Origin: Methanoculleus methanifontis
GTDB taxonomy: Archaea; Halobacteriota; Methanomicrobia; Methanomicrobiales; Methanoculleaceae
Length of the DNA: 64,000 nucleotides
Direction of reading: 5' to 3'
Assembly: GCF_030464365.1 (NCBI RefSeq)
Contig: NZ_VCYI01000006.1
Coordinates: 1-64,000, forward strand
The notes below the pieces were generated by a model. That model had not been told where the DNA came from. It saw nothing but the letters and a program-made list of their open reading frames with translations, and searched no databases. The position numbers and the translations under genes were made by a program. Positions 1 to 64,000 of the stretch are shown piece after piece. How positions within the stretch are numbered: position 1 is the first letter of the stretch; each line of letters opens with the position of its first letter.

Positions 1-123
1 CGGTTCTTCAGCTGGATTGAAGCATTTAAGAAGATTACTCCCAGATATGAACGCTATGAGACCTCATTCATGGGACTGATTCACCTGGCATGCAGCGTCA
101 TGATTGCGAGAGTATTGGGATGA
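1..123 (+). CDS. IS5-type transposase, C-terminal end (cut by window edge)
   Basis: The first 40 codons read as the end of a DDE transposase. The sequence begins RFFSWIEAFKKITPRYERYE and ends VMIARVLG before a TGA. The ERFFSWI/RYERY pattern with a final hydrophobic helix is what I know from IS5-group (DUF4096-like) transposases. Only the C-terminus is visible, so the catalytic residues and completeness of the element cannot be judged. A candidate right end of the element lies about 55 bases downstream (176-191). Confidence 0.7.
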   Translation, partial: RFFSWIEAFKKITPRYERYETSFMGLIHLACSVMIARVLG

Positions 124-175
124 CCTCACTATGTAGCATGCCCCGGACCCTCCCATGCTCAGGACCATGCTTGTC

Positions 176-191
176 GGCCCTGTTGAAAACC
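176..191. repeat. Candidate right-end inverted repeat of the IS element
   Basis: The sequence GGCCCTGTTGAAAACC lies about 55 bases after the transposase stop. Its reverse complement is close to GTTTCAACAAGGCC at 677-690 and to the complement of GGTTTTGTTGAAAT at 699-712. Position and similarity suggest a terminal repeat of an IS5-type element, but the other end of the element is outside the window. Confidence 0.4.
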
Positions 192-298
192 TGTTCCGAT
201 CTTCATCTTTTCCCTGATGAGGGTGGTGCCACACCAGGCCAGTCCCTGTGCTGACCTTTTTTCTCGGGCATGTCCTCATGCAGTGGACCGTGGTGGCC

Positions 299-617
299 TG
301 CGCACCTTCGGTGCTCGAACTCCCGCCGTGCCGCCGGTCGTTTATCGCCACGCAGGGGTGGGGCTGACGAGGAGTGCGATGCTCCGAAGGAGCAGAGCTT
401 GAGCACCGTTAGGTGCGAAGGGGGTCTCCCCCTCCCCAGTCTCCACGTTGTAATGGATCTCTGTAACCCCCACCACCCGCGCTTCGCGCTCCTCCCGCCC
501 CCAGGGGGGCGGGCAGTGCGTGGCGATTGCGATGGTTCGTTACGCGACCGGCCGCCAGGGCGGGAGCGTGAGCACCGAAGGTGTGAACATCCGGAGCACG
601 AGCACCGCACGTGCGCA
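299..617. repeat. Cluster of GAGCACCG-AGGTGCGAA intergenic repeats
   Basis: At least four copies of a short imperfect palindrome are visible: about 299-320 (reverse orientation), 396-420, 564-588 and 592-617. The core is GAGCACCG followed by N1-3 and AGGTGYGAA. A longer unit at 374-420 (GTGCGATGCTCCG, then CAGAGCTTGAGCACCG) recurs with small changes at 19586-19632, and a diverged pair lies at 50964-51030. All copies are between genes. Confidence 0.6.
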
Positions 618-676
618 ACCCGGTGGAAAACCGTGCCTCTGAGTGAACCCTGACTGCAGCCATCTTGAGCAAGGGG

Positions 677-712
677 GTTTCAACAAGGCCTAAATTTCGG
701 TTTTGTTGAAAT
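677..712. repeat. Two IS-end-like sequences facing each other
   Basis: GTTTCAACAAGGCC (677-690) and GGTTTTGTTGAAAT (699-712) form an imperfect inverted pair with an 8-base AT-rich spacer. Both resemble the candidate IS end at 176-191. This could be a relic of insertion or a junction of two element ends. No transposase lies between them. Confidence 0.35.
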
Positions 713-803
713 CCTCCACCAGAGGTCGAATAACCTCAAATTATCCATACGTTTTCGACACACTACCGATCCCTATTGGTAACCGGGTATTATCCGGAGG
801 TTG

Positions 804-834
804 GGGAAAGCATTTCAACAGACCATGCTTTCCC
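804..834. promoter_or_regulatory. 10-bp perfect inverted repeat upstream of importer operon
   Basis: GGGAAAGCAT at 804-813 is perfectly complementary to ATGCTTTCCC at 825-834, with an 11-base loop. It lies about 150 bases before the start at 987. No run of T follows it, so a terminator is unlikely. It could be an operator or an RNA hairpin for the transporter genes downstream; nothing in the sequence decides this. Confidence 0.4.
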
Positions 835-986
835 GAACTCCAGCACCCACCCGCCCCTCACCAGTGCGTCCTGCGATGCACCATTCCACCCGGGGCAGCA
901 CCTCAATATACTCCCGGATACCCGATCTTCAGACTTGTTAGCACAATAAGAAACATTCATATTACCTGATCGACAAACGAGAACCC

Positions 987-1502
987 ATGATAGGTCTCCC
1001 GGCAAACCGTCTTTTCTGCCTCCTTCTCCTGTCTCTATTCATCCCGGCCGTGGTCTGCGGCGCTCCGGTCACCCGGACGCTCTCGACCGCCGAACCGGGG
1101 GCGGGGGAGGTCTTTGATATCTCGCTCTCGATCGACGGCATCGACCTCGGTGGGGTGGTCGAGACGCTGCCGGCCGGCTACGCCTTCACGGGAACCGAGC
1201 ACCCGGACGACCGGGTCACCGTCCGGGGCCAGAGCATCGGGTTTGCCGTGATGAACGATACCGCGATAACCTACTCCGTCACGGCCCCCGCCTCCGGGAG
1301 CGGGGATATCACCGGAACCTGGGAGGACTTCCTCGGTGAGTCGGACGGGCAGGTAGCCCCCTCGCACGTCGCGGTGGACGGCATCGAGACGGCGGCCGAG
1401 AGCGCCGGGGAGAAACCTGCCGCACAGGAGGCCGCATCGCCAGTTGCGGCCCTTGCGGCGGTTGCCGCCCTCTTCATCGCCGGATGGGGTGGTCGGCGAT
1501 GA
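987..1502 (+). CDS. Secreted protein with C-terminal membrane anchor, companion of importer
   Basis: The 171-residue protein has a signal peptide (LFCLLLLSLFIPAVVCG, about residues 9-25), a beta-rich middle (RTLSTAEPGAGEVFDISLSI, GGVVETLPAGY) and a C-terminal hydrophobic stretch (about 149-168) ending WGGRR. The middle matches a type of methanogen surface domain I know from proteins with PGF-CTERM-like tails, but I cannot name the family. It overlaps the start of the binding-protein gene by 4 bases, so it is probably the first gene of the same operon and may help present ligand or hold the binding protein at the surface. That role is inferred. Confidence 0.75.
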   Translation: MIGLPANRLFCLLLLSLFIPAVVCGAPVTRTLSTAEPGAGEVFDISLSIDGIDLGGVVETLPAGYAFTGTEHPDDRVTVRGQSIGFAVMNDTAITYSVTAPASGSGDITGTWEDFLGESDGQVAPSHVAVDGIETAAESAGEKPAAQEAASPVAALAAVAALFIAGWGGRR

Positions 1503-2707
1503 AGCCCTGGCCCTTCCTCGCTCTCCTCCTGCTCCTCGCCGTCCCGGCCTCGGCGGCAGACGGGATCCCCGGGGACGCCGACGGCGACGAGGTGCTTACC
1601 TCCGGTGAATACGCCTCGGCGGCCCTCGCTTACCTCGCCGTCACCTACATGGGCGGAGCGGGAGAACTCGACCGAACTGATATCCAGGACGCCGCCTGGG
1701 TCTACGCCCGCTGGGACGGGAAACCGCGTGAAGTCACCGATTCGTCGGGGCAGACGGTGACCCTCTACCGCCCCCTGCGGCGGATCGTGACCTTCAGCGG
1801 CGAGTCCCTCGAGACCCTCCGGTCGCTCGGGTTCGATATGGACAGGGTCGTCGCCGTCGACAAGTACAGTCACGAGAAGAACACGTTCTTCCCCGAGTGC
1901 CGGGAGAAGGCGAACGTCGGGTCGATATGGTCCCCCGATATGGAGAAGGTTCTCTCCGTCCGGCCGGACGCGGTCTTCCTCTACGCGACGATCAGCACCG
2001 CAGCCTGCGACGATATCCAGAGGAGACTCGAAGCGAGCAGCCCCGGGATCCGGGTCTTCCGGTTCGACTGTTTCAAGCCCGCGACCTATGTGGACGAGAT
2101 CCACACCATCGCCTCGATCGTCGACGAAACCGAGCGGGGAGAGGAGTTCGCCTCCTTCTACGGCTCGACGATGGCCCAGATCCAGGACGGCACGACCGAA
2201 ATCCCGGATGATGAGAGGACCCGGATCTACTTCGAGTACTGGTTCGACTACACGACCGTTGCCGCCAGCGCGGGCTACAACGAGAAGACTGAACTCGCCG
2301 GCGGGAAGAACCCCTTCGCCATCGGAACCGCGGAGTATCCCGTCGTCGACCCCGAGGCGATCATCGTCGCGGACCCGCAGGTCGTCGTCAAACTGGCCGG
2401 GCAGGGCCTGACCGTCGGCGGATACGCGGGGCATGACCCCGAAGCACTCGATGCGATCCGGTCGGCGCTCGTCGAGCGGCCCGGGTGGTCGAGGATCACC
2501 GCGGTGAAGGACGGTCGCGTCCACGTCATCCACTCCGACATCCTCGGCGGCGCCCAGCATTTCATCGGGACAGCCTACCTCGCGAAGTGGTTCTACCCCG
2601 ACCGGTTCGCCGACCTCGACCCGCACACCGTCCACCAGCGCTACCTCACTGAGTTCCAGGGGATCGATTTCGATCTTGCGTCTGAAGGGACGTTCGTCTA
2701 CCCGTGA
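1499..2707 (+). CDS. ABC importer substrate-binding protein, BtuF/FepB type, with dockerin-like N-terminus
   Basis: The protein has about 402 residues and a signal peptide. After it comes a DADGDEVLTSGEY segment resembling a dockerin or EF-hand calcium loop, about residues 22-75. The rest is a periplasmic-binding domain of the cobalamin/iron-siderophore family (PF01497 type): LRRIVTFSGESLETLRSLG, later GSIWSPDMEKVLSVRPDAV and HVIHSDILGG. The ATG at 1499 overlaps the upstream gene and fits the signal peptide better than the in-frame ATG at 1484. Permease and ATPase follow directly, so this is the ligand receptor of the importer. The substrate (cobalamin, iron chelate or similar) cannot be told from sequence alone. 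Confidence 0.88.
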   Translation: MKPWPFLALLLLLAVPASAADGIPGDADGDEVLTSGEYASAALAYLAVTYMGGAGELDRTDIQDAAWVYARWDGKPREVTDSSGQTVTLYRPLRRIVTFSGESLETLRSLGFDMDRVVAVDKYSHEKNTFFPECREKANVGSIWSPDMEKVLSVRPDAVFLYATISTAACDDIQRRLEASSPGIRVFRFDCFKPATYVDEIHTIASIVDETERGEEFASFYGSTMAQIQDGTTEIPDDERTRIYFEYWFDYTTVAASAGYNEKTELAGGKNPFAIGTAEYPVVDPEAIIVADPQVVVKLAGQGLTVGGYAGHDPEALDAIRSALVERPGWSRITAVKDGRVHVIHSDILGGAQHFIGTAYLAKWFYPDRFADLDPHTVHQRYLTEFQGIDFDLASEGTFVYP

Positions 2708-2717
2708 CCGGTGCGCC

Positions 2718-3770
2718 ATGGACCAGAGCGTCGTCATCCAGGAAGGATATGCCCGGCTGAAGCGAACCCGTACTGCCTTCGTCGGTGGACTCCTCGCCGC
2801 CCTCGTCATCCTGATCGGTGTCGCGGTCACGCTCGGGTCGGCCGACTACACCGTGGCCGAATCCTACCTCGCGATCCTTGCCGGGCTCTTCCCCGGCACA
2901 TTCACCGCCCCGGAGATGGCCGAGATCATCGTCTGGGATTACCGACTCCACCGGGTGCTCTTCGCGGTCTGTGCCGGATTCGGGCTCGCAGTGGCGGGCT
3001 GTGTCATGCAGGGGATCCTCCGAAACCCGCTCGCGAGCCCCTTCACCCTCGGAGTCGCCTCAGCGGCCACCACCGGCGCCTCGATCGCAATCGTCCTCGG
3101 CGCCGGGGTCGTCGGCGGAGATTACCTCGTCATCGGCAACGCCTTCCTCTTCGCCCTGCTTGCCGCGCTCGCCATCTACGGGATGGCCCGCTACCGGGGG
3201 ATCGGTTCCGAGACGATGGTTCTCGCCGGCATCGCCATCATGTATCTCTTCTCCGCGGTGACGTCGCTGCTGCAGTACGTCGGCAGCGCCGAACAACTCC
3301 GTGCGGTGGTCTTCTGGACGTTCGGCTCGGTCGACAAATCCACCTGGCCCAAACTCGCCATCGTCAGCCTCGTCCTCGCCTGCACCATACCCTACCTCCT
3401 CTACCGCGCCTGGGATTTGAACGCCCTCGCGGAAGGAGACGAGGTGGCGGCCGGTCTCGGGGTGCCCGTGGAGCGCTCGATGATCGTCTTCATGATAATC
3501 GCCTCCCTGATCACCGCGGTGATCATCTGTTTCACCGGGACGATCGGCTTCATCGGGCTCGTCGCCCCGCACATCACCAGGATGGCCATCGGCGGAGATT
3601 TTCGCACGCTCCTCCCCGCATCCGGCCTCGTGGGTTCACTCCTCCTCCTCGGTGCGGACAGCGTCGCGCGGAGCGTCCTTGCGCCGCAGGTTCTTCCCGT
3701 CGGGATCGTGACGGCGTTCCTCGGGGTGCCGTTCTTCATCTATCTCTTCATGCACCGGAGGAATGCCTGA
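2718..3770 (+). CDS. FecCD/BtuC-type ABC transporter permease
   Basis: A protein of about 350 residues with roughly ten hydrophobic segments. Hallmarks of the FecCD family are visible: DYRLHRVLFAVCAGFGLAVAG, GCVMQGILRNPLASPFTLGV, and near the end GTIGFIGLVAPHITRM, the loop that contacts the ATPase. It forms the membrane channel for the substrate delivered by the upstream binding protein. The ATG at 2718 lies 10 bases after the upstream stop, and the stop overlaps the ATPase start by 1 base, so translation is probably coupled. Confidence 0.9.
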   Translation: MDQSVVIQEGYARLKRTRTAFVGGLLAALVILIGVAVTLGSADYTVAESYLAILAGLFPGTFTAPEMAEIIVWDYRLHRVLFAVCAGFGLAVAGCVMQGILRNPLASPFTLGVASAATTGASIAIVLGAGVVGGDYLVIGNAFLFALLAALAIYGMARYRGIGSETMVLAGIAIMYLFSAVTSLLQYVGSAEQLRAVVFWTFGSVDKSTWPKLAIVSLVLACTIPYLLYRAWDLNALAEGDEVAAGLGVPVERSMIVFMIIASLITAVIICFTGTIGFIGLVAPHITRMAIGGDFRTLLPASGLVGSLLLLGADSVARSVLAPQVLPVGIVTAFLGVPFFIYLFMHRRNA

Positions 3771-4558
3771 TGGCGCTGATATCGGTAAACGACCTCTCGT
3801 TTGCCTACCACGACCGCCAGGTGCTCTCCGGGATCACCTTCTCGGCCGACGCAGGCGAGGTACTCGGGCTCGTGGGGCCGAACGGGTGCGGGAAGACAAC
3901 GCTTATCCGGTGCGTCGACGGGATGCTCACCCCGGACAGGGGCAGGGTGATGCTTGGCGGGCGGGAGATCTGCACAATGCACCGGCGCGAGGTCGCGCAG
4001 GCGATGGCCTACGTGCCGCAGTCGACCGGGAACCGGACCGCGGCGACGGTCTTTGAGACCGTCCTGATGGGGAGGCGGCCCTACCTGAACTGGAAGGTGA
4101 GCGCGACCGACGAGGAGAAGGTGATTGCGGCGCTCGACCTCCTTGACCTCCGTGACCTCGCGCTCCGTAAAGTCGCCGAACTCTCCGGCGGAGAGCGCCA
4201 GCGGGTGATGATCGCCCGGGCGCTCGTGCAGGAGACCGGAACAATCCTCCTCGACGAACCGACGAGCAACCTGGACGTCTGCCACCAGATGGGGGTCATG
4301 GAAGTCCTCCACGGGCTTGCCGAGGAGAAGGGGCTCGCGGTCGTCATCGCGCTCCACGACCTGAACCTGGCGGCAACCTACTGCCACCGCCTGCTCGTGC
4401 TGAAGGGCGGGTTGGTCTACGGCTACGGTGCTCCGGAAGAGGTGCTCAGTGAAGAGATGCTCAGGAATGTCTACGGCATCAGGGCAGTCGTAAAACGGGA
4501 TCTCGCGGCGCCATACATGGTTCCGGTCAGGCCGGGACGCCTGCGGGAAGGGGTTTGA
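3770..4558 (+). CDS. ABC transporter ATP-binding protein, BtuD/FecE type
   Basis: The 262-residue ATPase has Walker A GPNGCGKTT (about 36-44), signature LSGGERQRVMIARAL, Walker B ILLDEP and the switch histidine in ALHDLNLA. This is the complete set for the iron/cobalamin importer class. It powers uptake through the permease encoded just upstream; start and stop codons overlap by one base. The operon ends here, facing the convergent DUF3303 gene 8 bases away. Confidence 0.93.
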   Translation: MALISVNDLSFAYHDRQVLSGITFSADAGEVLGLVGPNGCGKTTLIRCVDGMLTPDRGRVMLGGREICTMHRREVAQAMAYVPQSTGNRTAATVFETVLMGRRPYLNWKVSATDEEKVIAALDLLDLRDLALRKVAELSGGERQRVMIARALVQETGTILLDEPTSNLDVCHQMGVMEVLHGLAEEKGLAVVIALHDLNLAATYCHRLLVLKGGLVYGYGAPEEVLSEEMLRNVYGIRAVVKRDLAAPYMVPVRPGRLREGV

Positions 4559-4565
4559 GACTCCC

Positions 4566-4826
4566 CTACCCGCCCAGGTGCCTCAGCGCCTCCTGCGCCT
4601 CCATGACCGGGTGCATCTCGGTGTAGCCGAGATCGGCCCAGGGAGAGCCGGCTTTTAGAAGTGCTGCGGGATCCTCCACCTCGACCAGCCTGAAGACCAT
4701 GTTGCTGCCGAGATCGATCCACTCGTTGATCACGATCATCCCGTCAGGGGTCTTCTCCACGGCCCGCATCTCCATGACCTCGCCGGTTCTCCCGGGCTCC
4801 CAGGTGAAGATACTCATAAACTGCAT
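4566..4826 (-). CDS. Small DUF3303-like protein
   Basis: An 86-residue soluble protein beginning MQFMSIFTWEP. The pattern MxFMSIFTWEPxxxxEVxxxR followed by NEWIDLGSNMVFRLVEVED resembles DUF3303, a ferredoxin-fold family whose function is unknown to me. The ATG at 4826 is preferred because GGGTGGT lies just upstream; 19 in-frame codons before it look non-coding. It converges on the importer ATPase gene. Confidence 0.65.
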   Translation of the reverse strand: MQFMSIFTWEPGRTGEVMEMRAVEKTPDGMIVINEWIDLGSNMVFRLVEVEDPAALLKAGSPWADLGYTEMHPVMEAQEALRHLGG

Positions 4827-4926
4827 GCCAAACCACCCATTTTGTCTCCCGCCCGGCGCGCCGGATCGGGCAATCGGCGTCAACGGGCTCCGGGTATAAA
4901 TACCTGGTGCAGGGCGGAACCGGCCG

Positions 4927-6186
4927 TTACGCCGACCGCCCCTTCACGGCGGCAGAGATGAGCATGGCGGTCACAGCGGAGATCACGAGGAGCACGACCG
5001 TGTACTGGTCGGCTGTGCCCACGACCGTGACCAGAAGGATGGATGTCAGGGGCGCCCCGAGGGCGAGGGTGAGGGCTGCGACCTCGATGCAGAGAACGAA
5101 GACGCCGACCGGGATGCCCGGGAAGACAAGGCTCAGGGCAAGCCCGATCAGCGTCGACGAGAAGATGATGGGAAAGAGCGGGCCGCCGATGTACCCGCTC
5201 TTGAACGAGAGCGCGAGCAGGAGGATCTTTAAGATTGCTAAGCCGAACAGCATCCCGACCCCGAGCCGGGCCGGGTCGGCGATGATCCCGTGGATCTGGG
5301 CCTCCCCGGAGAAGAGCACCTCCGGGACGAAGTAGCCGACGCACGCAATGACCACCCCGGCGGCGAGGACACGGGTGACGACCATATCCCCGAACGCCCG
5401 ATCCATGACCTTCCCGGCGGCCTGCATGGCGACTCCCGCAAAAACTGCGAGGAGCGAGCCGAGGATGCCGAGGATGATCGCGCAGAGGATGTAGCCGGGA
5501 TGCAGCCCGCCGATCGGCTCGAACGGGATACTCCGGGCAAAGGAGGGGAGCCCGAGGAGCAGGTAGAAGAGGTAGCCGACGGTGCCGGCGAGCAGGTTCC
5601 AGGTGAGGAACCGGAAAGCGTTTTTGTTCCCGCCGATCTGGAACTCGGTGGCGAACACTCCCGTAAAGAGCACGTTGCCGATGATGCCGTTGAACGCCGA
5701 TGCCAGGGCGGCGACGTCGAACCCGAGCGCGGCCCCGGGCGACCCGATCCTGAGCCGGTCGCGGAAGTACGAGGAGACGTAGCCGATAAGAACGGTGATG
5801 GTTCCTTCCGGCCCGATGCTTGCCCCGGAGAGGAGCGAGAAGAGCGACGAGAGGAGGGCGCCGGGAAACGTCCGGTAATTGGGTCTCTCACCCCCGCCTT
5901 TGAGCGATTCGCTGAACCCACCGTGGATCACATCGGGTGCGTGCAGGTACCTGCGGCAGAGGCCGACGAGCAGCGAGAAGAGCAGCACCCCGGCCGGAAC
6001 CGCCCAGGGGGCGCCGTGTATGAAGCCGTCCTCCGACCAGACGGCGTTGTCAAGCAATCCGTAGAGACTGAGATACGCGACTGTAAAGACGATCGCGACT
6101 ACAGCGATGAGGACGACCTGCCAGAGAACCGGGGTTCTCTCACGGCTGCCGGCCCGCGCCCCTGAGGCGTCTGCAGGGGCAGGCAT
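4927..6186 (-). CDS. ClC-family chloride channel or chloride/proton antiporter
   Basis: A membrane protein of about 419 residues with some ten to twelve hydrophobic segments. The selectivity-filter region reads SGASIGPEGTITVLIG, matching the ClC GxEGP-like motif, and the later SGYIGGPLFPII corresponds to the second conserved ClC filter segment. The family moves chloride or other anions across the membrane. The ATG at 6186 follows a GGTGAT ribosome site; longer in-frame extensions are Gly/Arg-rich and unlikely. Channel versus antiporter cannot be settled from what I can see. Confidence 0.85.
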   Translation of the reverse strand: MPAPADASGARAGSRERTPVLWQVVLIAVVAIVFTVAYLSLYGLLDNAVWSEDGFIHGAPWAVPAGVLLFSLLVGLCRRYLHAPDVIHGGFSESLKGGGERPNYRTFPGALLSSLFSLLSGASIGPEGTITVLIGYVSSYFRDRLRIGSPGAALGFDVAALASAFNGIIGNVLFTGVFATEFQIGGNKNAFRFLTWNLLAGTVGYLFYLLLGLPSFARSIPFEPIGGLHPGYILCAIILGILGSLLAVFAGVAMQAAGKVMDRAFGDMVVTRVLAAGVVIACVGYFVPEVLFSGEAQIHGIIADPARLGVGMLFGLAILKILLLALSFKSGYIGGPLFPIIFSSTLIGLALSLVFPGIPVGVFVLCIEVAALTLALGAPLTSILLVTVVGTADQYTVVLLVISAVTAMLISAAVKGRSA

Positions 6187-6280
6187 CGCGGGCACGGCAT
6201 CACCGTTCCAGGTAATCGTGCTGTCGGTTCCACCCGACAGCCGAAAAAAAGCAGCCGTTCCCCGGACACACTGTCCGGGG

Positions 6281-6772
6281 TTACCTCCGCCGGGGCCGCG
6301 TCTCGACACGCTCTGTCGTCACGACCTCGGATGGTGGGGGCTCTTCCCGCTTCATGGCCTCCGCTTCCTCGCGGGTCGGGGGAGTCATGGTTCCGGCCGA
6401 TTGGATGAGGCTGTAATCAGCTTCCCGTGGCCAGTTGTCCTCCTCAAAGCCCGGCAGATCGTCCAGCCGCTGCTTGTCGATGTTCACGACGAAGTTGTCG
6501 TCCCCGGGTCGGTAAATCACGGATTCCGGCGGGACGGCGAACCTTTTTGCCGCCATGCCGAGCACGCCGCCGTACCTGAGTACCAGGTACTTTACCTTGC
6601 CCTCGGGGAACCCGATTCGCATATCCGAGATCTCCCCGAGGTCGTCTCCCTGCGGGTTGATCACGTTCTTGTCCAGGATATCGTCGGCCGACATAAACCA
6701 TTCTTCGCCGGCCGTCCGTGCCCTGCGCTCGAGAACTACCTCCGATCTCTCCTGCATCTTCTTCATCTCCAT
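6281..6772 (-). CDS. PRC-barrel domain protein
   Basis: About 163 residues. The segment ADDILDKNVINPQGDDLGEI, followed by DMRIGFPEGKVKYLVLRYGG and FAVPPESVIY, is a PRC-barrel, a small beta domain found in photosynthetic reaction centres, RimM and many archaeal proteins of unclear role. A proline- and glutamate-rich tail ends RVETRPRRR. Several ATG codons (6772, 6766, 6757) cluster at the start; GGAG at the first favours the third, so the N-terminus is uncertain by a few residues. Confidence 0.75.
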   Translation of the reverse strand: MEMKKMQERSEVVLERRARTAGEEWFMSADDILDKNVINPQGDDLGEISDMRIGFPEGKVKYLVLRYGGVLGMAAKRFAVPPESVIYRPGDDNFVVNIDKQRLDDLPGFEEDNWPREADYSLIQSAGTMTPPTREEAEAMKREEPPPSEVVTTERVETRPRRR

Positions 6773-6959
6773 CGCCCCCGTATCCGGGGGGACACGCCCC
6801 ACACCGGGGGGCGTGCACTGAGTGCCGGGAGTCCTTAAAATGATTTGCCCGCCGCGGCCGGGGGGCAGCCCGGTCTCCGGGTAGGGAGGGAGCCTGCCCG
6901 AATGAGCACCGCAAAAACCCTTGTACACCAGGAAAAGCCATATTCAGGGCCTGATTGAA

Positions 6960-7292
6960 ATGGATGAAGTTATTACCGGGTGCGTCAATTCCCTCTTCAT
7001 GGGGCCTACTGTCAAACTGGATCTCACCACGATCCTTCAGACAACAGGCGAGTTGCAGCACTTTCTCAACCTGGGCGCTGCTCGCCTGCGTGCTGAGGGG
7101 CCGTTGCCGGAAGAAGCGTCTGAGGCGTTGATATTTGCCATGGCCGACGAACTTGAGAATCACCTGCGGATGAAGCGCGATCAGCAGGGAACCGCGAGCA
7201 TCAGCGATCTCCGGGTCTGGACCCAGGCCTGGATCGACGAGCGGCAGGAGGAACTCACGCAGGGGTCGCTCCCCGGCGGCGACCAGGGATAA
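6960..7292 (+). CDS. Hypothetical small protein, mostly helical
   Basis: A 110-residue predicted soluble protein rich in Leu and Glu (QTTGELQHFLNLGAARLRAE, DELENHLRMKRDQQG). I do not recognise a family. The ATG at 6960 lacks a clear ribosome site. It is divergent from the PRC-barrel gene, with which it shares an upstream spacer of about 190 bases. Coding-like composition is the main support. Confidence 0.55.
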   Translation: MDEVITGCVNSLFMGPTVKLDLTTILQTTGELQHFLNLGAARLRAEGPLPEEASEALIFAMADELENHLRMKRDQQGTASISDLRVWTQAWIDERQEELTQGSLPGGDQG

Positions 7293-7392
7293 CCGGCCGG
7301 CGAGTATCCCGGGACGCTACCCGGCAGCTGCGCCGGGGTTCCTCCCCGGAGAGACCCCATGATTTATCTGCACGCGCATCTATGCGCACCTG

Positions 7393-7887
7393 ATGCCTCA
7401 CTTCGACCTCTTCTTCAAGACCGAAGACCTGCGGCGGAGGCTTGAACCGCATCTGGGCCTTATCCCGCCCTTCTTTCAGTTCACCGTCCGGACAGGCACC
7501 CCGGAGGTCCGCTACTTCGACCAGAAGGATCCGATGTGGAAAGGCTTCCCGTTCCCGGTTCCGGAAGGAGCTGTCTACGTCTTCGACGACGACATCCCCG
7601 CCCGGGCGCTCGGAGGCGGGATGCATATGCGGGCGAGCGTCCGGGTCACACGCGCGGACAGGGACGACGAAGCGCTCGTCCTCCGCATCTGGCACGAGAT
7701 CCTGCACGCGATCGGGCAGCCGGCGGACGACATGGTCAAGCGGGCGGGCGAGTGGCAGAGCATATCTGATAAGGTGGTCTGGGCAGCCTGGCAATCGCTC
7801 TCCCGGCCTCTTGACGCCCCGTTCTGGCACCGGAAGTTTTACGCGTGGCTGACAGAGCGGGCGGCGAGCGTGGCGGGTGGGAGGTAG
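7393..7887 (+). CDS. Small zinc-metallopeptidase-like protein (HEILH)
   Basis: A 164-residue protein without signal peptide. Residues 100-108 read WHEILHAIG, a HExxH zinc signature (His101, Glu102, His105) in a hydrophobic helix, typical of minimal metallopeptidases. No clear third zinc ligand is visible beyond Asp115/Asp116. The N-terminal half (HFDLFFKTEDLRRRL, FPVPEGAVYVFDDDIP) is not one I can name. It may be an archaeal matrixin-like or putative peptidase; the substrate is unknown. An AT-rich stretch (GATTTATC near 7361) may be its TATA box. Confidence 0.7.
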   Translation: MPHFDLFFKTEDLRRRLEPHLGLIPPFFQFTVRTGTPEVRYFDQKDPMWKGFPFPVPEGAVYVFDDDIPARALGGGMHMRASVRVTRADRDDEALVLRIWHEILHAIGQPADDMVKRAGEWQSISDKVVWAAWQSLSRPLDAPFWHRKFYAWLTERAASVAGGR

Positions 7888-7936
7888 GGTTGAGCGGGGA
7901 TGGGGGTACGGCCGCCCCCCCTTTTGCCCCGCCACC

Positions 7937-8020
7937 AGTCCTCCTCCGTGCTCGCCTGCATCGCCTGGGCCCGGATATGCCCCGACCGCCTCTTCTTGCC
8001 GGTGAAGAGCGCACGGCCCG
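7937..8020 (-). pseudogene. Remnant of an EVE-domain (UPF0310-like) C-terminus
   Basis: On the minus strand this reads ALFTGKKRRSGHIRAQAMQA then STEEDW. It parallels the better-preserved remnant at 18184-18455 ([20 protein letters not shown] then PEEDYQLIM). The two DNA segments 7937-8005 and 18213-18281 align without gaps and agree at most positions. The pattern matches my recollection of the C-terminus of archaeal EVE-domain proteins. Nothing of the N-terminal domain is visible here, so it is a decayed fragment. Confidence 0.45.
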
Positions 8021-8021
8021 G

Positions 8022-8186
8022 GTGCTGACCGAACCCCATTCCCCGGAGAAGTTCCGGGTGAACGGCGTCCTCTTCAACATCCCGGAGTTCTACGAGGCTT
8101 TCCCGGAGTTCTACGAGGCTTTCCCGGAGATCCGGCCCGGCGACGCCCTCTACCGGGAGGTCGAGGAGAGGCCCGTCATCTGGTGA
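8022..8186 (+). pseudogene. Remnant of M13-family (neprilysin/PepO) peptidase C-terminus
   Basis: The last 54 residues read VLTEPHSPEKFRVNGVLFN, IPEFYEAF and PGDALYREVEERPVIW. This is the typical end of M13 peptidases (TDPHSPxxFRVNGPLSNxPEFxxAF then GDxxY). The zinc site and the rest of the roughly 650-residue enzyme are missing. A perfect 21-base tandem duplication (8081-8101 and 8102-8122) repeats the PEFYEAF segment. It is most likely a leftover from an old gene loss. Confidence 0.6.
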
Positions 8187-8467
8187 CGGGTGTTAGAATA
8201 CTCTTTTTCTCGTCTATCTTCTAAAACGTGTTCTGCGGCAGAACGGGGAGGCGTGCCCGGGTCATCGGGCAGGATCTCCTGTCGCCATCGCCCCCGCGAC
8301 CTGCCGGCTCCCCCGGGCGGCATGATTAGTATGTGTTAAATACATCCAAACCAATGATATAATATTTTCCATTGGAAAAAATCATTGATTTCACGACATC
8401 ATGGATTCTGGAGGAAATATACCAGATATTGTCAAAACAGCCAAGTTTCCAGGGGTGTTGAGCAACA
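8187..8467. promoter_or_regulatory. Spacer with AT-rich promoter for the envelope module
   Basis: The last 130 bases are clearly AT-rich and contain GATATAATATTTTCC near 8356-8370, a plausible TATA element, followed by the short inverted pair AATGATATAATATT/TTTCCATTGGAAAA. The rest shows no gene. Transcription of the genes at 8468 and 9469 probably starts here, leaving a leader of about 80 bases. Confidence 0.45.
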
Positions 8468-9472
8468 ATGGCAAACGACGACAAAGTGAACGAAATTTTT
8501 GGCAGGTGCAAGGAGGTCGCATCCGTTGCTGCCGATAAGGCAACCGTGGTGATTGACTCTGCATCGGCCAATGTTTCAGCAGGTATCAGGGAGATGCGCG
8601 AGGAATCTGCGGCATCTTCGCGTACGGACGATGGAACCTATGCCCGGGACGGCGAGGCCCGTGCAGCAACGGAAGCGGGCGAGTGCGTGCTCTCCGGTGA
8701 ACTCTCCGTGTCCGGTGCTGCGGACGATGCAGCCTGGATACCGGTCAAACATTCTGCGGGCGAGGTCGTGAAAGGATGCGTGCACAAGAGAATCGACGGA
8801 TTCAAGAGCGGTTTGCAGAATAAGAAACTCCTGATAACCGCAGGAACCATGGCTCTGGTCTGGCTGGCACTGACCATACTTCCGGCCATAGGACTCAATT
8901 CGGCTCCCGTGGAGTCGCTCTCCTTCCTGACATTCGCGCGGGGCGGGCTCTCCGGCGGCGTGCCGGGGCTCATTGGCGGCCTCATCGGGAAGGGCCTGAT
9001 CGCCTACTTCGTGACGCTGCTCATCGTCGGAGGGATCTCCGGTGATAGTATTGTCTCAAACGTACGCTCTTTTGCTGCAAAGTTCTCCGGACAAAAATGG
9101 GATGCCGCGTCGATCTCTCCTCTTCTCGGCGGCGGCGGCGCGGCCCTCTTCGTCTACAACTTCCTTGCGGGAACGTCGACGATCATGAACTGCATGGTGG
9201 GGGTTGTGGCGTTCCTCATCGCGGCCCGCGCGCTGGCGAACCGGGCGGGATGCGTGCGGCAGGTCGTTGCCGCAGCCTTTGCGAAAGAGGGCAGGGCCGA
9301 CTCCGGGCTGGTCACGCACGTGATGGCGGGATGGGCCGGAGGGTTTGCTCTCGGCGTCGTCCTCTCCATCTTCGGGGGGTACACCTGTTACATCGCCGGG
9401 TTCCTCCTCCTGGCGGCCGGCGCCGTCCTCATGGTCACCGTTCAGAAGCAGGCAGGAGGCGTCCCGGCATGA
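8468..9472 (+). CDS. Multi-pass membrane protein, unknown function
   Basis: A 334-residue protein with a soluble N-terminal part of about 115 residues (charged, helix-rich, KVNEIFGRCKEVASVAADKA) followed by at least five hydrophobic segments between about 117 and 330 (LLITAGTMALVWLALTIL, LIAYFVTLLIVGGI, ALFVYNFLAGTSTIMNCMV, GFLLLAAGAVLMV). I do not recognise the family. It overlaps the next gene by four bases (ATGA), so the two products are probably made together and may form an envelope complex. Confidence 0.75.
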   Translation: MANDDKVNEIFGRCKEVASVAADKATVVIDSASANVSAGIREMREESAASSRTDDGTYARDGEARAATEAGECVLSGELSVSGAADDAAWIPVKHSAGEVVKGCVHKRIDGFKSGLQNKKLLITAGTMALVWLALTILPAIGLNSAPVESLSFLTFARGGLSGGVPGLIGGLIGKGLIAYFVTLLIVGGISGDSIVSNVRSFAAKFSGQKWDAASISPLLGGGGAALFVYNFLAGTSTIMNCMVGVVAFLIAARALANRAGCVRQVVAAAFAKEGRADSGLVTHVMAGWAGGFALGVVLSIFGGYTCYIAGFLLLAAGAVLMVTVQKQAGGVPA

Positions 9473-12400
9473 GGCCGATGACGAAACTGCTGCTCGTGCT
9501 CCTTGCAGCCTCACTCCTCTGTGGAACCGCGGCTGCGAGTTATTCGCTCACCGATACCAACAGTTACGACTACAAACTGGCGAGCAAGTACATCCACAGC
9601 ATGGAAGACGAGGGGTTCGTCGTCGAGATGCCGATCGGCGTCTACAGGAAAGGAACGGACGAACTTCTTGCGACCGAGAACACGCTGCTGATCATCGGCA
9701 ACCTCGGGAAGGTAGACCCCGAGGCGGAACGGCTTGTCCTGACCGAGATTCCGACAGATGTCTACAGTTACACCTACCAGGGCGACGTAGGGGGCGGCGA
9801 GATCAGGCAGATTACGGGAGAAGTCACCGCCGGCCGCTACATCTTCACCGAGTTCGGTCTTACCACGAAGTACAGGACGGTGGGCGAGTATGCCGGCTAC
9901 TTACAGACTGTTCTCGAAGAATCGGTCAAGAGTTCCAGTGCTGAGATCGAGTACGTGGATACGACCATAAACGGACACCGCGTCGTCGGCGTGCGCGAGT
10001 TGACGGACGATCTCAACCGGGCGGGCAACGTCGCGGACAACCACCTGGAGAACACGTTCACCTACTACGTGATCCGTGAGGACTTCTACCCGGCGGGCTC
10101 GGGGCTCGCCCACATCAGGTTGCGCGGTCATGTCGGCCTCGAACATGACAACGGCCGGTCATTGACGTATGATCCGTATCCCTCGGAGAACCAGGTAGCT
10201 ATAGCACTCTCCGAGATGAGGAAGGCGTACGAGGATGCGAACAAGGTCGTGGACTCGGTGATCGCCGATGCGGCGAACGCAAAGGCAACGCTCATCGTCG
10301 GGAACTATGACGAGGTCTTCGGCGGCTACGGCGGCGGCGCCTTCTCAATAAACACCCCGGGCGGGGGCGCCGGTGAGAGCGATTACGGCATACCGCTCGC
10401 GGTTATAACCGGGATCGGTGCCGCGGGAGCCGCGGTTGCGGGTGCTGCAGCGGCGGCCGGCGGCGGCAAAGGCGGCAGCGAGACGGAGCGCACCAGTACC
10501 TACCGGATGAGGATCCGCAAAGACTTTGAGGATTACATCGTCTGCGGGAAGAGCCCCGAGACCATCTACGCCCAGATGATCGAGATCACCGCGGAAGGCG
10601 AGACGATCGAGCGGGACGACCTCACCGCGACGCTCTCGATAACCTCCGGCGGCGGCCTCCGGGTCGAAGATCCGACGTTCACCGGCAGTTACATGGGAGC
10701 GTTCGTATCTGCGGACGAGAACGAACTCGCGGAAGAGGGGATCGTCAAGGTGGCCTACACCGGAAAGGGCGGGTCGTTCACGAACAACATCCACTTCCGG
10801 ATCATCGGTGAGCCGAGAGTCACGTTCCCCGAGCAGGGGGAGGCCATGGACCTGCGGCTGAACGTCCTCTACGGCGACGGGATGACCTACGACGTCGAGG
10901 TCGAACTCGTCGACTTCATCGAGCCGCCCAAAGAGGTCACGATCACGCAACTCGACGAAGCGCCGTTCACGAGCTCCTTAGAGAAGATCGACGATACGCA
11001 TTACATCGCAAAGATCGTCAACACGAGCACGCTTCCCGTGAAAGGGGCAAAAGTGACGAGATACGGCGCGAGGGTCATCGCCACCACCGAGGATGACAGG
11101 GTCGTCGAGGAGGCGTTCACGGTGATCTTCTACCCCGAGGGCATCAGCGTCACCGACGTTGTCTACGACGACGAAGGGCACGCCCGGTTCGCGGCCTACG
11201 ACGATCTCGACACGGAAGAGGACGACGTCCAACCGACCGGGTTCATCGTGAACCTCGCCGTCAGGGTGGACGAGAACGGGAAGGAAGTGGTGAAACTCCT
11301 GGACGGGACGGATTACGCGCCCGAGTTCGGCGAGCTCAAGGGAACCGACCAGAGAACGGAGGTCCTTGCTTCGAGGTTCAAGTACACCATCGAGAAGAAG
11401 CCGGACAACACCAACAAGGCCTACAAGTTCACCCCCGCCCAGCAGATCGGTGAGGACGAGAGGAACCCCTACTTCCTGACGCTCCCGATCACCTGCGATT
11501 ACGGTGGCGAGACCTACGAACTCGATCTCCCCATCCGCCTCATCGGCGACAAACTCGGGGTGCGCAAGGACCGCGAGACCGAACTTGCGAACTTAAAGAA
11601 GAGGATCCAGAAGTTCGGCATCAATCCGGACACCGCCCGGTTCCTGCGGGAGAACGTGCAGAACTTCACTGCCGCCGAGCTCCGCCTGATGAGCAAGAAG
11701 ATCGTCTACGACTCGATCGTCTACTACACCCAGGAATCGGCGGACTTCATGGAGACCGCCGAGACCATGGACGACTGGATCTCCTTCCTCTCCGTCGTGA
11801 AGTGGTTCGGCGACCAGGCGTTCTCCTACCTCATGACCGTCTACACGGGGCCTGCGGGAGAGGCGATCCTCACCCCGACGAAGGAGCTTACGGTCGAGCT
11901 GATCGGCGAGATCTCGGCCGACCTCTTCATGGGCAACGGGGTGAACTGGGACGATATCAAGGTCGGTGTGCACATCTCCGAGATGATCGAGAACTACACC
12001 AAGTCGTGCTTCGAGGATATCGGGAAGACGAACCCGAAGAAACTCGCCCAGGTGATCGCGGGGCTCTGCGTCTTCAACCTGGTGCGCCACTACTCCTTCG
12101 ATCTCGATGAGAACGGCAAACGCAGCCTATACAACGCGATCATCTCGTCGTTCTCCGACATCTCGCTCGAGTTCTTCTCGAACAAGTTCGGCGATTTCCT
12201 CAAGGGCAAGGTCAACGACCCGAAATCGGGCATCTCCAGGCTCCTGGACTCTTCGGCGGTCAAGATGCTCGAGGACATGATGCCCGAGGGCAAACTCGCG
12301 GTTCCGGGCGTGAACACCCTCACGGAAGACGTAGCGGTAGGCCCCATCCTCCAGAATTACGTGGAAGGGCTCTTCGGCGCCGGTGCATCCTACGTGACGG

Positions 12401-12645
12401 AGGAACTAGGAACGGCGGCTGCCGAGACCCTCTATGTGAAGGTGACGGTGGATGTCCCCGGTTCGGAGCGGGAGATAGACAGGTACGTCGTCATAGACCC
12501 GATCAAAGCAGCCGACAAACTCCTGGAGTACATCTTCACGTCGCTCTACGAGGCGTTCCCGTTCCCAACCGCGGAGCCGGGGGCCGCCTCCGAACTGCGC
12601 GACCCGCTCTACATGGATCCGAAGACCAACCAGCGGATCGGATAA
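9469..12645 (+). CDS. Very large exported protein, unknown function (1058 residues)
   Basis: The protein starts with a signal peptide (LLLVLLAASLLCGTAAA, about 6-22). Residues about 25-300 form a mixed domain; 307-330 is a Gly/Ala hydrophobic stretch (LAVITGIGAAGAAVAGAAAA) that could be a membrane span. After that come several beta-rich regions (about 345-640) and a long helical C-terminal region (about 700-1040; TELANLKKRIQKFGIN, DFMETAETMDDWISFLSVVK). I cannot match it to a known family. AGGAGG lies just ahead of the ATG at 9469, which overlaps the upstream stop. Codon use looks native. Confidence 0.8.
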   Translation: MRPMTKLLLVLLAASLLCGTAAASYSLTDTNSYDYKLASKYIHSMEDEGFVVEMPIGVYRKGTDELLATENTLLIIGNLGKVDPEAERLVLTEIPTDVYSYTYQGDVGGGEIRQITGEVTAGRYIFTEFGLTTKYRTVGEYAGYLQTVLEESVKSSSAEIEYVDTTINGHRVVGVRELTDDLNRAGNVADNHLENTFTYYVIREDFYPAGSGLAHIRLRGHVGLEHDNGRSLTYDPYPSENQVAIALSEMRKAYEDANKVVDSVIADAANAKATLIVGNYDEVFGGYGGGAFSINTPGGGAGESDYGIPLAVITGIGAAGAAVAGAAAAAGGGKGGSETERTSTYRMRIRKDFEDYIVCGKSPETIYAQMIEITAEGETIERDDLTATLSITSGGGLRVEDPTFTGSYMGAFVSADENELAEEGIVKVAYTGKGGSFTNNIHFRIIGEPRVTFPEQGEAMDLRLNVLYGDGMTYDVEVELVDFIEPPKEVTITQLDEAPFTSSLEKIDDTHYIAKIVNTSTLPVKGAKVTRYGARVIATTEDDRVVEEAFTVIFYPEGISVTDVVYDDEGHARFAAYDDLDTEEDDVQPTGFIVNLAVRVDENGKEVVKLLDGTDYAPEFGELKGTDQRTEVLASRFKYTIEKKPDNTNKAYKFTPAQQIGEDERNPYFLTLPITCDYGGETYELDLPIRLIGDKLGVRKDRETELANLKKRIQKFGINPDTARFLRENVQNFTAAELRLMSKKIVYDSIVYYTQESADFMETAETMDDWISFLSVVKWFGDQAFSYLMTVYTGPAGEAILTPTKELTVELIGEISADLFMGNGVNWDDIKVGVHISEMIENYTKSCFEDIGKTNPKKLAQVIAGLCVFNLVRHYSFDLDENGKRSLYNAIISSFSDISLEFFSNKFGDFLKGKVNDPKSGISRLLDSSAVKMLEDMMPEGKLAVPGVNTLTEDVAVGPILQNYVEGLFGAGASYVTEELGTAAAETLYVKVTVDVPGSEREIDRYVVIDPIKAADKLLEYIFTSLYEAFPFPTAEPGAASELRDPLYMDPKTNQRIG

Positions 12646-12991
12646 TCTTCTTTTTTTAAGTGGTTGTCCGGCGCTGCGGCGACGGAGATCGCCGCCGCGA
12701 ACCGCCGAATGAGTGGTTGAGAGAGCCGGCTCTCCGGAAGGGCGGTCGGGGGAGTCCCTCCGGCTGCGGCGAGTATACGGTGCAGCCGTTGCTCGAAGAG
12801 GGGGGCACTGCGGGACGGCGTCATGTGGTTTCGTGATCCCGTATGATCATTGCGGATTCCATATTCTTTACCGGGATGCCGCCGGTTGTCGATATTCTTT
12901 TTCCTTGAGCCCCATAATATGCCAATATTATTCACATCCGGCGTCTCTGTTTACTATATTTTTTTTTATACGAGATATTTCATTCACTATT
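12646..12991. other. Spacer with terminator-like T run and TATA region
   Basis: A T-rich run (CTTCTTTTTTTAAG, 12647-12660) follows the stop of the large gene and may end transcription. The last 130 bases are AT-rich; TTTTTTTTATACGAG at about 12959-12973 lies roughly 20-30 bases before the ATG at 12992 and is a good TATA candidate, implying a very short leader. No gene is apparent in between. Confidence 0.5.
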
Positions 12992-13738
12992 ATGCAATCC
13001 CTATCGAAGTGTTGCCTTCTCCTTCTCATCCTCGGGCTCTGCGTTCCGCCGGCAGCGGCGCAGGCCGGCTCGCATACCACACTGCAGGTCTACACGGATG
13101 AGACCGTTCTCGGTCGGATCGTCTCGATCACCCCGGCTTCGGATGTCGGTGCGTATTCCATCACCATTACACGCGGCACGAGCGTTCAGCCTGCCGGTGT
13201 GGGCGACACGCTGCGCCATAAGGATATCATCACCCTGCAGCGCGGCTCGTTTGCGGATATACAGCTGGTCGACAGGAGCGATACGACGATGCTCGGCGGA
13301 GGCACCGGGGGAACCGCGGTCCTGATCGAACGGGCAGGCGGCGGTTCCGGACAGGCGGCGACTCCCGAGGTGACGGAAACCCCGTCGGGCAGCGGGATAA
13401 TTTACGTGGATTACGGACAAACTGAAGCAGGAACGGTGACATCTATTCAGGGCAGAGCGGAGATCCTTAGAAATGCCCGGATCTTTCCTGTATATAGAGG
13501 AGATAGCCTGCTTGTCGGCGATACCCTGTTTATCAGAGAGGGTGTGGTGACCGTTGAGATCTGGGACTCCGGGACAAGGACGATCTATGAGGGAGGGATA
13601 CTCAGCGTTGAGCAAAGAGCGAAACCCCAGGAGCTGCTCGAACCGGTCTTCACCTTCTTCAACGATCTAAGTAGTTCCCTTGCACGCGCTCTGGGATTTG
13701 AAGTCAATACCCCAACCGGCGGTGGGGCCCGGGGATAA
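12992..13738 (+). CDS. Exported FecR-like protein
   Basis: About 248 residues with a signal peptide (CCLLLLILGLCVPPAAAQA, 7-25). The body contains two similar halves. One has RGTSVQPAGVGDTLRHKDII and GSFADIQLVDRSDTTML; the other has GRAEILRNARIFPVYRGDSL and VGDTLFIREGVVTVEIWDSG. This resembles FecR-type beta domains (xVxGxxxVRxG, then GDxLxxGxxVxTG). A glycine-rich linker separates the halves. Such domains bind at the cell surface, but the partner is unknown. It follows the large exported protein and may belong to the same envelope system. Confidence 0.7.
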   Translation: MQSLSKCCLLLLILGLCVPPAAAQAGSHTTLQVYTDETVLGRIVSITPASDVGAYSITITRGTSVQPAGVGDTLRHKDIITLQRGSFADIQLVDRSDTTMLGGGTGGTAVLIERAGGGSGQAATPEVTETPSGSGIIYVDYGQTEAGTVTSIQGRAEILRNARIFPVYRGDSLLVGDTLFIREGVVTVEIWDSGTRTIYEGGILSVEQRAKPQELLEPVFTFFNDLSSSLARALGFEVNTPTGGGARG

Positions 13739-13794
13739 TGAGATATGGGGGAGGAGCCCTCCTCCGGCTATTTTTATCGCTACGACCGAACCGG

Positions 13795-14010
13795 TCAGCG
13801 CTTCATGTTGCGGTCGAGGTCTTCAACCGCCGCCCTGAACTCTTTTAGGCGGTCTTCAACCGATCCGTCGGCGCCGCGAAGGGCCACGATCCTGCCGCAG
13901 CCGCCGCAGACGATCGGTCTGTTCTCTTTCAGGTGCTCGGCCGTAACCTGGAGCGGAACATTGCAGTCCGGACAGCATATTGTTGTTACGGGATGGCCTC
14001 CGGGATCCAT
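13795..14010 (-). CDS. Small zinc-ribbon protein with helical tail
   Basis: A 71-residue protein with two Cys pairs, CCPDC near residue 13 and CGGC near 36, spaced as in a zinc ribbon. The tail (DRLKEFRAAVEDLDRNMKR) is a charged helix that could mediate dimerisation. Such proteins can act in transcription or as scaffolds, but nothing here points to a partner. Confidence 0.7.
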   Translation of the reverse strand: MDPGGHPVTTICCPDCNVPLQVTAEHLKENRPIVCGGCGRIVALRGADGSVEDRLKEFRAAVEDLDRNMKR

Positions 14011-14130
14011 ATTCAGGATTGCGGACGTTGATGGAATAATCTTTCCATACGCGGTTTCTTACCGGTCTAATCCTATCAAACCGGATTCCGATGCACTCTT
14101 CCCACCTCCGCCGGGCACCTCTCGCGGCGA

Positions 14131-14583
14131 TCACGGGGAGGGCGTCCCGAACCCCTCTTCTGCAAGATAGCCGGAGATGATCTCGAAAATCTGCTCTGCA
14201 TCGCGCACAGTTCCGTTTGCAGAGGATTCGCCGTACGTCAGGCCATAGTCGGCGGCCTCCCGTGCGGTCTTCGCTCTCCGGAGGTCGGAGACAACTGTAG
14301 AAGGTAGCAGCCCTCTGTCGGCGAACAGCTCTTCGATGGCGGCGATAAGGCACTCGTGGTTCTTCTCGGCGTACCCGGCACTAAAGAGCAGCGATTTGCA
14401 GGCGTGGAACATGGAGTAGTATGCCTTGATGATCGTCCACTTGAAGTCCGAGTCACAGAGGGAGTTCTTCGCCGAATCGAGATCTCGTTTCGCTTCGGCT
14501 AGCTCCTTCTCGACCGTTCCCCTGCTCGCGGGCCGTTTAACTACACCCCGGCGGCTCACGCAGTCCTGAAACCTGTATGACAT
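14131..14583 (-). CDS. HEPN-domain protein, partner of nucleotidyltransferase
   Basis: A 150-residue all-helical protein. The core EKELAEAKRDLDSAKNSL followed by WTIIKAYYSMFHACKSLLFS and a later ADYGLTYGE is the UPF0332/HEPN type. It sits 3 bases after the nucleotidyltransferase gene, the arrangement of HEPN-MNT toxin-antitoxin pairs, where HEPN is usually the toxin or RNase. I do not see the Rx4-6H RNase motif, so it may lack RNase activity. The N-terminus before residue 22 is Arg-rich and the true start may be later. Confidence 0.8.
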   Translation of the reverse strand: MSYRFQDCVSRRGVVKRPASRGTVEKELAEAKRDLDSAKNSLCDSDFKWTIIKAYYSMFHACKSLLFSAGYAEKNHECLIAAIEELFADRGLLPSTVVSDLRRAKTAREAADYGLTYGESSANGTVRDAEQIFEIISGYLAEEGFGTPSP

Positions 14584-14586
14584 CCC

Positions 14587-15243
14587 TCACCCGCTAAGAA
14601 CAATCCCCTGCCGGATACTATCGAAGAATGGGGCATCTTCGGTCTTTAATCGATAGGTTTCGTCCGCGGTATGGACAACCGGGGAGAGTTCCCGCGAGAG
14701 GGCAGCCCGGTGCCGTTCCAGCACCTCCCGGACGGGTTCTTTTTCGGCGGTCTCGATATAGAGGTCGATATCGCTCGCAGACGTGTCTTCCCCTCGTGCA
14801 CAACTGCCATAGAGGACGGCACTCGTCGTCACCTCCTGCAGGTCGCGGACGAGGGGCTGCAGTTCCAGGAGCGTGAACCAGATCTTCGTCTGCCGGAGGA
14901 GGACGCTCTCCATCCTCGCCTGGTAAAAGGCAAGGTTTCCCACGTCTTCGCGGGTGACCAGACCCATCGCCTCCAGGTCTTTGAGGTTTTTACTGACGAG
15001 CGAGACGTCGCGCTCCACCATCCGCGAGAGTTCCCGGACGTGGAACTTATTCGTGTATGCCCTTCCGAGGACGACGAGGAGGATCAACGACGACTTCCGG
15101 AAGAGCGAGTTGTAACCGTCCAGGAAGTCCCAGGGGTGGAGGTTCCCGGCCGGGGTGGGCTCCGGGGTCTTGTTGTGCGGGTGTCGCCAGGTGGGATTAC
15201 CTCGTTGTTGAGTTACATTCAACATATGTTGATATTCTCTCAT
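14587..15243 (-). CDS. Nucleotidyltransferase (MNT) with winged-helix N-terminal domain
   Basis: Residues about 50-110 form a winged helix (KFHVRELSRMVERDVSLVSK, LEAMGLVTRE). The C-terminal part is a minimal nucleotidyltransferase with YGSCARGEDTSASDIDLYIE, matching the GS...DxD signature. In MNT-HEPN systems this enzyme modifies the HEPN partner, for example by AMP transfer. The fused DNA-binding domain suggests it also represses its own operon. Three in-frame ATG codons (15264, 15243, 15225) are possible; I chose 15243 because a TATA-like ATATCTTTATC at about 15272-15282 would place the transcript start just before it. Confidence 0.8.
   Translation of the reverse strand: MREYQHMLNVTQQRGNPTWRHPHNKTPEPTPAGNLHPWDFLDGYNSLFRKSSLILLVVLGRAYTNKFHVRELSRMVERDVSLVSKNLKDLEAMGLVTREDVGNLAFYQARMESVLLRQTKIWFTLLELQPLVRDLQEVTTSAVLYGSCARGEDTSASDIDLYIETAEKEPVREVLERHRAALSRELSPVVHTADETYRLKTEDAPFFDSIRQGIVLSG
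15219..15232. promoter_or_regulatory. Palindromic operator candidate of the MNT-HEPN pair
   Basis: TCAACATATGTTGA is a perfect 14-base palindrome at the 5' end of the nucleotidyltransferase gene. A related half-site (ATATATGTCAACG) lies about 25 bases upstream at 15254-15266. The position near the transcript start suits autorepression by the winged-helix domain of the encoded protein. This is inferred. Confidence 0.45.
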
Positions 15244-15264
15244 CGGTTGTTGGATATATGTCAA

Positions 15265-15648
15265 CGATACAGATAAAGATATCCTGGTGGGGTTTCAGTT
15301 TCAGGCGGGTGTAACCGGGGGCGGTGTTTGTGCAGCAGCCTGCTGCATCAATTTTTTCCTGCTCTCACAACCGTATCATCACTGATAAAGCGTGAGTCGG
15401 GCATTTGTGCAGGAGGGGCTTGCACGAATTGTACGTAACGACCCTATAGCATCGCCCTCTGAAGTTCATTTTACCGGCAGACCGGGTGCAGGGCCACAGT
15501 CCGGTGCCGGGAGCGGCGGGCCCCATATCTGTTGAACAGGCGGATCTTTCATTTCCCTGGAGTTTTCCCGGCTGGTACCACGACAAGCATATGTATATGA
15601 TGAAAAACGGCAAATAGAACCATTCAAAGACGTAGCGAGGTTTACTGT
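15265..15648. other. Spacer between toxin-antitoxin pair and small basic gene
   Basis: No gene is supported in these roughly 380 bases. Short hairpin-forming stretches are present (GTGCAGCAGCCTGCTGCA near 15331, and TTGTGCAGG/CTTGCAC near 15402). The last 60 bases are AT-rich with CATATGTATATGATG (about 15589-15603), which may be the TATA region of the gene at 15649. Confidence 0.4.
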
Positions 15649-15786
15649 ATGCCGACGAGCAAGAAACAAATGGAGAAACTAAACAGAGCAAAGAAGGCCA
15701 AGGCAGAAGAACTCGCGCAGCAGGCGGCTGCAGGCAGCCAGGCCGCCAAGAAGAAACTCAAGAAGCTCGAGAAAAAGATAAAGTGA
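15649..15786 (+). CDS. Very small lysine/alanine-rich protein (45 residues)
   Basis: The frame starts MPTSKKQMEKLNRAKKAKAE and ends KKKLKKLEKKIK before TGA. About a third of the residues are Lys, with an Ala/Gln-rich middle and helix-favouring composition, so it may bind nucleic acid. A TATA-like stretch lies 45-60 bases upstream. I do not recognise a family; the biased composition could also arise by chance, so the call is moderate. Confidence 0.55.
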   Translation: MPTSKKQMEKLNRAKKAKAEELAQQAAAGSQAAKKKLKKLEKKIK

Positions 15787-15904
15787 GCCGCCCGGAATTT
15801 CAAATCGTTTTTTCACTTAAGGGCTGATACAGAGAAGTGCGAGCGGGTGTCCCCCTCCTGGCAACGGTGTTCCGGGACAACCATGCTATCATCTCGTTTA
15901 CAGG

Positions 15905-16058
15905 ATCTATCAGAATGTATCAAACTGATAGATTATGATCCCGGATCGCACGATCTTCTTTCGTTCAAACTGAACCTGCCTTATCGCTGGCGATGATGCA
16001 CGACATACTGCCTCACTTACAATATCTATCAAAATGTAACAAACTGATAGATAATGAT
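15905..16058. promoter_or_regulatory. Two copies of a 35-base operator-like repeat upstream of fic
   Basis: Two near-identical 35-base units (15905-15939 and 16024-16058, 119 bases apart, three differences) each contain the perfect inverted pair ATCTATCA...TGATAGAT with a 13-base spacer, followed by TATGAT or AATGAT. Each is preceded by a TTACA stretch. The second unit ends 33 bases before the fic start. This spacing and symmetry fit binding sites of a dimeric regulator, possibly the winged helix carried by the Fic protein itself. Confidence 0.6.
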
Positions 16059-16091
16059 AAGAAGGATCGAAGCCATAGATGAAATTTAAGC

Positions 16092-17372
16092 ATGAATCTC
16101 CCTCACACCCCAGAATACTCTCCGGCAGATGTTAAAAAGGCCTGGGAGTATGCGGATACTGGAGATGTAATCGACGCAGTTTTCAAATACAACCAAAAAT
16201 ATCTGCACTGGGATGAGTTGAAACGGCGCGATCTTCCGGTAGATCCCCTCTATGTCTGGATACTGATGAAGACCTTCAGAAAGAAGGATATGAAATATGT
16301 GATGTTCGATGATCTCCAGTTGAAATATAATCTCCTGGATGCGTTTCTCGAAAAACTTCATTGCCTTGACAAATCGGCAGCGGGAAGCATCTCATCCGGC
16401 CTCGATTCGCTGCCCCACGATCGGGACCAGTTTATCATCAACTCCCTGATGGAGGAGGCGATTGCATCGAGCCAGATCGAGGGAGCCGCAGTCACGAGGA
16501 CGATTGCAAAAAAGATGCTCCGTGAAAGGAGGAAGCCCGCCACGAAAGACGAGAGGATGATCCTGAATAACTACATCACGATGAAGAGGATCACTCAGGT
16601 AAAAGACGAAGATCTGACCCCGGAGTTGATCTTAGAGATCCACAAGACCATCACCCGGGATACGCTCGAAGATCCGAACGACGAAGGGAGATTCAGGGAT
16701 AACAACGAGATCAGGGTCTTTGATATGCGGGGCAATGTCCTGCACACGCCTCCCGATTTCGCGTCTATCGAAGGACTCATCGAGGAACTCTGTGCCTTTG
16801 CAAATAACGACGAAGGGCAGTTCATCCATCCTGTGATCAAAGGCATCATCCTGCACTTCCTGATAGGATACGTACATCCGTTCAATGACGGAAACGGTCG
16901 GACTGCACGGAGTATCTTGTACTGGTACATGCTCCGGAAGGACTACTGGCTGTTCGAATACATGGCGGTATCCAGAGCGATAAAAGACACGAAAGGGCAA
17001 TATAAACTCGCATACCAGTATACCGAGAGTGATGAGAACGATCTCACGTATTTCATCCGCTACAATCTCACCGCAGTAAAAACCGCGGTCGACAATATCC
17101 AGAAGTATATCGAGAAAAAGCAGAGAGAGAGCAGACAGGCGCTAAACATTCTCCAGAAGAGCGAAGGACTGAGTCTTCGCCAGGCGGAGATCATCAAGTT
17201 CCTTATTAAACACCCGGGTAAGCCGATTACAATCAAAGAGATCGTCGAGACATACCGTGTGGCGTATGGAACAGCGAGAAACGATCTCTTCCATCTCGAA
17301 AAGTTGGGATATCTGGCGAAGCAGAAATCGGGCAAGGAGTACATCTTCATATTCAGGGGTTTGAGAGAATGA
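16092..17372 (+). CDS. Fic-family protein with C-terminal winged helix
   Basis: A 426-residue protein. Residues 262-273 are HPFNDGNGRTAR, an intact Fic active-site motif for AMP or related nucleotide transfer to proteins. Residues 126-131 (SSQIEG) match the inhibitory helix motif of self-inhibited Fic proteins. An N-terminal domain precedes it, and residues about 358-426 form a winged helix (TIKEIVETYRVAYGTARNDL). The enzyme therefore probably combines protein modification with DNA binding. GC content is lower than in neighbouring genes, which suggests transfer. Two upstream 35-base repeats are likely operators. Confidence 0.9.
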   Translation: MNLPHTPEYSPADVKKAWEYADTGDVIDAVFKYNQKYLHWDELKRRDLPVDPLYVWILMKTFRKKDMKYVMFDDLQLKYNLLDAFLEKLHCLDKSAAGSISSGLDSLPHDRDQFIINSLMEEAIASSQIEGAAVTRTIAKKMLRERRKPATKDERMILNNYITMKRITQVKDEDLTPELILEIHKTITRDTLEDPNDEGRFRDNNEIRVFDMRGNVLHTPPDFASIEGLIEELCAFANNDEGQFIHPVIKGIILHFLIGYVHPFNDGNGRTARSILYWYMLRKDYWLFEYMAVSRAIKDTKGQYKLAYQYTESDENDLTYFIRYNLTAVKTAVDNIQKYIEKKQRESRQALNILQKSEGLSLRQAEIIKFLIKHPGKPITIKEIVETYRVAYGTARNDLFHLEKLGYLAKQKSGKEYIFIFRGLRE

Positions 17373-17409
17373 CCCCGTGATATCGTTCAGATACCTATGG
17401 TAATCGGAG

Positions 17410-17553
17410 TTACTCCTTCTCGGTCAGCCGAACCGCTACCCGCATCATCTCACGCCCGCGTTGCGGCAGCGCTTCGTGGCATTCCATATACCGGTGAAAA
17501 CAGAGCGCATCCTCCCCGGTCAGTTCCAGTCCGGTTTCCAGCGGCTTTGCCAT
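17410..17553 (-). CDS. Candidate small protein (47 residues)
   Basis: The frame starts MAKPLETGLELTGEDALCFH and ends RMMRVAVRLTEKE-like (REMMRVAVRLTEKE). It has two Cys/His-rich points (CFHRYMECHE) that could bind metal. An AT-rich stretch (ATAATATTTC, about 17574-17583) just upstream could be a promoter. No family recognised; the short length makes this tentative. Confidence 0.4.
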   Translation of the reverse strand: MAKPLETGLELTGEDALCFHRYMECHEALPQRGREMMRVAVRLTEKE

Positions 17554-17760
17554 GGTTTCACAATCGTCGTTCGGTGAAATATTATTATCGGAATCAGTAG
17601 TCCGGATCCTTTGGCTCTCCGTCTCATGAGGGTCTGTTAGGGGAATTATCCATATTACCCCCAATGTTTGGATTATTTGGGGCCTAGGTGAATCGACCGG
17701 GACGAATCCACGTATCGTGGTGTTAGCAAGTGCCGGGCTTCGCTGCCGCGAACTACTAAC

Positions 17761-17791
17761 GAACTACTAATTTCTACTAAATTAGTAGTTC
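17761..17791. repeat. 13-bp perfect hairpin
   Basis: GAACTACTAATTT (17761-17773) and AAATTAGTAGTTC (17779-17791) are perfect inverted repeats with a 5-base loop. A third half copy, GAACTACTAAC without its partner, precedes it at 17750-17760. It lies in a gene-poor zone and might be a terminator-like hairpin or a mobile-element scar. Confidence 0.5.
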
Positions 17792-18118
17792 AGGAATCTG
17801 ACCACTGAGCAGATCCCGGGAAGGTTCGGGGCCCTGTCCGCCCGGACAGCGATCCTGACGTTGGCAGCAGATGCTGCCAACGCTGCCAGCGGCCGACCCT
17901 GCCCCCGGCGGCAAAGGGCGAGCCCTGGACCTATGCAATCGAGATGGCGGTCCAGGGCTCGTGAGGCACAAACGAAGACTGCAAGGAATACCGGCCAGTT
18001 TGAGAGGCAGCACCATGTGGTCGATGATCTCGTTCACGACCCCGATGATGACAGCAATGACAGCAGTTTTCAGCAGAATGACAGCAACTGCTGTCAACGT
18101 GCTGTCACTTGCTGTCAT
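17777..18118 (-). CDS. Doubtful small membrane protein in a decayed zone
   Basis: A frame starting at 18118 gives a good transmembrane-like segment, STLTAVAVILLKTAVIAVII followed by GVVNEIIDHMVLPLKLAGIP, for about the first 45 residues. The rest is Pro/Arg-rich and looks non-coding, so the gene may be broken after residue 45. The repeated TGACAGCA octamers in this zone encode the hydrophobic stretch, so the protein could equally be a by-product of the DNA repeats. Confidence 0.25.
   Translation of the reverse strand: MTASDSTLTAVAVILLKTAVIAVIIGVVNEIIDHMVLPLKLAGIPCSLRLCLTSPGPPSRLHRSRARPLPPGAGSAAGSVGSICCQRQDRCPGGQGPEPSRDLLSGQIPELLI
17920..17960. repeat. 12-bp perfect inverted repeat
   Basis: GAGCCCTGGACC (17920-17931) is the exact reverse complement of GGTCCAGGGCTC (17949-17960), with a 17-base loop. 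It lies in the gene-poor zone between fic and the EVE remnant. Function unknown. Confidence 0.5.
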
Positions 18119-18120
18119 TC
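18048..18120. repeat. Cluster of TGACAGCA octamers in both orientations
   Basis: Within about 70 bases there are three copies of TGACAGCA followed by three of its complement TGCTGTCA. The outer pair extends to a perfect 12-base inverted repeat, GAATGACAGCAA (18076-18087) and TTGCTGTCATTC (18109-18120). This could be a multi-site operator or a hairpin. It could also reflect a repetitive hydrophobic coding segment on the minus strand. Confidence 0.5.
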
Positions 18121-18183
18121 TCTGCGCAGGGTCAACCCCGGCGATTGCATAGTCCTCCCGCCGGTCCCCGATCATGCAGCGCT

Positions 18184-18455
18184 TCAACCACCCTGGCTCA
18201 TGATCAACTGGTAGTCCTCCTCCGGGATCTCCTGCATCGCCTGACCACGGATATGCCCCGACCACATCTTCTTGTTGGTGATAAACTTCAGGTCCGGGAT
18301 AAGCGGTTTGAACTCCACCGGGGGTCGAAGATCCTGTGGGCCTGAGGTTGATCCACCACGGGAAGACTTCGCTACCGAGGTTCACCGGTGCAGTGAGTAT
18401 CCGGGATGTATCTTCGTACATCGCCGAGGTGACCTCAAAGACCCTGGTGATTGGG
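18184..18455 (-). pseudogene. EVE-domain (UPF0310-like) protein, N-truncated and frameshifted
   Basis: Read on the minus strand, one frame gives VFEVTSAMYEDTSRILTAPV and [15 protein letters not shown]. After a one-base shift near 18325 a second frame continues [20 protein letters not shown] and [20 protein letters not shown] to a TGA at 18184. Joined, this matches my memory of archaeal EVE/UPF0310 proteins (FEV...VYED...FPYRV...PVxFKPLIPxLxFIxNKxxW). The N-terminal half is absent. EVE domains bind modified bases in DNA or RNA, so this may be the scar of a defence-related gene. Confidence 0.55.
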
Positions 18456-18571
18456 GGTGGGAGGACTTGTCTGTCAACGCCCGCCAGATTAATGGAAGAT
18501 TATCAGTATACTCATACTGGAAGGAGTTCGATCCAATCACGGCAGAGGACGAAGCAGGTGCAATCCATCAA

Positions 18572-19126
18572 ATGGTCCAGCGGATGGCGGCCGCGGTAAC
18601 AAAGGGAGATCTCGGATTGCTCCTCGCCGAAGAAGTCAGTCGTTACTCGCTCATGGATCTTCAGATCATCGGGGGGCGGCTGCACGCGGAGATTATCCGG
18701 CTGCCCGATCCCTACCGGAAACAGGTGCACCCCTTCATCACCGAGCAGTTATTCGGCGCTCACCACCAGCTTCTCGCCATGCACCGGTCGGGCCGGTTCC
18801 GGTCCATGACCGAACCGATCACTGATCGTGCAACGTTCGTTGAGTTCTGCAATATGATTCCCGATGGATGCTTCCGGCGGGATGAATCTCCGGAACGGAT
18901 CCCGTTTCGGAATACACCCCGACATCGGGCCTTTTATTACCTGGTCTCGGCATTTACGATCTTCGTGCTCGACCGCCCGGGTCACCCGGTGGGAATGCCG
19001 TTCCCGGGAGGGTTTCGGGTCGAAGAGCACAATGGGTCTTTTTATTGTCTCATCCGTGACCGCGAAAAGGAAGTCCCGTTCTCGATCTGCAACTTCTGCC
19101 CCGCACTGCAGACCGAGGACGGGTAG
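18572..19126 (+). CDS. DUF2115 (UPF0305) family protein
   Basis: About 184 residues. The C-terminal two thirds contain ATFVEFCNMIPDGCFRRDES, FYYLVSAFTIFVLDRPGHPV and ICNFCPALQ, with conserved Cys residues. This matches the DUF2115 family, which I know mainly from methanogens and whose function is unknown. The ATG at 18572 has AGGTG about 12 bases upstream. The open frame continues further upstream but enters the EVE remnant, so a later start is preferred; the original N-terminus may have been altered. Confidence 0.75.
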   Translation: MVQRMAAAVTKGDLGLLLAEEVSRYSLMDLQIIGGRLHAEIIRLPDPYRKQVHPFITEQLFGAHHQLLAMHRSGRFRSMTEPITDRATFVEFCNMIPDGCFRRDESPERIPFRNTPRHRAFYYLVSAFTIFVLDRPGHPVGMPFPGGFRVEEHNGSFYCLIRDREKEVPFSICNFCPALQTEDG

Positions 19127-19243
19127 TTCCGGGTGGGCAACCAGGGTGAGGGGGGACACTCCAAAACGAATCGGCACGAGATAGAGTGATACAGAGTATG
19201 TGGAAAAAAGCCTGGCACTCCGAGATATTTTGACAAACCAGAA

Positions 19244-19326
19244 TGCGAGTGGCAGGATTCGAACCTGCGAACTCCTTCGAGAATCGATCTTGAGTCGATC
19301 ACCTTTGGCCGCTCGGTAACACTCGC
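19244..19326 (-). tRNA. tRNA-Leu (anticodon CAA)
   Basis: The minus strand folds as a long-variable-arm tRNA: acceptor GCGAGTG pairs with CACTCGC, discriminator A, T-arm loop GTTCGAATC, and anticodon stem ATCGA/TCGAT around CTCAAGA, giving anticodon CAA for the leucine codon UUG. The length of 83 and the variable arm fit leucine. The 3' CCA is not encoded and no intron is apparent. Confidence 0.93.
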
Positions 19327-19455
19327 GCCTGTACCTCTTGAACCTACGAAGTAATGAGTTTGATGGCGGCCGGCCCCGCCGGGACGGACACCCCTGTCTC
19401 AGTACTTCGCTAAAATGTTTGGGCAGTCCACCCAGAGATCAAACCATCGACTTTC

Positions 19456-19539
19456 CTTCGCGTTCTTCGCGGCTTCGCGTGAGTATTCAGCATCGGTGGG
19501 GGTGATAGAGCCTCACGCGAAGGACGCGAAGCCGCGAAG
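19456..19539. repeat. TTCGCG-rich inverted repeat (copy 1)
   Basis: A 28-base arm starting CTTCGCGTTCTTCGCGGCTT (19456-19483) faces a nearly complementary arm ending at 19539 (CTCACGCGAAGG, then ACGCGAAGCCGCGAAG), with about 28 bases between. Each arm is made of three TTCGCG units about 9 bases apart. Similar structures occur at 35529-35610 and 42289-42360, all between genes. Confidence 0.65.
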
Positions 19540-19555
19540 TGCGACTACCAGAATG

Positions 19556-19637
19556 GCAGGAGCGTGAGCACCGTCAGGTGAGAAGTGCGATGTTCCGTCA
19601 GGAACAGAGCTCGAGCACCGCAAGGTGCGAAGCCCAG
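19556..19637. repeat. GAGCACCG intergenic repeats (second locus)
   Basis: Two units follow each other: CAGGAGCGTGAGCACCGTCA then GGTGAGAAG, and CAGAGCTCGAGCACCGCAAG then GTGCGAAG. Between them lies GTGCGATGTTCCG, as in the copy at 374-420. The spacer between the tRNA and the polymerase gene thus holds two kinds of dispersed repeat and no gene. Confidence 0.55.
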
Positions 19638-19731
19638 TGTCCAGGTGGTGCTAACTCCGTTTTAAGTCGTCACACGAGGCTGCATTGCTCAATACCGGAT
19701 GTCAAAATCAGTGAAGTGGTGCAACCCGCCC

Positions 19732-22700
19732 TCACATGAAATCCGCGAGCCCCAGTTGCTTCTCCGGGGGCTCGCCGAAGGTCGACTCGATCTGCATGAA
19801 GAGCACCTCCACCCGCTGCTTCGTGTAGTCCGATATCGCGTAGGTTGCGCAGATGTTGCGCGACATCTCCAGGTACTTCTTCACCGAGCCCTCGTGGACC
19901 GTCGGGATGATGTGCCCCCCGCAGCGGGTGCACTTCCCCGCGAGCGGCATCCGGCGGTACTTCGCGTTGCACTTCATGCACCGGACTTTCTGCCTCGAGA
20001 ACGCGTTCAGGTTCCCCTGGAGGTCGCGGATGAAGTGGGTGTTCAAGACCCGCTCGGCAACATCGTCCTCGTCCACCGCCCGGATCTTCTTTGCGAGATC
20101 GAGCTCCGCATCGAGTTTGTCGAGCATCGACCCGAGCTTCGTGTAGGTGGACTCGAGCGGCCCCGCCGAGATGTTCGATGTCGAGTGGGTGAAGGAGAAC
20201 CCCTCGCATTGCGCCGCGGTCCCGAGCCGCCGCTCCACCCGGTCGACGTACTCGTCGAGGTCTTTTGGATGAGTGTAGGTGAGACAGCCATTGTAGACCT
20301 CGATCGGGTAGTGGTCGCAGACGTCGACGTTGTGGCTCTCCTTGTCGACCTCCGCCGGATCGAGCCGGGTGGTCAGGACAAGCGGGGCGTCCATCGTCCC
20401 GCCCCGGGTATCGGGGAGGTAGGCGCGGGAGAAGTTGATCAGCCCGTCGAGGAGGAGCATCACGCAGTCCTCGTCGCCGTCGCACTGCCCGCAGAAGATC
20501 CCGTTCGCGACCAGGGTGTGGTTGTCGGCGACCGTCAGGCAGTAGACCCGGTCGTCGAGCGCCTGCACCGTCTCGCGGGAGACAACCTCGTCCGCCACGA
20601 CAAGCCCACCCTCCTCCACCGGGACGCGGTTGCCGATCGCAACCTCGAGCGCCTTGACCTTCCGGAGGTAATCCGTGTCCCAGACCAGCATCGCGTGATC
20701 GGGTGTCACCGTAAGGATCCTCCCCCGTCGTGTCGCGAACCGAACGAGGTGCGCCGGGGCGCGGTGGACGGAGACGGACGTCACTTTCTTCAGGCTCGTC
20801 TTTCCCTGGGGGTCGATGCTCCGGACGTAGAACGGCTGCCGGGGATCCGAGTAGAACGTCCCGACGTGGTCAATCCCCGGTTTTGAGAGATCAAAGTTCT
20901 CCGTCACGAACTGTCGGATAGGGACGGTCGTCCATCGCCGCCCGTCGGAGACGGTGATCTCCGTATCGCCGGAGAAACAGTTCCGCCGTTTCGCCGCATG
21001 GAAGAACGGATGGCCGTAACCGACCGGGGCCTTCGAGAACCCGATCAACCGGCAGAGAACCCCCGCGCTCGTGTGCGGGGCAAGCCCCATCAGGAGGTGG
21101 CCGACGAGGTCGAGGGGTTTCTCCGCATTATAGAAGGGTTCGAGCCCGTAGATCCGCACCAGGAGATCGTCGACGAACTTCGCCACCCGGACCAGCCACT
21201 CGCCGCAGCCCTCCGAGACCAGGATGTCCTGGTGGCGGAGTTCCAGTACCTGGTCGTCCGAGACGAGCTCCCGGCCTGAGGTGTCGTGGGTGTAGCCGAG
21301 TTCCCGGAGCCGTTCGATCGGAACACCGACCTCGTCCGGGCGGAAATGGGTCAGGGGAAGGTCGATCATATCATAGCGGACGGTGCCGTCCTTGAAGACA
21401 TAAAGGTTCTGCAACGCCCGGAGGATCCCCTTCTCGATCGGCTCCACCGGCCGCTCGCGCGATATCAGGCCTTTCACGCCCTTTAAGAGAGCGACCGAGG
21501 ACTCGCGCACCCCGAGGTTTTCCATCGCCGCCAGGTACTCCGCTTTCACGTTGATCGTGACCTTCTGGAGACAGACCGTCTCCGCGTTGCACCGGGGGCA
21601 GACCTCCTGCCCGACGTCTTTGCCGCACTTCGGGCACCGGAAGACCGGGTTCGTGTGCGCCCCGCACTCGCAGAGGTTCTTGTAAGTGAAGGCGCCGCAT
21701 GCAGGGCACTGCCGCTCCCCGACCTCCGCCTCGATGATTCCACCGTCGGTGTTCGACCGGGGCTTCGAGGAGCAGGCCGCCTGGAACGACCGGCGGGCGC
21801 CGCCCTCGTCCCCGATCGGGAAGAGCGAGTGAGGCGGCGGGCGCATCTCCCGCGGCTTTGACTTCCCCGGCCGTCCCATCCGGCCGCCGATCCGGGTGCC
21901 CGCCCGCGAGCGCACCGTAAAGCCCGAGAGGTGCGCCACGAGGTCGAGCGAGTTCTCCATCGGCGCGTCCTGCCACGCCGGCCGCTTCGTAAGCTGCAGC
22001 GTCAGTCCGAGGCAGGCGAGGAACACCAGGTGCTCGCGGATCGCCAGCCGGTCCCCCGTGAGGTGGTGGGGCACCAGGAGTTCCTCGAGGATCGCCTTCG
22101 TCTCGGGGGTGTTCGGGACCATCAGCATCCCGTCCTCGATCGTCCCGCCGGTGCTGACCGCTTCCGCGAGGTGGGCGATATCGGCCGGGGCGACGTCGTC
22201 CCACATGTAGGTGTAGTCGGGATGGAGCGGAACCCCGTCGAACGCGAACTCGATCGCCTCGAGCTCGTTTTCAGGGTGGCGGGGGCCGCCCTCGAGCATC
22301 CACCACTCCTCGCAGTAGGCCGGGGGCATCAGGGGATGGTTGTTCTCCATAAACTCCCCGAAACTGACCAGCATCTCGCCGACGTCCAGGATCTCGTCCA
22401 CCTGCCCCGCGAGCCGCCGGGCCTCCGCCGCGTCGTCCACCCGGCGCACCTCCCCGCTCCGGAGTTTGACCGTCGGCCCCTGGATCGAGTCGACCGGCAC
22501 GACCCCCGCCGCCTTCCCCGGCCGCTCGACCTTCATCTGCGTCCCGACCGCGAGGAAGTCGCCGAGGATGTGCAGCGTTGCCGGGTTAAAACCCGCTGCC
22601 GCAAACCCGGTATTCCGCGCCCGGCCGAGACGCAGCCGGAACCCGCCCTTGCGCATCGGGTAGGAAAAGACCGGCCGACCACCGATCAGGTCGCGGATGT

Positions 22701-23595
22701 ACTTGTCTTTCGGCTTGATCGCGGCGCTTGCATCATCGTCGTCGCTCTTCGCCGATGCACCACCGCCGATCAGGTCTTCGAGCCAGTCCCAGCCCTGTAT
22801 CTTCATCTTCCGGACGTTCTTCTGGACCTTCGGGGCCTTCAGCGCCAGCCCTTCCGCGACGACGAGCGCCATCCCGCCCCGAACGGTGTTCGTCTCCACT
22901 CGCTCCAGGTTCCGGTAGCCGCTCACCTCCTGCTGCTCGGTCGGCTCGCCGTCGATGCAGACCGGGCAGTTCTCGATGATCATCCGGAGCTCTTCCTCGC
23001 CCGGGAGATACTGCAGGCTCATGATGTTGTTGTATTGCCGGATCTCCTCGATGTAGCGCTCGACCTCCTCGGGGCGGGGGGTGTAGCGGTTGATCCCGAG
23101 CGCCTGGCGCACGTAGTCACCCACCAACACCGAGAGCGCCTGCGCCGTCCCGCCGGCGCTCCTGATGGGGCCCGCGTAGTAGATCTTTAAGTAATCCGTC
23201 CCGTCGTCGTTCTTCCCGAGACTCACCTTCCCGATCCCCTCCGTCGGGGCGGCCACCACGCCCTCCGTCAGGAGCGCCATCGCCGCACGGATGGCGTGAT
23301 CGAGGATCTCCTCCGGCGTGGTCTCGCCGAACTTCCGTGCCGCAAAATCGTCGCCGATCCGGAGCGCCGCCTCTTCACGGGACATCTCCGCCTCGAGTTC
23401 CCGTATCCGGGCCGCGATGCCCTTGTAACCGAGGAGCGCCTCCACGCGGTCGGCGAGGTCGCTTGCCACCGGGATCTCGATCTCCGTTCTTGGATCGAGC
23501 CCCCGGGCGCGTGCGGCGGCGGCGAGCCGTATCGCGGCATCGAGCTCTCCTTCGAGTTCGCCAAAGTACCGGGCGATAGCAGGCGAGACCTCCAT
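19732..23595 (-). CDS. polC: DNA polymerase II (family D) large subunit DP2, with intein
   Basis: The 1287-residue precursor is the catalytic subunit of the archaeal replicative polymerase D. Typical segments include [40 protein letters not shown] and a zinc site ([32 protein letters not shown]). The catalytic motif [15 protein letters not shown] is interrupted by a 165-residue intein; without it the mature subunit has 1122 residues, the usual size. A second zinc site (CMKCNAKY...CTRCGG) lies near the C-terminus. It works with the exonuclease subunit DP1, not present here. HEAT-repeat genes and a small gene lie upstream on the same strand. Confidence 0.97.
20485..20979 (-). other. Mini-intein inside polC (165 residues)
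   Basis: The insertion starts with [10 protein letters not shown] (block A), has [11 protein letters not shown] (block B) and ends [20 protein letters not shown] then Gln before the extein Cys. It lies between Asn and Cys of the conserved NCDGDEDC active-site motif, a known intein site of archaeal DP2. The size leaves no room for a homing endonuclease, so it can splice but probably not spread. The last residue is Gln instead of Asn, a variant I recall from the Pyrococcus abyssi PolII intein. Confidence 0.9.
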
Positions 23596-23683
23596 GCATG
23601 AAGTATAGGCCCTTCACGCATTTAGAGCACTCGTTCAGGTCTGCCGGCCCCGGTTCAGGCAGGCCACAACAAAGGGCTGAGCG

Positions 23684-23920
23684 TCAGAGGATTCCGGAAA
23701 AAAGAATAGTATTCGTGCGGATCCCTTCCGGCGAGAGCATCTGGCCCACCCGCCCGGTCGCGAACGCAGCGCGAAGGTCGGCCCAGAGGATGAGGTTGGT
23801 GCCGGGCGGCTCCACGAGAAGAGCGGCAGGGATTGCCGTACCAAAGGCACCGGCTACCAGAACATTCCCGGGTTCGCGGAGGTCGCCTTCCTGAAAGAAC
23901 CGGAGGAGGGGCTCCGGCAT
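23684..23920 (-). CDS. Small conserved-looking hypothetical protein
   Basis: A 78-residue protein, MPEPLLRFFQEGDLREPGNV followed by LVAGAFGTAIPAALLVEPPG. It has a hydrophobic middle but no clear membrane span. I do not recognise a family. It lies between a HEAT-repeat gene and polC on the same strand, 88 bases before polC. The lack of a clear ribosome site makes the start uncertain. Confidence 0.5.
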   Translation of the reverse strand: MPEPLLRFFQEGDLREPGNVLVAGAFGTAIPAALLVEPPGTNLILWADLRAAFATGRVGQMLSPEGIRTNTILFSGIL

Positions 23921-23961
23921 ACGAGATGCCGCCAGGCCCTAACGATCTGAAGGCGTCTCGA

Positions 23962-24489
23962 TCATTTATTGTTCGCCGATTGGCTTTTCGCCTTCAGCGC
24001 CTCGGTGAGCGGCTCGGCGCCCGTCTCCCCCATCTTCCAGAGAAGGAGGGCGGCGCGTTCCTGCGTCTTCGGGTCGGGACTCTGCATCAGGCGGAGGAGC
24101 GGTTCGACCGCCGGATCCCCGATCCGGCAGAGTGCCATCGCGGCGAACGGCTGGAGGTCGGGATCGGCGTTCTCGATGACGCTGATGAGGGGCTCGACAG
24201 CGGCGGCGCCGATCTCCGCGAGAGCCGCTGTGGCGTATCGCCTGAAGTCGCGGTCGTCCTCGCCGCGTATCGCCGCGAGAAGGGGATCGACCGCCGGTTC
24301 TCCGATCCGCATCAGCGCACGGGCGGCATACCACCGGACATCGTTGTCCCCGGCCTCCATCACGTCTATGAGCGGTTCTACGGCCTCTTTTCCGTTCTCA
24401 CCGAGCTCGGCGGTCGCCGCCCGGCGTGCCGCGAGAGGGCCGTCCCGGAGATCGGCGATCAGTTCCTCGATCCGGGTTCTGTCAGTCAT
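23962..24489 (-). CDS. HEAT-repeat (PBS-lyase-like) protein
   Basis: About 175 residues made of five HEAT-like units of about 31 residues, for example ARRAATAELGENGKEAVEPL, RWYAARALMRIGEPAVDPLL and ALCRIGDPAVEPLLRLM. HEAT solenoids act as binding platforms for other proteins. No catalytic residues are seen. It follows the membrane-anchored HEAT gene by 26 bases, suggesting co-expression. Confidence 0.85.
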   Translation of the reverse strand: MTDRTRIEELIADLRDGPLAARRAATAELGENGKEAVEPLIDVMEAGDNDVRWYAARALMRIGEPAVDPLLAAIRGEDDRDFRRYATAALAEIGAAAVEPLISVIENADPDLQPFAAMALCRIGDPAVEPLLRLMQSPDPKTQERAALLLWKMGETGAEPLTEALKAKSQSANNK

Positions 24490-24515
24490 AGCGTTCAGGT
24501 GCACACTTGCTGTTG

Positions 24516-25712
24516 TTATGTCTTCCTGATGCTGCCGAGCGCCTCCCGGGCAGCCTCGCGCACCTCTTCCCGCTCATCTTCAAGCGCCCGGATCAGGTTG
24601 TCGGCCGATCTGGGATCGCCGATCTCCCCGAGGGCCCGTGCGGCTCCCATGCGGACGCGCCGGTCGTCGCCGTGCCGGAGCGCCATCGCGAGCGCAGGGA
24701 CGGCGGGCTTCCCGACAAGGCCGAGGGCGGCGATCGCCCCCCGCCGGAGGAGTTCGCTCTCCGTCCCGAGTGCCTCGATGAGTGGCTGGACGGCGGGCTC
24801 GCCGATATCGGCGAGCGCAACGGAGGCCCGCTGCCGCACCTCCTCGTCCTGATCCCGGAGCGCTTCGACGAGGGCCGCAATGCTGCTCTCCCCCCCGATG
24901 CTCCCGAGCGCGATCGCCGCCCCCCACCTGACGCGTTCGTTCCCGTCAGAGAGGGCGGCGATGGCCTCCTCCCGGGCCGGCTCGCCGATAGCCCCAATCG
25001 CCAGGGCCGCCCTGCTCCGGACGTAGGTGTCCGGGTCTTCGAGCGCGTCCATCAGCGCCGGAATCGCCGCGGGATCGCCGATATCGCCGAGAGCGACCGC
25101 GGCCATCCAGCGGACGTCGACGTTCTCGCTCTTGAGGCTCTCCGTGAGCGGCCCGACGGCCGGGGACCCCAGTCTTCCGAGTGCCTCCGTCGCCTTCCAC
25201 CGGACGCCGACCTCAGGGTCCGCGAGGAGAGCGGCGAGTGGTTCGACCGCGGCAGGAACGCCCGCGTCGCCGAGACACCCCGCCGCCCGGTAACGGGTAT
25301 CGGGGTCGCGGCTCGAGAGCCGGCCGATCAGCCGTCTCGTGTTCCGGTCGCACGCGGCCCCGCCGGCCTCATCGATGCGAAAGTGGAGAGCGCCGGCACG
25401 CCTGCCCGCGGCTTCGAAGAGGTAGCCGAGGAGGTATGCGGCGACGACGAAGGCCCCCGCACTCACCAGGGTGCCGGCGTCCGGGGTGCCGTAGAGGAGG
25501 GAATAGACGGTAACGTGGATCATGGCGAGCAGAATCCCGACGACGATCGCACGTCTCCGGTACCAGAACGCGGCGAGGATGAGCACCAGGTAGAAGAGGT
25601 GGGTGTACGCGACCGTGCCGAAGGCAAGGTCCAGGAGAACGGCGAGGGCCGTGACAAGGACGAGGACTGCGGGCCTGCTCCATGCCTCTCCCGACAGACC
25701 TGCAGGACTCAT
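24516..25712 (-). CDS. Membrane-anchored HEAT-repeat protein
   Basis: A 398-residue protein. Residues about 14-95 contain three or four membrane segments (AVLVLVTALAVLLDLAFG, LFYLVLILAAFWY, AIVVGILLAMIHVTVYSLLY, LVSAGAFVVAAYLLGYLF). The remaining 290 residues are eight or nine HEAT units with the repeated A-V-x-P-L and A-x-x-A-L-G-x-I-G pattern. It probably holds a protein-binding solenoid at the inner face of the membrane. The partner is unknown; another HEAT gene follows directly. Confidence 0.85.
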   Translation of the reverse strand: MSPAGLSGEAWSRPAVLVLVTALAVLLDLAFGTVAYTHLFYLVLILAAFWYRRRAIVVGILLAMIHVTVYSLLYGTPDAGTLVSAGAFVVAAYLLGYLFEAAGRRAGALHFRIDEAGGAACDRNTRRLIGRLSSRDPDTRYRAAGCLGDAGVPAAVEPLAALLADPEVGVRWKATEALGRLGSPAVGPLTESLKSENVDVRWMAAVALGDIGDPAAIPALMDALEDPDTYVRSRAALAIGAIGEPAREEAIAALSDGNERVRWGAAIALGSIGGESSIAALVEALRDQDEEVRQRASVALADIGEPAVQPLIEALGTESELLRRGAIAALGLVGKPAVPALAMALRHGDDRRVRMGAARALGEIGDPRSADNLIRALEDEREEVREAAREALGSIRKT

Positions 25713-25769
25713 CCTGAAGAGGAGGTGCGGGCCGCACCCATAAAGAGTTTATGCGGTGCGGTTCCCGCC

Positions 25770-26324
25770 TCACCGCTGCCCTGCAGCCGCAGCCCGGGCC
25801 TCCTGGCCGGACGCCTCCTTGAGTTTCGCGAGCGATGCCTCGATGAACGCGGGAATGTCGTCCGGCTGCCTGCTCGAGACGATGTTGCCGTCGACGACCA
25901 CCTCCTGGTCGACGTACTCCGCACCGGCGTTCCTGATATCCTGTGCGACGGACTTCCAGCCGGCAACCTTCCGGCCGCGGAGCACCTGCGCGGTGATCAT
26001 GAGCTGGGGCGCGTGGCATATGGAGAGAACCGGTTTGCCGCTCTCGACGAAGCGGCGCACGAACTCGACGGGCGCATCGTGAGCCCGGAGTTTGTCGGGC
26101 GAGTAGCCGCCCGGTATGAAGAGCGCGTCGAAGTCGTCCGGCGAGACATCCGACGCGGCCCGGTCGATCGTGACCGGTGTTTTATCCGCCTTCCCGTGCA
26201 CGGTCTCCCCCGCGGAGAGGCCAACGTGGACGAGATCGTGACCGGCCTCCCGGAACGCCCCGGCAGGCTTCGTATACTCGACATCCTCGAACATATCCGT
26301 GATCAGGACTGCTATTCTGCTCAT
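25770..26324 (-). CDS. DJ-1/PfpI family protein
   Basis: A 184-residue protein starting MSRIAVLITDMFEDVEYTKP. It shows FDALFIPGGYSPDKLR and the nucleophile-elbow region SICHAPQLM, where the Cys is the expected catalytic residue of PfpI/DJ-1 enzymes (peptidase, deglycase or hydratase activities are reported for the family). GGGGAGG lies before the ATG at 26324, which fixes the start. It is divergent from the P-type ATPase gene. Confidence 0.9.
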   Translation of the reverse strand: MSRIAVLITDMFEDVEYTKPAGAFREAGHDLVHVGLSAGETVHGKADKTPVTIDRAASDVSPDDFDALFIPGGYSPDKLRAHDAPVEFVRRFVESGKPVLSICHAPQLMITAQVLRGRKVAGWKSVAQDIRNAGAEYVDQEVVVDGNIVSSRQPDDIPAFIEASLAKLKEASGQEARAAAAGQR

Positions 26325-26460
26325 TCTCGTTCCTCCCCGGACCGGTCGCCCGGCCCGGCACCGGATCGGTTCGCCCGAAGATATAATCCTGCCGGAGGTC
26401 CGGGAGATCCAGGACGAACCTGCCGCTGCTGCGGCGGTTTCACAGCAGAATGAGCAACCT

Positions 26461-26476
26461 CTATACCTTTTTATAG
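26461..26476 (+). promoter_or_regulatory. TATA region of the P-type ATPase gene
   Basis: CTATACCTTTTTATAG is an AT-rich island in a GC-rich spacer, about 50-60 bases before the GTG start at 26524. A transcript starting about 25 bases downstream would have a leader of roughly 30 bases including the GGAG ribosome site. Confidence 0.5.
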
Positions 26477-26523
26477 CCAGGCGCAGAACCGGGAACATAT
26501 GCCCGCGCCGACTGGAGAACCCG

Positions 26524-29226
<2,703 letters not shown>

Positions 29227-29440
29227 ACCCGGCGCGGGAGATCGCCGCCGTCCCGTTTCTCGGGTGCCGGAGGCTGCACCGGCAGTATCCCCACAGCAGT
29301 GCTAACCGGCATGGTTATGGGAGGAGCAGCACACCTGAATCCTGAATTTCGTTCTTTTCGGAGAGTACCACGGCATATCGTCAATCTCTCACGGCATACC
29401 CCGCCGCCCGCGGCCCCAACCCTCGCCGGGGTGGGAACGC

Positions 29441-30707
29441 GTGATCGGCCCGGAAGTGATCGCGGTCGCGGTCTTCCTCTTCACCTACGCGCTCATCATC
29501 GACGAACGGATCCACCGCGGTGGCGGCGATGTTCGGCGCTTCCGTCATCGTCTACCTCCGCATCGTCCCGTGGGAGAAGATCCCGGAGTACATCGACCTC
29601 GGCACCATCTTCCTCCTGATAGAGATGATGATCATCGTCAACACCGCACGCGGCAGCGCCCTCTTCGAGTTCATCGCCATCAAGACGGCGAAACTCGCGA
29701 ACGGGAACCCGATGCGGATGCTGCTCCTCTTCTCGCTCGTGACGGGCGTGACGAGCGCGTTCCTCGACAACGTCACCACCGTCCTCCTCCTCACCCCGAT
29801 GCTCCTCTACATCGCAAGCGTGATGCGGATAACCCCGCTGCCCTTCCTCATCGCCGAGATATTCTCCCCCAACATCGGCGGAGCGGCGACGCTCATCGGC
29901 GACCCCCCGAACATCATGATCGGGTCGGCCGCCGGCCTGACGTTCAACGAGTTCATCATCAACCCCGGCCCGATCATGGTCGTCAACCTCGCCGTCGTCA
30001 TGGGGATGCCCGTCCTCATCTACAGAAAAGACCTCCACGTCTCGCCCGACGAGCAGGCGGGGATCGAGAAGACGTTTGCGAACCTAAACGAGCGGGAGGC
30101 GATCCGCGACATGTCGCTCTTCAAAAAATCGGTCGCCGTCATCGTGCTCGTCATCGGGATGTTCTTCGTCCACGACCTCCTCAGGCTGGAACCCGCCCTC
30201 GTCGCCCTGATCGGCGCATCGATCCTCCTCTTCTGGAGCAGACAGCCGCCGGAGGAGATCTTCGAGAAGATCGAGTGGCCGGCGCTCTTCTTCGGCGGGC
30301 TCTTCGTCGTCGTCGGCGCCCTCGTCGAGACGGGGACAATCGCGGCCGTCGCCGGGTTCGTCGTGAACAACGTTCACTCGGAGGGCGAGGCCATGATGAT
30401 CATCGCCTGGTTCGCGGCGATCGCCTCGGCCATCGTGGACAACATCCCGCTCACCGCCACCCTGATCCAGGATATGGGCATCTCGATGGACACCTACCCG
30501 CTCTGGTGGGCGCTCTCGCTCGGCGCGTGTCTCGGCGGGAACGGCACGGCTATCGGGGCGTCGGCAAACGTCGTCGTGCTCGGGATCGCGGCAAGGAGCA
30601 ACCTCTCCATCTCGTTTCTGGAGTTCCTGAAGGTCGGCATGCTCGTGCTCTTCGTCACGGTCGGGACCGGGACGGCGCTCCTCTGCCTCAACTTCGCCGT
30701 CCTGTAG
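29441..30707 (+). CDS. ArsB/NhaD-type ion transporter with apparent frameshift
   Basis: From the GTG at 29441 one frame gives VIGPEVIAVAVFLFTYALII then DERIHR, the usual first helix of this superfamily. The rest of the protein (VAAMFGASVIVYLRIVPWEK onward, about 395 residues, ten or so helices, with LDNVTTVLLLTPM and GDPPNIMIGSAAGL) is in another frame joined near 29517. A loss of two bases from an ancestral IHRTVAAMFGAS would explain it. The family exchanges Na+ or exports arsenite. The gene may be inactive, use an internal start without helix 1, or the frameshift may be a sequence error. Confidence 0.8.
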
Positions 30708-30714
30708 GCCGGTG

Positions 30715-30969
30715 CTACCGGGCCGCCTCGATCTCCCGGAGCCGGCCGACTACCCACTTATATGCGGTCGCGGCCGCCTCCCTGACCGAGGCGCTCGGGT
30801 CCTCGTCCCTCACCTTCGTGAGCGGTTCCTGCGCCTTCGGGTCGGCGAGTGTGCCGAGCGAGAGGGCGGCCTGCGACCGGACGAACTCGTCCGGGTCGGC
30901 GAGCGCCCGGATCAACCCGTCGACGTCCCGGGCATCCCGCATGGTATCGACCTCATCGATTGTCGCCAT
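30715..30969 (-). CDS. Short HEAT-repeat protein
   Basis: 84 residues with about two HEAT units (ALADPDEFVRSQAALSLGTL, VREAAATAYKWVVGRL). ATATATA at about 31008-31014 on the upstream side is a good TATA candidate. The similar gene at 31033-31305 lies just upstream on the same strand; the shared ending VGRL(R/A)(E/D)xxAA suggests they arose by duplication. Confidence 0.75.
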   Translation of the reverse strand: MATIDEVDTMRDARDVDGLIRALADPDEFVRSQAALSLGTLADPKAQEPLTKVRDEDPSASVREAAATAYKWVVGRLREIEAAR

Positions 30970-31032
30970 GGCAGTCTCCTGATCGTTTCGCGTAGACGTC
31001 CCAGGAATATATATGCCTTACCGGGTGCGGGC

Positions 31033-31305
31033 TTACGATTCGCGGGACATCCCCTCCGCCGCCTTCCTGTCCGCGAGCCTCCCCACCACCCGGGCGTGGG
31101 CAGACGACGCGGCCCGCCTGACGCCCGCGTTCGGGTCGGAGAACTTCAGCCGCCCGAGCGGCTCGAGCGCCCGTTCGTCGCCGACGGAGCCGAGGGCTTC
31201 GGCGGCGGTCAGCCGCACGTTCTCTTCGGGCTCGAATAGTGCTGCAACCAGGCCGTCGATATCCCGGTGCCTTCGCATAGTGTCGATATCAATTCTTCGT
31301 GTCAT
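31033..31305 (-). CDS. Short HEAT-repeat protein
   Basis: 90 residues from the ATG at 31305. HEAT units are DGLVAALFEPEENVRLTAAE then ALGSVGDERALEPLGRLKFS. It resembles the neighbour at 30715-30969 in length, repeat pattern and C-terminus (ARVVGRLADRKAAEG against KWVVGRLREIEAA). The function is probably protein binding; the partner is unknown. Confidence 0.75.
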   Translation of the reverse strand: MTRRIDIDTMRRHRDIDGLVAALFEPEENVRLTAAEALGSVGDERALEPLGRLKFSDPNAGVRRAASSAHARVVGRLADRKAAEGMSRES

Positions 31306-31474
31306 GTGGCTTCCCCGTTCGGCCGATACGCGCATCTATGCTTTTTGGGGATATGAACGTTCCTGCAACGGCCGGGTTTGCGTGAGCGATAGCGGCGGGA
31401 TGAGGATACGGCGTTATACGGGTTTTCGGCGAACGGAGGTGCCGGGTGCTCCCGCCACGTAAGGAAAAAAGAGT

Positions 31475-32803
31475 TCAGTAGGTCGCCAGGTACCGGTCGA
31501 TCTCCCAGGGGTGGACCGTCGTCCGGTAGGCGTCCCACTCGGCTTCGGCAACGTTCGTGAGCGCCTCGACGACGTGGGGGCCGAGCGCCTTGCAGATGAG
31601 GTCGTCGGCAAGCAGGGTGGAGTGAGCCTCGTGGAGGTCTCCGGGAAGCGTCTCGATCCCGTTCTGGCCCCGCTCGGTGGACGTCATGTGGAAGATATTC
31701 TTGTGAACATCGTCCGGGGGCTCGATCTCGCTCCGGACGCCGTCCATCCCGGCCGCGAGCATCGCCGTGAAGGCGAGGTAGGGGTTGCAGGTCGGGTCGG
31801 GGCTGCGGAACTCGACCCGGGTGCTGTTGCCGCGGGGCGCCGGGACCCGCACCAGCGCCGACCGGTTGCTCGCGCTCCAGCTGATGTAGCAGGGCGCCTC
31901 GTAGCCCGGGACGAGCCGCTTGTAGGAGTTGATCGTCGGGTTCGCGACCCGGGTGATCGCCGGCGCGTGGCGGAGCAGCCCACCGATGAAGTGCATGCAA
32001 GTCCTGGAGAGCTGCAACGGGGCGTCCGGATCGTAGAAGGCGTTCACCCCGTCCTTTGCGAGCGAACAGTTCACGTGCATCCCGCTCCCGTTGATGCCGT
32101 GGATCGGCTTCGCCATGAAAGACGCGTGCAGGCCGCGCATCAGCGCCATCGTTTTGACCGCGAACTTGAAGGTGATGACGTTGTCGGCCGTGTGGAGCGC
32201 GTCGCTGTACTTGAAGTCGATCTCGTGCTGGCTCTCGGCGACCTCGTGATGCGACGCCTCGATCTCGAACCCCATCTCGGTGAGCGCGAGAATCGCCTCA
32301 CGCCGGAGGTCCTCCGCGAGATCGGTCGGCGCGAGGTCGAAGTAGCCCCCGGCGTCCTGGAACTGTGTTGTCGGCCGCCCGTCGAGCATCTTGAAGAGGA
32401 AGAACTCCAGTTCCGGGCCGGTGTTGAAGACGTAGCCGTCCTTCGCCGCGTCCTCCATCGCCCGCCGGAGCACGGAGCGCGGGTCACCATCGAACGGTTT
32501 GCCGTCCGGTTTGCAGACGTCGCAGATGAACCGGGCGACGCTCTTCTCCCGGGGCCGCCAGGGCAGGAGAGAGTAGGTCGAGAGGTCGGGTTTGAGCACC
32601 ATATCGGACTCCTCGATCCGGACGAATCCCTCGATCGACGACCCGTCGAACCCGATGCCGTCGGTAAGTGCCTTCCCGACCTGCTTCGCCGGAATGGAGA
32701 CGTTTTTGGGCATGCCCAGGAGATCGGTGAACTGCAGCCGGAGGAACCGGACGTTGTCCTGTTCGATGCGCTCGAGCATCGATGAGATGTTGCCGGGATT
32801 CAT
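31475..32803 (-). CDS. glnA: Glutamine synthetase, type I
   Basis: A 442-residue enzyme that makes glutamine from glutamate, ammonia and ATP. Signatures include GFDGSSIEGFVRIEESDMVL, AGGYFDLAP, HHEVAESQHEIDFKY, GSGMHVNCSL and NPTINSYKRLVPGYEAPCYI followed by SASNRSALVRVP. The length is that of GSI-alpha. The ATG at 32803 lies 3 bases from a double NrpR-like operator, and a TATA box follows, so it is probably repressed when nitrogen is plentiful. It is divergent from the glutamate synthase genes. Confidence 0.96.
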   Translation of the reverse strand: MNPGNISSMLERIEQDNVRFLRLQFTDLLGMPKNVSIPAKQVGKALTDGIGFDGSSIEGFVRIEESDMVLKPDLSTYSLLPWRPREKSVARFICDVCKPDGKPFDGDPRSVLRRAMEDAAKDGYVFNTGPELEFFLFKMLDGRPTTQFQDAGGYFDLAPTDLAEDLRREAILALTEMGFEIEASHHEVAESQHEIDFKYSDALHTADNVITFKFAVKTMALMRGLHASFMAKPIHGINGSGMHVNCSLAKDGVNAFYDPDAPLQLSRTCMHFIGGLLRHAPAITRVANPTINSYKRLVPGYEAPCYISWSASNRSALVRVPAPRGNSTRVEFRSPDPTCNPYLAFTAMLAAGMDGVRSEIEPPDDVHKNIFHMTSTERGQNGIETLPGDLHEAHSTLLADDLICKALGPHVVEALTNVAEAEWDAYRTTVHPWEIDRYLATY

Positions 32804-32805
32804 GT

Positions 32806-32837
32806 GGAAGGAAACTTCCTTCCAATGTTATATATAA
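32806..32837. promoter_or_regulatory. Double NrpR-like operator and TATA box between glnA and glutamate synthase
   Basis: GGAAGGAAACTTCCTTCC (32806-32823) is a perfect palindrome that contains two overlapping GGAA-N6-TTCC sites, the operator consensus of the methanogen nitrogen repressor NrpR. TTATATATAA (32828-32837) is a symmetric TATA box just beyond. On the minus strand the operator lies between the TATA box and the glnA start, ideal for repression. The TATA box could also serve the plus-strand genes. Confidence 0.75.
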
Positions 32838-32911
32838 TTTACGGATCTACATCTATCAGAGCGTTCCCCGACCACCAGGAGGTGGAGGGGGGCGGGTCGA
32901 CCGTGATGGTT

Positions 32912-33952
32912 ATGTGCGGCATAATTGGCGTAATGGACAGATCTCGCCGGACGATGGACGGTTCCGGCATCCGACAGGCCCTCTCCATAATGAACGAGCG
33001 CGGCAGCGGCGAGGGGGCGGGGTACGCAGCCTACGGCATTTACCCCGACTACCGGGACTGCTACGCCCTCCACGTCTTCTTCGACAACCCTCGCGAGAAC
33101 AAGCCGCTCCTCGACTCGACGCTCGCGCAGTGGGGGACGGTCGAGCACGACGAGGCGATCCCCACCTATGGGCAGCCGAATCTCCGGGCGGTTCACACCC
33201 CCTGGCGCTACTTCTTCAAGCCCGAAGCATCCCCTGCGGCACCGGAGGACGAGATCGTCAGCGCCCTCGTGATGCAGGTCAACGCCGCCCGCCGCGGCGC
33301 GCTCATCTTCTCCTCCGGCAAGGACCTCGGGGTCTTTAAAGCGAGCGGGTGGCCCGAGGACGTCGCGGACTTCTACCGGATCGAGGACTATGAGGGCTAC
33401 ATCTGGCTCGCGCACAACCGCTACCCGACGAACACCCCCGGGTGGTGGGGCGGCGCGCACCCGTTCAACCTCCTCGGCTGGAGCGTCGTGCACAACGGCG
33501 AGATCACCTCCTACGGGACGAACCGGCGCTACATCGAGAGTCTTGGCTACACCTGCACGATGTATACCGACACCGAGGTCGTCGCCTACTTAGTCGACCT
33601 CCTGGTGCGGCGGCACGACCTCGACGTCGATATCGCTGTCCGGGCGCTCGCCCCGCCCTTCTGGGAGGAGATCGACCGGATGCCCGATCAGGAGCGGGAG
33701 TGGAACTCCGCCCTCCGGCTTGCCTACGCATCCGCGATGATGAACGGGCCGTTCGCCATCGTGGCCGCCAACCGCGACATGATGGTCGGGTTCACCGACC
33801 GGACGAAACTCCGGCCGATGGTCGTCGGCGAGTGCGGCGACCGGCTCTACATCTCGAGCGAAGAGGCGGCGATCCGGGCGATGGAACCGCGGGTCGAGTC
33901 GATCCGGATGCCGGCCGCGGGCGAGCCGGTGATCGGGAGGGTTGTCTCATGA
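32912..33952 (+). CDS. Glutamate synthase-type glutamine amidotransferase subunit (class II)
   Basis: About 346 residues starting MCGIIGVMD, where the Cys after Met is the N-terminal nucleophile of class II amidotransferases. Later segments WLAHNRYPTNTPGWWGGAHP and GWSVVHNGEITSYGTNRRYI are typical of the GltB amidotransferase domain. It releases ammonia from glutamine for the FMN subunit encoded next; the genes overlap by four bases. The ATG at 32906 is an alternative start, but 32912 places Cys at position 2. The AGGAGGT about 30 bases upstream is rather far. Confidence 0.88.
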   Translation: MCGIIGVMDRSRRTMDGSGIRQALSIMNERGSGEGAGYAAYGIYPDYRDCYALHVFFDNPRENKPLLDSTLAQWGTVEHDEAIPTYGQPNLRAVHTPWRYFFKPEASPAAPEDEIVSALVMQVNAARRGALIFSSGKDLGVFKASGWPEDVADFYRIEDYEGYIWLAHNRYPTNTPGWWGGAHPFNLLGWSVVHNGEITSYGTNRRYIESLGYTCTMYTDTEVVAYLVDLLVRRHDLDVDIAVRALAPPFWEEIDRMPDQEREWNSALRLAYASAMMNGPFAIVAANRDMMVGFTDRTKLRPMVVGECGDRLYISSEEAAIRAMEPRVESIRMPAAGEPVIGRVVS

Positions 33953-35457
33953 TCGGGAGCCTCCCTCCCCGCTACCGGGTCAATATCGACCCCGTCCGGT
34001 GCATGGAGTGCGGGCGGTGCATCGAGAACTGCTCTTACGGCGTCTTTTCACGGGACGGCGACCGCATCCAGGTCAACTCCCGGAACTGCACCGCCTGCCA
34101 CCGCTGCATCGCCTGCTGCCCCCGGGACGCCATCAGTCTCGAGGAGCACCCCTGCGACTACCGGAGCCACCCCCTCTGGACAAGGGAGGCACGGGAGGCG
34201 ATCTACAACCAGGCGCGGACGGGCAGGATCATCCTCGCGGGGATGGGCAACGCCCTCGACTACCCGGTCATCTTCGACCGCCTGGTGCTGGACGCCTGCC
34301 AGGTCACGAACCCGAGCCTCGACCCGCTTCGCGAGCCGATCGAACTGACGACCCACCTCGGGAAGAGGCCGGCGAAACTCGATCTCCGGCGGCGGGAGGG
34401 CGGCGACGTCGAACTCAGGACCCGCCTCACCCCGAACCTCCGCATCGAGACGCCGGTGATGATCGGGCACATGAGTTACGGGGCGATCAGCCTCAACGCC
34501 CAGCTGGCCATGGCCCGGGCGGCAAAAGAGACCGGGACCTATATGGGCACCGGGGAAGGCGGGCTGCACGCCGCCCTCCACCCCTACCAGGACCGGATGA
34601 TCGTCCAGGTCGCGTCCGGGCGGTTCGGCGTGAACATCGACTACCTGGAGCGCGGCGCCGCGATCGAGATCAAGATCGGCCAGGGGGCGAAGCCCGGCAT
34701 CGGCGGCCACCTCCCGGGGGAGAAGGTCTGCGCGGACATCTCCCGGACGAGGATGATCCCGGAGGGGAGCGACGCGATCAGCCCCGCGCCGCACCACGAC
34801 ATCTACAGCATCGAGGATCTCGCCCAGCTCGTCCGCGGCCTCAAGGAGGCGACGGAGTGGAAGAAACCGGTCTTCGTGAAGATCGCCGCCGTCCACAACG
34901 TCGCCGCCGTCGCCGCGGGCATCGCCCGCTCTCCGGCCGACGCCGTGGTCATCGACGGGTTCCGCGGCGGCACCGGCGCGGCGCCGACGGTCTTTCGCGA
35001 CCACGTCGGGATCCCGATCGAGGCGGCGGTCGCGAGCGTGGACAAAAAACTCCGCGACCAGGGGATCAGAAACGAGATATCCGTCATCGCAAGCGGGGGT
35101 ATCCGGGGAAGCGCCGACGTCGCGAAGGCGATCGCCCTCGGGGCGGACGCGGTCTACATCGGCACCGCCGCGCTCGCGGCGATGGGCTGCCGGGTCTGCG
35201 GGAACTGCTACCGCGGCCTCTGCCCCTGGGGGATCGCCACCCAGCGGCCCGATCTCGTGGCGCGGTTGAACCCCGACGAAGCGTCGGAACAGGTGGCGAA
35301 CCTGATCCGGGCGTGGACGCTCGAACTCGCCGAACTCCTGGGCGCGGCCGGGATCAACAGCATCGAGAGCCTGCGGGGCAACCGCGACCGGCTCCGGGGC
35401 TACATGCTCGACGAGAGCCTGATGGAGGTGCTCGACGTGAAGTCGGTTGGGGCGTGA
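33949..35457 (+). CDS. Glutamate synthase FMN/ferredoxin-type subunit
   Basis: 502 residues. The N-terminus carries two 4Fe-4S ferredoxin motifs (CMECGRCIENCSYG, CTACHRCIACCPRD). The rest is the FMN-binding synthase domain: PVMIGHMSYGAISLNAQLAM, GTYMGTGEGG, IKIGQGAKPGIGGHLPGEKV, IDGFRGGTGAAPTVF and a Cys cluster CRVCGNCYRGLCPWG for the 3Fe-4S site. It converts 2-oxoglutarate and ammonia to glutamate. In archaea the bacterial GltB is split; the GXGXG piece is not encoded here. Regulation is probably by the operator shared with glnA. Confidence 0.93.
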   Translation: MIGSLPPRYRVNIDPVRCMECGRCIENCSYGVFSRDGDRIQVNSRNCTACHRCIACCPRDAISLEEHPCDYRSHPLWTREAREAIYNQARTGRIILAGMGNALDYPVIFDRLVLDACQVTNPSLDPLREPIELTTHLGKRPAKLDLRRREGGDVELRTRLTPNLRIETPVMIGHMSYGAISLNAQLAMARAAKETGTYMGTGEGGLHAALHPYQDRMIVQVASGRFGVNIDYLERGAAIEIKIGQGAKPGIGGHLPGEKVCADISRTRMIPEGSDAISPAPHHDIYSIEDLAQLVRGLKEATEWKKPVFVKIAAVHNVAAVAAGIARSPADAVVIDGFRGGTGAAPTVFRDHVGIPIEAAVASVDKKLRDQGIRNEISVIASGGIRGSADVAKAIALGADAVYIGTAALAAMGCRVCGNCYRGLCPWGIATQRPDLVARLNPDEASEQVANLIRAWTLELAELLGAAGINSIESLRGNRDRLRGYMLDESLMEVLDVKSVGA

Positions 35458-35528
35458 GTTGGCCTGTTCGGACAACGGTAGATCTCGGGTGGAGGCGCGA
35501 AGGAAAGCGCCGGCACACGTATGCCGAA

Positions 35529-35610
35529 CTTCGCGTCCTTCGCGGCTTCGCGCGAGCTAACAGGTTATAAACGGTGATACGGCCTCACGCGAAGAGCGCG
35601 AAGCCGCGAA
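35529..35610. repeat. TTCGCG-rich inverted repeat (copy 2)
   Basis: An arm starting CTTCGCGTCCTTCGCGGCTT (35529-35556) faces CTCACGCGAAGAGCGCGAAG then CCGCGAA (35584-35610) across about 27 bases. Two further part copies (AACTTCGCGTCC near 35635) follow. It fills the spacer between the convergent glutamate synthase and mevalonate-pathway genes and might act as a transcription end. Confidence 0.6.
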
Positions 35611-35712
35611 AGGGAGTTACAAGTAACTATACCGAACTTCGCGTCCGATATCGGTCGCTGATAGTGATTCTCGGCTTCGGTTGAGGGAATTGGTGAGGAT
35701 AACGACATATCC

Positions 35713-36873
35713 TCACGATGTCGCGACCTCGACGCACTCTTTCCTCGTCCCAATCCGGGCGAGCGCGCCGCACATCCCGGGAACGTAGGCGAGGGCTTTG
35801 CCCGAGTCCACCATGATCGAAGCGAACTCATCCATCCGGGGCGAGACGACCATGCAGGTATCCGGGATCACCCGGGCGCCGCTCCGCTCGATGACCCCCA
35901 CAAGGTCGGGATTGTGCTTCGCGACGCCCTTTGCGGCGAAGATGTAGAAGGGTTTCGTCGTTGTCTTCCCCCGCAGGAGTTCCGCGAGTTCCCGGAGTTC
36001 GTCGGCGGAGCAGTGCGGGCACCCGACCGCGACCGCCTCGACCTCGGTCTTCGCAAAGAGGGCCTCGACCTCGTCCGCCGTCACCGTCACCCGGTCGAGG
36101 TCGTCGGTATCGAACGAGAATACCCTTGCCTCCGGGGTGATCTTATCCACGTGGAAGAGGGCAACCGCGCCGGTCGCCGCCATCGCGGCACCGAGGGCCT
36201 TGAGGTGGTCGCGGGCCGGCCGGACACCCTGGAATATCGGGATCCGGTTCCCCACCTTCCCCCCGGCGACGTGGCCGATGGCACCCCAGTGGCCGGCGTG
36301 CGGGCCCGTGCCGCACTCGACCTCCACGACGACCTGCGGGCGCCGGTTCTCGACGACGTGAAGACCGTAATAGGGGGTCTTTCCGATGATCGCCGCAGCA
36401 AGGGCGCTCGGCCCGCCTTCCCGGTTCGTTCGGGCGCCGAGAACCGAGTTTGCGTAGGCGACCGCCGAGGACTCCGACCAGGCCAGATGCTCCCCGTACT
36501 CCGTGATCCGCAGATAGTAGGGCGTGCAGGTGCACTCCACCCGGATCCCGAGTTTCCGGTAGGCCTCGACGACCTCCGCCTGACGGCGGGCGAACTCTTC
36601 ATCGATCCCGAACTCCTGCCAGCCCTCCCGCGGCATCCCGATGGGGTTTAAGACCGCCGGGACCGCCGCCCGGGCGTCGAGGCTCTGCAACCAGGAGAGC
36701 CCCCATTTCCCAATGGTCTTGTAGGAAGCACCGCTCACCTGGGCGCTCGTGATCGGGACGAGTTTCTCCGCCCCGTAAACATCCCCGAGCGCGACCAGGA
36801 TCTCCATCATCTTCTGCCGGGTCTCGCCGAACTCGCCAGCAAGCACCCTCTCGTCATCGTTGTCAAGATACAT
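35713..36873 (-). CDS. Phosphomevalonate dehydratase large subunit (aconitase X/DUF521 type)
   Basis: 386 residues of the aconitase X family: VPITSAQVSGASYKTIGKWG, ECTCTPYYLR, GEHLAWSESSAVAYANSVLG, ARTNREGGPSALAAAIIGKT and PHCSADELRELAELL. Archaeal members dehydrate (R)-5-phosphomevalonate to trans-anhydromevalonate phosphate. This fits because the gene starts immediately after the stop of the UbiD-like decarboxylase that acts on the product. The small subunit (DUF126) is not visible nearby. The conserved Cys residues are candidate iron-sulfur ligands. Confidence 0.88.
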   Translation of the reverse strand: MYLDNDDERVLAGEFGETRQKMMEILVALGDVYGAEKLVPITSAQVSGASYKTIGKWGLSWLQSLDARAAVPAVLNPIGMPREGWQEFGIDEEFARRQAEVVEAYRKLGIRVECTCTPYYLRITEYGEHLAWSESSAVAYANSVLGARTNREGGPSALAAAIIGKTPYYGLHVVENRRPQVVVEVECGTGPHAGHWGAIGHVAGGKVGNRIPIFQGVRPARDHLKALGAAMAATGAVALFHVDKITPEARVFSFDTDDLDRVTVTADEVEALFAKTEVEAVAVGCPHCSADELRELAELLRGKTTTKPFYIFAAKGVAKHNPDLVGVIERSGARVIPDTCMVVSPRMDEFASIMVDSGKALAYVPGMCGALARIGTRKECVEVATS

Positions 36874-38115
36874 CTACACCCACTCCGCTCTTCTGAATTC
36901 GTCCTCTCTTCCCATGACCATCGTGGCGTCGACCCCGACCTTCACGTTCGTCCCGTCACCCAGCCGCGTCGGATCGAGCGACGAACCCCGGGCGCCGGTG
37001 ACGACCATGATATCGGTGTCGCCCCGAACTCTCGTCGCGATCGCGTATTCGACGTCGTGGGGATCGTGGATGTCGATATCCTCGTCCACCACCACGACAT
37101 GTTTGAGGGACGTATGGGCGGCAAACGCCGCCATGATGGCGTTCTTCGCGTCTCCCTGCGTGTTCTTCCGGATCTGCACCACCCCGTGGAGGTAGCCGGC
37201 GCCACCCTTCGTGAGGAGGACGTCTCTGACCGTCGTCACCTCGCCCACGGCGCGGTAGATCTTCGGCTCGTACGGCGCTCCCATCAGGAGTTTGTGCTCG
37301 TCGCCGGCCGGGAGGATGCCGTGGTAGATGGGGTCCTCCTTGCAGTACATCTTCGTGAACTCGATCACGTGCTGCTGGCGCACGGGGTCGTAGGTTCCGG
37401 TGATGTCGACGAACGGCCCTTCCGTCGCTTTTTCGGCACTGATGTAGCCTTCGAGGACGAACTCGGCGTCGGGAACCCGAACGCCGTTCTCGCACTCCCG
37501 CACGGCGAGTTCCCCGCCCATCAGTTCCGCAGCGTAGGCGAGTTCCGTCCCCTGCGGGACGCGGGTGCAGGCGGCGAACGTCACCAGCGGATGGGTGCCG
37601 ACGGTGATGGCGACCGGGAGTTTCTCCCCTTTGGCGAGCGCCTCTTTGAGGAGGGTATGGGTGTGCCGGCCTTCCACCAGGCGGGCGACGACTCTTCCGT
37701 CGTCGAGGACCATCATCCGGTGGATGGAGGCGTTTTCGACGCCGTCGTAGCGCGAGAAGACGATCCCGGAGGTGAAGTAGCGCCCGGCGTCGCCGGGGAA
37801 GTGCTTCATGACCGGGAGGCGGGAGAGGTCGGCGGGGATGCCGCCCTCAAGCCGTCCGGCATCCACGACGCGGCCGTTGTAGGTCATGCCCGCGAGGTGT
37901 CCGACGAGGTCGCGCTCCTCGACGCCGAGCGCCGCTGCAAGCGATCGGCGGTCGGAGAGGAGGTTCATCACCCCCCGGCGGCCGTCGAGGTCGTGGAAGA
38001 AGAGGATCTTGTCTGTCCGGCTCGCCATACGGGGAGCCTCGTAGACGGTCGAGCAGGGGCGCTCGATCTCCTCGACCCGGCCCTGATCCCGCATCAGTTC
38101 GATAAATTTACGCAT
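36874..38115 (-). CDS. UbiD-family decarboxylase, probable anhydromevalonate phosphate decarboxylase
   Basis: 413 residues of the UbiD family (KILFFHDLDGRRGVMNLLSD, GTDL-like region HPLVTFAACTRVPQGTELAY, GTYDPVRQQHVIEFTKMYC, HGILPAGDEHKLLMGAP, ESDIDIHD-like VDEDIDIHDPHDVEYAIATR). These enzymes use prenylated FMN. In archaea this branch makes isopentenyl phosphate from anhydromevalonate phosphate. The gene lies between ubiX, which makes the cofactor and overlaps it by 8 bases, and the dehydratase, which makes the substrate. The context makes the specific assignment likely. Confidence 0.88.
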   Translation of the reverse strand: MRKFIELMRDQGRVEEIERPCSTVYEAPRMASRTDKILFFHDLDGRRGVMNLLSDRRSLAAALGVEERDLVGHLAGMTYNGRVVDAGRLEGGIPADLSRLPVMKHFPGDAGRYFTSGIVFSRYDGVENASIHRMMVLDDGRVVARLVEGRHTHTLLKEALAKGEKLPVAITVGTHPLVTFAACTRVPQGTELAYAAELMGGELAVRECENGVRVPDAEFVLEGYISAEKATEGPFVDITGTYDPVRQQHVIEFTKMYCKEDPIYHGILPAGDEHKLLMGAPYEPKIYRAVGEVTTVRDVLLTKGGAGYLHGVVQIRKNTQGDAKNAIMAAFAAHTSLKHVVVVDEDIDIHDPHDVEYAIATRVRGDTDIMVVTGARGSSLDPTRLGDGTNVKVGVDATMVMGREDEFRRAEWV

Positions 38116-38662
38116 CGTATCCGCTCCATCGGGTTCCGAGGTCGTGGTCGACCCCCATGTGGTCGAGCACCCGGGCCACCACCATATCGACGAGGTCGTC
38201 GATGGTCTGCGGGTGCTGGTAGAAGGGAGGGCTTGCGACCATCACGGTCGCGCCGGCCTCGTCGGCGGCAAGCATGTTTTTAAGGTGGATCCGGGAGAGC
38301 GGCATCTCCCGCAGCAGAAGGAGGAGCGGGCGCTTCTCCTTGAGGCAGACGTCCGCCGCCCGGGTGATCAGGTTGTCGGCGAACCCGTTGCTGACGGCGG
38401 CAAGCGTCTTCATGCTGCAGGGCACGATCGCCATCCCGTCGTAGCGAAACGAGCCGCTCGCGATATCGGCCGCGAGGTCGCTGTTCTCGGCGTATATGGC
38501 ATCGAACCCTTCAAGGTTCACGCCTTCGATCCCGGCTATCTGCCGGGCGGTATCGGAGATGACGATGTGCACCGTTGAGTTATCGCAGAGCACCTCGAGC
38601 AGGCGGCGTGCGTAGACGATCCCGCTTGCCCCGGTGACCCCGACGACGAATTCCTTCTTCAT
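38108..38662 (-). CDS. ubiX: Flavin prenyltransferase UbiX
   Basis: 184 residues starting MKKEFVVGVTGASGIVYARR, the flavin-binding N-terminus of UbiX. Other hallmarks are FRYDGMAIVPCSMKTLAAVS and LLLREMPLSRIHLKNMLAAD, then GATVMVASPPFYQHPQTIDD. The enzyme prenylates FMN to make the cofactor needed by UbiD-type decarboxylases, one of which is encoded next with an 8-base overlap. First gene of a three-gene set for the lower mevalonate route. Confidence 0.95.
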   Translation of the reverse strand: MKKEFVVGVTGASGIVYARRLLEVLCDNSTVHIVISDTARQIAGIEGVNLEGFDAIYAENSDLAADIASGSFRYDGMAIVPCSMKTLAAVSNGFADNLITRAADVCLKEKRPLLLLLREMPLSRIHLKNMLAADEAGATVMVASPPFYQHPQTIDDLVDMVVARVLDHMGVDHDLGTRWSGYDA

Positions 38663-38676
38663 ATATTCCCTATACG

Positions 38677-39885
38677 TTATGTCACTACGAGTTTATCCTG
38701 TTTTGTCGCCCGCTTCACCCGGAGCACCTCTGTTGCCGCCTGCTCCACGGTGTCCCGGTGCTCCTCTACGGTGTAGACGCCGAGGCGCCACTGCTGTCGC
38801 CGGGTGTCGTTCAGGGTATTGATGAGGGGGGAGACCTCCTCGATCTCCACCATCGCGTGACTGTTCCTGACCCGGACCTCCATCGAGAGCGCCCGGGGGA
38901 GCCGGGGGATATCGACGAGAACCTCGTCCTCCGTGACCCCGGCGGTCTCGGCGATCTCGCGGGCGATCTCCCGTTCCCGGGCGGGGCCGAGTTCCTGGCG
39001 GAGGGCTGCGGCGTTCACCCGGTCTTCGCCGATATACAGCGCCCGCTTGTAGAGGTCCCGGGCGTAGACCCGGCGGGCGAGGTCGCGGGTAATTTCGCAG
39101 GAAGAGTGCTTCAGCCGCTCCATGCAGGCGGCGTCATCCATCCGCATCAGTTCGTGTGCGTCCGTGCCCGGGGTGTTCTGCACCTCCTCGCGGAGGGCGT
39201 GGACGAACATGCTCGTCGCGATCCGGCTCACGTGGTGGAAGTAGACCGCCGGGCGCATCAGCGTCCGGGCGATGAGGAGCGACTCGGCGGCGTTGATCCC
39301 GCCTTCGTGCAGGGCGATGCCCGATTCGGTGAAAATGGTGCTCCGGATAAGCCGGTGGGCGTCGACCGTCCCGTAGGGGACGCCGGTGTAGTGGGCGTCC
39401 CGCATCAGGTAGTCCATCCGGTCGACGTCCAGGCTCCCGTGGATGATGCTCGCGAGGCGGTGCTTCCCTGAAACGACGGCGCAGACCTCGGCGGGGTCGA
39501 GCCCCGCCTCTTCGAGGATCCCGGCGGTCGCTCCCTCGCGGACCAGACGATCGATCTGGTGGTGGCTCCTCCCCGTGAACTCCTCCATCACCGGTTCGGT
39601 GACGTGGGAGAAGGGGCCGTGGCCGATGTCGTGGAGGAGGGCGGCCGTGGTGACGAGTTTCGTCTCGTCCCTATCAAGCCCGAGCTGGCCCGACATCAGG
39701 CCCGCAAGATGCATCGTCCCGAGCGAGTGCTCGAACCGGGTATGGTTTGCCCCGGGGTAGACGAGGTTTGCAAACCCGAGCTGGGTGACGTGCCGGAGCC
39801 GCTGGACGACCTCCGAGTCGAGCAGCCGGAGCGCGAGCGCGTCCGCCTCGACGTAGCCGTGCACCGGATCTTTGATGATCTTCAT
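38677..39885 (-). CDS. HD-domain phosphohydrolase (dNTPase-like)
   Basis: About 402 residues from the ATG at 39885 (MKIIKDPVHGYVEADALALR). It has VQRLRHVTQLGFANLVYPGA, NHTRFEHSLGTMHLAG, LLHDIGHGPFSHVTE and LDVDRMDYLMRDAHYTG. This is the SAMHD1/dGTPase-like HD family that cleaves nucleotides. The metal ligands His, His-Asp and Asp are present. The upstream in-frame extension is Pro/Arg-rich and rejected; CTTTATC about 30 bases upstream suggests a nearly leaderless transcript. Confidence 0.9.
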   Translation of the reverse strand: MKIIKDPVHGYVEADALALRLLDSEVVQRLRHVTQLGFANLVYPGANHTRFEHSLGTMHLAGLMSGQLGLDRDETKLVTTAALLHDIGHGPFSHVTEPVMEEFTGRSHHQIDRLVREGATAGILEEAGLDPAEVCAVVSGKHRLASIIHGSLDVDRMDYLMRDAHYTGVPYGTVDAHRLIRSTIFTESGIALHEGGINAAESLLIARTLMRPAVYFHHVSRIATSMFVHALREEVQNTPGTDAHELMRMDDAACMERLKHSSCEITRDLARRVYARDLYKRALYIGEDRVNAAALRQELGPAREREIAREIAETAGVTEDEVLVDIPRLPRALSMEVRVRNSHAMVEIEEVSPLINTLNDTRRQQWRLGVYTVEEHRDTVEQAATEVLRVKRATKQDKLVVT

Positions 39886-40927
39886 CGATTCTGTTAAGAT
39901 TCTTGGGAGATGGAAGATAAAGGTATTTGAAGGCGCGCGGCGTGCGGGGCAGTTTCTTTTGGGAGGAGCGGGGTGTGGGTGCGGGGGTGGAGCGCTCAGG
40001 CGGCGGGGCGGGGGGGGTCTCGCCCTCCCGAAGATCTCCGATCTTCTCAAACTCCACCCTCCAGGCCAGTCGTTCTGCCCATGAGAGAGGTGGGCCGATT
40101 GGTGGCGATACGCCCTGCCATAAATGGTCGTCCCCTGACCAGCACCGCAACGCTGATTGCCGGGAACCGTGTCGGTGAGGCACTACATTCCAATGGCTAT
40201 TGCAATCATTGGGAGCAGAGTGTGGGAACAGAGAGTCAGGGTTTCCAGGGATGGTTACCTACCGTTTATCACGATGGAGGATGCGGCGGAGAGGGGAGAT
40301 TGAGTTATAAAAAACCATACTGAGTTTCCATCTGTCTACAAGTGTCAACACAGCGAAATTTCAGGGCAATAATGGAGTTCGCTCCCAAGCCATACCACAG
40401 ATTAGGCCCGGGAACCCCTCCACAAACTAAGGATCTAACGTCATGTCCAGCGTTTTTCAACCGCTTTTGACACTCTGATAGTACATGTTCCTCTGAATGC
40501 TTGCTCACAAACACTCAAAAGGACGATGTAGTGTTGTGAGGTATTGTTATTAAATCTTACCCCATCGGACAGGATCAGGTCATTCTGAAAAGTCATTCTA
40601 ATGGACAATGATCTCGTCGCGCTTGAAGAATTAAATACTCGTTACTCTTTATATATTGATCGTCCCGATGATTGCCACAGCATGAGGGATAGCATAGCCA
40701 TACGAACGAAACTAAGGAGATACGTCATGTACAGAGAATTTGAGTTACGGATTCTTTGGATCTTCAGGATCCGCTACGTGATCTACCGCCAAGCGAGCTG
40801 AGACCAGAGTATCAGAAACCCGCCTCAGATGGTTCCACAGGCCAACTGAGGCAAATCTTCAGGAATGAAGTTAATGCATTAATTGTAACTTAAGATTAGA
40901 AAGTTATTTGCCATCGTTCACAGGCCA
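39886..40927. other. Gene-poor, partly AT-rich spacer
   Basis: About 1 kb without a convincing gene. The first 150 bases are G-rich; from about 40300 onward the composition is clearly more AT-rich than the surroundings, which suggests inserted or decaying DNA. A Cys-containing frame on the minus strand (40305-40514) and the frame at 40601-40801 are the only candidates, both weak. Confidence 0.5.
40601..40801 (+). CDS. Doubtful short gene in AT-rich spacer
   Basis: A 66-codon frame with no recognisable family. Within it, an ATG at 40727 has a strong ribosome site (AAGGAGAT, 40714-40721) and would give a 24-residue basic peptide (MYREFELRILWIFRIRYVIY then RQAS). TTTATATATTG at about 40638-40648 could be its TATA box. 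The promoter plus ribosome site make the short peptide the better guess. Confidence 0.25.
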   Translation: MDNDLVALEELNTRYSLYIDRPDDCHSMRDSIAIRTKLRRYVMYREFELRILWIFRIRYVIYRQAS

Positions 40928-41257
40928 CTACTTTTCCTCTTGTATCTCGGACCCGGCAACTATTATCGATATCCTATCCATCCGAACCTGCAATTTCTTG
41001 ACCACCTCCAATCCCTTCTTCAACAGGATGTTTTCACTCACCAGGCTCGTCAGGATCTCCGAGTGGGCCTGCATCCGTTGTCGGAACTCCGATTGAATCT
41101 CTCACACCTCCGCTGGGGCCATCACCGTAAGCTGCGGATCCGACACTGGTAGCAGTCCTCGATTTCTGCCTTGGAGTATAGCCAGCCTTTGTTCATAGTG
41201 ATCCCGCTGGTCGAGGCCGGCCACTGTGAGATTACACACTTCCAGAGATCCAAACAT
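40928..41257 (-). pseudogene. Gene interrupted by an in-frame TGA, unknown family
   Basis: From an ATG at 41257 the minus strand reads MFGSLEVCNLTVAGLDQRDH, YEQRLAILQGRNRGLLPVSD and PQLTVMAPAEV, then a TGA at codon 52 (41104-41102). It continues in the same frame EIQSEFRQRMQAHSEILTSL, VSENILLKKGLEVVKKLQVR and MDRISIIVAGSEIQEEK to TAG. Both parts look coding and helical, with a coiled-coil-like second half. A single CGA-to-TGA change would explain the stop. No family recognised. Confidence 0.5.
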
Positions 41258-41323
41258 GACCCGTCAGCCACAACAACTGAAACCGTTAACCCCCCGGACA
41301 CCCCACATACATGACATTCAGCC

Positions 41324-42226
41324 ATGATCACCTTCCTCTCCGGCGGAGCCGGGACGCCTGCGCTCATCCGGGGCGTCCGCCAGATCCTCTACGACAGCGA
41401 GATCGCCGTGGTCGCGAATACCGCCGAGGACCTCCGGGTATCGGGCGGCCACTGTGCGCCCGACATCGACACCGCCGTCTTCCTCTTTGCCGGCATCCTC
41501 GATACCAACCGGTGGTGGGGGATCAAGGGCGACACCTACACCACCCACAACTACCTCCCGAAGGTGGCGGGCGGCGAACCCTTCCCGGTCGGCGACCGTG
41601 CCCGGGCGGTCCAGATCGCCCGGGCGGCGCTCCTCCGCCAGGGCCTGACCCTGACCGGGGCGGTGCGGGCGCAGTGCCGCTCGCTCAACATCGGGGCGAC
41701 CGTCCTCCCGATGACCGACGGCGACGCCGCCCTCTTCGTCGACACCGGCACCGAACGCCTGGCGCTCCTCGAGTACCGGATGGCCGCCGATCCCGGGACG
41801 GAGGTCCGAGAACTCGTCGGACCAGAACCCCCGGCGGTCACGGACGGGGTGCGGGCGGCGATCGAGGAAAGCGACGCCGTCGTGATCGGCCCCGCGAACC
41901 CGGCGGCGAGCATCCTCCCCATCCTCGGCTGCGCCGGGATGCGGGACCTCCTCCGTGAGAAGTTCGTCGTCGCGGTCTCGCCGTTTTCGGGCGGCGTCGC
42001 GCCGGACAAAAAGGACGCCGCCCTCATGTACGCCGTCGGAGAAACCCCCACCGCTGCCGCGGTCTCCCGGCTGTATGAGGATATCGTCGACGTCTTCGTC
42101 CAGGACATCCACGACCCCGACGACGTCCCCGGATCGCTCCGCCTCGAGACGCGTCTTTTACACGAGCGGCAGGCCGAATCGCTCGCGTGGGACATCATGG
42201 CGGTCATCCGCCACGCTGTTTCGTGA
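41324..42226 (+). CDS. cofD: CofD-like 2-phospho-L-lactate transferase (paralogue 1)
   Basis: 300 residues with MITFLSGGAGTPALIRGVRQ, NTAEDLRVSGGHCAPDIDTA and [20 protein letters not shown], then [17 protein letters not shown] and VVIGPANPAASILPIL. This is the CofD family, which joins the phospholactate (or related) moiety to the deazaflavin Fo in coenzyme F420 synthesis. A close paralogue lies 300 bases downstream in the same orientation. Which copy makes F420, and whether they differ in substrate, is not visible from the motifs. Confidence 0.9.
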   Translation: MITFLSGGAGTPALIRGVRQILYDSEIAVVANTAEDLRVSGGHCAPDIDTAVFLFAGILDTNRWWGIKGDTYTTHNYLPKVAGGEPFPVGDRARAVQIARAALLRQGLTLTGAVRAQCRSLNIGATVLPMTDGDAALFVDTGTERLALLEYRMAADPGTEVRELVGPEPPAVTDGVRAAIEESDAVVIGPANPAASILPILGCAGMRDLLREKFVVAVSPFSGGVAPDKKDAALMYAVGETPTAAAVSRLYEDIVDVFVQDIHDPDDVPGSLRLETRLLHERQAESLAWDIMAVIRHAVS

Positions 42227-42288
42227 AAAACAGTCCTGTAGGAGAACGGGTTCTATACACCTCGCCGTTATCCGCCCCTCCTCTGTAT

Positions 42289-42360
42289 CTCACGCGAAGG
42301 CGCGAAGTCTGTGTGGTTGTTGGCAACCTTCCTTCGCGTTCTTCGCGTCTTCGCGCGAGG
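42289..42360. repeat. TTCGCG-rich inverted repeat (copy 3)
   Basis: CTCACGCGAAGGCGCGAAG (42289-42307) faces CTTCGCGTTCTTCGCGTCTT then CGCGCGAGG (42332-42360). The same element type as at 19456 and 35529, here between the two cofD paralogues. The rest of the spacer (42361-42528) shows no gene; GAAAATTCATATACGG near 42488 may be the TATA region of the second cofD. Confidence 0.6.
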
Positions 42361-42528
42361 CCATGCGGCTTGCGACGCATCACTGATTCACGCGAAACCG
42401 CATCGTCGTCCGGGCGAGCAGGAGTGTCATGCGTGGCAATTCTCTGGAACCCGAAAAATCCGCCCCGAACCGTCCCGCCCGATTTGGGAAAATTCATATA
42501 CGGATGCACTTGATACGCTAATTATCCT

Positions 42529-43431
42529 ATGATAACCTTCTTCTCGGGCGGGACCGGAACCCCGAAACTCCTCCGCGGAATGCGGGAGCTGCTGGACGAG
42601 CGGGATATCACGGTCGTCGTCAACACGGCCGAGGACACCTGGCTCTCCGGCAACCACCTCTCGCCAGACATTGATACGGTCATGTACCTCTTTGCGGGCA
42701 TCCTCGACACCAACCGGTGGTGGGGGATCAAGAGCGACTCCTACATCACCCACGACCTCCTCGCACGGCTCGGCATCGAAGAGTACATCGCCGTCGGCGA
42801 CCAGGATAGGGCGGTTCACGCAGCACGGGGAGAGATGCTCAGGAGCGGCATGCAACTGACGGAGATTACCCGGGCGCTCTGCCGGACGCTAGGCATCCGG
42901 GCGACCGTCCTCCCGATGACCGACTCCGCCGTGACCACCTACGTCCGGACGCCCCGGGGCGAGATACACTTCCAGGAATACTGGGTGAAACACCGCGGCG
43001 ATGTGACGATCGACGGCGTCGTCCGCCGGTCCCGCCAGCCGCCGGCCGCGACCCGCGAGGTGATCGAGGCGATCGAGGAAAGCGACGCCGTGGTGATCGG
43101 GCCGAGCAACCCGGTCACGAGCATATCCCCGATCCTCGAGTGCGCCGGGGTGCGGGAGGCGCTCCGCCGGCAGAACGTCATCGCGGTCAGCCCGTTCATC
43201 GGCGATACGCCGGTCAGCGGCCCGGCGGCGGCCCTGATGCAGGCGTTCGGAAAAGAGCCATCGTCCGCCGGAACCTACGGTCTCTACGAGGACTTCGTGG
43301 ACGTCTTCATCCAGGACACCCGCGACCCGGTCGAACTCGAAGGGGCGCTGCGCCAGGACACCCTCATGGTCAACAGGGGCAAGAGCCTGGATCTTGCAAA
43401 GAGCATCCTGACCCTGATCTACGGGTGCTGA
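42529..43431 (+). CDS. cofD: CofD-like 2-phospho-L-lactate transferase (paralogue 2)
   Basis: 300 residues, the same length as paralogue 1 and similar throughout: [77 protein letters not shown] and [20 protein letters not shown]. The key GGxGTP and DxDT segments are intact. The two genes clearly arose by tandem duplication. This copy looks closer to the GTPKLLRG consensus I know for CofD, so it is the more likely F420 enzyme, though that is a guess. Confidence 0.92.
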
Positions 43432-43440
43432 GAAAACCCC

Positions 43441-43830
43441 TCACTCTTTCTTCTGCTTCTCCCGGTAGTCCTCTATCGCCGCGTGGAGCGCGTCCGCCGC
43501 CAGATTCGAGCAGTGCATCTTTTTGGGCGGCAGCCCCTCGAGTTCGGTCGCGACATCGTCGCGGGTGATCTTCAGCGCCTCGTCGAGCGTCTTACCCCTG
43601 GCCATGTCGGTCACCATGCTGCTCGTCGCGATCGCCGACCCGCACCCGAACGTCCGGAACTTGATATTCTCGATGACGTCGTCCCTGACCGTGATGAAGA
43701 TCTCCATGATATCCCCGCAGACGGGGTTGCCGACCTTGCCGTAACCGTCCGGGTTCTCGATCACCCCGACGTTGTGCGGGTTCATGAAGTGCTCCATCAC
43801 TTTCTGGCTGTATCCGATCTGGTCCGCCAT
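43441..43830 (-). CDS. IscU/NifU-type iron-sulfur scaffold
   Basis: 129 residues with YSQKVMEHFMNPHNVGVIEN, GYGKVGNPVCGDIMEIFI, FRTFGCGSAIATSSM and MHCSNLAADALHAAIEDY. The three scaffold cysteines are Cys38, Cys63 and Cys107. It assembles Fe-S clusters and passes them to target proteins. The cysteine desulfurase is not adjacent. DsrE and TusA-like genes lie upstream on the same strand, giving a small sulfur-handling group. Confidence 0.95.
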   Translation of the reverse strand: MADQIGYSQKVMEHFMNPHNVGVIENPDGYGKVGNPVCGDIMEIFITVRDDVIENIKFRTFGCGSAIATSSMVTDMARGKTLDEALKITRDDVATELEGLPPKKMHCSNLAADALHAAIEDYREKQKKE

Positions 43831-43979
43831 TGTTCCACCTACAGCGGTATAATAGCCCGCAGGCGTTTAACTGTTTCTTCGACGGTCCTGGTGATCGGGA
43901 GTCGGCCGGGAGAAACGGAGGGGGGCGTGGCCGGTCAGGCAGGCCCCTTCCCCGTAACCCGTCGAGACACCCGCCCTCG

Positions 43980-44339
43980 CTAGAACGTGACGACCGCTTC
44001 GGCGTCGACCGCGAGGTCGTTAAAGGTGACTGCTCCCACGACCTCCCCCTCCTTGATGAAGTCGGGATCTTCCATGCCGAGGAGCCGGGAACTCTGCTCG
44101 CAGATGTAGATCTTCACCCCCGCGGATATCGCCTGCTGCATGATCTCGGAGAGAGGCGGGAAGTTTCCAACCTGGATCTCCTCCGCCGCGCCCTTCACGA
44201 CGACCGTCACCCCTCTGATCATGAAGTAGATATCAGCGTCCATATCCATGCTTCGCGCCGTCATCGCGAGCAAGAACGGCGCATACAACCGCTCGGGTGT
44301 GTCGGTGCCGCTGGTCTGGAGATACAGTATCCGTGCCAT
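43980..44339 (-). CDS. DsrE-family protein
   Basis: 119 residues starting MARILYLQTSGTDTPERLYA, with DADIYFMIRGVTVVVKGAAE and GVKIYICEQSSRLLGM. This is the DsrE/DsrF fold, often with a single Cys that carries persulfide; here the Cys in IYICEQ is in the usual place. GGAGGT lies 7 bases before the ATG at 44339. It lies between genes for a TusA-like protein and IscU, suggesting sulfur transfer. Confidence 0.8.
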   Translation of the reverse strand: MARILYLQTSGTDTPERLYAPFLLAMTARSMDMDADIYFMIRGVTVVVKGAAEEIQVGNFPPLSEIMQQAISAGVKIYICEQSSRLLGMEDPDFIKEGEVVGAVTFNDLAVDAEAVVTF

Positions 44340-44397
44340 ACGCTTCAACCTCCTTTCCGCCGGCGAACGCGGTCATCACCTTTTTTTCTCCGGCCGG

Positions 44398-44646
44398 TCA
44401 CGGTGCTTTTGCCGCCGGTGTCGCTCCCTTGCGCACGATGAAGGTCGTCACGCCGCTCGCGACGTGCTCTTCCTCGATCTTATGCCCGCTCTCATTGACC
44501 CAGGACCTGACCATCTCGACAAGGTCGCGCCTATCGGCCGTCACCTGAAGAACCTGCCCTTTCTCGAGCACCTCCATCTCCCCCTCGATCAGGAGCATGG
44601 GCGACTGGCAGGTACCGACACAGTTTATCGTCCTATCCGCGTACAT
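44398..44646 (-). CDS. TusA/SirA-like sulfurtransferase with modified Cys motif
   Basis: 82 residues, MYADRTINCVGTCQSPMLLI followed by EGEMEVLEKGQVLQVTADRR. The fold pattern is TusA, but the usual CPxP reads CQSP, and an extra Cys precedes it (CVGTC). GAGGTGAG lies just before the ATG at 44646. It is the first gene of the tusA-dsrE-iscU group. The motif change may alter partner choice or allow metal binding. Confidence 0.75.
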   Translation of the reverse strand: MYADRTINCVGTCQSPMLLIEGEMEVLEKGQVLQVTADRRDLVEMVRSWVNESGHKIEEEHVASGVTTFIVRKGATPAAKAP

Positions 44647-45016
44647 CAGTCTCACCTCACTTCATCTTCCGGATGGAACCGTTTACGGCTCCGCAACCCT
44701 TCTCGAACCTCACGCCCTCGTGCCCCACCCGGTCTGCCCGATGCAGGCCACGACCGCCGCAGGTTCTCTCTCCAGCCCCATTGCCGTGCCTCTTGTTGCG
44801 GGCGCGCGTGGGATCCAGGGCCCCGCAACCCGTCCGCAGTACACCCCCGGGAGCACCGGATGCTGTCCCATCCCATATAAGCGTTCCTTCGCGGGTGCCG
44901 GCGGTAACGAGCGGTAACGGATGGTTCCTATGCCCCGGTGAGCGGATCAGAAAAGTTATACTCCACCTCCTGCCACCTACCATCATCGGAGAAGACCGAT
45001 TGTACGGAGGATACCG
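44647..45016. other. Spacer without a supported gene
   Basis: About 370 bases. Frames on both strands exist but their translations are Pro/Arg/Gly-rich and resemble no protein family I know. AAAAGTTATACTCC near 44950-44965 may be the TATA box of the HEAT gene at 45017; CCCATATAAGCG near 44871 is on the other side and could serve the minus-strand sulfur genes only from a distance. Confidence 0.4.
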
Positions 45017-45457
45017 ATGGGACTGTGGAACCGGTTTGGACGCAAGAAGGGGGAGGAAACGGATGCATCAGCCGATGCTGAGGAGGAAACCCGGGTAGCG
45101 GGGCTCGCTCTCTCGCTTGAGAGCGAGGATATCGTAGCCCGGTGGAGAGCAGTTCGGGCGCTCGGGGAGATCGGGGAACCAGCGGTGCTCCCGCTGATGA
45201 AAGGGCTCGGCGACGAGGACTGGTGCGTCCGGCGGGAAGCGGCGGCCGGCCTCGGCCGGGTGGGCCCGGCGGCGATCCCGCATCTCATCGGAACGTTCGC
45301 AAACGCGGACGACGCCATGCGTCAGGACGCCGTCCGGGCGCTCCGGTCGCTCGGGAACCCGGCGGTGGATGCCCTGAAGGAGGCGGCGCACCACGGGGAC
45401 GCGGCCGTCCGTTCCGGGGCGCTGGAGGTGATAAAGGCGCGAGGGGACCTCACCTGA
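45017..45457 (+). CDS. HEAT-repeat protein
   Basis: 146 residues. After a charged N-terminus (FGRKKGEETDASADAEEETR) there are about three HEAT units: RWRAVRALGEIGEPAVLPLM, RREAAAGLGRVGPAAIPHLI and RQDAVRALRSLGNPAVDALK. It is the fifth HEAT-repeat gene in the window. It probably binds another protein; no enzymatic residues seen. Confidence 0.82.
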   Translation: MGLWNRFGRKKGEETDASADAEEETRVAGLALSLESEDIVARWRAVRALGEIGEPAVLPLMKGLGDEDWCVRREAAAGLGRVGPAAIPHLIGTFANADDAMRQDAVRALRSLGNPAVDALKEAAHHGDAAVRSGALEVIKARGDLT

Positions 45458-45700
45458 CGGATGCGCTCCGCCCCCCGGCAGATCCCCGGTGTTTTCCGGG
45501 GTAGCGATGGATACGACAGCAGTCCCGGTTCGGGTCGCACATAAAGGGACCATAGACGCGATCCGGCGTAGCCGCAGCCACTCCGGGCCATATGAACCAC
45601 GCGCATTTGTCCCGATAATTTCCCATTTGCCGGAATTTTACCGGCATACTACCAAAAAGGGAAGATATCTCAATCCTTTTTCGATTTGTGGCTGTAATAA

Positions 45701-45715
45701 CCGAAAATATTAAAA
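45701..45715 (+). promoter_or_regulatory. Promoter of the arginine decarboxylase gene
   Basis: CCGAAAATATTAAAA has a BRE-like purine stretch followed by an AT-rich TATA-like core, about 30 bases before the ATG at 45741. A transcript start 25 bases downstream would give a leader of only a few bases. Confidence 0.55.
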
Positions 45716-45740
45716 AATTCAAGCGATAAGAAGATCTCTA

Positions 45741-46283
45741 ATGTTCGTTCCGACCAAGTGTTTCTTTACAAAGGGTGTGGGTATCCACAAAGACAAACTG
45801 GCATCGTTTGAGCTGGCTCTCAGGCAGGGAGGCATCGAGAAGTATAACCTGGTCTACGTATCAAGTATCTTCCCCCCGAACTGCCAGTTGATCTCGAAGG
45901 AGGAGGGTTTGAAAGAACTCTCGCCCGGCAGCATCGTCTACGTCGTCATGGCCCGGAACGAGACTAACGAACCGAGCAGACTTGTTTCTGCCGCAATCGG
46001 TCACGCGATGCCCAGGGAGAGCAATGCCTACGGCTACCTCTCCGAGCACCATGCCTTCGGGGAGACGGAGGAAGTCTCGGGCGAATACGCAGAAGACCTT
46101 GCGGCAACCATGCTCGCGACAACGCTCGGGATTGAGTTCGACCCCGACAAGGCATGGCAGGAGCGGGAACAGATCTACAAGGCGAGCGGCCGGATCATCA
46201 ACACGACCCACACCTGCCAGGCGGCGGAAGGGGTCATGGACGGTCGCTGGACGACGGTCCTCGCCGCAGCAGTCTTCATCTAA
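45741..46283 (+). CDS. pdaD: Pyruvoyl-dependent arginine decarboxylase
   Basis: 180 residues: [60 protein letters not shown] and [14 protein letters not shown]. The proenzyme cuts itself at the Ser41-Ser42 pair in VSSIFPP, turning Ser42 into the pyruvoyl group. It converts arginine to agmatine, the first step of polyamine synthesis in archaea. Standard length for the family. Confidence 0.95.
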
Positions 46284-46405
46284 GACCCGCACCTCCCGGG
46301 GCGGCACTTCCCTTTTTCCTGTGACCGCCCCGCCGACCTTTCTTCCCGGGCTGGAGCGCAAAACAAAATACCTTCCGACCCCCACACTGTATCCAGGTTT
46401 TTCAC

Positions 46406-47695
46406 ATGCATCTACCAATACGGGCCGTAACCCCGGAAACAGAATCTGCCGAGATCATCGGCTGGGTGCACGAGGTTCGTGACCTCGGAGGACTCGCGTT
46501 CTTCCTGATCCGTGACCGGACCGGCATCATCCAGGTGACCATCCCGAAGAAGAAAGTCCCGGCAGAGATTCTCGACGTCGCCCGGAACGTCTCGCGGGAG
46601 TCCGTGGTCAGGGTCCAGGGCACGGTCAAAGCGATCGAGAAAGCACCCGGCGGGCGCGAGATCGTCCCCGAGGAACTCGAGCTCATCAGCACCGCAGAGA
46701 GCCCGCTCCCGCTCGACGTCGCCGAGAAGGTTCCCGCCGAGATGGACACCCGGCTCGACTCCCGGTTCCTGGACGCGAGAAAACCGCGTGTCCGCGCCAT
46801 ATTCTGCATCCGGTCCGCCGTGACCTGCGCCGCGACCGCGTTCCTCGCCTCCCGGGGCTGCATCAACATCGCTACCCCCAAGATCGTCGCGGCGGCGACC
46901 GAGGGCGGTACCGAACTCTTCCCGATCGCGTACTTCGAGAAAGAGGCGTTCATGAACCAGAGCCCGCAGCTCTATAAACAGATGATGATGGCTGCCGGGT
47001 TCGAGGCGGTCTTCGAGCTTGGCCCCATCTTCCGCGCCGAGGAGCACAACACCGTCCGGCACCTCAACGAGGCGACGAGCCTCGACGTCGAGGTCTCGTT
47101 TGCCGACCACAACGACGTCATGGAACTCCTCGAAGACCTGATCGTCCACGTTTACGACTACGTCGCGAAGAACTGCGCCGACGCGCTCGAGGAACTCGGG
47201 GTCGAACTCGCGGTTCCGGCAAAACCGTTCCCCCGGATCCCGTATGCCGAGGCGATCGAGATCGCGAACCGCACCGTCGAGGAGAGACTTGCCTTCGGCG
47301 ACGACCTCTCTCCAGCGGCCGAGCGCGCGCTCGGGGATACCGTCGGGCAGCACTACTTCGTCGTCGACTGGCCGACCGATATCAGGCCCTACTACGCGAT
47401 GCCGTATCCCGACCGCCCCGAGTTCTGCAAGGCGTTCGACCTGATGCATCCGAGGATGGAACTCTCTTCCGGCGCCCAGCGTATCCACGACCACGACCTC
47501 CTGGTTGAGCGGATTGGCGCAAAGGGCCTCTCTCCCGAGAGTTTCGAGTTCTACTTAAAACCGTTCCGCTACGGCATGCCCCCGCATTCCGGATGGGGGC
47601 TCGGCATCGAGCGGCTGGTGATGACGATGCTCGACCTTCCAAACATCCGCGAAGCGGTGCTCTTCCCGCGTGACCGGCACAGACTGACACCATGA
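46406..47695 (+). CDS. aspS: Aspartyl-tRNA synthetase, archaeal type
   Basis: 429 residues. The N-terminal OB domain (AEIIGWVHEVRDLGGLAFFL) binds the anticodon. Class II motifs follow: motif 2 FRAEEHNTVRHLNEATSLDV and motif 3 GWGLGIERLVMTMLDLPNIR EAVLFPRD near the end. The short archaeal form lacks the bacterial insertion. In methanogens without AsnRS this enzyme also charges tRNA-Asn for later amidation; whether that holds here depends on genes outside the window. Confidence 0.95.
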   Translation: MHLPIRAVTPETESAEIIGWVHEVRDLGGLAFFLIRDRTGIIQVTIPKKKVPAEILDVARNVSRESVVRVQGTVKAIEKAPGGREIVPEELELISTAESPLPLDVAEKVPAEMDTRLDSRFLDARKPRVRAIFCIRSAVTCAATAFLASRGCINIATPKIVAAATEGGTELFPIAYFEKEAFMNQSPQLYKQMMMAAGFEAVFELGPIFRAEEHNTVRHLNEATSLDVEVSFADHNDVMELLEDLIVHVYDYVAKNCADALEELGVELAVPAKPFPRIPYAEAIEIANRTVEERLAFGDDLSPAAERALGDTVGQHYFVVDWPTDIRPYYAMPYPDRPEFCKAFDLMHPRMELSSGAQRIHDHDLLVERIGAKGLSPESFEFYLKPFRYGMPPHSGWGLGIERLVMTMLDLPNIREAVLFPRDRHRLTP

Positions 47696-47735
47696 CATTA
47701 ATTGCACCGGCAACCCACGAATTGATGTTGTTCCC

Positions 47736-48638
47736 ATGACCCTGACAAGCGTGCTCCTCCCGACCACGGTGGTCGGGAGCTACCCGGTGGTGAAAGGCTC
47801 GGGGCTCTTCGCCCGCATGGACCCGCTGAAACACGCGGTGGAGGTAGCGGTCGCCGACCAGATCGGCGCCGGGATCGACATCATCTCCGACGGCCAGGTT
47901 CGGGGCGACATGATCCGGGCCTTCACCTCCCACCTCCCCGGGATCCGAGGATCGTCGGTCGTCGGGAAGGTCCAGCCTGCCACACGACCCATCACCCTCG
48001 CGGACACGAAGTACGCTCTCTCCCGGCACCCGAAGGTGAAAGGTATCCTGACCGGCCCGAGCACGCTCGCGCACGGCCTCTCGATCGAGACGCCGTTCTA
48101 CCGGAACAAGGACGAACTGGTCCTTGACCTCGCGCAAGCGCTCGCGGTCGAGGCGAACTACCTCCAGGACGCCGGTGTTGCGCTCATCCAGGTCGACGAG
48201 CCCATCTTCTCGACGGGGGCGGCGAACATCGCCGTCGGCCGCGAGGCGGTGAACGCGATCGCCGGGAGGCTCCGGGTGCCGGCCTCCCTCCACGTCTGCG
48301 GCAACCTCGGGAACGTCATCGACGACGTCCTCCGAATAAACGTCGCAGCATTCGATTTCGAGTTCGCGAACAACCCAGGAAACCTCGAGGTTCTCTCGGA
48401 AAAAGACCTGGGTGGTCGGATGATCGGGTATGGGTGCGTGGACTCGGCCGATCCGGGCGTCGAGAGCATAGAAACGATCAAAAAAAGGCTCGAGGCCGGT
48501 ATCGACGTTTTCTCCCCCGACACCATGCTCGTCGACCCCGACTGCGGTCTCAGGATGCAGACACGCGACGCGGCGCTCGGAAAACTGAAGAATATGGTTG
48601 TTGCGACGGGGCTTGTCCGAGCCGGGTATACCGCCTAA
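47736..48638 (+). CDS. Core MetE-type methionine synthase
   Basis: 300 residues corresponding to the C-terminal catalytic half of MetE: PTTVVGSYPVVKGSGLF, GIDIISDGQVRGDMIRAF, ILTGPSTLAHGLSIETPF, LIQVDEPIFSTG, SLHVCGNLGNV and DTMLVDPDCGLRMQTRDAAL. The zinc ligands His and Cys (HVCGN) and the late Cys (DPDCG) are present. Methanogen core-MetE proteins take the methyl group from a corrinoid protein or methylcobamide, not from folate. The final four bases overlap the end of the convergent gene. Confidence 0.9.
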   Translation: MTLTSVLLPTTVVGSYPVVKGSGLFARMDPLKHAVEVAVADQIGAGIDIISDGQVRGDMIRAFTSHLPGIRGSSVVGKVQPATRPITLADTKYALSRHPKVKGILTGPSTLAHGLSIETPFYRNKDELVLDLAQALAVEANYLQDAGVALIQVDEPIFSTGAANIAVGREAVNAIAGRLRVPASLHVCGNLGNVIDDVLRINVAAFDFEFANNPGNLEVLSEKDLGGRMIGYGCVDSADPGVESIETIKKRLEAGIDVFSPDTMLVDPDCGLRMQTRDAALGKLKNMVVATGLVRAGYTA

Positions 48639-49219
48639 ACCACCCGGCTCGTCGTCGAGAGCTCGAGCCCGTCCGCCATGATGTTGTAAGGAATGACACG
48701 TTGCGGCACGTCGGCGCCTTGTAATTTCTCGACGGCGAGCGCCCGCTCGAACTCGTTACCGTGGATTTCGTGCCTGAGGGTGAGGAAGATGTCGGCCGCC
48801 CGCATGATCCGCGCCTCCTCAAAGGCGCTGTGAGTTCCCGTGTAGAGGAGGTAGACGATGTTTGCACCCCCCTCGATGATCGGGCGGGTGTCTTCGAGGA
48901 CAAACCTGGCGGCCGTATCGATCCCCCAGGCGGCGATCAGCGTGGAGAGAGAGTCCACGATGATCTTCTCGCCTTCCATCGCCGCCGTCATCGCTGCGGG
49001 CTTCATGCCCCGTGCGTCGATCATATTCGCTCCCGGCGCGGTATCGAGCATCAGGTAAGCTCCCGCCCCCTCCCCTTCCTGCCAGAACTGCTGTGCCAGG
49101 AGCTCAAGGCCGCTCAGCGGAGATCCGGAGATGACGATGCGGGTGCCCGGTGAGAATCCCCCGTCAAGCGCCAGATCCAGACCCGCGATTCCTGTAGAAC
49201 GTTTGGTGGTGTCTGCCAC
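48635..49219 (-). CDS. KaiC/RecA-like protein with degenerate nucleotide loop
   Basis: About 194 residues with the KaiC-like start KRSTGIAGLDLALDGGFSPG and VISGSPLSGLELLAQQFW, where a Walker A GxxGxGKT would be expected. The Lys and the flanking Gly are missing, while a Walker B-like IIVDSLSTLI is kept. It probably does not hydrolyse ATP and may act as a regulator or partner of an active KaiC-like protein. I chose GTG at 49219 because GAGGT lies 6 bases upstream. Confidence 0.7.
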   Translation of the reverse strand: MADTTKRSTGIAGLDLALDGGFSPGTRIVISGSPLSGLELLAQQFWQEGEGAGAYLMLDTAPGANMIDARGMKPAAMTAAMEGEKIIVDSLSTLIAAWGIDTAARFVLEDTRPIIEGGANIVYLLYTGTHSAFEEARIMRAADIFLTLRHEIHGNEFERALAVEKLQGADVPQRVIPYNIMADGLELSTTSRVV

Positions 49220-49298
49220 GTCTGTACCTCGGATAAGTGTCCTCAAACAGGAGATTTGCCGCTCTTTCCTTAATAACTACTCTATCGGATGCGATTTT

Positions 49299-50840
49299 TC
49301 AGTCGTTGCAGGCACCACAGTACTCCTCCCGGAGCCGCTTGCGCAGAAGTTTCCACCCGTTCACCCGGGGGATCTCGCCGGCGAGGATGACCCGGCGGGG
49401 GACTTTATACCCCGCAAGGCGCTCGCGGGCGAAGGCGACGATCTCGTCGGGCGAGATGCCGTTACCTGCAGGAACCACCACGGCAACCGGAACCTCGCCC
49501 CGGTGCTCGTCGGCACACCCGAAGACCGCTGCGTCGCGGACGCCCGGGTGCTGGACGAGGACGTCCTCGACCTCGGTCGGGTAGACCTTCCAGCCCGACA
49601 TCACAATCATGTCCTTCTTGCGGTCGGTGATGTAGAGCATCCCGTCCGCGTCCAGGTGGCCGACGTCGCCGGTCAGGAACCAGCCGTCGGGGAGGAAGAC
49701 GGCGGCGGTCTCTTCGGGCATCTGCCAGTAGCCGAGCGCCACTCCCGGGCCCCGGAGGGCAATCTCGCCGTCCTCGCCGGGTTCCAGTTCCCGCGTGGGG
49801 TCACCGGCATCGACGATCTTCACCTCCGAGAACCCGACCGGGGTGCCGACGCTCCGGAACTCGTCGGCGGTCGCGTAGTGCTCGGGGCGGATGGCGGTCC
49901 CGGTCCCGACGACGACCGTCTCGGAGAGGCCGTAGGCGTTGACGACGGGAATACCGAACCGCTCGTGGAAGGGTTTCCAGACGCCGGGCGTCAGGGGGCC
50001 GCCGCCGCTGATCATCGCCCGGGCGGTGGCGAGCGCCGCCTCGGTTCCCGGCGGGGTCTGGATGAGGGAGTGGATCACCGGCGGCATCCCGGCGACGATC
50101 GTGGCCCGGTACTCGCGGGCGAGGTCGAGGTAGTGGTCGAGATCGAACCGCTCCATGACGACGTAGGTTCCGCCGGCCCGGAGGGTGGCGATCCCCCAGC
50201 TGAGGCCGACGTGCCCCATGGGATAGATCCCGAGGTAGACGTCCTCGTCGGTGATCCGGAGAACGTCCCGCTCGGCGTCCATCGCGGCGATCCAGTTCCC
50301 GTGCGTGAGCATGGCGCCCTTCGGCTTGCCGGTGGTGCCGGAGGTATACTGGATCTGGCAGAGGTCGTCGAACCGGCAGTGGACGGCGCGGCAGTCCGCC
50401 GGCGCCCGGAGGAGGTCCGCCCACGGCGTCGTGCCCGCGCCCTCCCCGCCGACGGCGACGACGTGCCGGAGCGACGGCGCCTGGTCCCGGATGCGGCCGA
50501 CGAGCGCCGCACCTTCGACGTCGGTGATGACGGCCACGGCCCCCGCATCGCGGACGGCGTAGAGAACCTCGCTCTCGCGGTAGACCCGGTTCGTCGGGAC
50601 GGCGACGGCGCCGATGCGCCAGAGGGCGAAGTAACTGAGAAGGTACTCCGTCGAACTGTCGAGGTAGATGCAGACGCGGTCCCCGCGCCCGACCCCGAGG
50701 TCGAGGAGGCCGCGCCCGACCCGGCAGACCCGGTCGAGGAGTTCGGCGCGGGTGTAGGACTCTCCGGTGGAGGGGACGATGAGAGCGGTCTTTTCGGGGT
50801 TACAGGCGTTGGCGTCGAGAAACGTGGTGCAGTTCGGCAT
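49299..50840 (-). CDS. AMP-forming acyl-CoA synthetase / ligase
   Basis: 513 residues. Core motifs of the ANL superfamily are YTSGTTGKPKGAMLTHGNWI, VNAYGLSETVVVG, GWFLTGDVGHLDADGMLYIT and DRKKDMIVMSGWKVYPTEVE, and the late GWKLLRKRLRE carries the catalytic Lys region. It activates an acid as the adenylate and transfers it to CoA. The acid cannot be inferred; medium- or long-chain and aromatic acids are possible. GGAG sits 8 bases before the ATG at 50840. Confidence 0.9.
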   Translation of the reverse strand: MPNCTTFLDANACNPEKTALIVPSTGESYTRAELLDRVCRVGRGLLDLGVGRGDRVCIYLDSSTEYLLSYFALWRIGAVAVPTNRVYRESEVLYAVRDAGAVAVITDVEGAALVGRIRDQAPSLRHVVAVGGEGAGTTPWADLLRAPADCRAVHCRFDDLCQIQYTSGTTGKPKGAMLTHGNWIAAMDAERDVLRITDEDVYLGIYPMGHVGLSWGIATLRAGGTYVVMERFDLDHYLDLAREYRATIVAGMPPVIHSLIQTPPGTEAALATARAMISGGGPLTPGVWKPFHERFGIPVVNAYGLSETVVVGTGTAIRPEHYATADEFRSVGTPVGFSEVKIVDAGDPTRELEPGEDGEIALRGPGVALGYWQMPEETAAVFLPDGWFLTGDVGHLDADGMLYITDRKKDMIVMSGWKVYPTEVEDVLVQHPGVRDAAVFGCADEHRGEVPVAVVVPAGNGISPDEIVAFARERLAGYKVPRRVILAGEIPRVNGWKLLRKRLREEYCGACND

Positions 50841-51191
50841 GGGCAGGCTCCGGGCGGCAGGTATGCGCTTTGATGTATATGCTTGTTCATGGGGCGGTAA
50901 ATAGGTTGCCCCGGGGGGTGTGATGCGCTGATTCTCAGGGGGTGACGGCGGATAGAGATACACCACCCGCAGATGCGAAGTGCGACCAGCCCAAGGGCAG
51001 GAGCTTGAGCCCGCAGATGCGAAGTGTGGCAAACAGAGTAATCAAAACAGGAAAATATCACGGTGCGGTGGACCATGGCGATATCCTCTCGGAATCCGTG
51101 TCCGGGACACAATCGAGACTTCTCCGGAGAGAGGCACAACAAAGCCCGGACAAAAACAAAAGCAGATTACCGGAAAGACAGATTGAGATAT
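50841..51191. repeat. Spacer with GAGCNTGAGC-type repeats (third locus)
   Basis: The segment 50964-51030 holds two related units, CACCCGCAGATGCGAAGTGC and GAGCTTGAGCCCGCAGATGC then GAAGTG. They are diverged members of the GAGCACCG family seen at 299-617 and 19556-19637. The remaining bases show no gene. AT-rich stretches near 51035-51060 and ATTGAGATATATG just before 51192 may serve the acetyltransferase gene. Confidence 0.45.
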
Positions 51192-51656
51192 ATGCAGAGC
51201 GACACGCCGCTCGTCCGGGAGGCTGTTGAGAGCGATCTGGCCGCCGTCCTCTCCCTCTATACCCACCTGCACGATGTCGACGAGAAGGCCGACGACCGTG
51301 CGCTGGAGCGAGCCTGGCAGGAGATCCTTGCCGACCCGCGAACCCACCTCTTCCTCCTCGAAGACGGGGGCGTGCCGGTCTCGTCTTGTGTCCTGCACAT
51401 CCTCGCAAACCTCACCCGGGGCGCACGGCCCTACGGGCTCATCGAGAACGTCGTAACCCGGCGGGAGTTCCGGAACCGGGGGTTCGGCACGGCCCTCCTT
51501 GACCATGCGCTGGGCCATGCCTGGCGGCAGAACTGCTACAAGGTGATGCTTCTGTCCGGCCGTCGCGAACAAAACGTCTTCCGGCTCTACGAGAAGGCGG
51601 GGTTCGTCCGGGGCGTCAAGGAAGGGCTGATTGCATATCCGCCGCAGGCGCGATGA
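51192..51656 (+). CDS. GNAT-family acetyltransferase
   Basis: 154 residues: PLVREAVESDLAAVLSLYTH, GARPYGLIENVVTRREFRNR and GFGTALLDHALGHAW, where RNRGFGTALL is the acetyl-CoA loop, then YEKAGFVRG. GNAT enzymes acetylate amines on small molecules or proteins; the substrate is unknown. The ATG at 51192 begins the typical N-terminal strand; upstream in-frame codons look non-coding. Confidence 0.88.
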   Translation: MQSDTPLVREAVESDLAAVLSLYTHLHDVDEKADDRALERAWQEILADPRTHLFLLEDGGVPVSSCVLHILANLTRGARPYGLIENVVTRREFRNRGFGTALLDHALGHAWRQNCYKVMLLSGRREQNVFRLYEKAGFVRGVKEGLIAYPPQAR

Positions 51657-51695
51657 ACAGGTTCGCTGAAAAAAAGAATTTCCGGGGAGAGCCGC

Positions 51696-54113
51696 TTACT
51701 GGTATTCCGGGGGCTGGATATCTTTGGGCAGCCCGCCCTTGAAGTGCTGCTGCACCTTCCCGTAGTACTGCCGCAGCCGCTCGTTCATCGTCGCGTGCAC
51801 CTTCTCCCGTGCATTCTCAAAGTGCAATGCGTTCACGACGACGGCACCCTCCCGCATGGCGAGCATGGCCGCCTCCCGGGCGAGCGCCTCGAGGTCCGAG
51901 CCGACAAACCCGTCGGCATCGGTCGCGATCTTCTCGATGATCCGGTCTCTCGCCGGATCGTCCAGGGTCACCTTCTGCTGCGCGAAGAGGTCAACGAGTT
52001 TCTTCCGCCGGATGTGGCTCTCGAGCCCCTCGTCTTCGGTCGGCGCAATCGCGGCGCGGTGCTCCTTCACCTCTTCGACGGTCACCCGACGGTTCGCTCC
52101 CACGGCGAGAACCAGGTCCTCGAGATCGTTCTCCGTAAGCCCCTCCGTCATCGCCACCAGGTCTTCCATCGTCGAGCCCTCAAGCGGTATGTAGCGGGTG
52201 TGGATCGCGAGGACCTTCTGCCGATCTTTCCGCCCGGGCTCACCGATGTAGACGAGCCGGTCGAACCGGCCGGGCCGGAGCAGCGCCGGGTCGACCATGT
52301 CGGGACGGTTGGTCGCGCCCATCACCACCACGCCCCGGAGTTCCTCGAGGCCGTCGATCTCGGTGAGGATCTGGTTTAAGACGCTCTCGACCACGTGCGA
52401 CTCGGTGCCGCCGCCCCGGGCCGGGGCGAGGGCGTCGAGTTCGTCGAAGAAGATGATGGACGGCGCCACCTGTCGGGCCTTCTTGAAGATCTCGCGGACA
52501 GCCCGCTCGCTCTCGCCCACCCACTTCGAGAGGAGCTGGGGGCCCTTGACCGGAACGAAGTTCGCCCCACTCTCACTCGCGACGGCCTTTGCGATGAGGG
52601 TCTTACCCGTCCCCGGCGGGCCGTAGAGGAGAACACCCTTCGGCGGCTCGATACCGAGGTTCTCAAACCGCTCCCGCTGGGTGAGCGGGAACTCCACCGC
52701 CTCGCGGATATCCTGCTTCGCCTCCTCAAGCCCCCCGACATCTGCCCAGACGGTGTGGGGGACTTCGAGGAGAACCTCACGCATGGCGCTCGGGCCCACG
52801 TCGCGGAGAGCGTCGCGGAAGTCCCTGCCCTGCACCTCCATCCTCTCGAGGATCTCGGACGGGATCTCCTCGGCTTCGAGATCGATCTCGGGGAGGTAGC
52901 GCCGCAGTGCCTTGATCGCTCCCTCACGGGCAAGGGCGGCGAGATCCGCCCCGACGAACCCGTGGGTCTGCTGGGCGACATCGGCGATCGTCACGTCCTC
53001 CGCGAGCGGCATGCCGCGGGTGTGGATGTGGAGCACCTGAACCCGGTCGTCCTCCGAGGGCACCCCGATCTCGATCTCCCGGTCGAACCGCCCGGGACGG
53101 CGCAGCGCAGGGTCAATGGCGTCGAGCCGGTTCGTGGCCCCGATCACCACGACCTGACCCCGCTCCTCGAGCCCATCCATCATCGTCAGGAGCTGGGCGA
53201 CCACCCGCCGCTCGACCTCCCCGGTCACCTCTTCGCGCCGGGGTGCGATCGAGTCGAGCTCGTCGATGAAGATGATGGCGGGCGCGTGTTGCCGTGCGTC
53301 CTCAAAGACCTCCCGGAGCCGCTGCTCGCTCTCGCCGTAGTACTTCGAGATCACTTCCGGCCCCGCGATCGAGATGAAATGGGCGCCGCTCTCGCTCGCG
53401 ACCGCCTTCGCGATGAGGGTCTTCCCGGTCCCCGGCGGGCCGTAGAGGAGGACGCCTTTCGGGGGCTCGATGCCGAGCGTTCTAAAGATCTCCGGGTGCC
53501 GCATGGGGAGCTCGATCGTCTCGCGGACCCGCTGCAGCTCGCCCTTCAGGCCGCCGATGTCCTCGTAGCTGATCCTTTTCACGCCTTCGAATCCGGCCGC
53601 AGGCTTCTCGGAGAACTCGATCTTCGTGTTCTTGGTGATGATCACGGCGTTCTCCGGCTCGACCACCACGGCCTTGAACGCGACGAGCTGGGGCTGCATG
53701 AACGGGAGACCGGCCTGGATCGGCACGGAATCGTTCTTCACAACCGGGAAGTCGATCAGCTTGTTGACGACACTGCCGTAGTTGATAGGGAGCTGTTTGG
53801 GGAGGTCTTCGGGCGGCGCAAGCACGACTCGTTTCGCCTCGCCCTCCTCATCGAGTGTTCGTATCTTGACCCGGTCGCCAATGCTCGCACCGGTATTGAG
53901 CCGGGTGAAGTTATCGATCCTGACTTTGCCCTGGTGCCAGTCGTTCACCATGGCGCGCCAGACCTTCGCTACGGTGCGACGCTTCCCTTCGATAGCGACG
54001 AGGTCTCCCGGGTTGAGCCGGAGCTGCAACATGGTATCAGGGTCAAGCCGTGCCTTGCCTGCCCCCTGATCCTCCGGATAAGCGCTATCTACCTTCAAGT
54101 ATATCTCGGGCAT
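51696..54113 (-). CDS. CDC48/VCP-type AAA ATPase
   Basis: 805 residues. The N-terminal double-psi barrel ([20 protein letters not shown]) is followed by two AAA modules. Each has [20 protein letters not shown] and a Walker B-like [10 protein letters not shown] or [10 protein letters not shown], with second-region-of-homology arginines ([26 protein letters not shown]). It unfolds proteins and feeds them to the proteasome. It is divergent from larC over 46 bases holding back-to-back TATA-like stretches (CTTATATTTC, ATTTATAAGT). Confidence 0.97.
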
Positions 54114-54159
54114 TACCTCTAGTTCTTATATTTCGGGGATTTATAAGTACTGGAGGCGC

Positions 54160-55353
54160 ATGAACGTACTTCTCTTCGATCCCTTCAACGGAGCCGCAGG
54201 CGACATGATTATCGGAACTCTTCTCGATCTGGGGGCCGACGAAGGGCTTGTCCGGGCAGCCATGCGCTCCGTCGTCGGCGAACCGACAATAGAACGGATA
54301 GACCGTTCCGGCATCCGGGCAGTCCAGGTGAGAACGCACGCCCCGGTGCAGCACCGCACCCTCGACGAGGTGCTCGCCCGGGTGGCCGAAAGCGACGCTC
54401 CCGCCCCGGCTCAAGAGATGGCGCGGCGGGTCTTCCTCCGGATACACCGGGCCGAGGAGAGCATCCACGGAAAGGGGGCGCACTTCCATGAGGTGGGTGC
54501 GGACGATGCGATCGCCGACGTGGTGGGAGCCTGCACCGCCCTTCACTCCCTCGCCCCCGACGGGGTCGCCGTCCACCCGGTCGCCCTTGGCCGGGGGTTT
54601 GCAGTCGGTGCGCACGGCACCTTCCCCATCCCGGCCCCCGCGACCGTGGCGGTCCTCGCCGAATCGGATCTTGCGACGGTTCCCGGGGAGGAGGAGCGGG
54701 AACTCTGCACCCCAACGGGGGCCGCGCTCCTCGCCGAGTTCTCGACCGTCCAGCCCGAAGGCCTCGGGGCGGTGGAGATCAGGGCAGTCGGCTACGGGGC
54801 GGGCAGCAGGAACCCGCCGGGAAGGCCGAACGTCCTCCGGTCGATGCTCCTCTCTACTAAAGATGCCCCGGGAGGCAACAGGATAGACATCCTCGAGACG
54901 AACGTCGACGACGTCACCGGAGAGACTCTTGCCTACACGATCGGCTGCCTGATGGAAGAGGGGGCACGGGACGCAAGCGCCATTCCCGTCGTGATGAAGA
55001 AGGGGCGGAGCGGCCACCTCGTCCGGGTGATCTCTTCCCCCGACGCGACCAACCACCTGCTAGGGGTGATGGCGCGGGAACTCGGGACGCTTGGGGTACG
55101 GTGCATCCCGATGGTGCACCGGGCCGTCGCAGAACGGACAATCGAGCCGGTCACGGTGACCGTGCGGGGGAAGGAGACGACGATCGACGTCAAATGCGGC
55201 TGGTGCGAGAGGAAGATCGTCTCGTTCAAGGCGGAGTACGAACAGGCGGCGGCGTGCGCACGGGAGACCGGACTCCCGTTCCGGGAGATCGCCGGAACGG
55301 TCGAGGCAACCGCACGCCGTCTCTTTGTCGAGCGGGGTGTGCTCGAACCATGA
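54160..55353 (+). CDS. larC: LarC-family nickel insertion protein (DUF111)
   Basis: 397 residues with MNVLLFDPFNGAAGDMIIGT, GAHFHEVGADDAIADVVGAC, PIPAPATVAVLAES, LCTPTGAALLAEF and the later ETNVDDVTGETLAYTIGCLM. This is the LarC/TIGR00299 family, which in lactobacilli inserts nickel into the pincer cofactor of lactate racemase. In methanogens it may support another nickel enzyme. GGAGG lies 4 bases before the ATG. The stop overlaps radB by four bases. Confidence 0.9.
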   Translation: MNVLLFDPFNGAAGDMIIGTLLDLGADEGLVRAAMRSVVGEPTIERIDRSGIRAVQVRTHAPVQHRTLDEVLARVAESDAPAPAQEMARRVFLRIHRAEESIHGKGAHFHEVGADDAIADVVGACTALHSLAPDGVAVHPVALGRGFAVGAHGTFPIPAPATVAVLAESDLATVPGEEERELCTPTGAALLAEFSTVQPEGLGAVEIRAVGYGAGSRNPPGRPNVLRSMLLSTKDAPGGNRIDILETNVDDVTGETLAYTIGCLMEEGARDASAIPVVMKKGRSGHLVRVISSPDATNHLLGVMARELGTLGVRCIPMVHRAVAERTIEPVTVTVRGKETTIDVKCGWCERKIVSFKAEYEQAAACARETGLPFREIAGTVEATARRLFVERGVLEP

Positions 55354-56027
55354 AGACCGACCGGGTCACCACGGGAAGCCAGGGCCTCGACGACCTGCTC
55401 GGCGGCGGGCTTGAGCGGCGGGCGATCACCCAGATCTACGGCGAACCCGCGAGCGGCAAGAGCACCCTCTGCCTGATGGCGGCGGTGGCCTGCCTCCGGG
55501 CCGGGAACTCAGTCGTCTACATCGACACCGAAGGATTCTCTGTGGAGCGCTTTACGCAGATCGCCGGGGAGAGCGCCGGGACACTCGCCGACCGGCTCTA
55601 CCTCTTCGAACCGCTCGATTTCTCCCAGCAGGGGGCGATGATCGCTGATACGGAAGCGCTCCTCAAGAAGAACGGCCAGGCCCCCGTGGGGCTGCTGGTG
55701 ATGGACTCGGCCACCGCCCTCTACCGGACGGAACTCGATCTCGGGCGGGAGGCGATACGGAAACTCTCGCATCACATGATCAAACTCCTGGGCCTCGCAA
55801 AGAAGTACGACATCCCCGTCCTGATCACGAACCAGATCTACATGGACGTGGAGCGCGAGCGGGTGGCGGGGCTCGGGGGGACGGCGCTCGAACACCTCTC
55901 GAAAGCCATTATACGGCTGGAAAAGAAGGATAGCGTCCGGCGGGCGATGCTCCGGAAGCACCGGTCCCGGCCGGAAGGACTCTCGTTCGACTTCGTGATC
56001 ACCGAAGACGGAATCAGAACGGTATAA
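55350..56027 (+). CDS. radB: RadB recombinase paralogue
   Basis: 225 residues with TTGSQGLDDLLGGGLERRAI, Walker A GEPASGKSTLCLMAA, Walker B LLVMDSATALYRTE and LITNQIYMDVERERV. The short RecA-like core without the N-terminal domain of RadA is typical of RadB, an accessory protein in archaeal recombination. It overlaps larC by four bases and its end overlaps the convergent dapF by 14 bases. Confidence 0.94.
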   Translation: MKTDRVTTGSQGLDDLLGGGLERRAITQIYGEPASGKSTLCLMAAVACLRAGNSVVYIDTEGFSVERFTQIAGESAGTLADRLYLFEPLDFSQQGAMIADTEALLKKNGQAPVGLLVMDSATALYRTELDLGREAIRKLSHHMIKLLGLAKKYDIPVLITNQIYMDVERERVAGLGGTALEHLSKAIIRLEKKDSVRRAMLRKHRSRPEGLSFDFVITEDGIRTV

Positions 56028-56832
56028 CGCCCGCAAAGACTGTCTCGGCGGGGCCTTCCATCGTGACGGTCTCTCCGAACCGGATCACGAGCGGGCCGCC
56101 TTTCGTCTCGACCCGCACCGTATCCCCAACTTTGCCGAGGTTATGGGCGACCGCCGCCGATGCGGTTGCGCCGGTGCCGCAACTCTCGGTCTCGTCTTCG
56201 ACGCCGCGCTCAAACGTCCGGATCCGGAGCGTGTCGCCGCCGGCCTCTTCGACGAAGTTGACGTTCGCGCCTTCAGGGAAGGAGGGGTGGTTCCTGATGG
56301 CCGGGCCGATGGCGGCGATATCGATTGCACCGATCTCTTTAACGAAGACAACCGCGTGGGGAACGCCGGTGTTCGCGGCATACACGGTGAAGTTGCGGAT
56401 CTCTTCTATGTATTCACCGTTCCCGACGGCCGGGATACCGCCCCGCTCGAACGCGGGCGTCGGCATAGTGATCGTCGCGGTGAACTCGTCATCCGCGTAG
56501 CCTGCCGAGACCTGGACGATCCCCGCCCCGGTCTCGACCGAGCAGGACTCTTTCACGTAGCCGGCGTCATACGCGTACTTCGCGAGGCACCTGATACCGT
56601 TCCCGCACATCTCCGCCTCGCTCTCGTCGGGCTGGAAGAGACGCATCCGGATCTCGGCCGTCTTGGATGCCTGGAGGAAGAGGATGCCGTCGGCTCCGAT
56701 GCCGAACCTGCGGTCGCAGAAGAGCACCGCAAATGCTCCTTTCATGTCCTCGGGGATGACCTCGCCGTTGTGCTCATCGATCAGGATAAAGTCGTTGCCG
56801 TTTCCCTGCAGTTTGGTGAACGCGATCTCCAT
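56014..56832 (-). CDS. dapF: Diaminopimelate epimerase
   Basis: 272 residues. The two catalytic cysteines lie in MCGNGIRCLAKYAY (Cys76) and SCGTGATASAAVAHN (Cys218), and the start MEIAFTKLQGNGNDFILIDE is typical. It converts LL- to meso-diaminopimelate for lysine synthesis. Full length for the family. The gene stands alone here. Confidence 0.96.
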   Translation of the reverse strand: MEIAFTKLQGNGNDFILIDEHNGEVIPEDMKGAFAVLFCDRRFGIGADGILFLQASKTAEIRMRLFQPDESEAEMCGNGIRCLAKYAYDAGYVKESCSVETGAGIVQVSAGYADDEFTATITMPTPAFERGGIPAVGNGEYIEEIRNFTVYAANTGVPHAVVFVKEIGAIDIAAIGPAIRNHPSFPEGANVNFVEEAGGDTLRIRTFERGVEDETESCGTGATASAAVAHNLGKVGDTVRVETKGGPLVIRFGETVTMEGPAETVFAGVIPF

Positions 56833-57041
56833 GATGTAGCCTCTCCTGTAGGTATGGCAGCGGCGGGTGATAAACCGTGGGGGTTCGTGGGGGATGCGGG
56901 GCCGGGGATCAGGCCCCCCTCATGGTGCACCGCACAGGCGCATCCACCAGGGAGAATGCATTCGAGGACCGAAGACCAGTTCCGGCGGAGAGGTGAATAC
57001 CGTGATGTTCCCGGGATTCGAAGCGGACGGAGACGAGAATA

Positions 57042-57057
57042 GAATCGGTGTTTGTCC
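57042..57057 (+). promoter_or_regulatory. 16-base motif shared with the duplicated promoter block
   Basis: GAATCGGTGTTTGTCC is identical to a stretch directly upstream of the TATA boxes in the two duplicated blocks (58557-58572 and 61959-61974). Here it is followed by CATAAAACTCATAAAA, a possible TATA region, and then the ATG at 57095. The position just upstream of TATA suggests an activator or BRE-adjacent binding site. Confidence 0.5.
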
Positions 57058-57094
57058 CATAAAACTCATAAAACACAGGTCACAACAATCCATT

Positions 57095-57547
57095 ATGACA
57101 TCGGCAAAGAGAAAATACGGGGCTTTTGTCCTGCTGCTCGCCGTTGCCTTCCTTGCCGTGCCTCCTGTATCGGCGAACGAAGGCGTCGGATACACGGTCC
57201 GCCCTTCAACATCGGATGACCCGGTGACGACGCTAGGGCTCTCCGACACCGTCGGCCAGGGCGAGACCAACAGGCACCAATTTTATGTCGGGAGTGAGGT
57301 CGCATACCTTGAAATATACCTGAACTGGGGTTCGACCTCCGATTCTCTGGCGTTGACCATCTACGCCCCATCGGGAAGCAGGATCGGCACGTTCCGCGAC
57401 AGTAGCGACGGAATGATGGATGGCAAGATTCATATCGACATTGACCCAGATGGCAATTATGTGGACCATGGAACCTGGACGTTCGATGTATACGGCGAGA
57501 AGGTATCATCAGAGAGATCATACACCCTCAACCTCTACCAATACTAG
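57095..57547 (+). CDS. Exported protein with YTVRPS motif
   Basis: 150 residues with a signal peptide (GAFVLLLAVAFLAVPPVSA, 8-26). The mature part begins NEGVGYTVRPSTSDDPVTTL and has a beta-rich body (SDSLALTIYAPSGSRIGTFR, GTWTFDVYGEKVSSERSYTL), perhaps a pre-peptidase-type beta-sandwich. The YTVRPS segment also occurs in the outer part of the regulator encoded just downstream. No family is recognised with confidence. Confidence 0.7.
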   Translation: MTSAKRKYGAFVLLLAVAFLAVPPVSANEGVGYTVRPSTSDDPVTTLGLSDTVGQGETNRHQFYVGSEVAYLEIYLNWGSTSDSLALTIYAPSGSRIGTFRDSSDGMMDGKIHIDIDPDGNYVDHGTWTFDVYGEKVSSERSYTLNLYQY

Positions 57548-57566
57548 GCCCGGTGGACATCTCCGG

Positions 57567-58355
57567 TTGCTTATCCTCTCGATCCTTTTTCTGGTGCTGC
57601 TGGTAGCGGTTGCCGATGCCACCGAATACACGGTCCGGCCCTCAAGAAACGTCGGGCAAGAGCCCGGCATGTCCATATCGGGCGAGAAGGTGCAGGAGGT
57701 AGACCCGATACCGCTCTGGCTCTTTCTGCTGCTGTCTGTATTTCCCCAGTTGACGGCAGCCCCGATCGAGACCCTCATTCCGTTGAAGGCCGCCGGATAC
57801 CTCGGGTACAAACGGATTTGCAAAGAAAACGCCCTTGAGAGTCCGCAGAGACGCAAGATCTTGAGATTTGTCAAGAGGAACCCGGGATTGTACTTCAGGG
57901 AGATATTGAGGCGTGTGCCTCTGACGCGAGGGACGCTTGATTACCATATGAAAACGATGGAATCCGTGGGTCTCTTAAAGACGATACTGGAAAGAGGGAG
58001 GGTTCATTATTTTGTTGCAGGTGCCCCATACTCGGCCGAGGAGGAGAACCTCATCATCGCACTGAGGAACGAGAGTCTGCGGAGAATTATAACAGAAATC
58101 TATCTCAATCAAGGCGCATGCAACGAAGAGATTGCAGAAAACGTCGAGTTATCAGGAACTACAGTTTATGAGCACCTACGATACTTGGAAGATCTGGGTG
58201 TTGTGATCGCAGAGAGGGATGGGCGATGTGTGCGGTATACTCTCGCCGAGAACTATTCTCGTATACTGATGGATATGCGGACCCGCCTTAAACCGGCCCG
58301 GAGCGCGGCAGATCCCGCTGGATGGATCAGCCCCGGGGGTGTTCCCTCCCGGTAG
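57567..58355 (+). CDS. Membrane-anchored regulator with two winged helices
   Basis: About 262 residues if started at TTG 57567 (GGTGG lies 10 bases upstream). TM1 is ILSILFLVLLVAVADA; a short outer segment follows with TEYTVRPSRNVGQEPGMS; TM2 is PLWLFLLLSVFPQL. The cytoplasmic part has two winged helices: RRKILRFVKRNPGLYFREIL with RGTLDYHMKTMESVGLLKTI, and ITEIYLNQGACNEEIAENVE with TTVYEHLRYLEDLGVVIAER. It may sense an external signal and control nearby exported-protein genes. It starts 19 bases after the stop of the exported protein, so the two are probably co-transcribed. Confidence 0.75.
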   Translation: MLILSILFLVLLVAVADATEYTVRPSRNVGQEPGMSISGEKVQEVDPIPLWLFLLLSVFPQLTAAPIETLIPLKAAGYLGYKRICKENALESPQRRKILRFVKRNPGLYFREILRRVPLTRGTLDYHMKTMESVGLLKTILERGRVHYFVAGAPYSAEEENLIIALRNESLRRIITEIYLNQGACNEEIAENVELSGTTVYEHLRYLEDLGVVIAERDGRCVRYTLAENYSRILMDMRTRLKPARSAADPAGWISPGGVPSR

Positions 58356-58450
58356 GTGAGTTTCAGAGACCCCTGAATGTTATCGGTGTTCCCTCGGTCT
58401 CCCGTGTTGGCGATCGTTCGCCGTGACGCTCACTACGGTGGGAAGGTGCG

Positions 58451-58748
58451 CGCACTCTGCCTGCACACCAGTCTTTGGGGAAAGCACCGGAGTACCAGGC
58501 TCTGATACCTGCACTCCCGCTCTTTTCCCTGGACTTGAGGCCTATGAACGCCCGGATGAATCGGTGTTTGTCCGAGAAACGGTATAAAGAAGAACAGCGA
58601 AGTCTCCATCGGTGATACCGCATGCGGTATCCCGCGGGGGCCGGGTATCTCGATTGGCGTCGTGCCCCGACCCCCACAGCGTGCCCGGAGGCTAATGGTG
58701 CTGTTGGCTATCATCAGAGATAGCCGTTGCGGTTCCACGGCCTCCCGG
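58451..58748 (+). repeat. Duplicated promoter-leader block, copy 1
   Basis: About 298 bases that recur at 61854-62150 with about 95 percent identity by eye and one indel. The block holds the 16-base motif (58557-58572), a TATA box (GGTATAAAG, 58581-58589) and a leader with several possible stems. It ends shortly before the start codon of the exported protein at 58776. Identity stops just before the ribosome binding site, so the block is a movable promoter and leader without coding sequence. Confidence 0.85.
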
Positions 58749-58775
58749 GTACGCATGAACGGAGGTAAAAACATC
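58611..58775 (+). promoter_or_regulatory. Structured leader RNA candidate, copy 1
   Basis: With transcription starting about 25 bases after the TATA box, the leader begins with the perfect palindrome GATACCGCATGCGGTATC (58614-58631). A GGGGGCCGGG stretch can pair with CCCGACCCCC with one mismatch. CCCGGAGGC (58684-58692) can pair with GCCTCCCGGG (58740-58749, one bulge) enclosing the 7-bp hairpin GGCTATC/GATAGCC (58706-58725). The CCTCC of the closing helix could instead pair with the GGAGG ribosome site at 58761-58765. This resembles a riboswitch-like switch; it is a prediction from reading only. Confidence 0.5.
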
Positions 58776-59237
58776 ATGAAACAGAAAAAAATGTTCGGAC
58801 CGTGTGCCGTTGCCGTCATCGGCCTGCTTCTCGTCTGTATGACGGTGGCGTCGGTCAGCGCTGAGAACGGGCTGCATGCCGTGGCCATTAATGGGGGCTC
58901 GCTCCTGATCAATGAGGACGGAGGCATCGACTGCACTGCTTCAGCTGATACGTACGCCGGCTCCTATATACCCGGGGTAACCTACCAGATCGACGTGGAT
59001 TGTGAATACAGGGATTATAATGAGGTAGTTGGACAAACGGCCCAATTCCGCTTGGAAGGGCCGGATGGTTCCGTAGCCACGAAGTCCATTTTCGACGTTC
59101 CGCTCATCAACAACAACTGGAAGGGCAAGCTGTCGGTACCTTTTACGCCCGCCAGTCCCGGTTCGTACCACTGGGAGATCACGTGCAGTGAAGGTTCCGA
59201 GAGCGCCTCGGCTCGCGGGGACCTCATCCTGGTGTAA
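58776..59237 (+). CDS. Small exported beta-rich protein
   Basis: 153 residues with a signal peptide (CAVAVIGLLLVCMTVASVSA, 10-29) and a mature part with NGGSLLINEDGGIDCTASAD, VTYQIDVDCEYRDY and SPGSYHWEITCSEGSESASA. Two or more Cys residues could form a disulfide. It looks like one Ig-like domain. No family recognised. GGAGGT is placed 10 bases before the ATG at 58776. Its promoter and leader are shared with the gene at 62174. Confidence 0.75.
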   Translation: MKQKKMFGPCAVAVIGLLLVCMTVASVSAENGLHAVAINGGSLLINEDGGIDCTASADTYAGSYIPGVTYQIDVDCEYRDYNEVVGQTAQFRLEGPDGSVATKSIFDVPLINNNWKGKLSVPFTPASPGSYHWEITCSEGSESASARGDLILV

Positions 59238-59249
59238 GGATAACCCACA

Positions 59250-60788
59250 ATGGCGGCAGATTCCTCCTCTTCCCAACTTTTTGGCCCCCTCATTGCCGGG
59301 ATCCCGATCATCGCCGCTTTGCTCCTCCTCGGCACGACGATACCTACCCCGGCCTGTGCCGAGGATATGAATTCATTAACCGAGATCATCGGGGTGCTCA
59401 CCGACTACCAGCGGGTCCCCGGCTTCGACGACGGACCGGCTGCCGACTACATCGCCGGGAGACTGGAGGAGGACGGATATGACGTACAGCAGGAGGTCTT
59501 TGCCGTCGAGACGGATGCGGGACCGGCCACGACCCAGAACGTCATCGGTATCAAGAAGGGCTCCGGGCCGGGGATCGTCGTCGTCTGCGCCCACTACGAT
59601 GTCTACGGTCCCGACTGCCCCGGAGCGGACGACAACGCCGCCGGGGTCGCCGTGATGCTTGAGGTCGCACGGGCGCTCCGGACGGAATCCCTGGACCGAT
59701 CGGTCTACTTCATCGCCTTCTCCGGCGAGGAGGTCGGGCTGCAGGGGAGCGCCGACTGGCTGGACCGCCACGCGGACCTTGCCGGGGATATCATCGCGGC
59801 CGTCAACCTCGACTGCGTTGCACGCGGCGACGAACTCCATGTCGATACACTCCCCCAGTACAGCTGGATACTGGACACCGTCCCCGAATCCCCGGCGATC
59901 AACCATCTGATTGGATCGAGTCTCGGGGGCGACCACTGGCGCTTCTGGGAGCACCATATCCCCGCCGCCCTGATAACCGACAACAGCGGCTACACCCTGC
60001 GGCATACCCCGGACGATACCCCCGAGACCCTGAACCTCTCCCTGGCGGCGTCCTGCACCGAAGCGGTGACCGGCATGGTCCGGACCCTTGCCGCCGCAGA
60101 CGACACGACGCCCCCGGCGGTGGAAGGGTCGGTCGAGGAGGACGGGACGATCCGGTACGCCGTCTCCGAACCCGCGGTGACGCACCTCATCGTCGACGGG
60201 ACCGACTTTGGCGCCCTCACATCAGGGCAGGTCACCCTCCCGCCGGGCCAGCATAGCGTCCGGGTCATTGCCTACGATGCGGCCGGGAACCGGGGCGTCC
60301 TGGACCTGGAGGCCGACGTGCCTGGTACCGGCCGCGACACCCCCGGGTCCGACCATCAGCCGGGGGGTATCAGCATCCCCTGGAAGCGGACGGAAGAAGA
60401 CCGCGAGAAGTATGGAATGCAGCATTATGGCACCCCGTTTGTCTCCCTCTCCTACGACGGCCCGCGAGAGGAAGACCCAGAGACCCGAGTCGACGGCTAC
60501 GTCGACGGTATCTGGATCACCGGGCTTGAGGGGGGGCATACCATTATCCATGCCTCGGGGCTCCACCGCTACGAGGTGGCGGCGGTCGCTGGCGGGGATG
60601 TCGTAGGGTATGACGAGACGACGTATCTCGTCAGACGATTGTATGACGACCCTATGCGTTACTACATCCAGAACAGCGCTGTGCGGGAGGCACAAGCCCC
60701 TGAGGACCCGCTCCCCCTGGTCCCGGTCGCATGCACGGTCGCCGCCTCGCTCCTTGCCGTCGGGTACCTCATCTCGCGGAGGCGGTAG
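59250..60788 (+). CDS. Exported M28-family metallopeptidase with C-terminal membrane anchor
   Basis: 512 residues. A hydrophobic N-terminus (IAGIPIIAALLLLGTTIPTP) directs export. The peptidase domain has VVVCAHYDVYG, PGADDNAAGVAVMLEVARAL, FIAFSGEEVGLQGSADWL and AVNLDCVARGDEL, with the His/Asp/Glu zinc ligands of M28 aminopeptidases. A beta domain follows (VEGSVEEDGTIRYAVSEPAV) and a final hydrophobic helix (VPVACTVAASLLAVGYLI) ends in SRRR. It lies 12 bases after the small exported protein, so the two are likely co-expressed and may act on peptides at the surface. Confidence 0.9.
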   Translation: MAADSSSSQLFGPLIAGIPIIAALLLLGTTIPTPACAEDMNSLTEIIGVLTDYQRVPGFDDGPAADYIAGRLEEDGYDVQQEVFAVETDAGPATTQNVIGIKKGSGPGIVVVCAHYDVYGPDCPGADDNAAGVAVMLEVARALRTESLDRSVYFIAFSGEEVGLQGSADWLDRHADLAGDIIAAVNLDCVARGDELHVDTLPQYSWILDTVPESPAINHLIGSSLGGDHWRFWEHHIPAALITDNSGYTLRHTPDDTPETLNLSLAASCTEAVTGMVRTLAAADDTTPPAVEGSVEEDGTIRYAVSEPAVTHLIVDGTDFGALTSGQVTLPPGQHSVRVIAYDAAGNRGVLDLEADVPGTGRDTPGSDHQPGGISIPWKRTEEDREKYGMQHYGTPFVSLSYDGPREEDPETRVDGYVDGIWITGLEGGHTIIHASGLHRYEVAAVAGGDVVGYDETTYLVRRLYDDPMRYYIQNSAVREAQAPEDPLPLVPVACTVAASLLAVGYLISRRR

Positions 60789-60827
60789 GCAGAATGAACG
60801 ATCATATGACACACAAGAGGTAATGAT

Positions 60828-61829
60828 ATGGCAGCAGAACGAGTCTTCACCGTGGCCGGGAAGGAATTCACCGACCACCTCACCAGCCGGAAATTCCTGG
60901 TGATCCTTGCGTTGCTCCTGATGTTTGCCCTGCTCGGCATGCACCAGGGGATCGACCAGTACAACAAGAACCTCGAGTCGTATAACCAGCAGTTACAGGA
61001 AGCGGGAGATTCCGCAGGACCCGGCATGATGCCTGAGCGGCCGTCGATCCTCTCCGTCTTCGGGTATCTGGTCAGCTCCCTGGTGCCGTTCGGAGGAATG
61101 CTCGCGATCGCGACCGGGTTTGACCTGATATCAAAGGAGAAGGAGTCCCGGTCGCTCAAAACCCTCCTCGCACACCCGGTCTACCGGGACGAGGTCATCA
61201 ACGGCAAGGCGCTCGGCGGGGTTGCGGCTCTCGGGGTTGCCCTCGTCACCGCGTTCGCTCTCACTCTTGCCGTGCTCCTCGTCTGCTCGATCGTGCCGAC
61301 GGCGGGCGAGGTTGCCGCTATCGGGGTCATTGGGTTCGCCTCGCTCCTCTACCTGCTGGCGTTCTTCGCCCTCGCTCTCGCCCTCTCGGTCGTCACAAAG
61401 GAGAGCGGGCATGCGGTGATCTACGGCCTGGCACTCTTCTTCGCTATCGCCTTCCTGCTGCCGGTCTTCGGGACGGCTCTTGGGGATGTGGTCGCGGGCG
61501 ACCCGCCGCAGAGACCAGAGATGCCGGTGACCGTGGACGGGCGTCCGGTTGATGAAGCGGTATGGATGGCATACGAGGAGGAGTGCAGGCAGCATACCGG
61601 GGAGATGGAAGAATACCGGGGCAGACGACAGGTGGTCACTGATACGGTCAACCTCTTCTCCCCAATAGTGAGTTATCATGCGGTGGTCTGGCCGGTCGCC
61701 GATCCTTCGGGTATGCCACTGGAAGATGCCGAAGACCAGATCTGGCGGGGTGTTGCGGCGTTGATCGTCTTCCCGTCGGTCTTCTTCGCCGCCGCGTACG
61801 GGAAGTTCATGCGGATGGATATCCGGTGA
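60828..61829 (+). CDS. ABC-2 type permease, no ATPase gene beside it
   Basis: 333 residues. It begins ERVFTVAGKEFTDHLTSRKF, the usual start of ABC-2 membrane proteins, with TM segments at VILALLLMFALLGM, VFGYLVSSLVPFGGMLAIAT, GVALVTAFALTLAVLLV, LLYLLAFFALALALSVV and VIYGLALFFAIAFLLPVFG. The conserved KEKESRSLKTLLAHPVYRDE loop is present. It follows the M28 gene by 39 bases. The partner ATPase must come from elsewhere, perhaps beyond the window. Confidence 0.85.
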   Translation: MAAERVFTVAGKEFTDHLTSRKFLVILALLLMFALLGMHQGIDQYNKNLESYNQQLQEAGDSAGPGMMPERPSILSVFGYLVSSLVPFGGMLAIATGFDLISKEKESRSLKTLLAHPVYRDEVINGKALGGVAALGVALVTAFALTLAVLLVCSIVPTAGEVAAIGVIGFASLLYLLAFFALALALSVVTKESGHAVIYGLALFFAIAFLLPVFGTALGDVVAGDPPQRPEMPVTVDGRPVDEAVWMAYEEECRQHTGEMEEYRGRRQVVTDTVNLFSPIVSYHAVVWPVADPSGMPLEDAEDQIWRGVAALIVFPSVFFAAAYGKFMRMDIR

Positions 61830-61853
61830 GAGCGGGGAGCGGCCCACCCTGCA

Positions 61854-62150
61854 CGCACTCTGCCTGCACCTGGACCCCGGGGAAAGCACTGGAGTATCAG
61901 GCTCTGATACCTGCACTCCCGCTCTTTTCCCTGGACTTGAGGCCTATGAACGCCCGGATGAATCGGTGTTTGTCCGAGAAACGGTATAAAGAAGAACAGC
62001 GAAGTCTCCATCGGTGATACCGCACGCGGTATCCCGCGGGAGCCGGGTGTCTCGATTGGCGTCGTGCCCCGGCCCCCACCGCGTGCCCGGAGGCTAATGG
62101 TGCTGTTGGCTATCATCAGAGATAGCCGTTGCGGTTCCACGGCCTCCCGG
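61854..62150 (+). repeat. Duplicated promoter-leader block, copy 2
   Basis: This is the second copy of the block at 58451-58748. It has the same 16-base motif (61959-61974), a TATA box (GGTATAAAG, 61983-61991) and the same order of stems. Differences are few and scattered, including changes inside predicted stems. The copy begins right after the ABC-2 permease gene and ends 24 bases before the ATG at 62174. Confidence 0.85.
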
Positions 62151-62173
62151 AGCACGCATCGAGGTGTGGAACC
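62016..62173 (+). promoter_or_regulatory. Structured leader RNA candidate, copy 2
   Basis: The stems are as in copy 1. The first palindrome is GATACCGCACGCGGTATC (62016-62033) with one central change. GAGCCGGG pairs with CCCGGCCC, where copy 1 has a C-A mismatch but this copy restores C-G. CCCGGAGGC (62086-62094) pairs with GCCTCCCGG (62142-62150) around GGCTATC/GATAGCC (62108-62127). The ribosome site GAGGTG (62161-62166) can pair with CCTC of the closing helix. Kept pairing with a partly different ribosome site supports, but does not prove, an RNA switch. Confidence 0.45.
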
Positions 62174-63004
62174 ATGAAACCAAAATTCCTTTCCGGAATC
62201 GGCGCAATGTTTGCGGCGCTGATGATCGCAGGCGCAGCCTTCGTGCTGGCGGTGGGTGCCGAGGCAGTTCTCTCTACGAGTACTGCTCAGGAAACGCTGC
62301 GAATTGCCCCCAATAGTTCAGGCATGTCTGAAGATGAATTTATGGCCTACGCCGGGAGAATGGAGCAGAAATACGGTTCGGAGGCCGTGAGCGCATTAAG
62401 ACTGCACATCCCTGACGAAACCCGCGGTCCATCTCAGGGGGCGGGTGCGACGCCGAATATCCGGTATGTGTCGGCATGGAGCGGCAGTCTGGAGATCAGG
62501 AACAATGACGGCGTGGTCCTGGCAGATTCCGACAATGCACTGGTTCTCTATGCGTTAGACCTGACCGACGAGCAGGGCAGAGATCATTACTACTGGTGGC
62601 AGTGGGGCGCTGCGAAAAACCGCGAGGATACCTGGATAGGCGACGACTCAAACCTTCGGAACTTTTGGAGCCGGGTAGAGTTCGAAAATTCCACATCAAA
62701 CTTGCTATGGTACGCCCCCGATGGGGATATGCGTGGTGTTGAAAATACAGTTACATTACGGTTCGGACTCGAGTTTTCGGGTCCGGATTGCCACAACATC
62801 AGCAAGGACTTCATCCTGCACCAGGGCAAGATCAGGCCGAAACCGGGTGAATGCCGGGTGGGAAACGCCGGGAAGTATGCGGTTGACTGGGTTGGAAGTT
62901 ATGAAGGAACACAGTCTATCTATGGTATCTGCGAAGAGAGGCGGCAGGACAGCGCGGGTTCGGCAGTTCTATGGACATATTGCCTGACGGCAAGTCAGTT
63001 TTAG
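62174..63004 (+). CDS. Exported protein of unknown family
   Basis: About 276 residues with a signal peptide or anchor (AALMIAGAAFVLAVGAEAV, about 13-31). The mature part has SEDEFMAYAGRMEQKYGSEA, VSAWSGSLEIRNNDGVVLAD and YYWWQWGAAKNREDTWIGDD. It may be a secreted adhesion or degradative protein but has no motif I recognise. GAGGTG lies 8 bases before the ATG at 62174. It is expressed from copy 2 of the duplicated promoter-leader block. Confidence 0.7.
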   Translation: MKPKFLSGIGAMFAALMIAGAAFVLAVGAEAVLSTSTAQETLRIAPNSSGMSEDEFMAYAGRMEQKYGSEAVSALRLHIPDETRGPSQGAGATPNIRYVSAWSGSLEIRNNDGVVLADSDNALVLYALDLTDEQGRDHYYWWQWGAAKNREDTWIGDDSNLRNFWSRVEFENSTSNLLWYAPDGDMRGVENTVTLRFGLEFSGPDCHNISKDFILHQGKIRPKPGECRVGNAGKYAVDWVGSYEGTQSIYGICEERRQDSAGSAVLWTYCLTASQF

Positions 63005-63063
63005 GCTGTAGTAGCGAGTGCCGGAAGCAAATTGGGGGACGTAATGCACGTTCCCGTAGCGGG

Positions 63064-64000
63064 ATGAGTGAAGAGATGATGGAAAAGGAAAGGAGCAGGC
63101 TTAAAACGATAGTGTCGGCCCCTTTGCTCTCTCTTGCAATTCTAGGGTGTCTCCTTCTTATGGCCGGGTGTACGAGCGAGGGAGGACCTGACAGTGCGAC
63201 TCCAGTACCGACCCCTCCCACGTTCCAGCCCGATATCCTGGATAAGCCGATCATCAACGCTCCCCCTGGAAAGGAAGGCGCTCCTCCTTTCCTCTTTGAT
63301 TTCGATGCAGGGAACTCCTCGGGCTTCGAGGAAGTCAGGGCCGACCACCCGGGAGCGCCGACACTCATTCTGGGATCAAATGCATCGGCAACCCTCCCGA
63401 TCGTCGTCTCCTCGGAAGCCGATACCGGTGTTGATGTCAGGGTCGTTCGGACCGACGGGCTGCCCGATGATGTATGCGTCTCCTATGTCCCGGACACCTT
63501 CACCCTTCGGATAGGGGAGAAGGCACGCCTCAAGATGCACCTTACCGCCCTGGACAATCGAACCATGCCGGCAGAGGCGATCGTTGTCTGGATGGAGGGT
63601 GTGGGATGGGAGGTTGGGAGAGGTTTCTTCCTCGGACTGGATCATGGCGAGGCGTTGCCGGGAATGCCGGGGGACTGGACGCCTCGTCCGGCAGACAACC
63701 CCGGGGAGGATACCCCCTACATCGAGATTCACCGCGCAGGAGGCCTGAGCGTCTTCCTCCACCCGGAAGACCCCGGGTATCCCGCCATCGAAGCAGAATG
63801 CGGCGAGCAGATCCGGTGCATCTCTGCTCAGTACAAGACGGGGTTCTCGCCGGAGGAACTGGAGGCCATGAAACAGAACGGCACCTACGTCGCGATGAAC
63901 TTCCCGATCCCCACGACGTTTGAGACAGGTTATCTCGTTGACGGGTCGCCGAAGGTGGTCACGGTAAACGAGGTGATAATTTTTCTGGATCTCGAAGATT
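63064..64000 (+). CDS. Exported lipoprotein-like protein (cut by window edge)
   Basis: The frame is open from ATG 63064 to the end of the window (over 310 residues). The N-terminus has a hydrophobic stretch with a lipobox-like LLLMAGCTSEGG, suggesting attachment through Cys. The body has DFDAGNSSGFEEVRADHPGA, LPIVVSSEADTGVDVRVVRT and EAIVVWMEGVGWEVGRGFFL. No family recognised; a second in-frame ATG at 63076 is possible. It continues the run of exported proteins that starts at 57095. Confidence 0.7.
   Translation, partial: MSEEMMEKERSRLKTIVSAPLLSLAILGCLLLMAGCTSEGGPDSATPVPTPPTFQPDILDKPIINAPPGKEGAPPFLFDFDAGNSSGFEEVRADHPGAPTLILGSNASATLPIVVSSEADTGVDVRVVRTDGLPDDVCVSYVPDTFTLRIGEKARLKMHLTALDNRTMPAEAIVVWMEGVGWEVGRGFFLGLDHGEALPGMPGDWTPRPADNPGEDTPYIEIHRAGGLSVFLHPEDPGYPAIEAECGEQIRCISAQYKTGFSPEELEAMKQNGTYVAMNFPIPTTFETGYLVDGSPKVVTVNEVIIFLDLED

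Follow-up and report, generated by a model that had tools for sequence, protein, structure and literature searches.

Layout and predicted fold of the leader

The window, i.e. the whole 64,000-nucleotide stretch of Methanoculleus methanifontis DNA that was analysed (positions 1 to 64,000 of contig NZ_VCYI01000006.1, assembly GCF_030464365.1), carries two copies of a structured leader, each directly before a gene for a protein of exported type. The features are, in window coordinates:

57045..57063, + strand: promoter box with 1 mismatch, before the neighbouring exported-protein/helix-turn-helix operon
58561..58579, + strand: promoter box TCGRTGNTTGNCNNAGAAA, 19 bp, upstream of the TATA box
58583..58588, + strand: TATA box TATAAA, predicting a transcript start near 58608-58612
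58610..58634, + strand: hairpin P1 (CGG.GATACCG/CGGTATC.CCG)
58634..58677, + strand: hairpin P2 (GGGGGCCGGG.../CCCCGACCCCC)
58679..58754, + strand: long hairpin P3, its closing helix formed by 58684-58692 with 58740-58749
58761..58765, + strand: Shine-Dalgarno sequence GGAGG, single-stranded in the minimum-energy fold and lying 10 nt upstream of the ATG at 58776
58776..59237, + strand: first downstream gene (153 aa), with an N-terminal export-signal-like stretch and a weak filamin-repeat match below the Pfam cut-off
61963..61981, + strand: promoter box of the second copy, from the box search of the genome
62010..62160, + strand: second leader copy, P1-P2-P3 (covariance-model match 1.3e-40; fold z -5.2)
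62161..62166, + strand: Shine-Dalgarno sequence GAGGTG of the second copy
62174..63004, + strand: exported-type gene behind the second copy (276 aa), unrelated to the first and without a Pfam match

The first leader is about 150 nt long and comprises three hairpins (58610-58754), the last of which ends just before the ribosome site. A first-pass annotation of this DNA had described the pairing of CCCGGAGGC with GCCTCCCGGG around a 7-bp hairpin, and this is present exactly as claimed, with the arms at 58684-58692 and 58740-58749 and the hairpin GGCTATC/GATAGCC between them; the feature so described is real, although it covers just the 3' half of the element, namely P3. Folding energies are very low, both for the P3 region (58679-58778, -51.8 kcal/mol, z -6.2, with 0 of 200 shuffles that low) and for the whole leader (58611-58778, -86.9 kcal/mol, z -5.3 against shuffles).

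From the TATA box, the transcript probably starts at about 58610, within a few bases of P1. The spacing from TATA to P1 is constant across copies, with TATATA occupying that position in Methanofollis, and given this conserved TATA position a start downstream of the P3 structure is unlikely. The promoter box had 15 matches in the own genome compared to 1 for the reversed control (at most 2 mismatches). It is conserved upstream of Methanoculleus leaders, and is common to the leader promoters and to neighbouring operons.

The two window copies form a 272-nt duplicate that includes the promoter and is 97% identical, and a repeat search of the window at the set threshold returned only these two direct copies. 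That the second copy keeps the helices, as annotated, is correct, but in so close a duplicate this is weak evidence by itself. Six type-1 copies (the type found in the window) are present in the own genome. A relative of the first gene lies on contig C1, in a second leader cluster, and its leader is only about 80% identical. Since the nearly identical window leaders precede unrelated genes while this relative has a more divergent one, leaders appear to have been homogenised or moved within the cluster independently of the gene behind. Between the window copies (59250-61829) lie genes that by sequence appearance encode an M28-type peptidase and an ABC-2 type permease, and the C1 cluster holds a similar gene set.

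Covariation and distribution of type-1 leaders

RNAalifold on a MAFFT alignment gave a poor consensus of 19 pairs and was not used for the fold; the three-hairpin consensus was instead obtained from averaged per-sequence base-pair probabilities. In a sequence-only alignment of 38 distinct type-1 leaders, 89.3% of cells are paired, compared to 41-48% for slid partners. Cells changed on both sides number 34, against 16.7 in shuffles (0/500), and both-side changes, pair percentage and covariation score all lie above all or nearly all of 500 shuffles. Extending the set to 69 leaders from two families, in an alignment fitted to the covariance model, both-side change was seen in 39 of 54 pairs (27.7 shuffled, 0/500) and in 194 cells (66 shuffled, 0/500). 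Both-side changes affect 6 of the 10 pairs of P1 in the smaller set and 7 of 10 in the larger, as well as 12 of the 14 pairs of P2 (alignment A6). Covariation across homologous leaders, whose absence the first-pass annotation had named beforehand as refuting its proposal, was thus found in both sets; in type 1 its excess over shuffles is moderate because the copies are similar to each other. G-U pairs are often conserved in both sets and G-C to G-U changes are frequent. Most positions that are conserved in Methanoculleus as well as in Methanofollis fall in the inner part of P3, where G-U pairs are plentiful, and between the two families some of the sequence of P3 and P1 has been conserved.

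Type 1 is present in 27 of 35 Methanoculleus genomes and in nine genomes of Methanofollis, a member of another family, where the covariance model gave full-length matches down to E 6e-20. In the phylum sample the model matched the same genera only, plus two marginal matches near 6e-4 that were taken as chance. The leaders share one orientation relative to the genes, at a constant distance from TATA box and start codon.

Could this be repeated DNA and not RNA, either inverted-repeat operators for a protein or a repeat spread by gene conversion? P1 is a near-perfect palindrome adjoining the promoter, shortened copies exist, and the 97% identity of window copies with unrelated genes suggests gene conversion or recent duplication. 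Nevertheless, the G-U pairs are retained on one strand, which argues for RNA rather than a DNA palindrome. The single orientation and constant distances also speak against repeated DNA, as does a search of viral contigs with the exact conserved-core pattern, in which none was found, and palindromic operators would leave P2 and P3 unexplained. For a mobile repeat such as a MITE, which may lie either way round to the genes, the constant orientation is likewise unfavourable. We therefore hold the repeated-DNA explanation to be very unlikely.

Some copies depart from the common layout. The apical part of P3 is inverted in leader L086 (~1978-2187; G011:C8:394267) relative to close relatives, and the hairpin can still form. 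Copies L006/L074 (G000:C1:22932), L085, L082 and L032 are shortened, having kept promoter, P1 and P2 with P3 absent, and in two other genomes P3-less copies run directly into a signal-peptide-like gene that has a ribosome site of its own. Parts of the leader may act separately, given the few copies that lack P3 or a clear gene after them.

Genes behind the leaders

In 82 type-1 copies the distance from P1 to a start codon is 154-176 nt, and most of these starts have a ribosome site; a few copies show no obvious start codon in this range. A strongly hydrophobic N-terminal stretch is encoded by 72 of 79 genes compared to 7 of 43 window ORFs, a count somewhat inflated by the inclusion of hydrophobicity in the start-codon score. 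With their first 30 residues removed, the encoded proteins fall into about 20-22 unrelated clusters, few of which are known to Pfam (propeller repeats, a C39-like peptidase, DUF6345, DUF4901/PepSY and Ig-like domains). The common factor is therefore export and not a pathway.

A covariation-supported fold thus lies between a predicted promoter and the start codon of a protein gene, as is characteristic of a structured leader. It is highly improbable that the element is an independent small RNA acting in trans, with the mRNA arising by read-through. Such an RNA would be consistent with the element having its own promoter and with the few copies lacking a start codon at the usual distance, but not with the 82 copies that have one, nor with the aligned leaders, where a U-run is absent between P3 and the gene.

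A second leader type

Tracing the other genomic sites of the promoter box led to a second type of leader, which has the layout, ribosome site and closing helix (CCCGGAGGC/GCCTCCGGG) of type 1 and a different inner P3. Among 26 aligned type-2 leaders 86.2% of cells are paired, compared to 36-52% in slid controls, and 41 cells are changed on both sides (20.9 shuffled, 0/500); the number of pairs with both-side change and of further pair types was not above shuffles. Both types retain the GGAGG/CCUCC closing helix, which in type 2 varies less than any other helix and, like the type-2 inner motif, is almost invariant. The type-2 model matched 42 of 232 genomes of the order, in 9 of 40 genera and four families. 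For the matches outside the genus that were checked, folding into these hairpins is mostly possible, and most of them are closely followed by a gene whose start resembles an export signal. Taking both types together, 33 of 35 Methanoculleus genomes carry a leader. In one type-2 leader, L195 (G004:C17:7123-7376), an internal duplication covers the last part of P2 and the first part of P3.

This conservation bears on the main rival explanation, in which the leader is a passive stabiliser, a stable 5'-end hairpin and structured leader protecting the mRNA from decay. The 5' leader of the E. coli ompA gene is such a case, where a stable hairpin stabilises the mRNA of an exported protein. The Methanoculleus leader likewise has a stable hairpin at the 5' end of exported-protein mRNAs, P1 starting no more than a few bases from where transcription is predicted to begin, and its folds are very stable. 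However, ompA is one gene of a bacterium, whereas the Methanoculleus leader is common to unrelated genes. A stabiliser also needs no sequence conservation, in contrast to the parts of P3 and P1 that are conserved across two families and the nearly invariant inner motif of type 2. We consider passive stabilisation conceivable, though doubtful. The two types, alike in frame and different in inner P3, point to a pair of domains for sensing or binding that are carried by one frame.

Accessibility of the ribosome site

The first-pass annotation had gone on to propose mutually exclusive helices that hide or free the ribosome site, as in a riboswitch or RNA thermometer: CCUCC of the P3 3' arm would pair either with the ribosome site (OFF) or with GGAGG of the P3 5' arm (ON), the choice being made by a ligand or heat. 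The complementarity on which this rests does exist, albeit of a kind generic for any Shine-Dalgarno sequence, and it is in keeping with the proposal that the closing helix is kept in both types and that the site is predicted to be sequestered in a minority of copies, e.g. the GTTCCTCC/GGAGGAAC class. The predicted energetics do not agree with it. In copy 1 the site is single-stranded in the best fold, and forced pairing of CCUCC with the site carries a penalty at 37 °C of 17.0 kcal/mol for copy 1 and 10.4 kcal/mol for copy 2. The penalty is still 11.0 and 6.1 kcal/mol, respectively, at 70 °C. The two comparably stable, exclusive folds expected of a riboswitch were thus not found in the window copies, where the alternative is 10-17 kcal/mol less stable. 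With the site unpaired in copy 1 already at 37 °C and the alternative disfavoured from 25 to 70 °C, the modelled folds also make an RNA thermometer unlikely.

Across the family, the mean probability of site-arm pairing is 0.18 for 82 type-1 leaders and 0.08 for type 2, and this pairing dominates in about a dozen of the 82. Predicted accessibility of the ribosome site in these 82 leaders is partial, at a mean of 0.43 unpaired. Arms did not pair better with their own sites than with exchanged ones, 783 of 5000 shuffles doing equally well, in a comparison of low power as ribosome sites are alike. Taken with the energetics, this leaves the switch as annotated unlikely. The leader may still sense a ligand or protein, and because GGAGG/CCUCC persists in the closing helix of both types a regulated version may yet operate, in which a factor could open or lock P3, or the choice could be made during transcription. 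In a type-1 subclass (leaders L057, L052 and L026) there is strong complementarity between the P3 3' arm and the ribosome site of the same leader, for example GTTCCTCC to GGAGGAAC.

Relation to known leaders and proposed role

A search of Rfam (release 15) gave no family at the gathering threshold nor at E up to 5, and a search of the available literature found no described leader in Methanoculleus or Methanofollis. In archaea, the known structured leaders with a regulatory role are few. A general likeness is to translational riboswitches, which also place a folded leader of 100-200 nt directly upstream of the ribosome site of several genes and share the conserved inner motif and the anti-Shine-Dalgarno sequence in the closing helix. 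They differ in that the site-hiding alternative is strongly disfavoured in the window copies, and in that the genes here represent many unrelated exported-protein families and not a metabolic pathway. Among archaeal 5' leaders, to which the Methanoculleus leader also belongs, a structure read by a protein has been proposed to control translation for the L7Ae kink-turn leader (PMC6298567) and ribosomal-protein leaders (PMC7247131), which stand before the gene or operon of the protein that binds them. Without its protein, the L7Ae leader has no structure and hides the ribosome site (PMC6298567). In contrast, the Methanoculleus leader is predicted to be very stable alone and is common to many genes, and those behind the Methanoculleus and Methanofollis leaders encode exported proteins, not L7Ae.

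The leader looks to be a genuine RNA family that has not been described before. Its general kind is known, but the breadth of its targets and the presence of two inner domains on one frame make it unusual. We think it probable that a cis-acting mRNA leader of about 150 nt with three hairpins, together with the promoter box, marks exported-protein genes in Methanomicrobiales. Under this interpretation, RNA would be transcribed from about 58610 and adopt by default a fold in which P3 is closed. As its closing helix would hold CCUCC away from the ribosome site, the default state should be competent for translation. Most likely, a protein or small molecule would then recognise the conserved inner P3, or P1-P2, and recognition may change the translation or mRNA lifetime of all leader genes together. 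More tentatively, and with less confidence, we postulate a modular RNA in which the P1/P2 and closing-helix frame accepts either of two inner domains, and by which Methanomicrobiales would globally switch a large set of unrelated exported proteins at the post-transcriptional level.

With well over a hundred copies of two types, before many unrelated exported proteins, the leader family would represent a novel sort of regulon mark in these methanogens. It would also offer a direct way into the control of their surface and secreted proteins, the majority of which are without known function.

Promoter box outside the leaders

The promoter box also occurs without a leader. In the window it precedes the operon at 57420-58355, which encodes a small exported protein and a winged-helix-like regulator, the latter being a candidate controller of the leader gene set. 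Contig C1 holds a paralogous exported-protein/regulator pair, also with the box, and a further box without leader lies before an ABC transporter ATPase gene (L163, G000:C28:121720).
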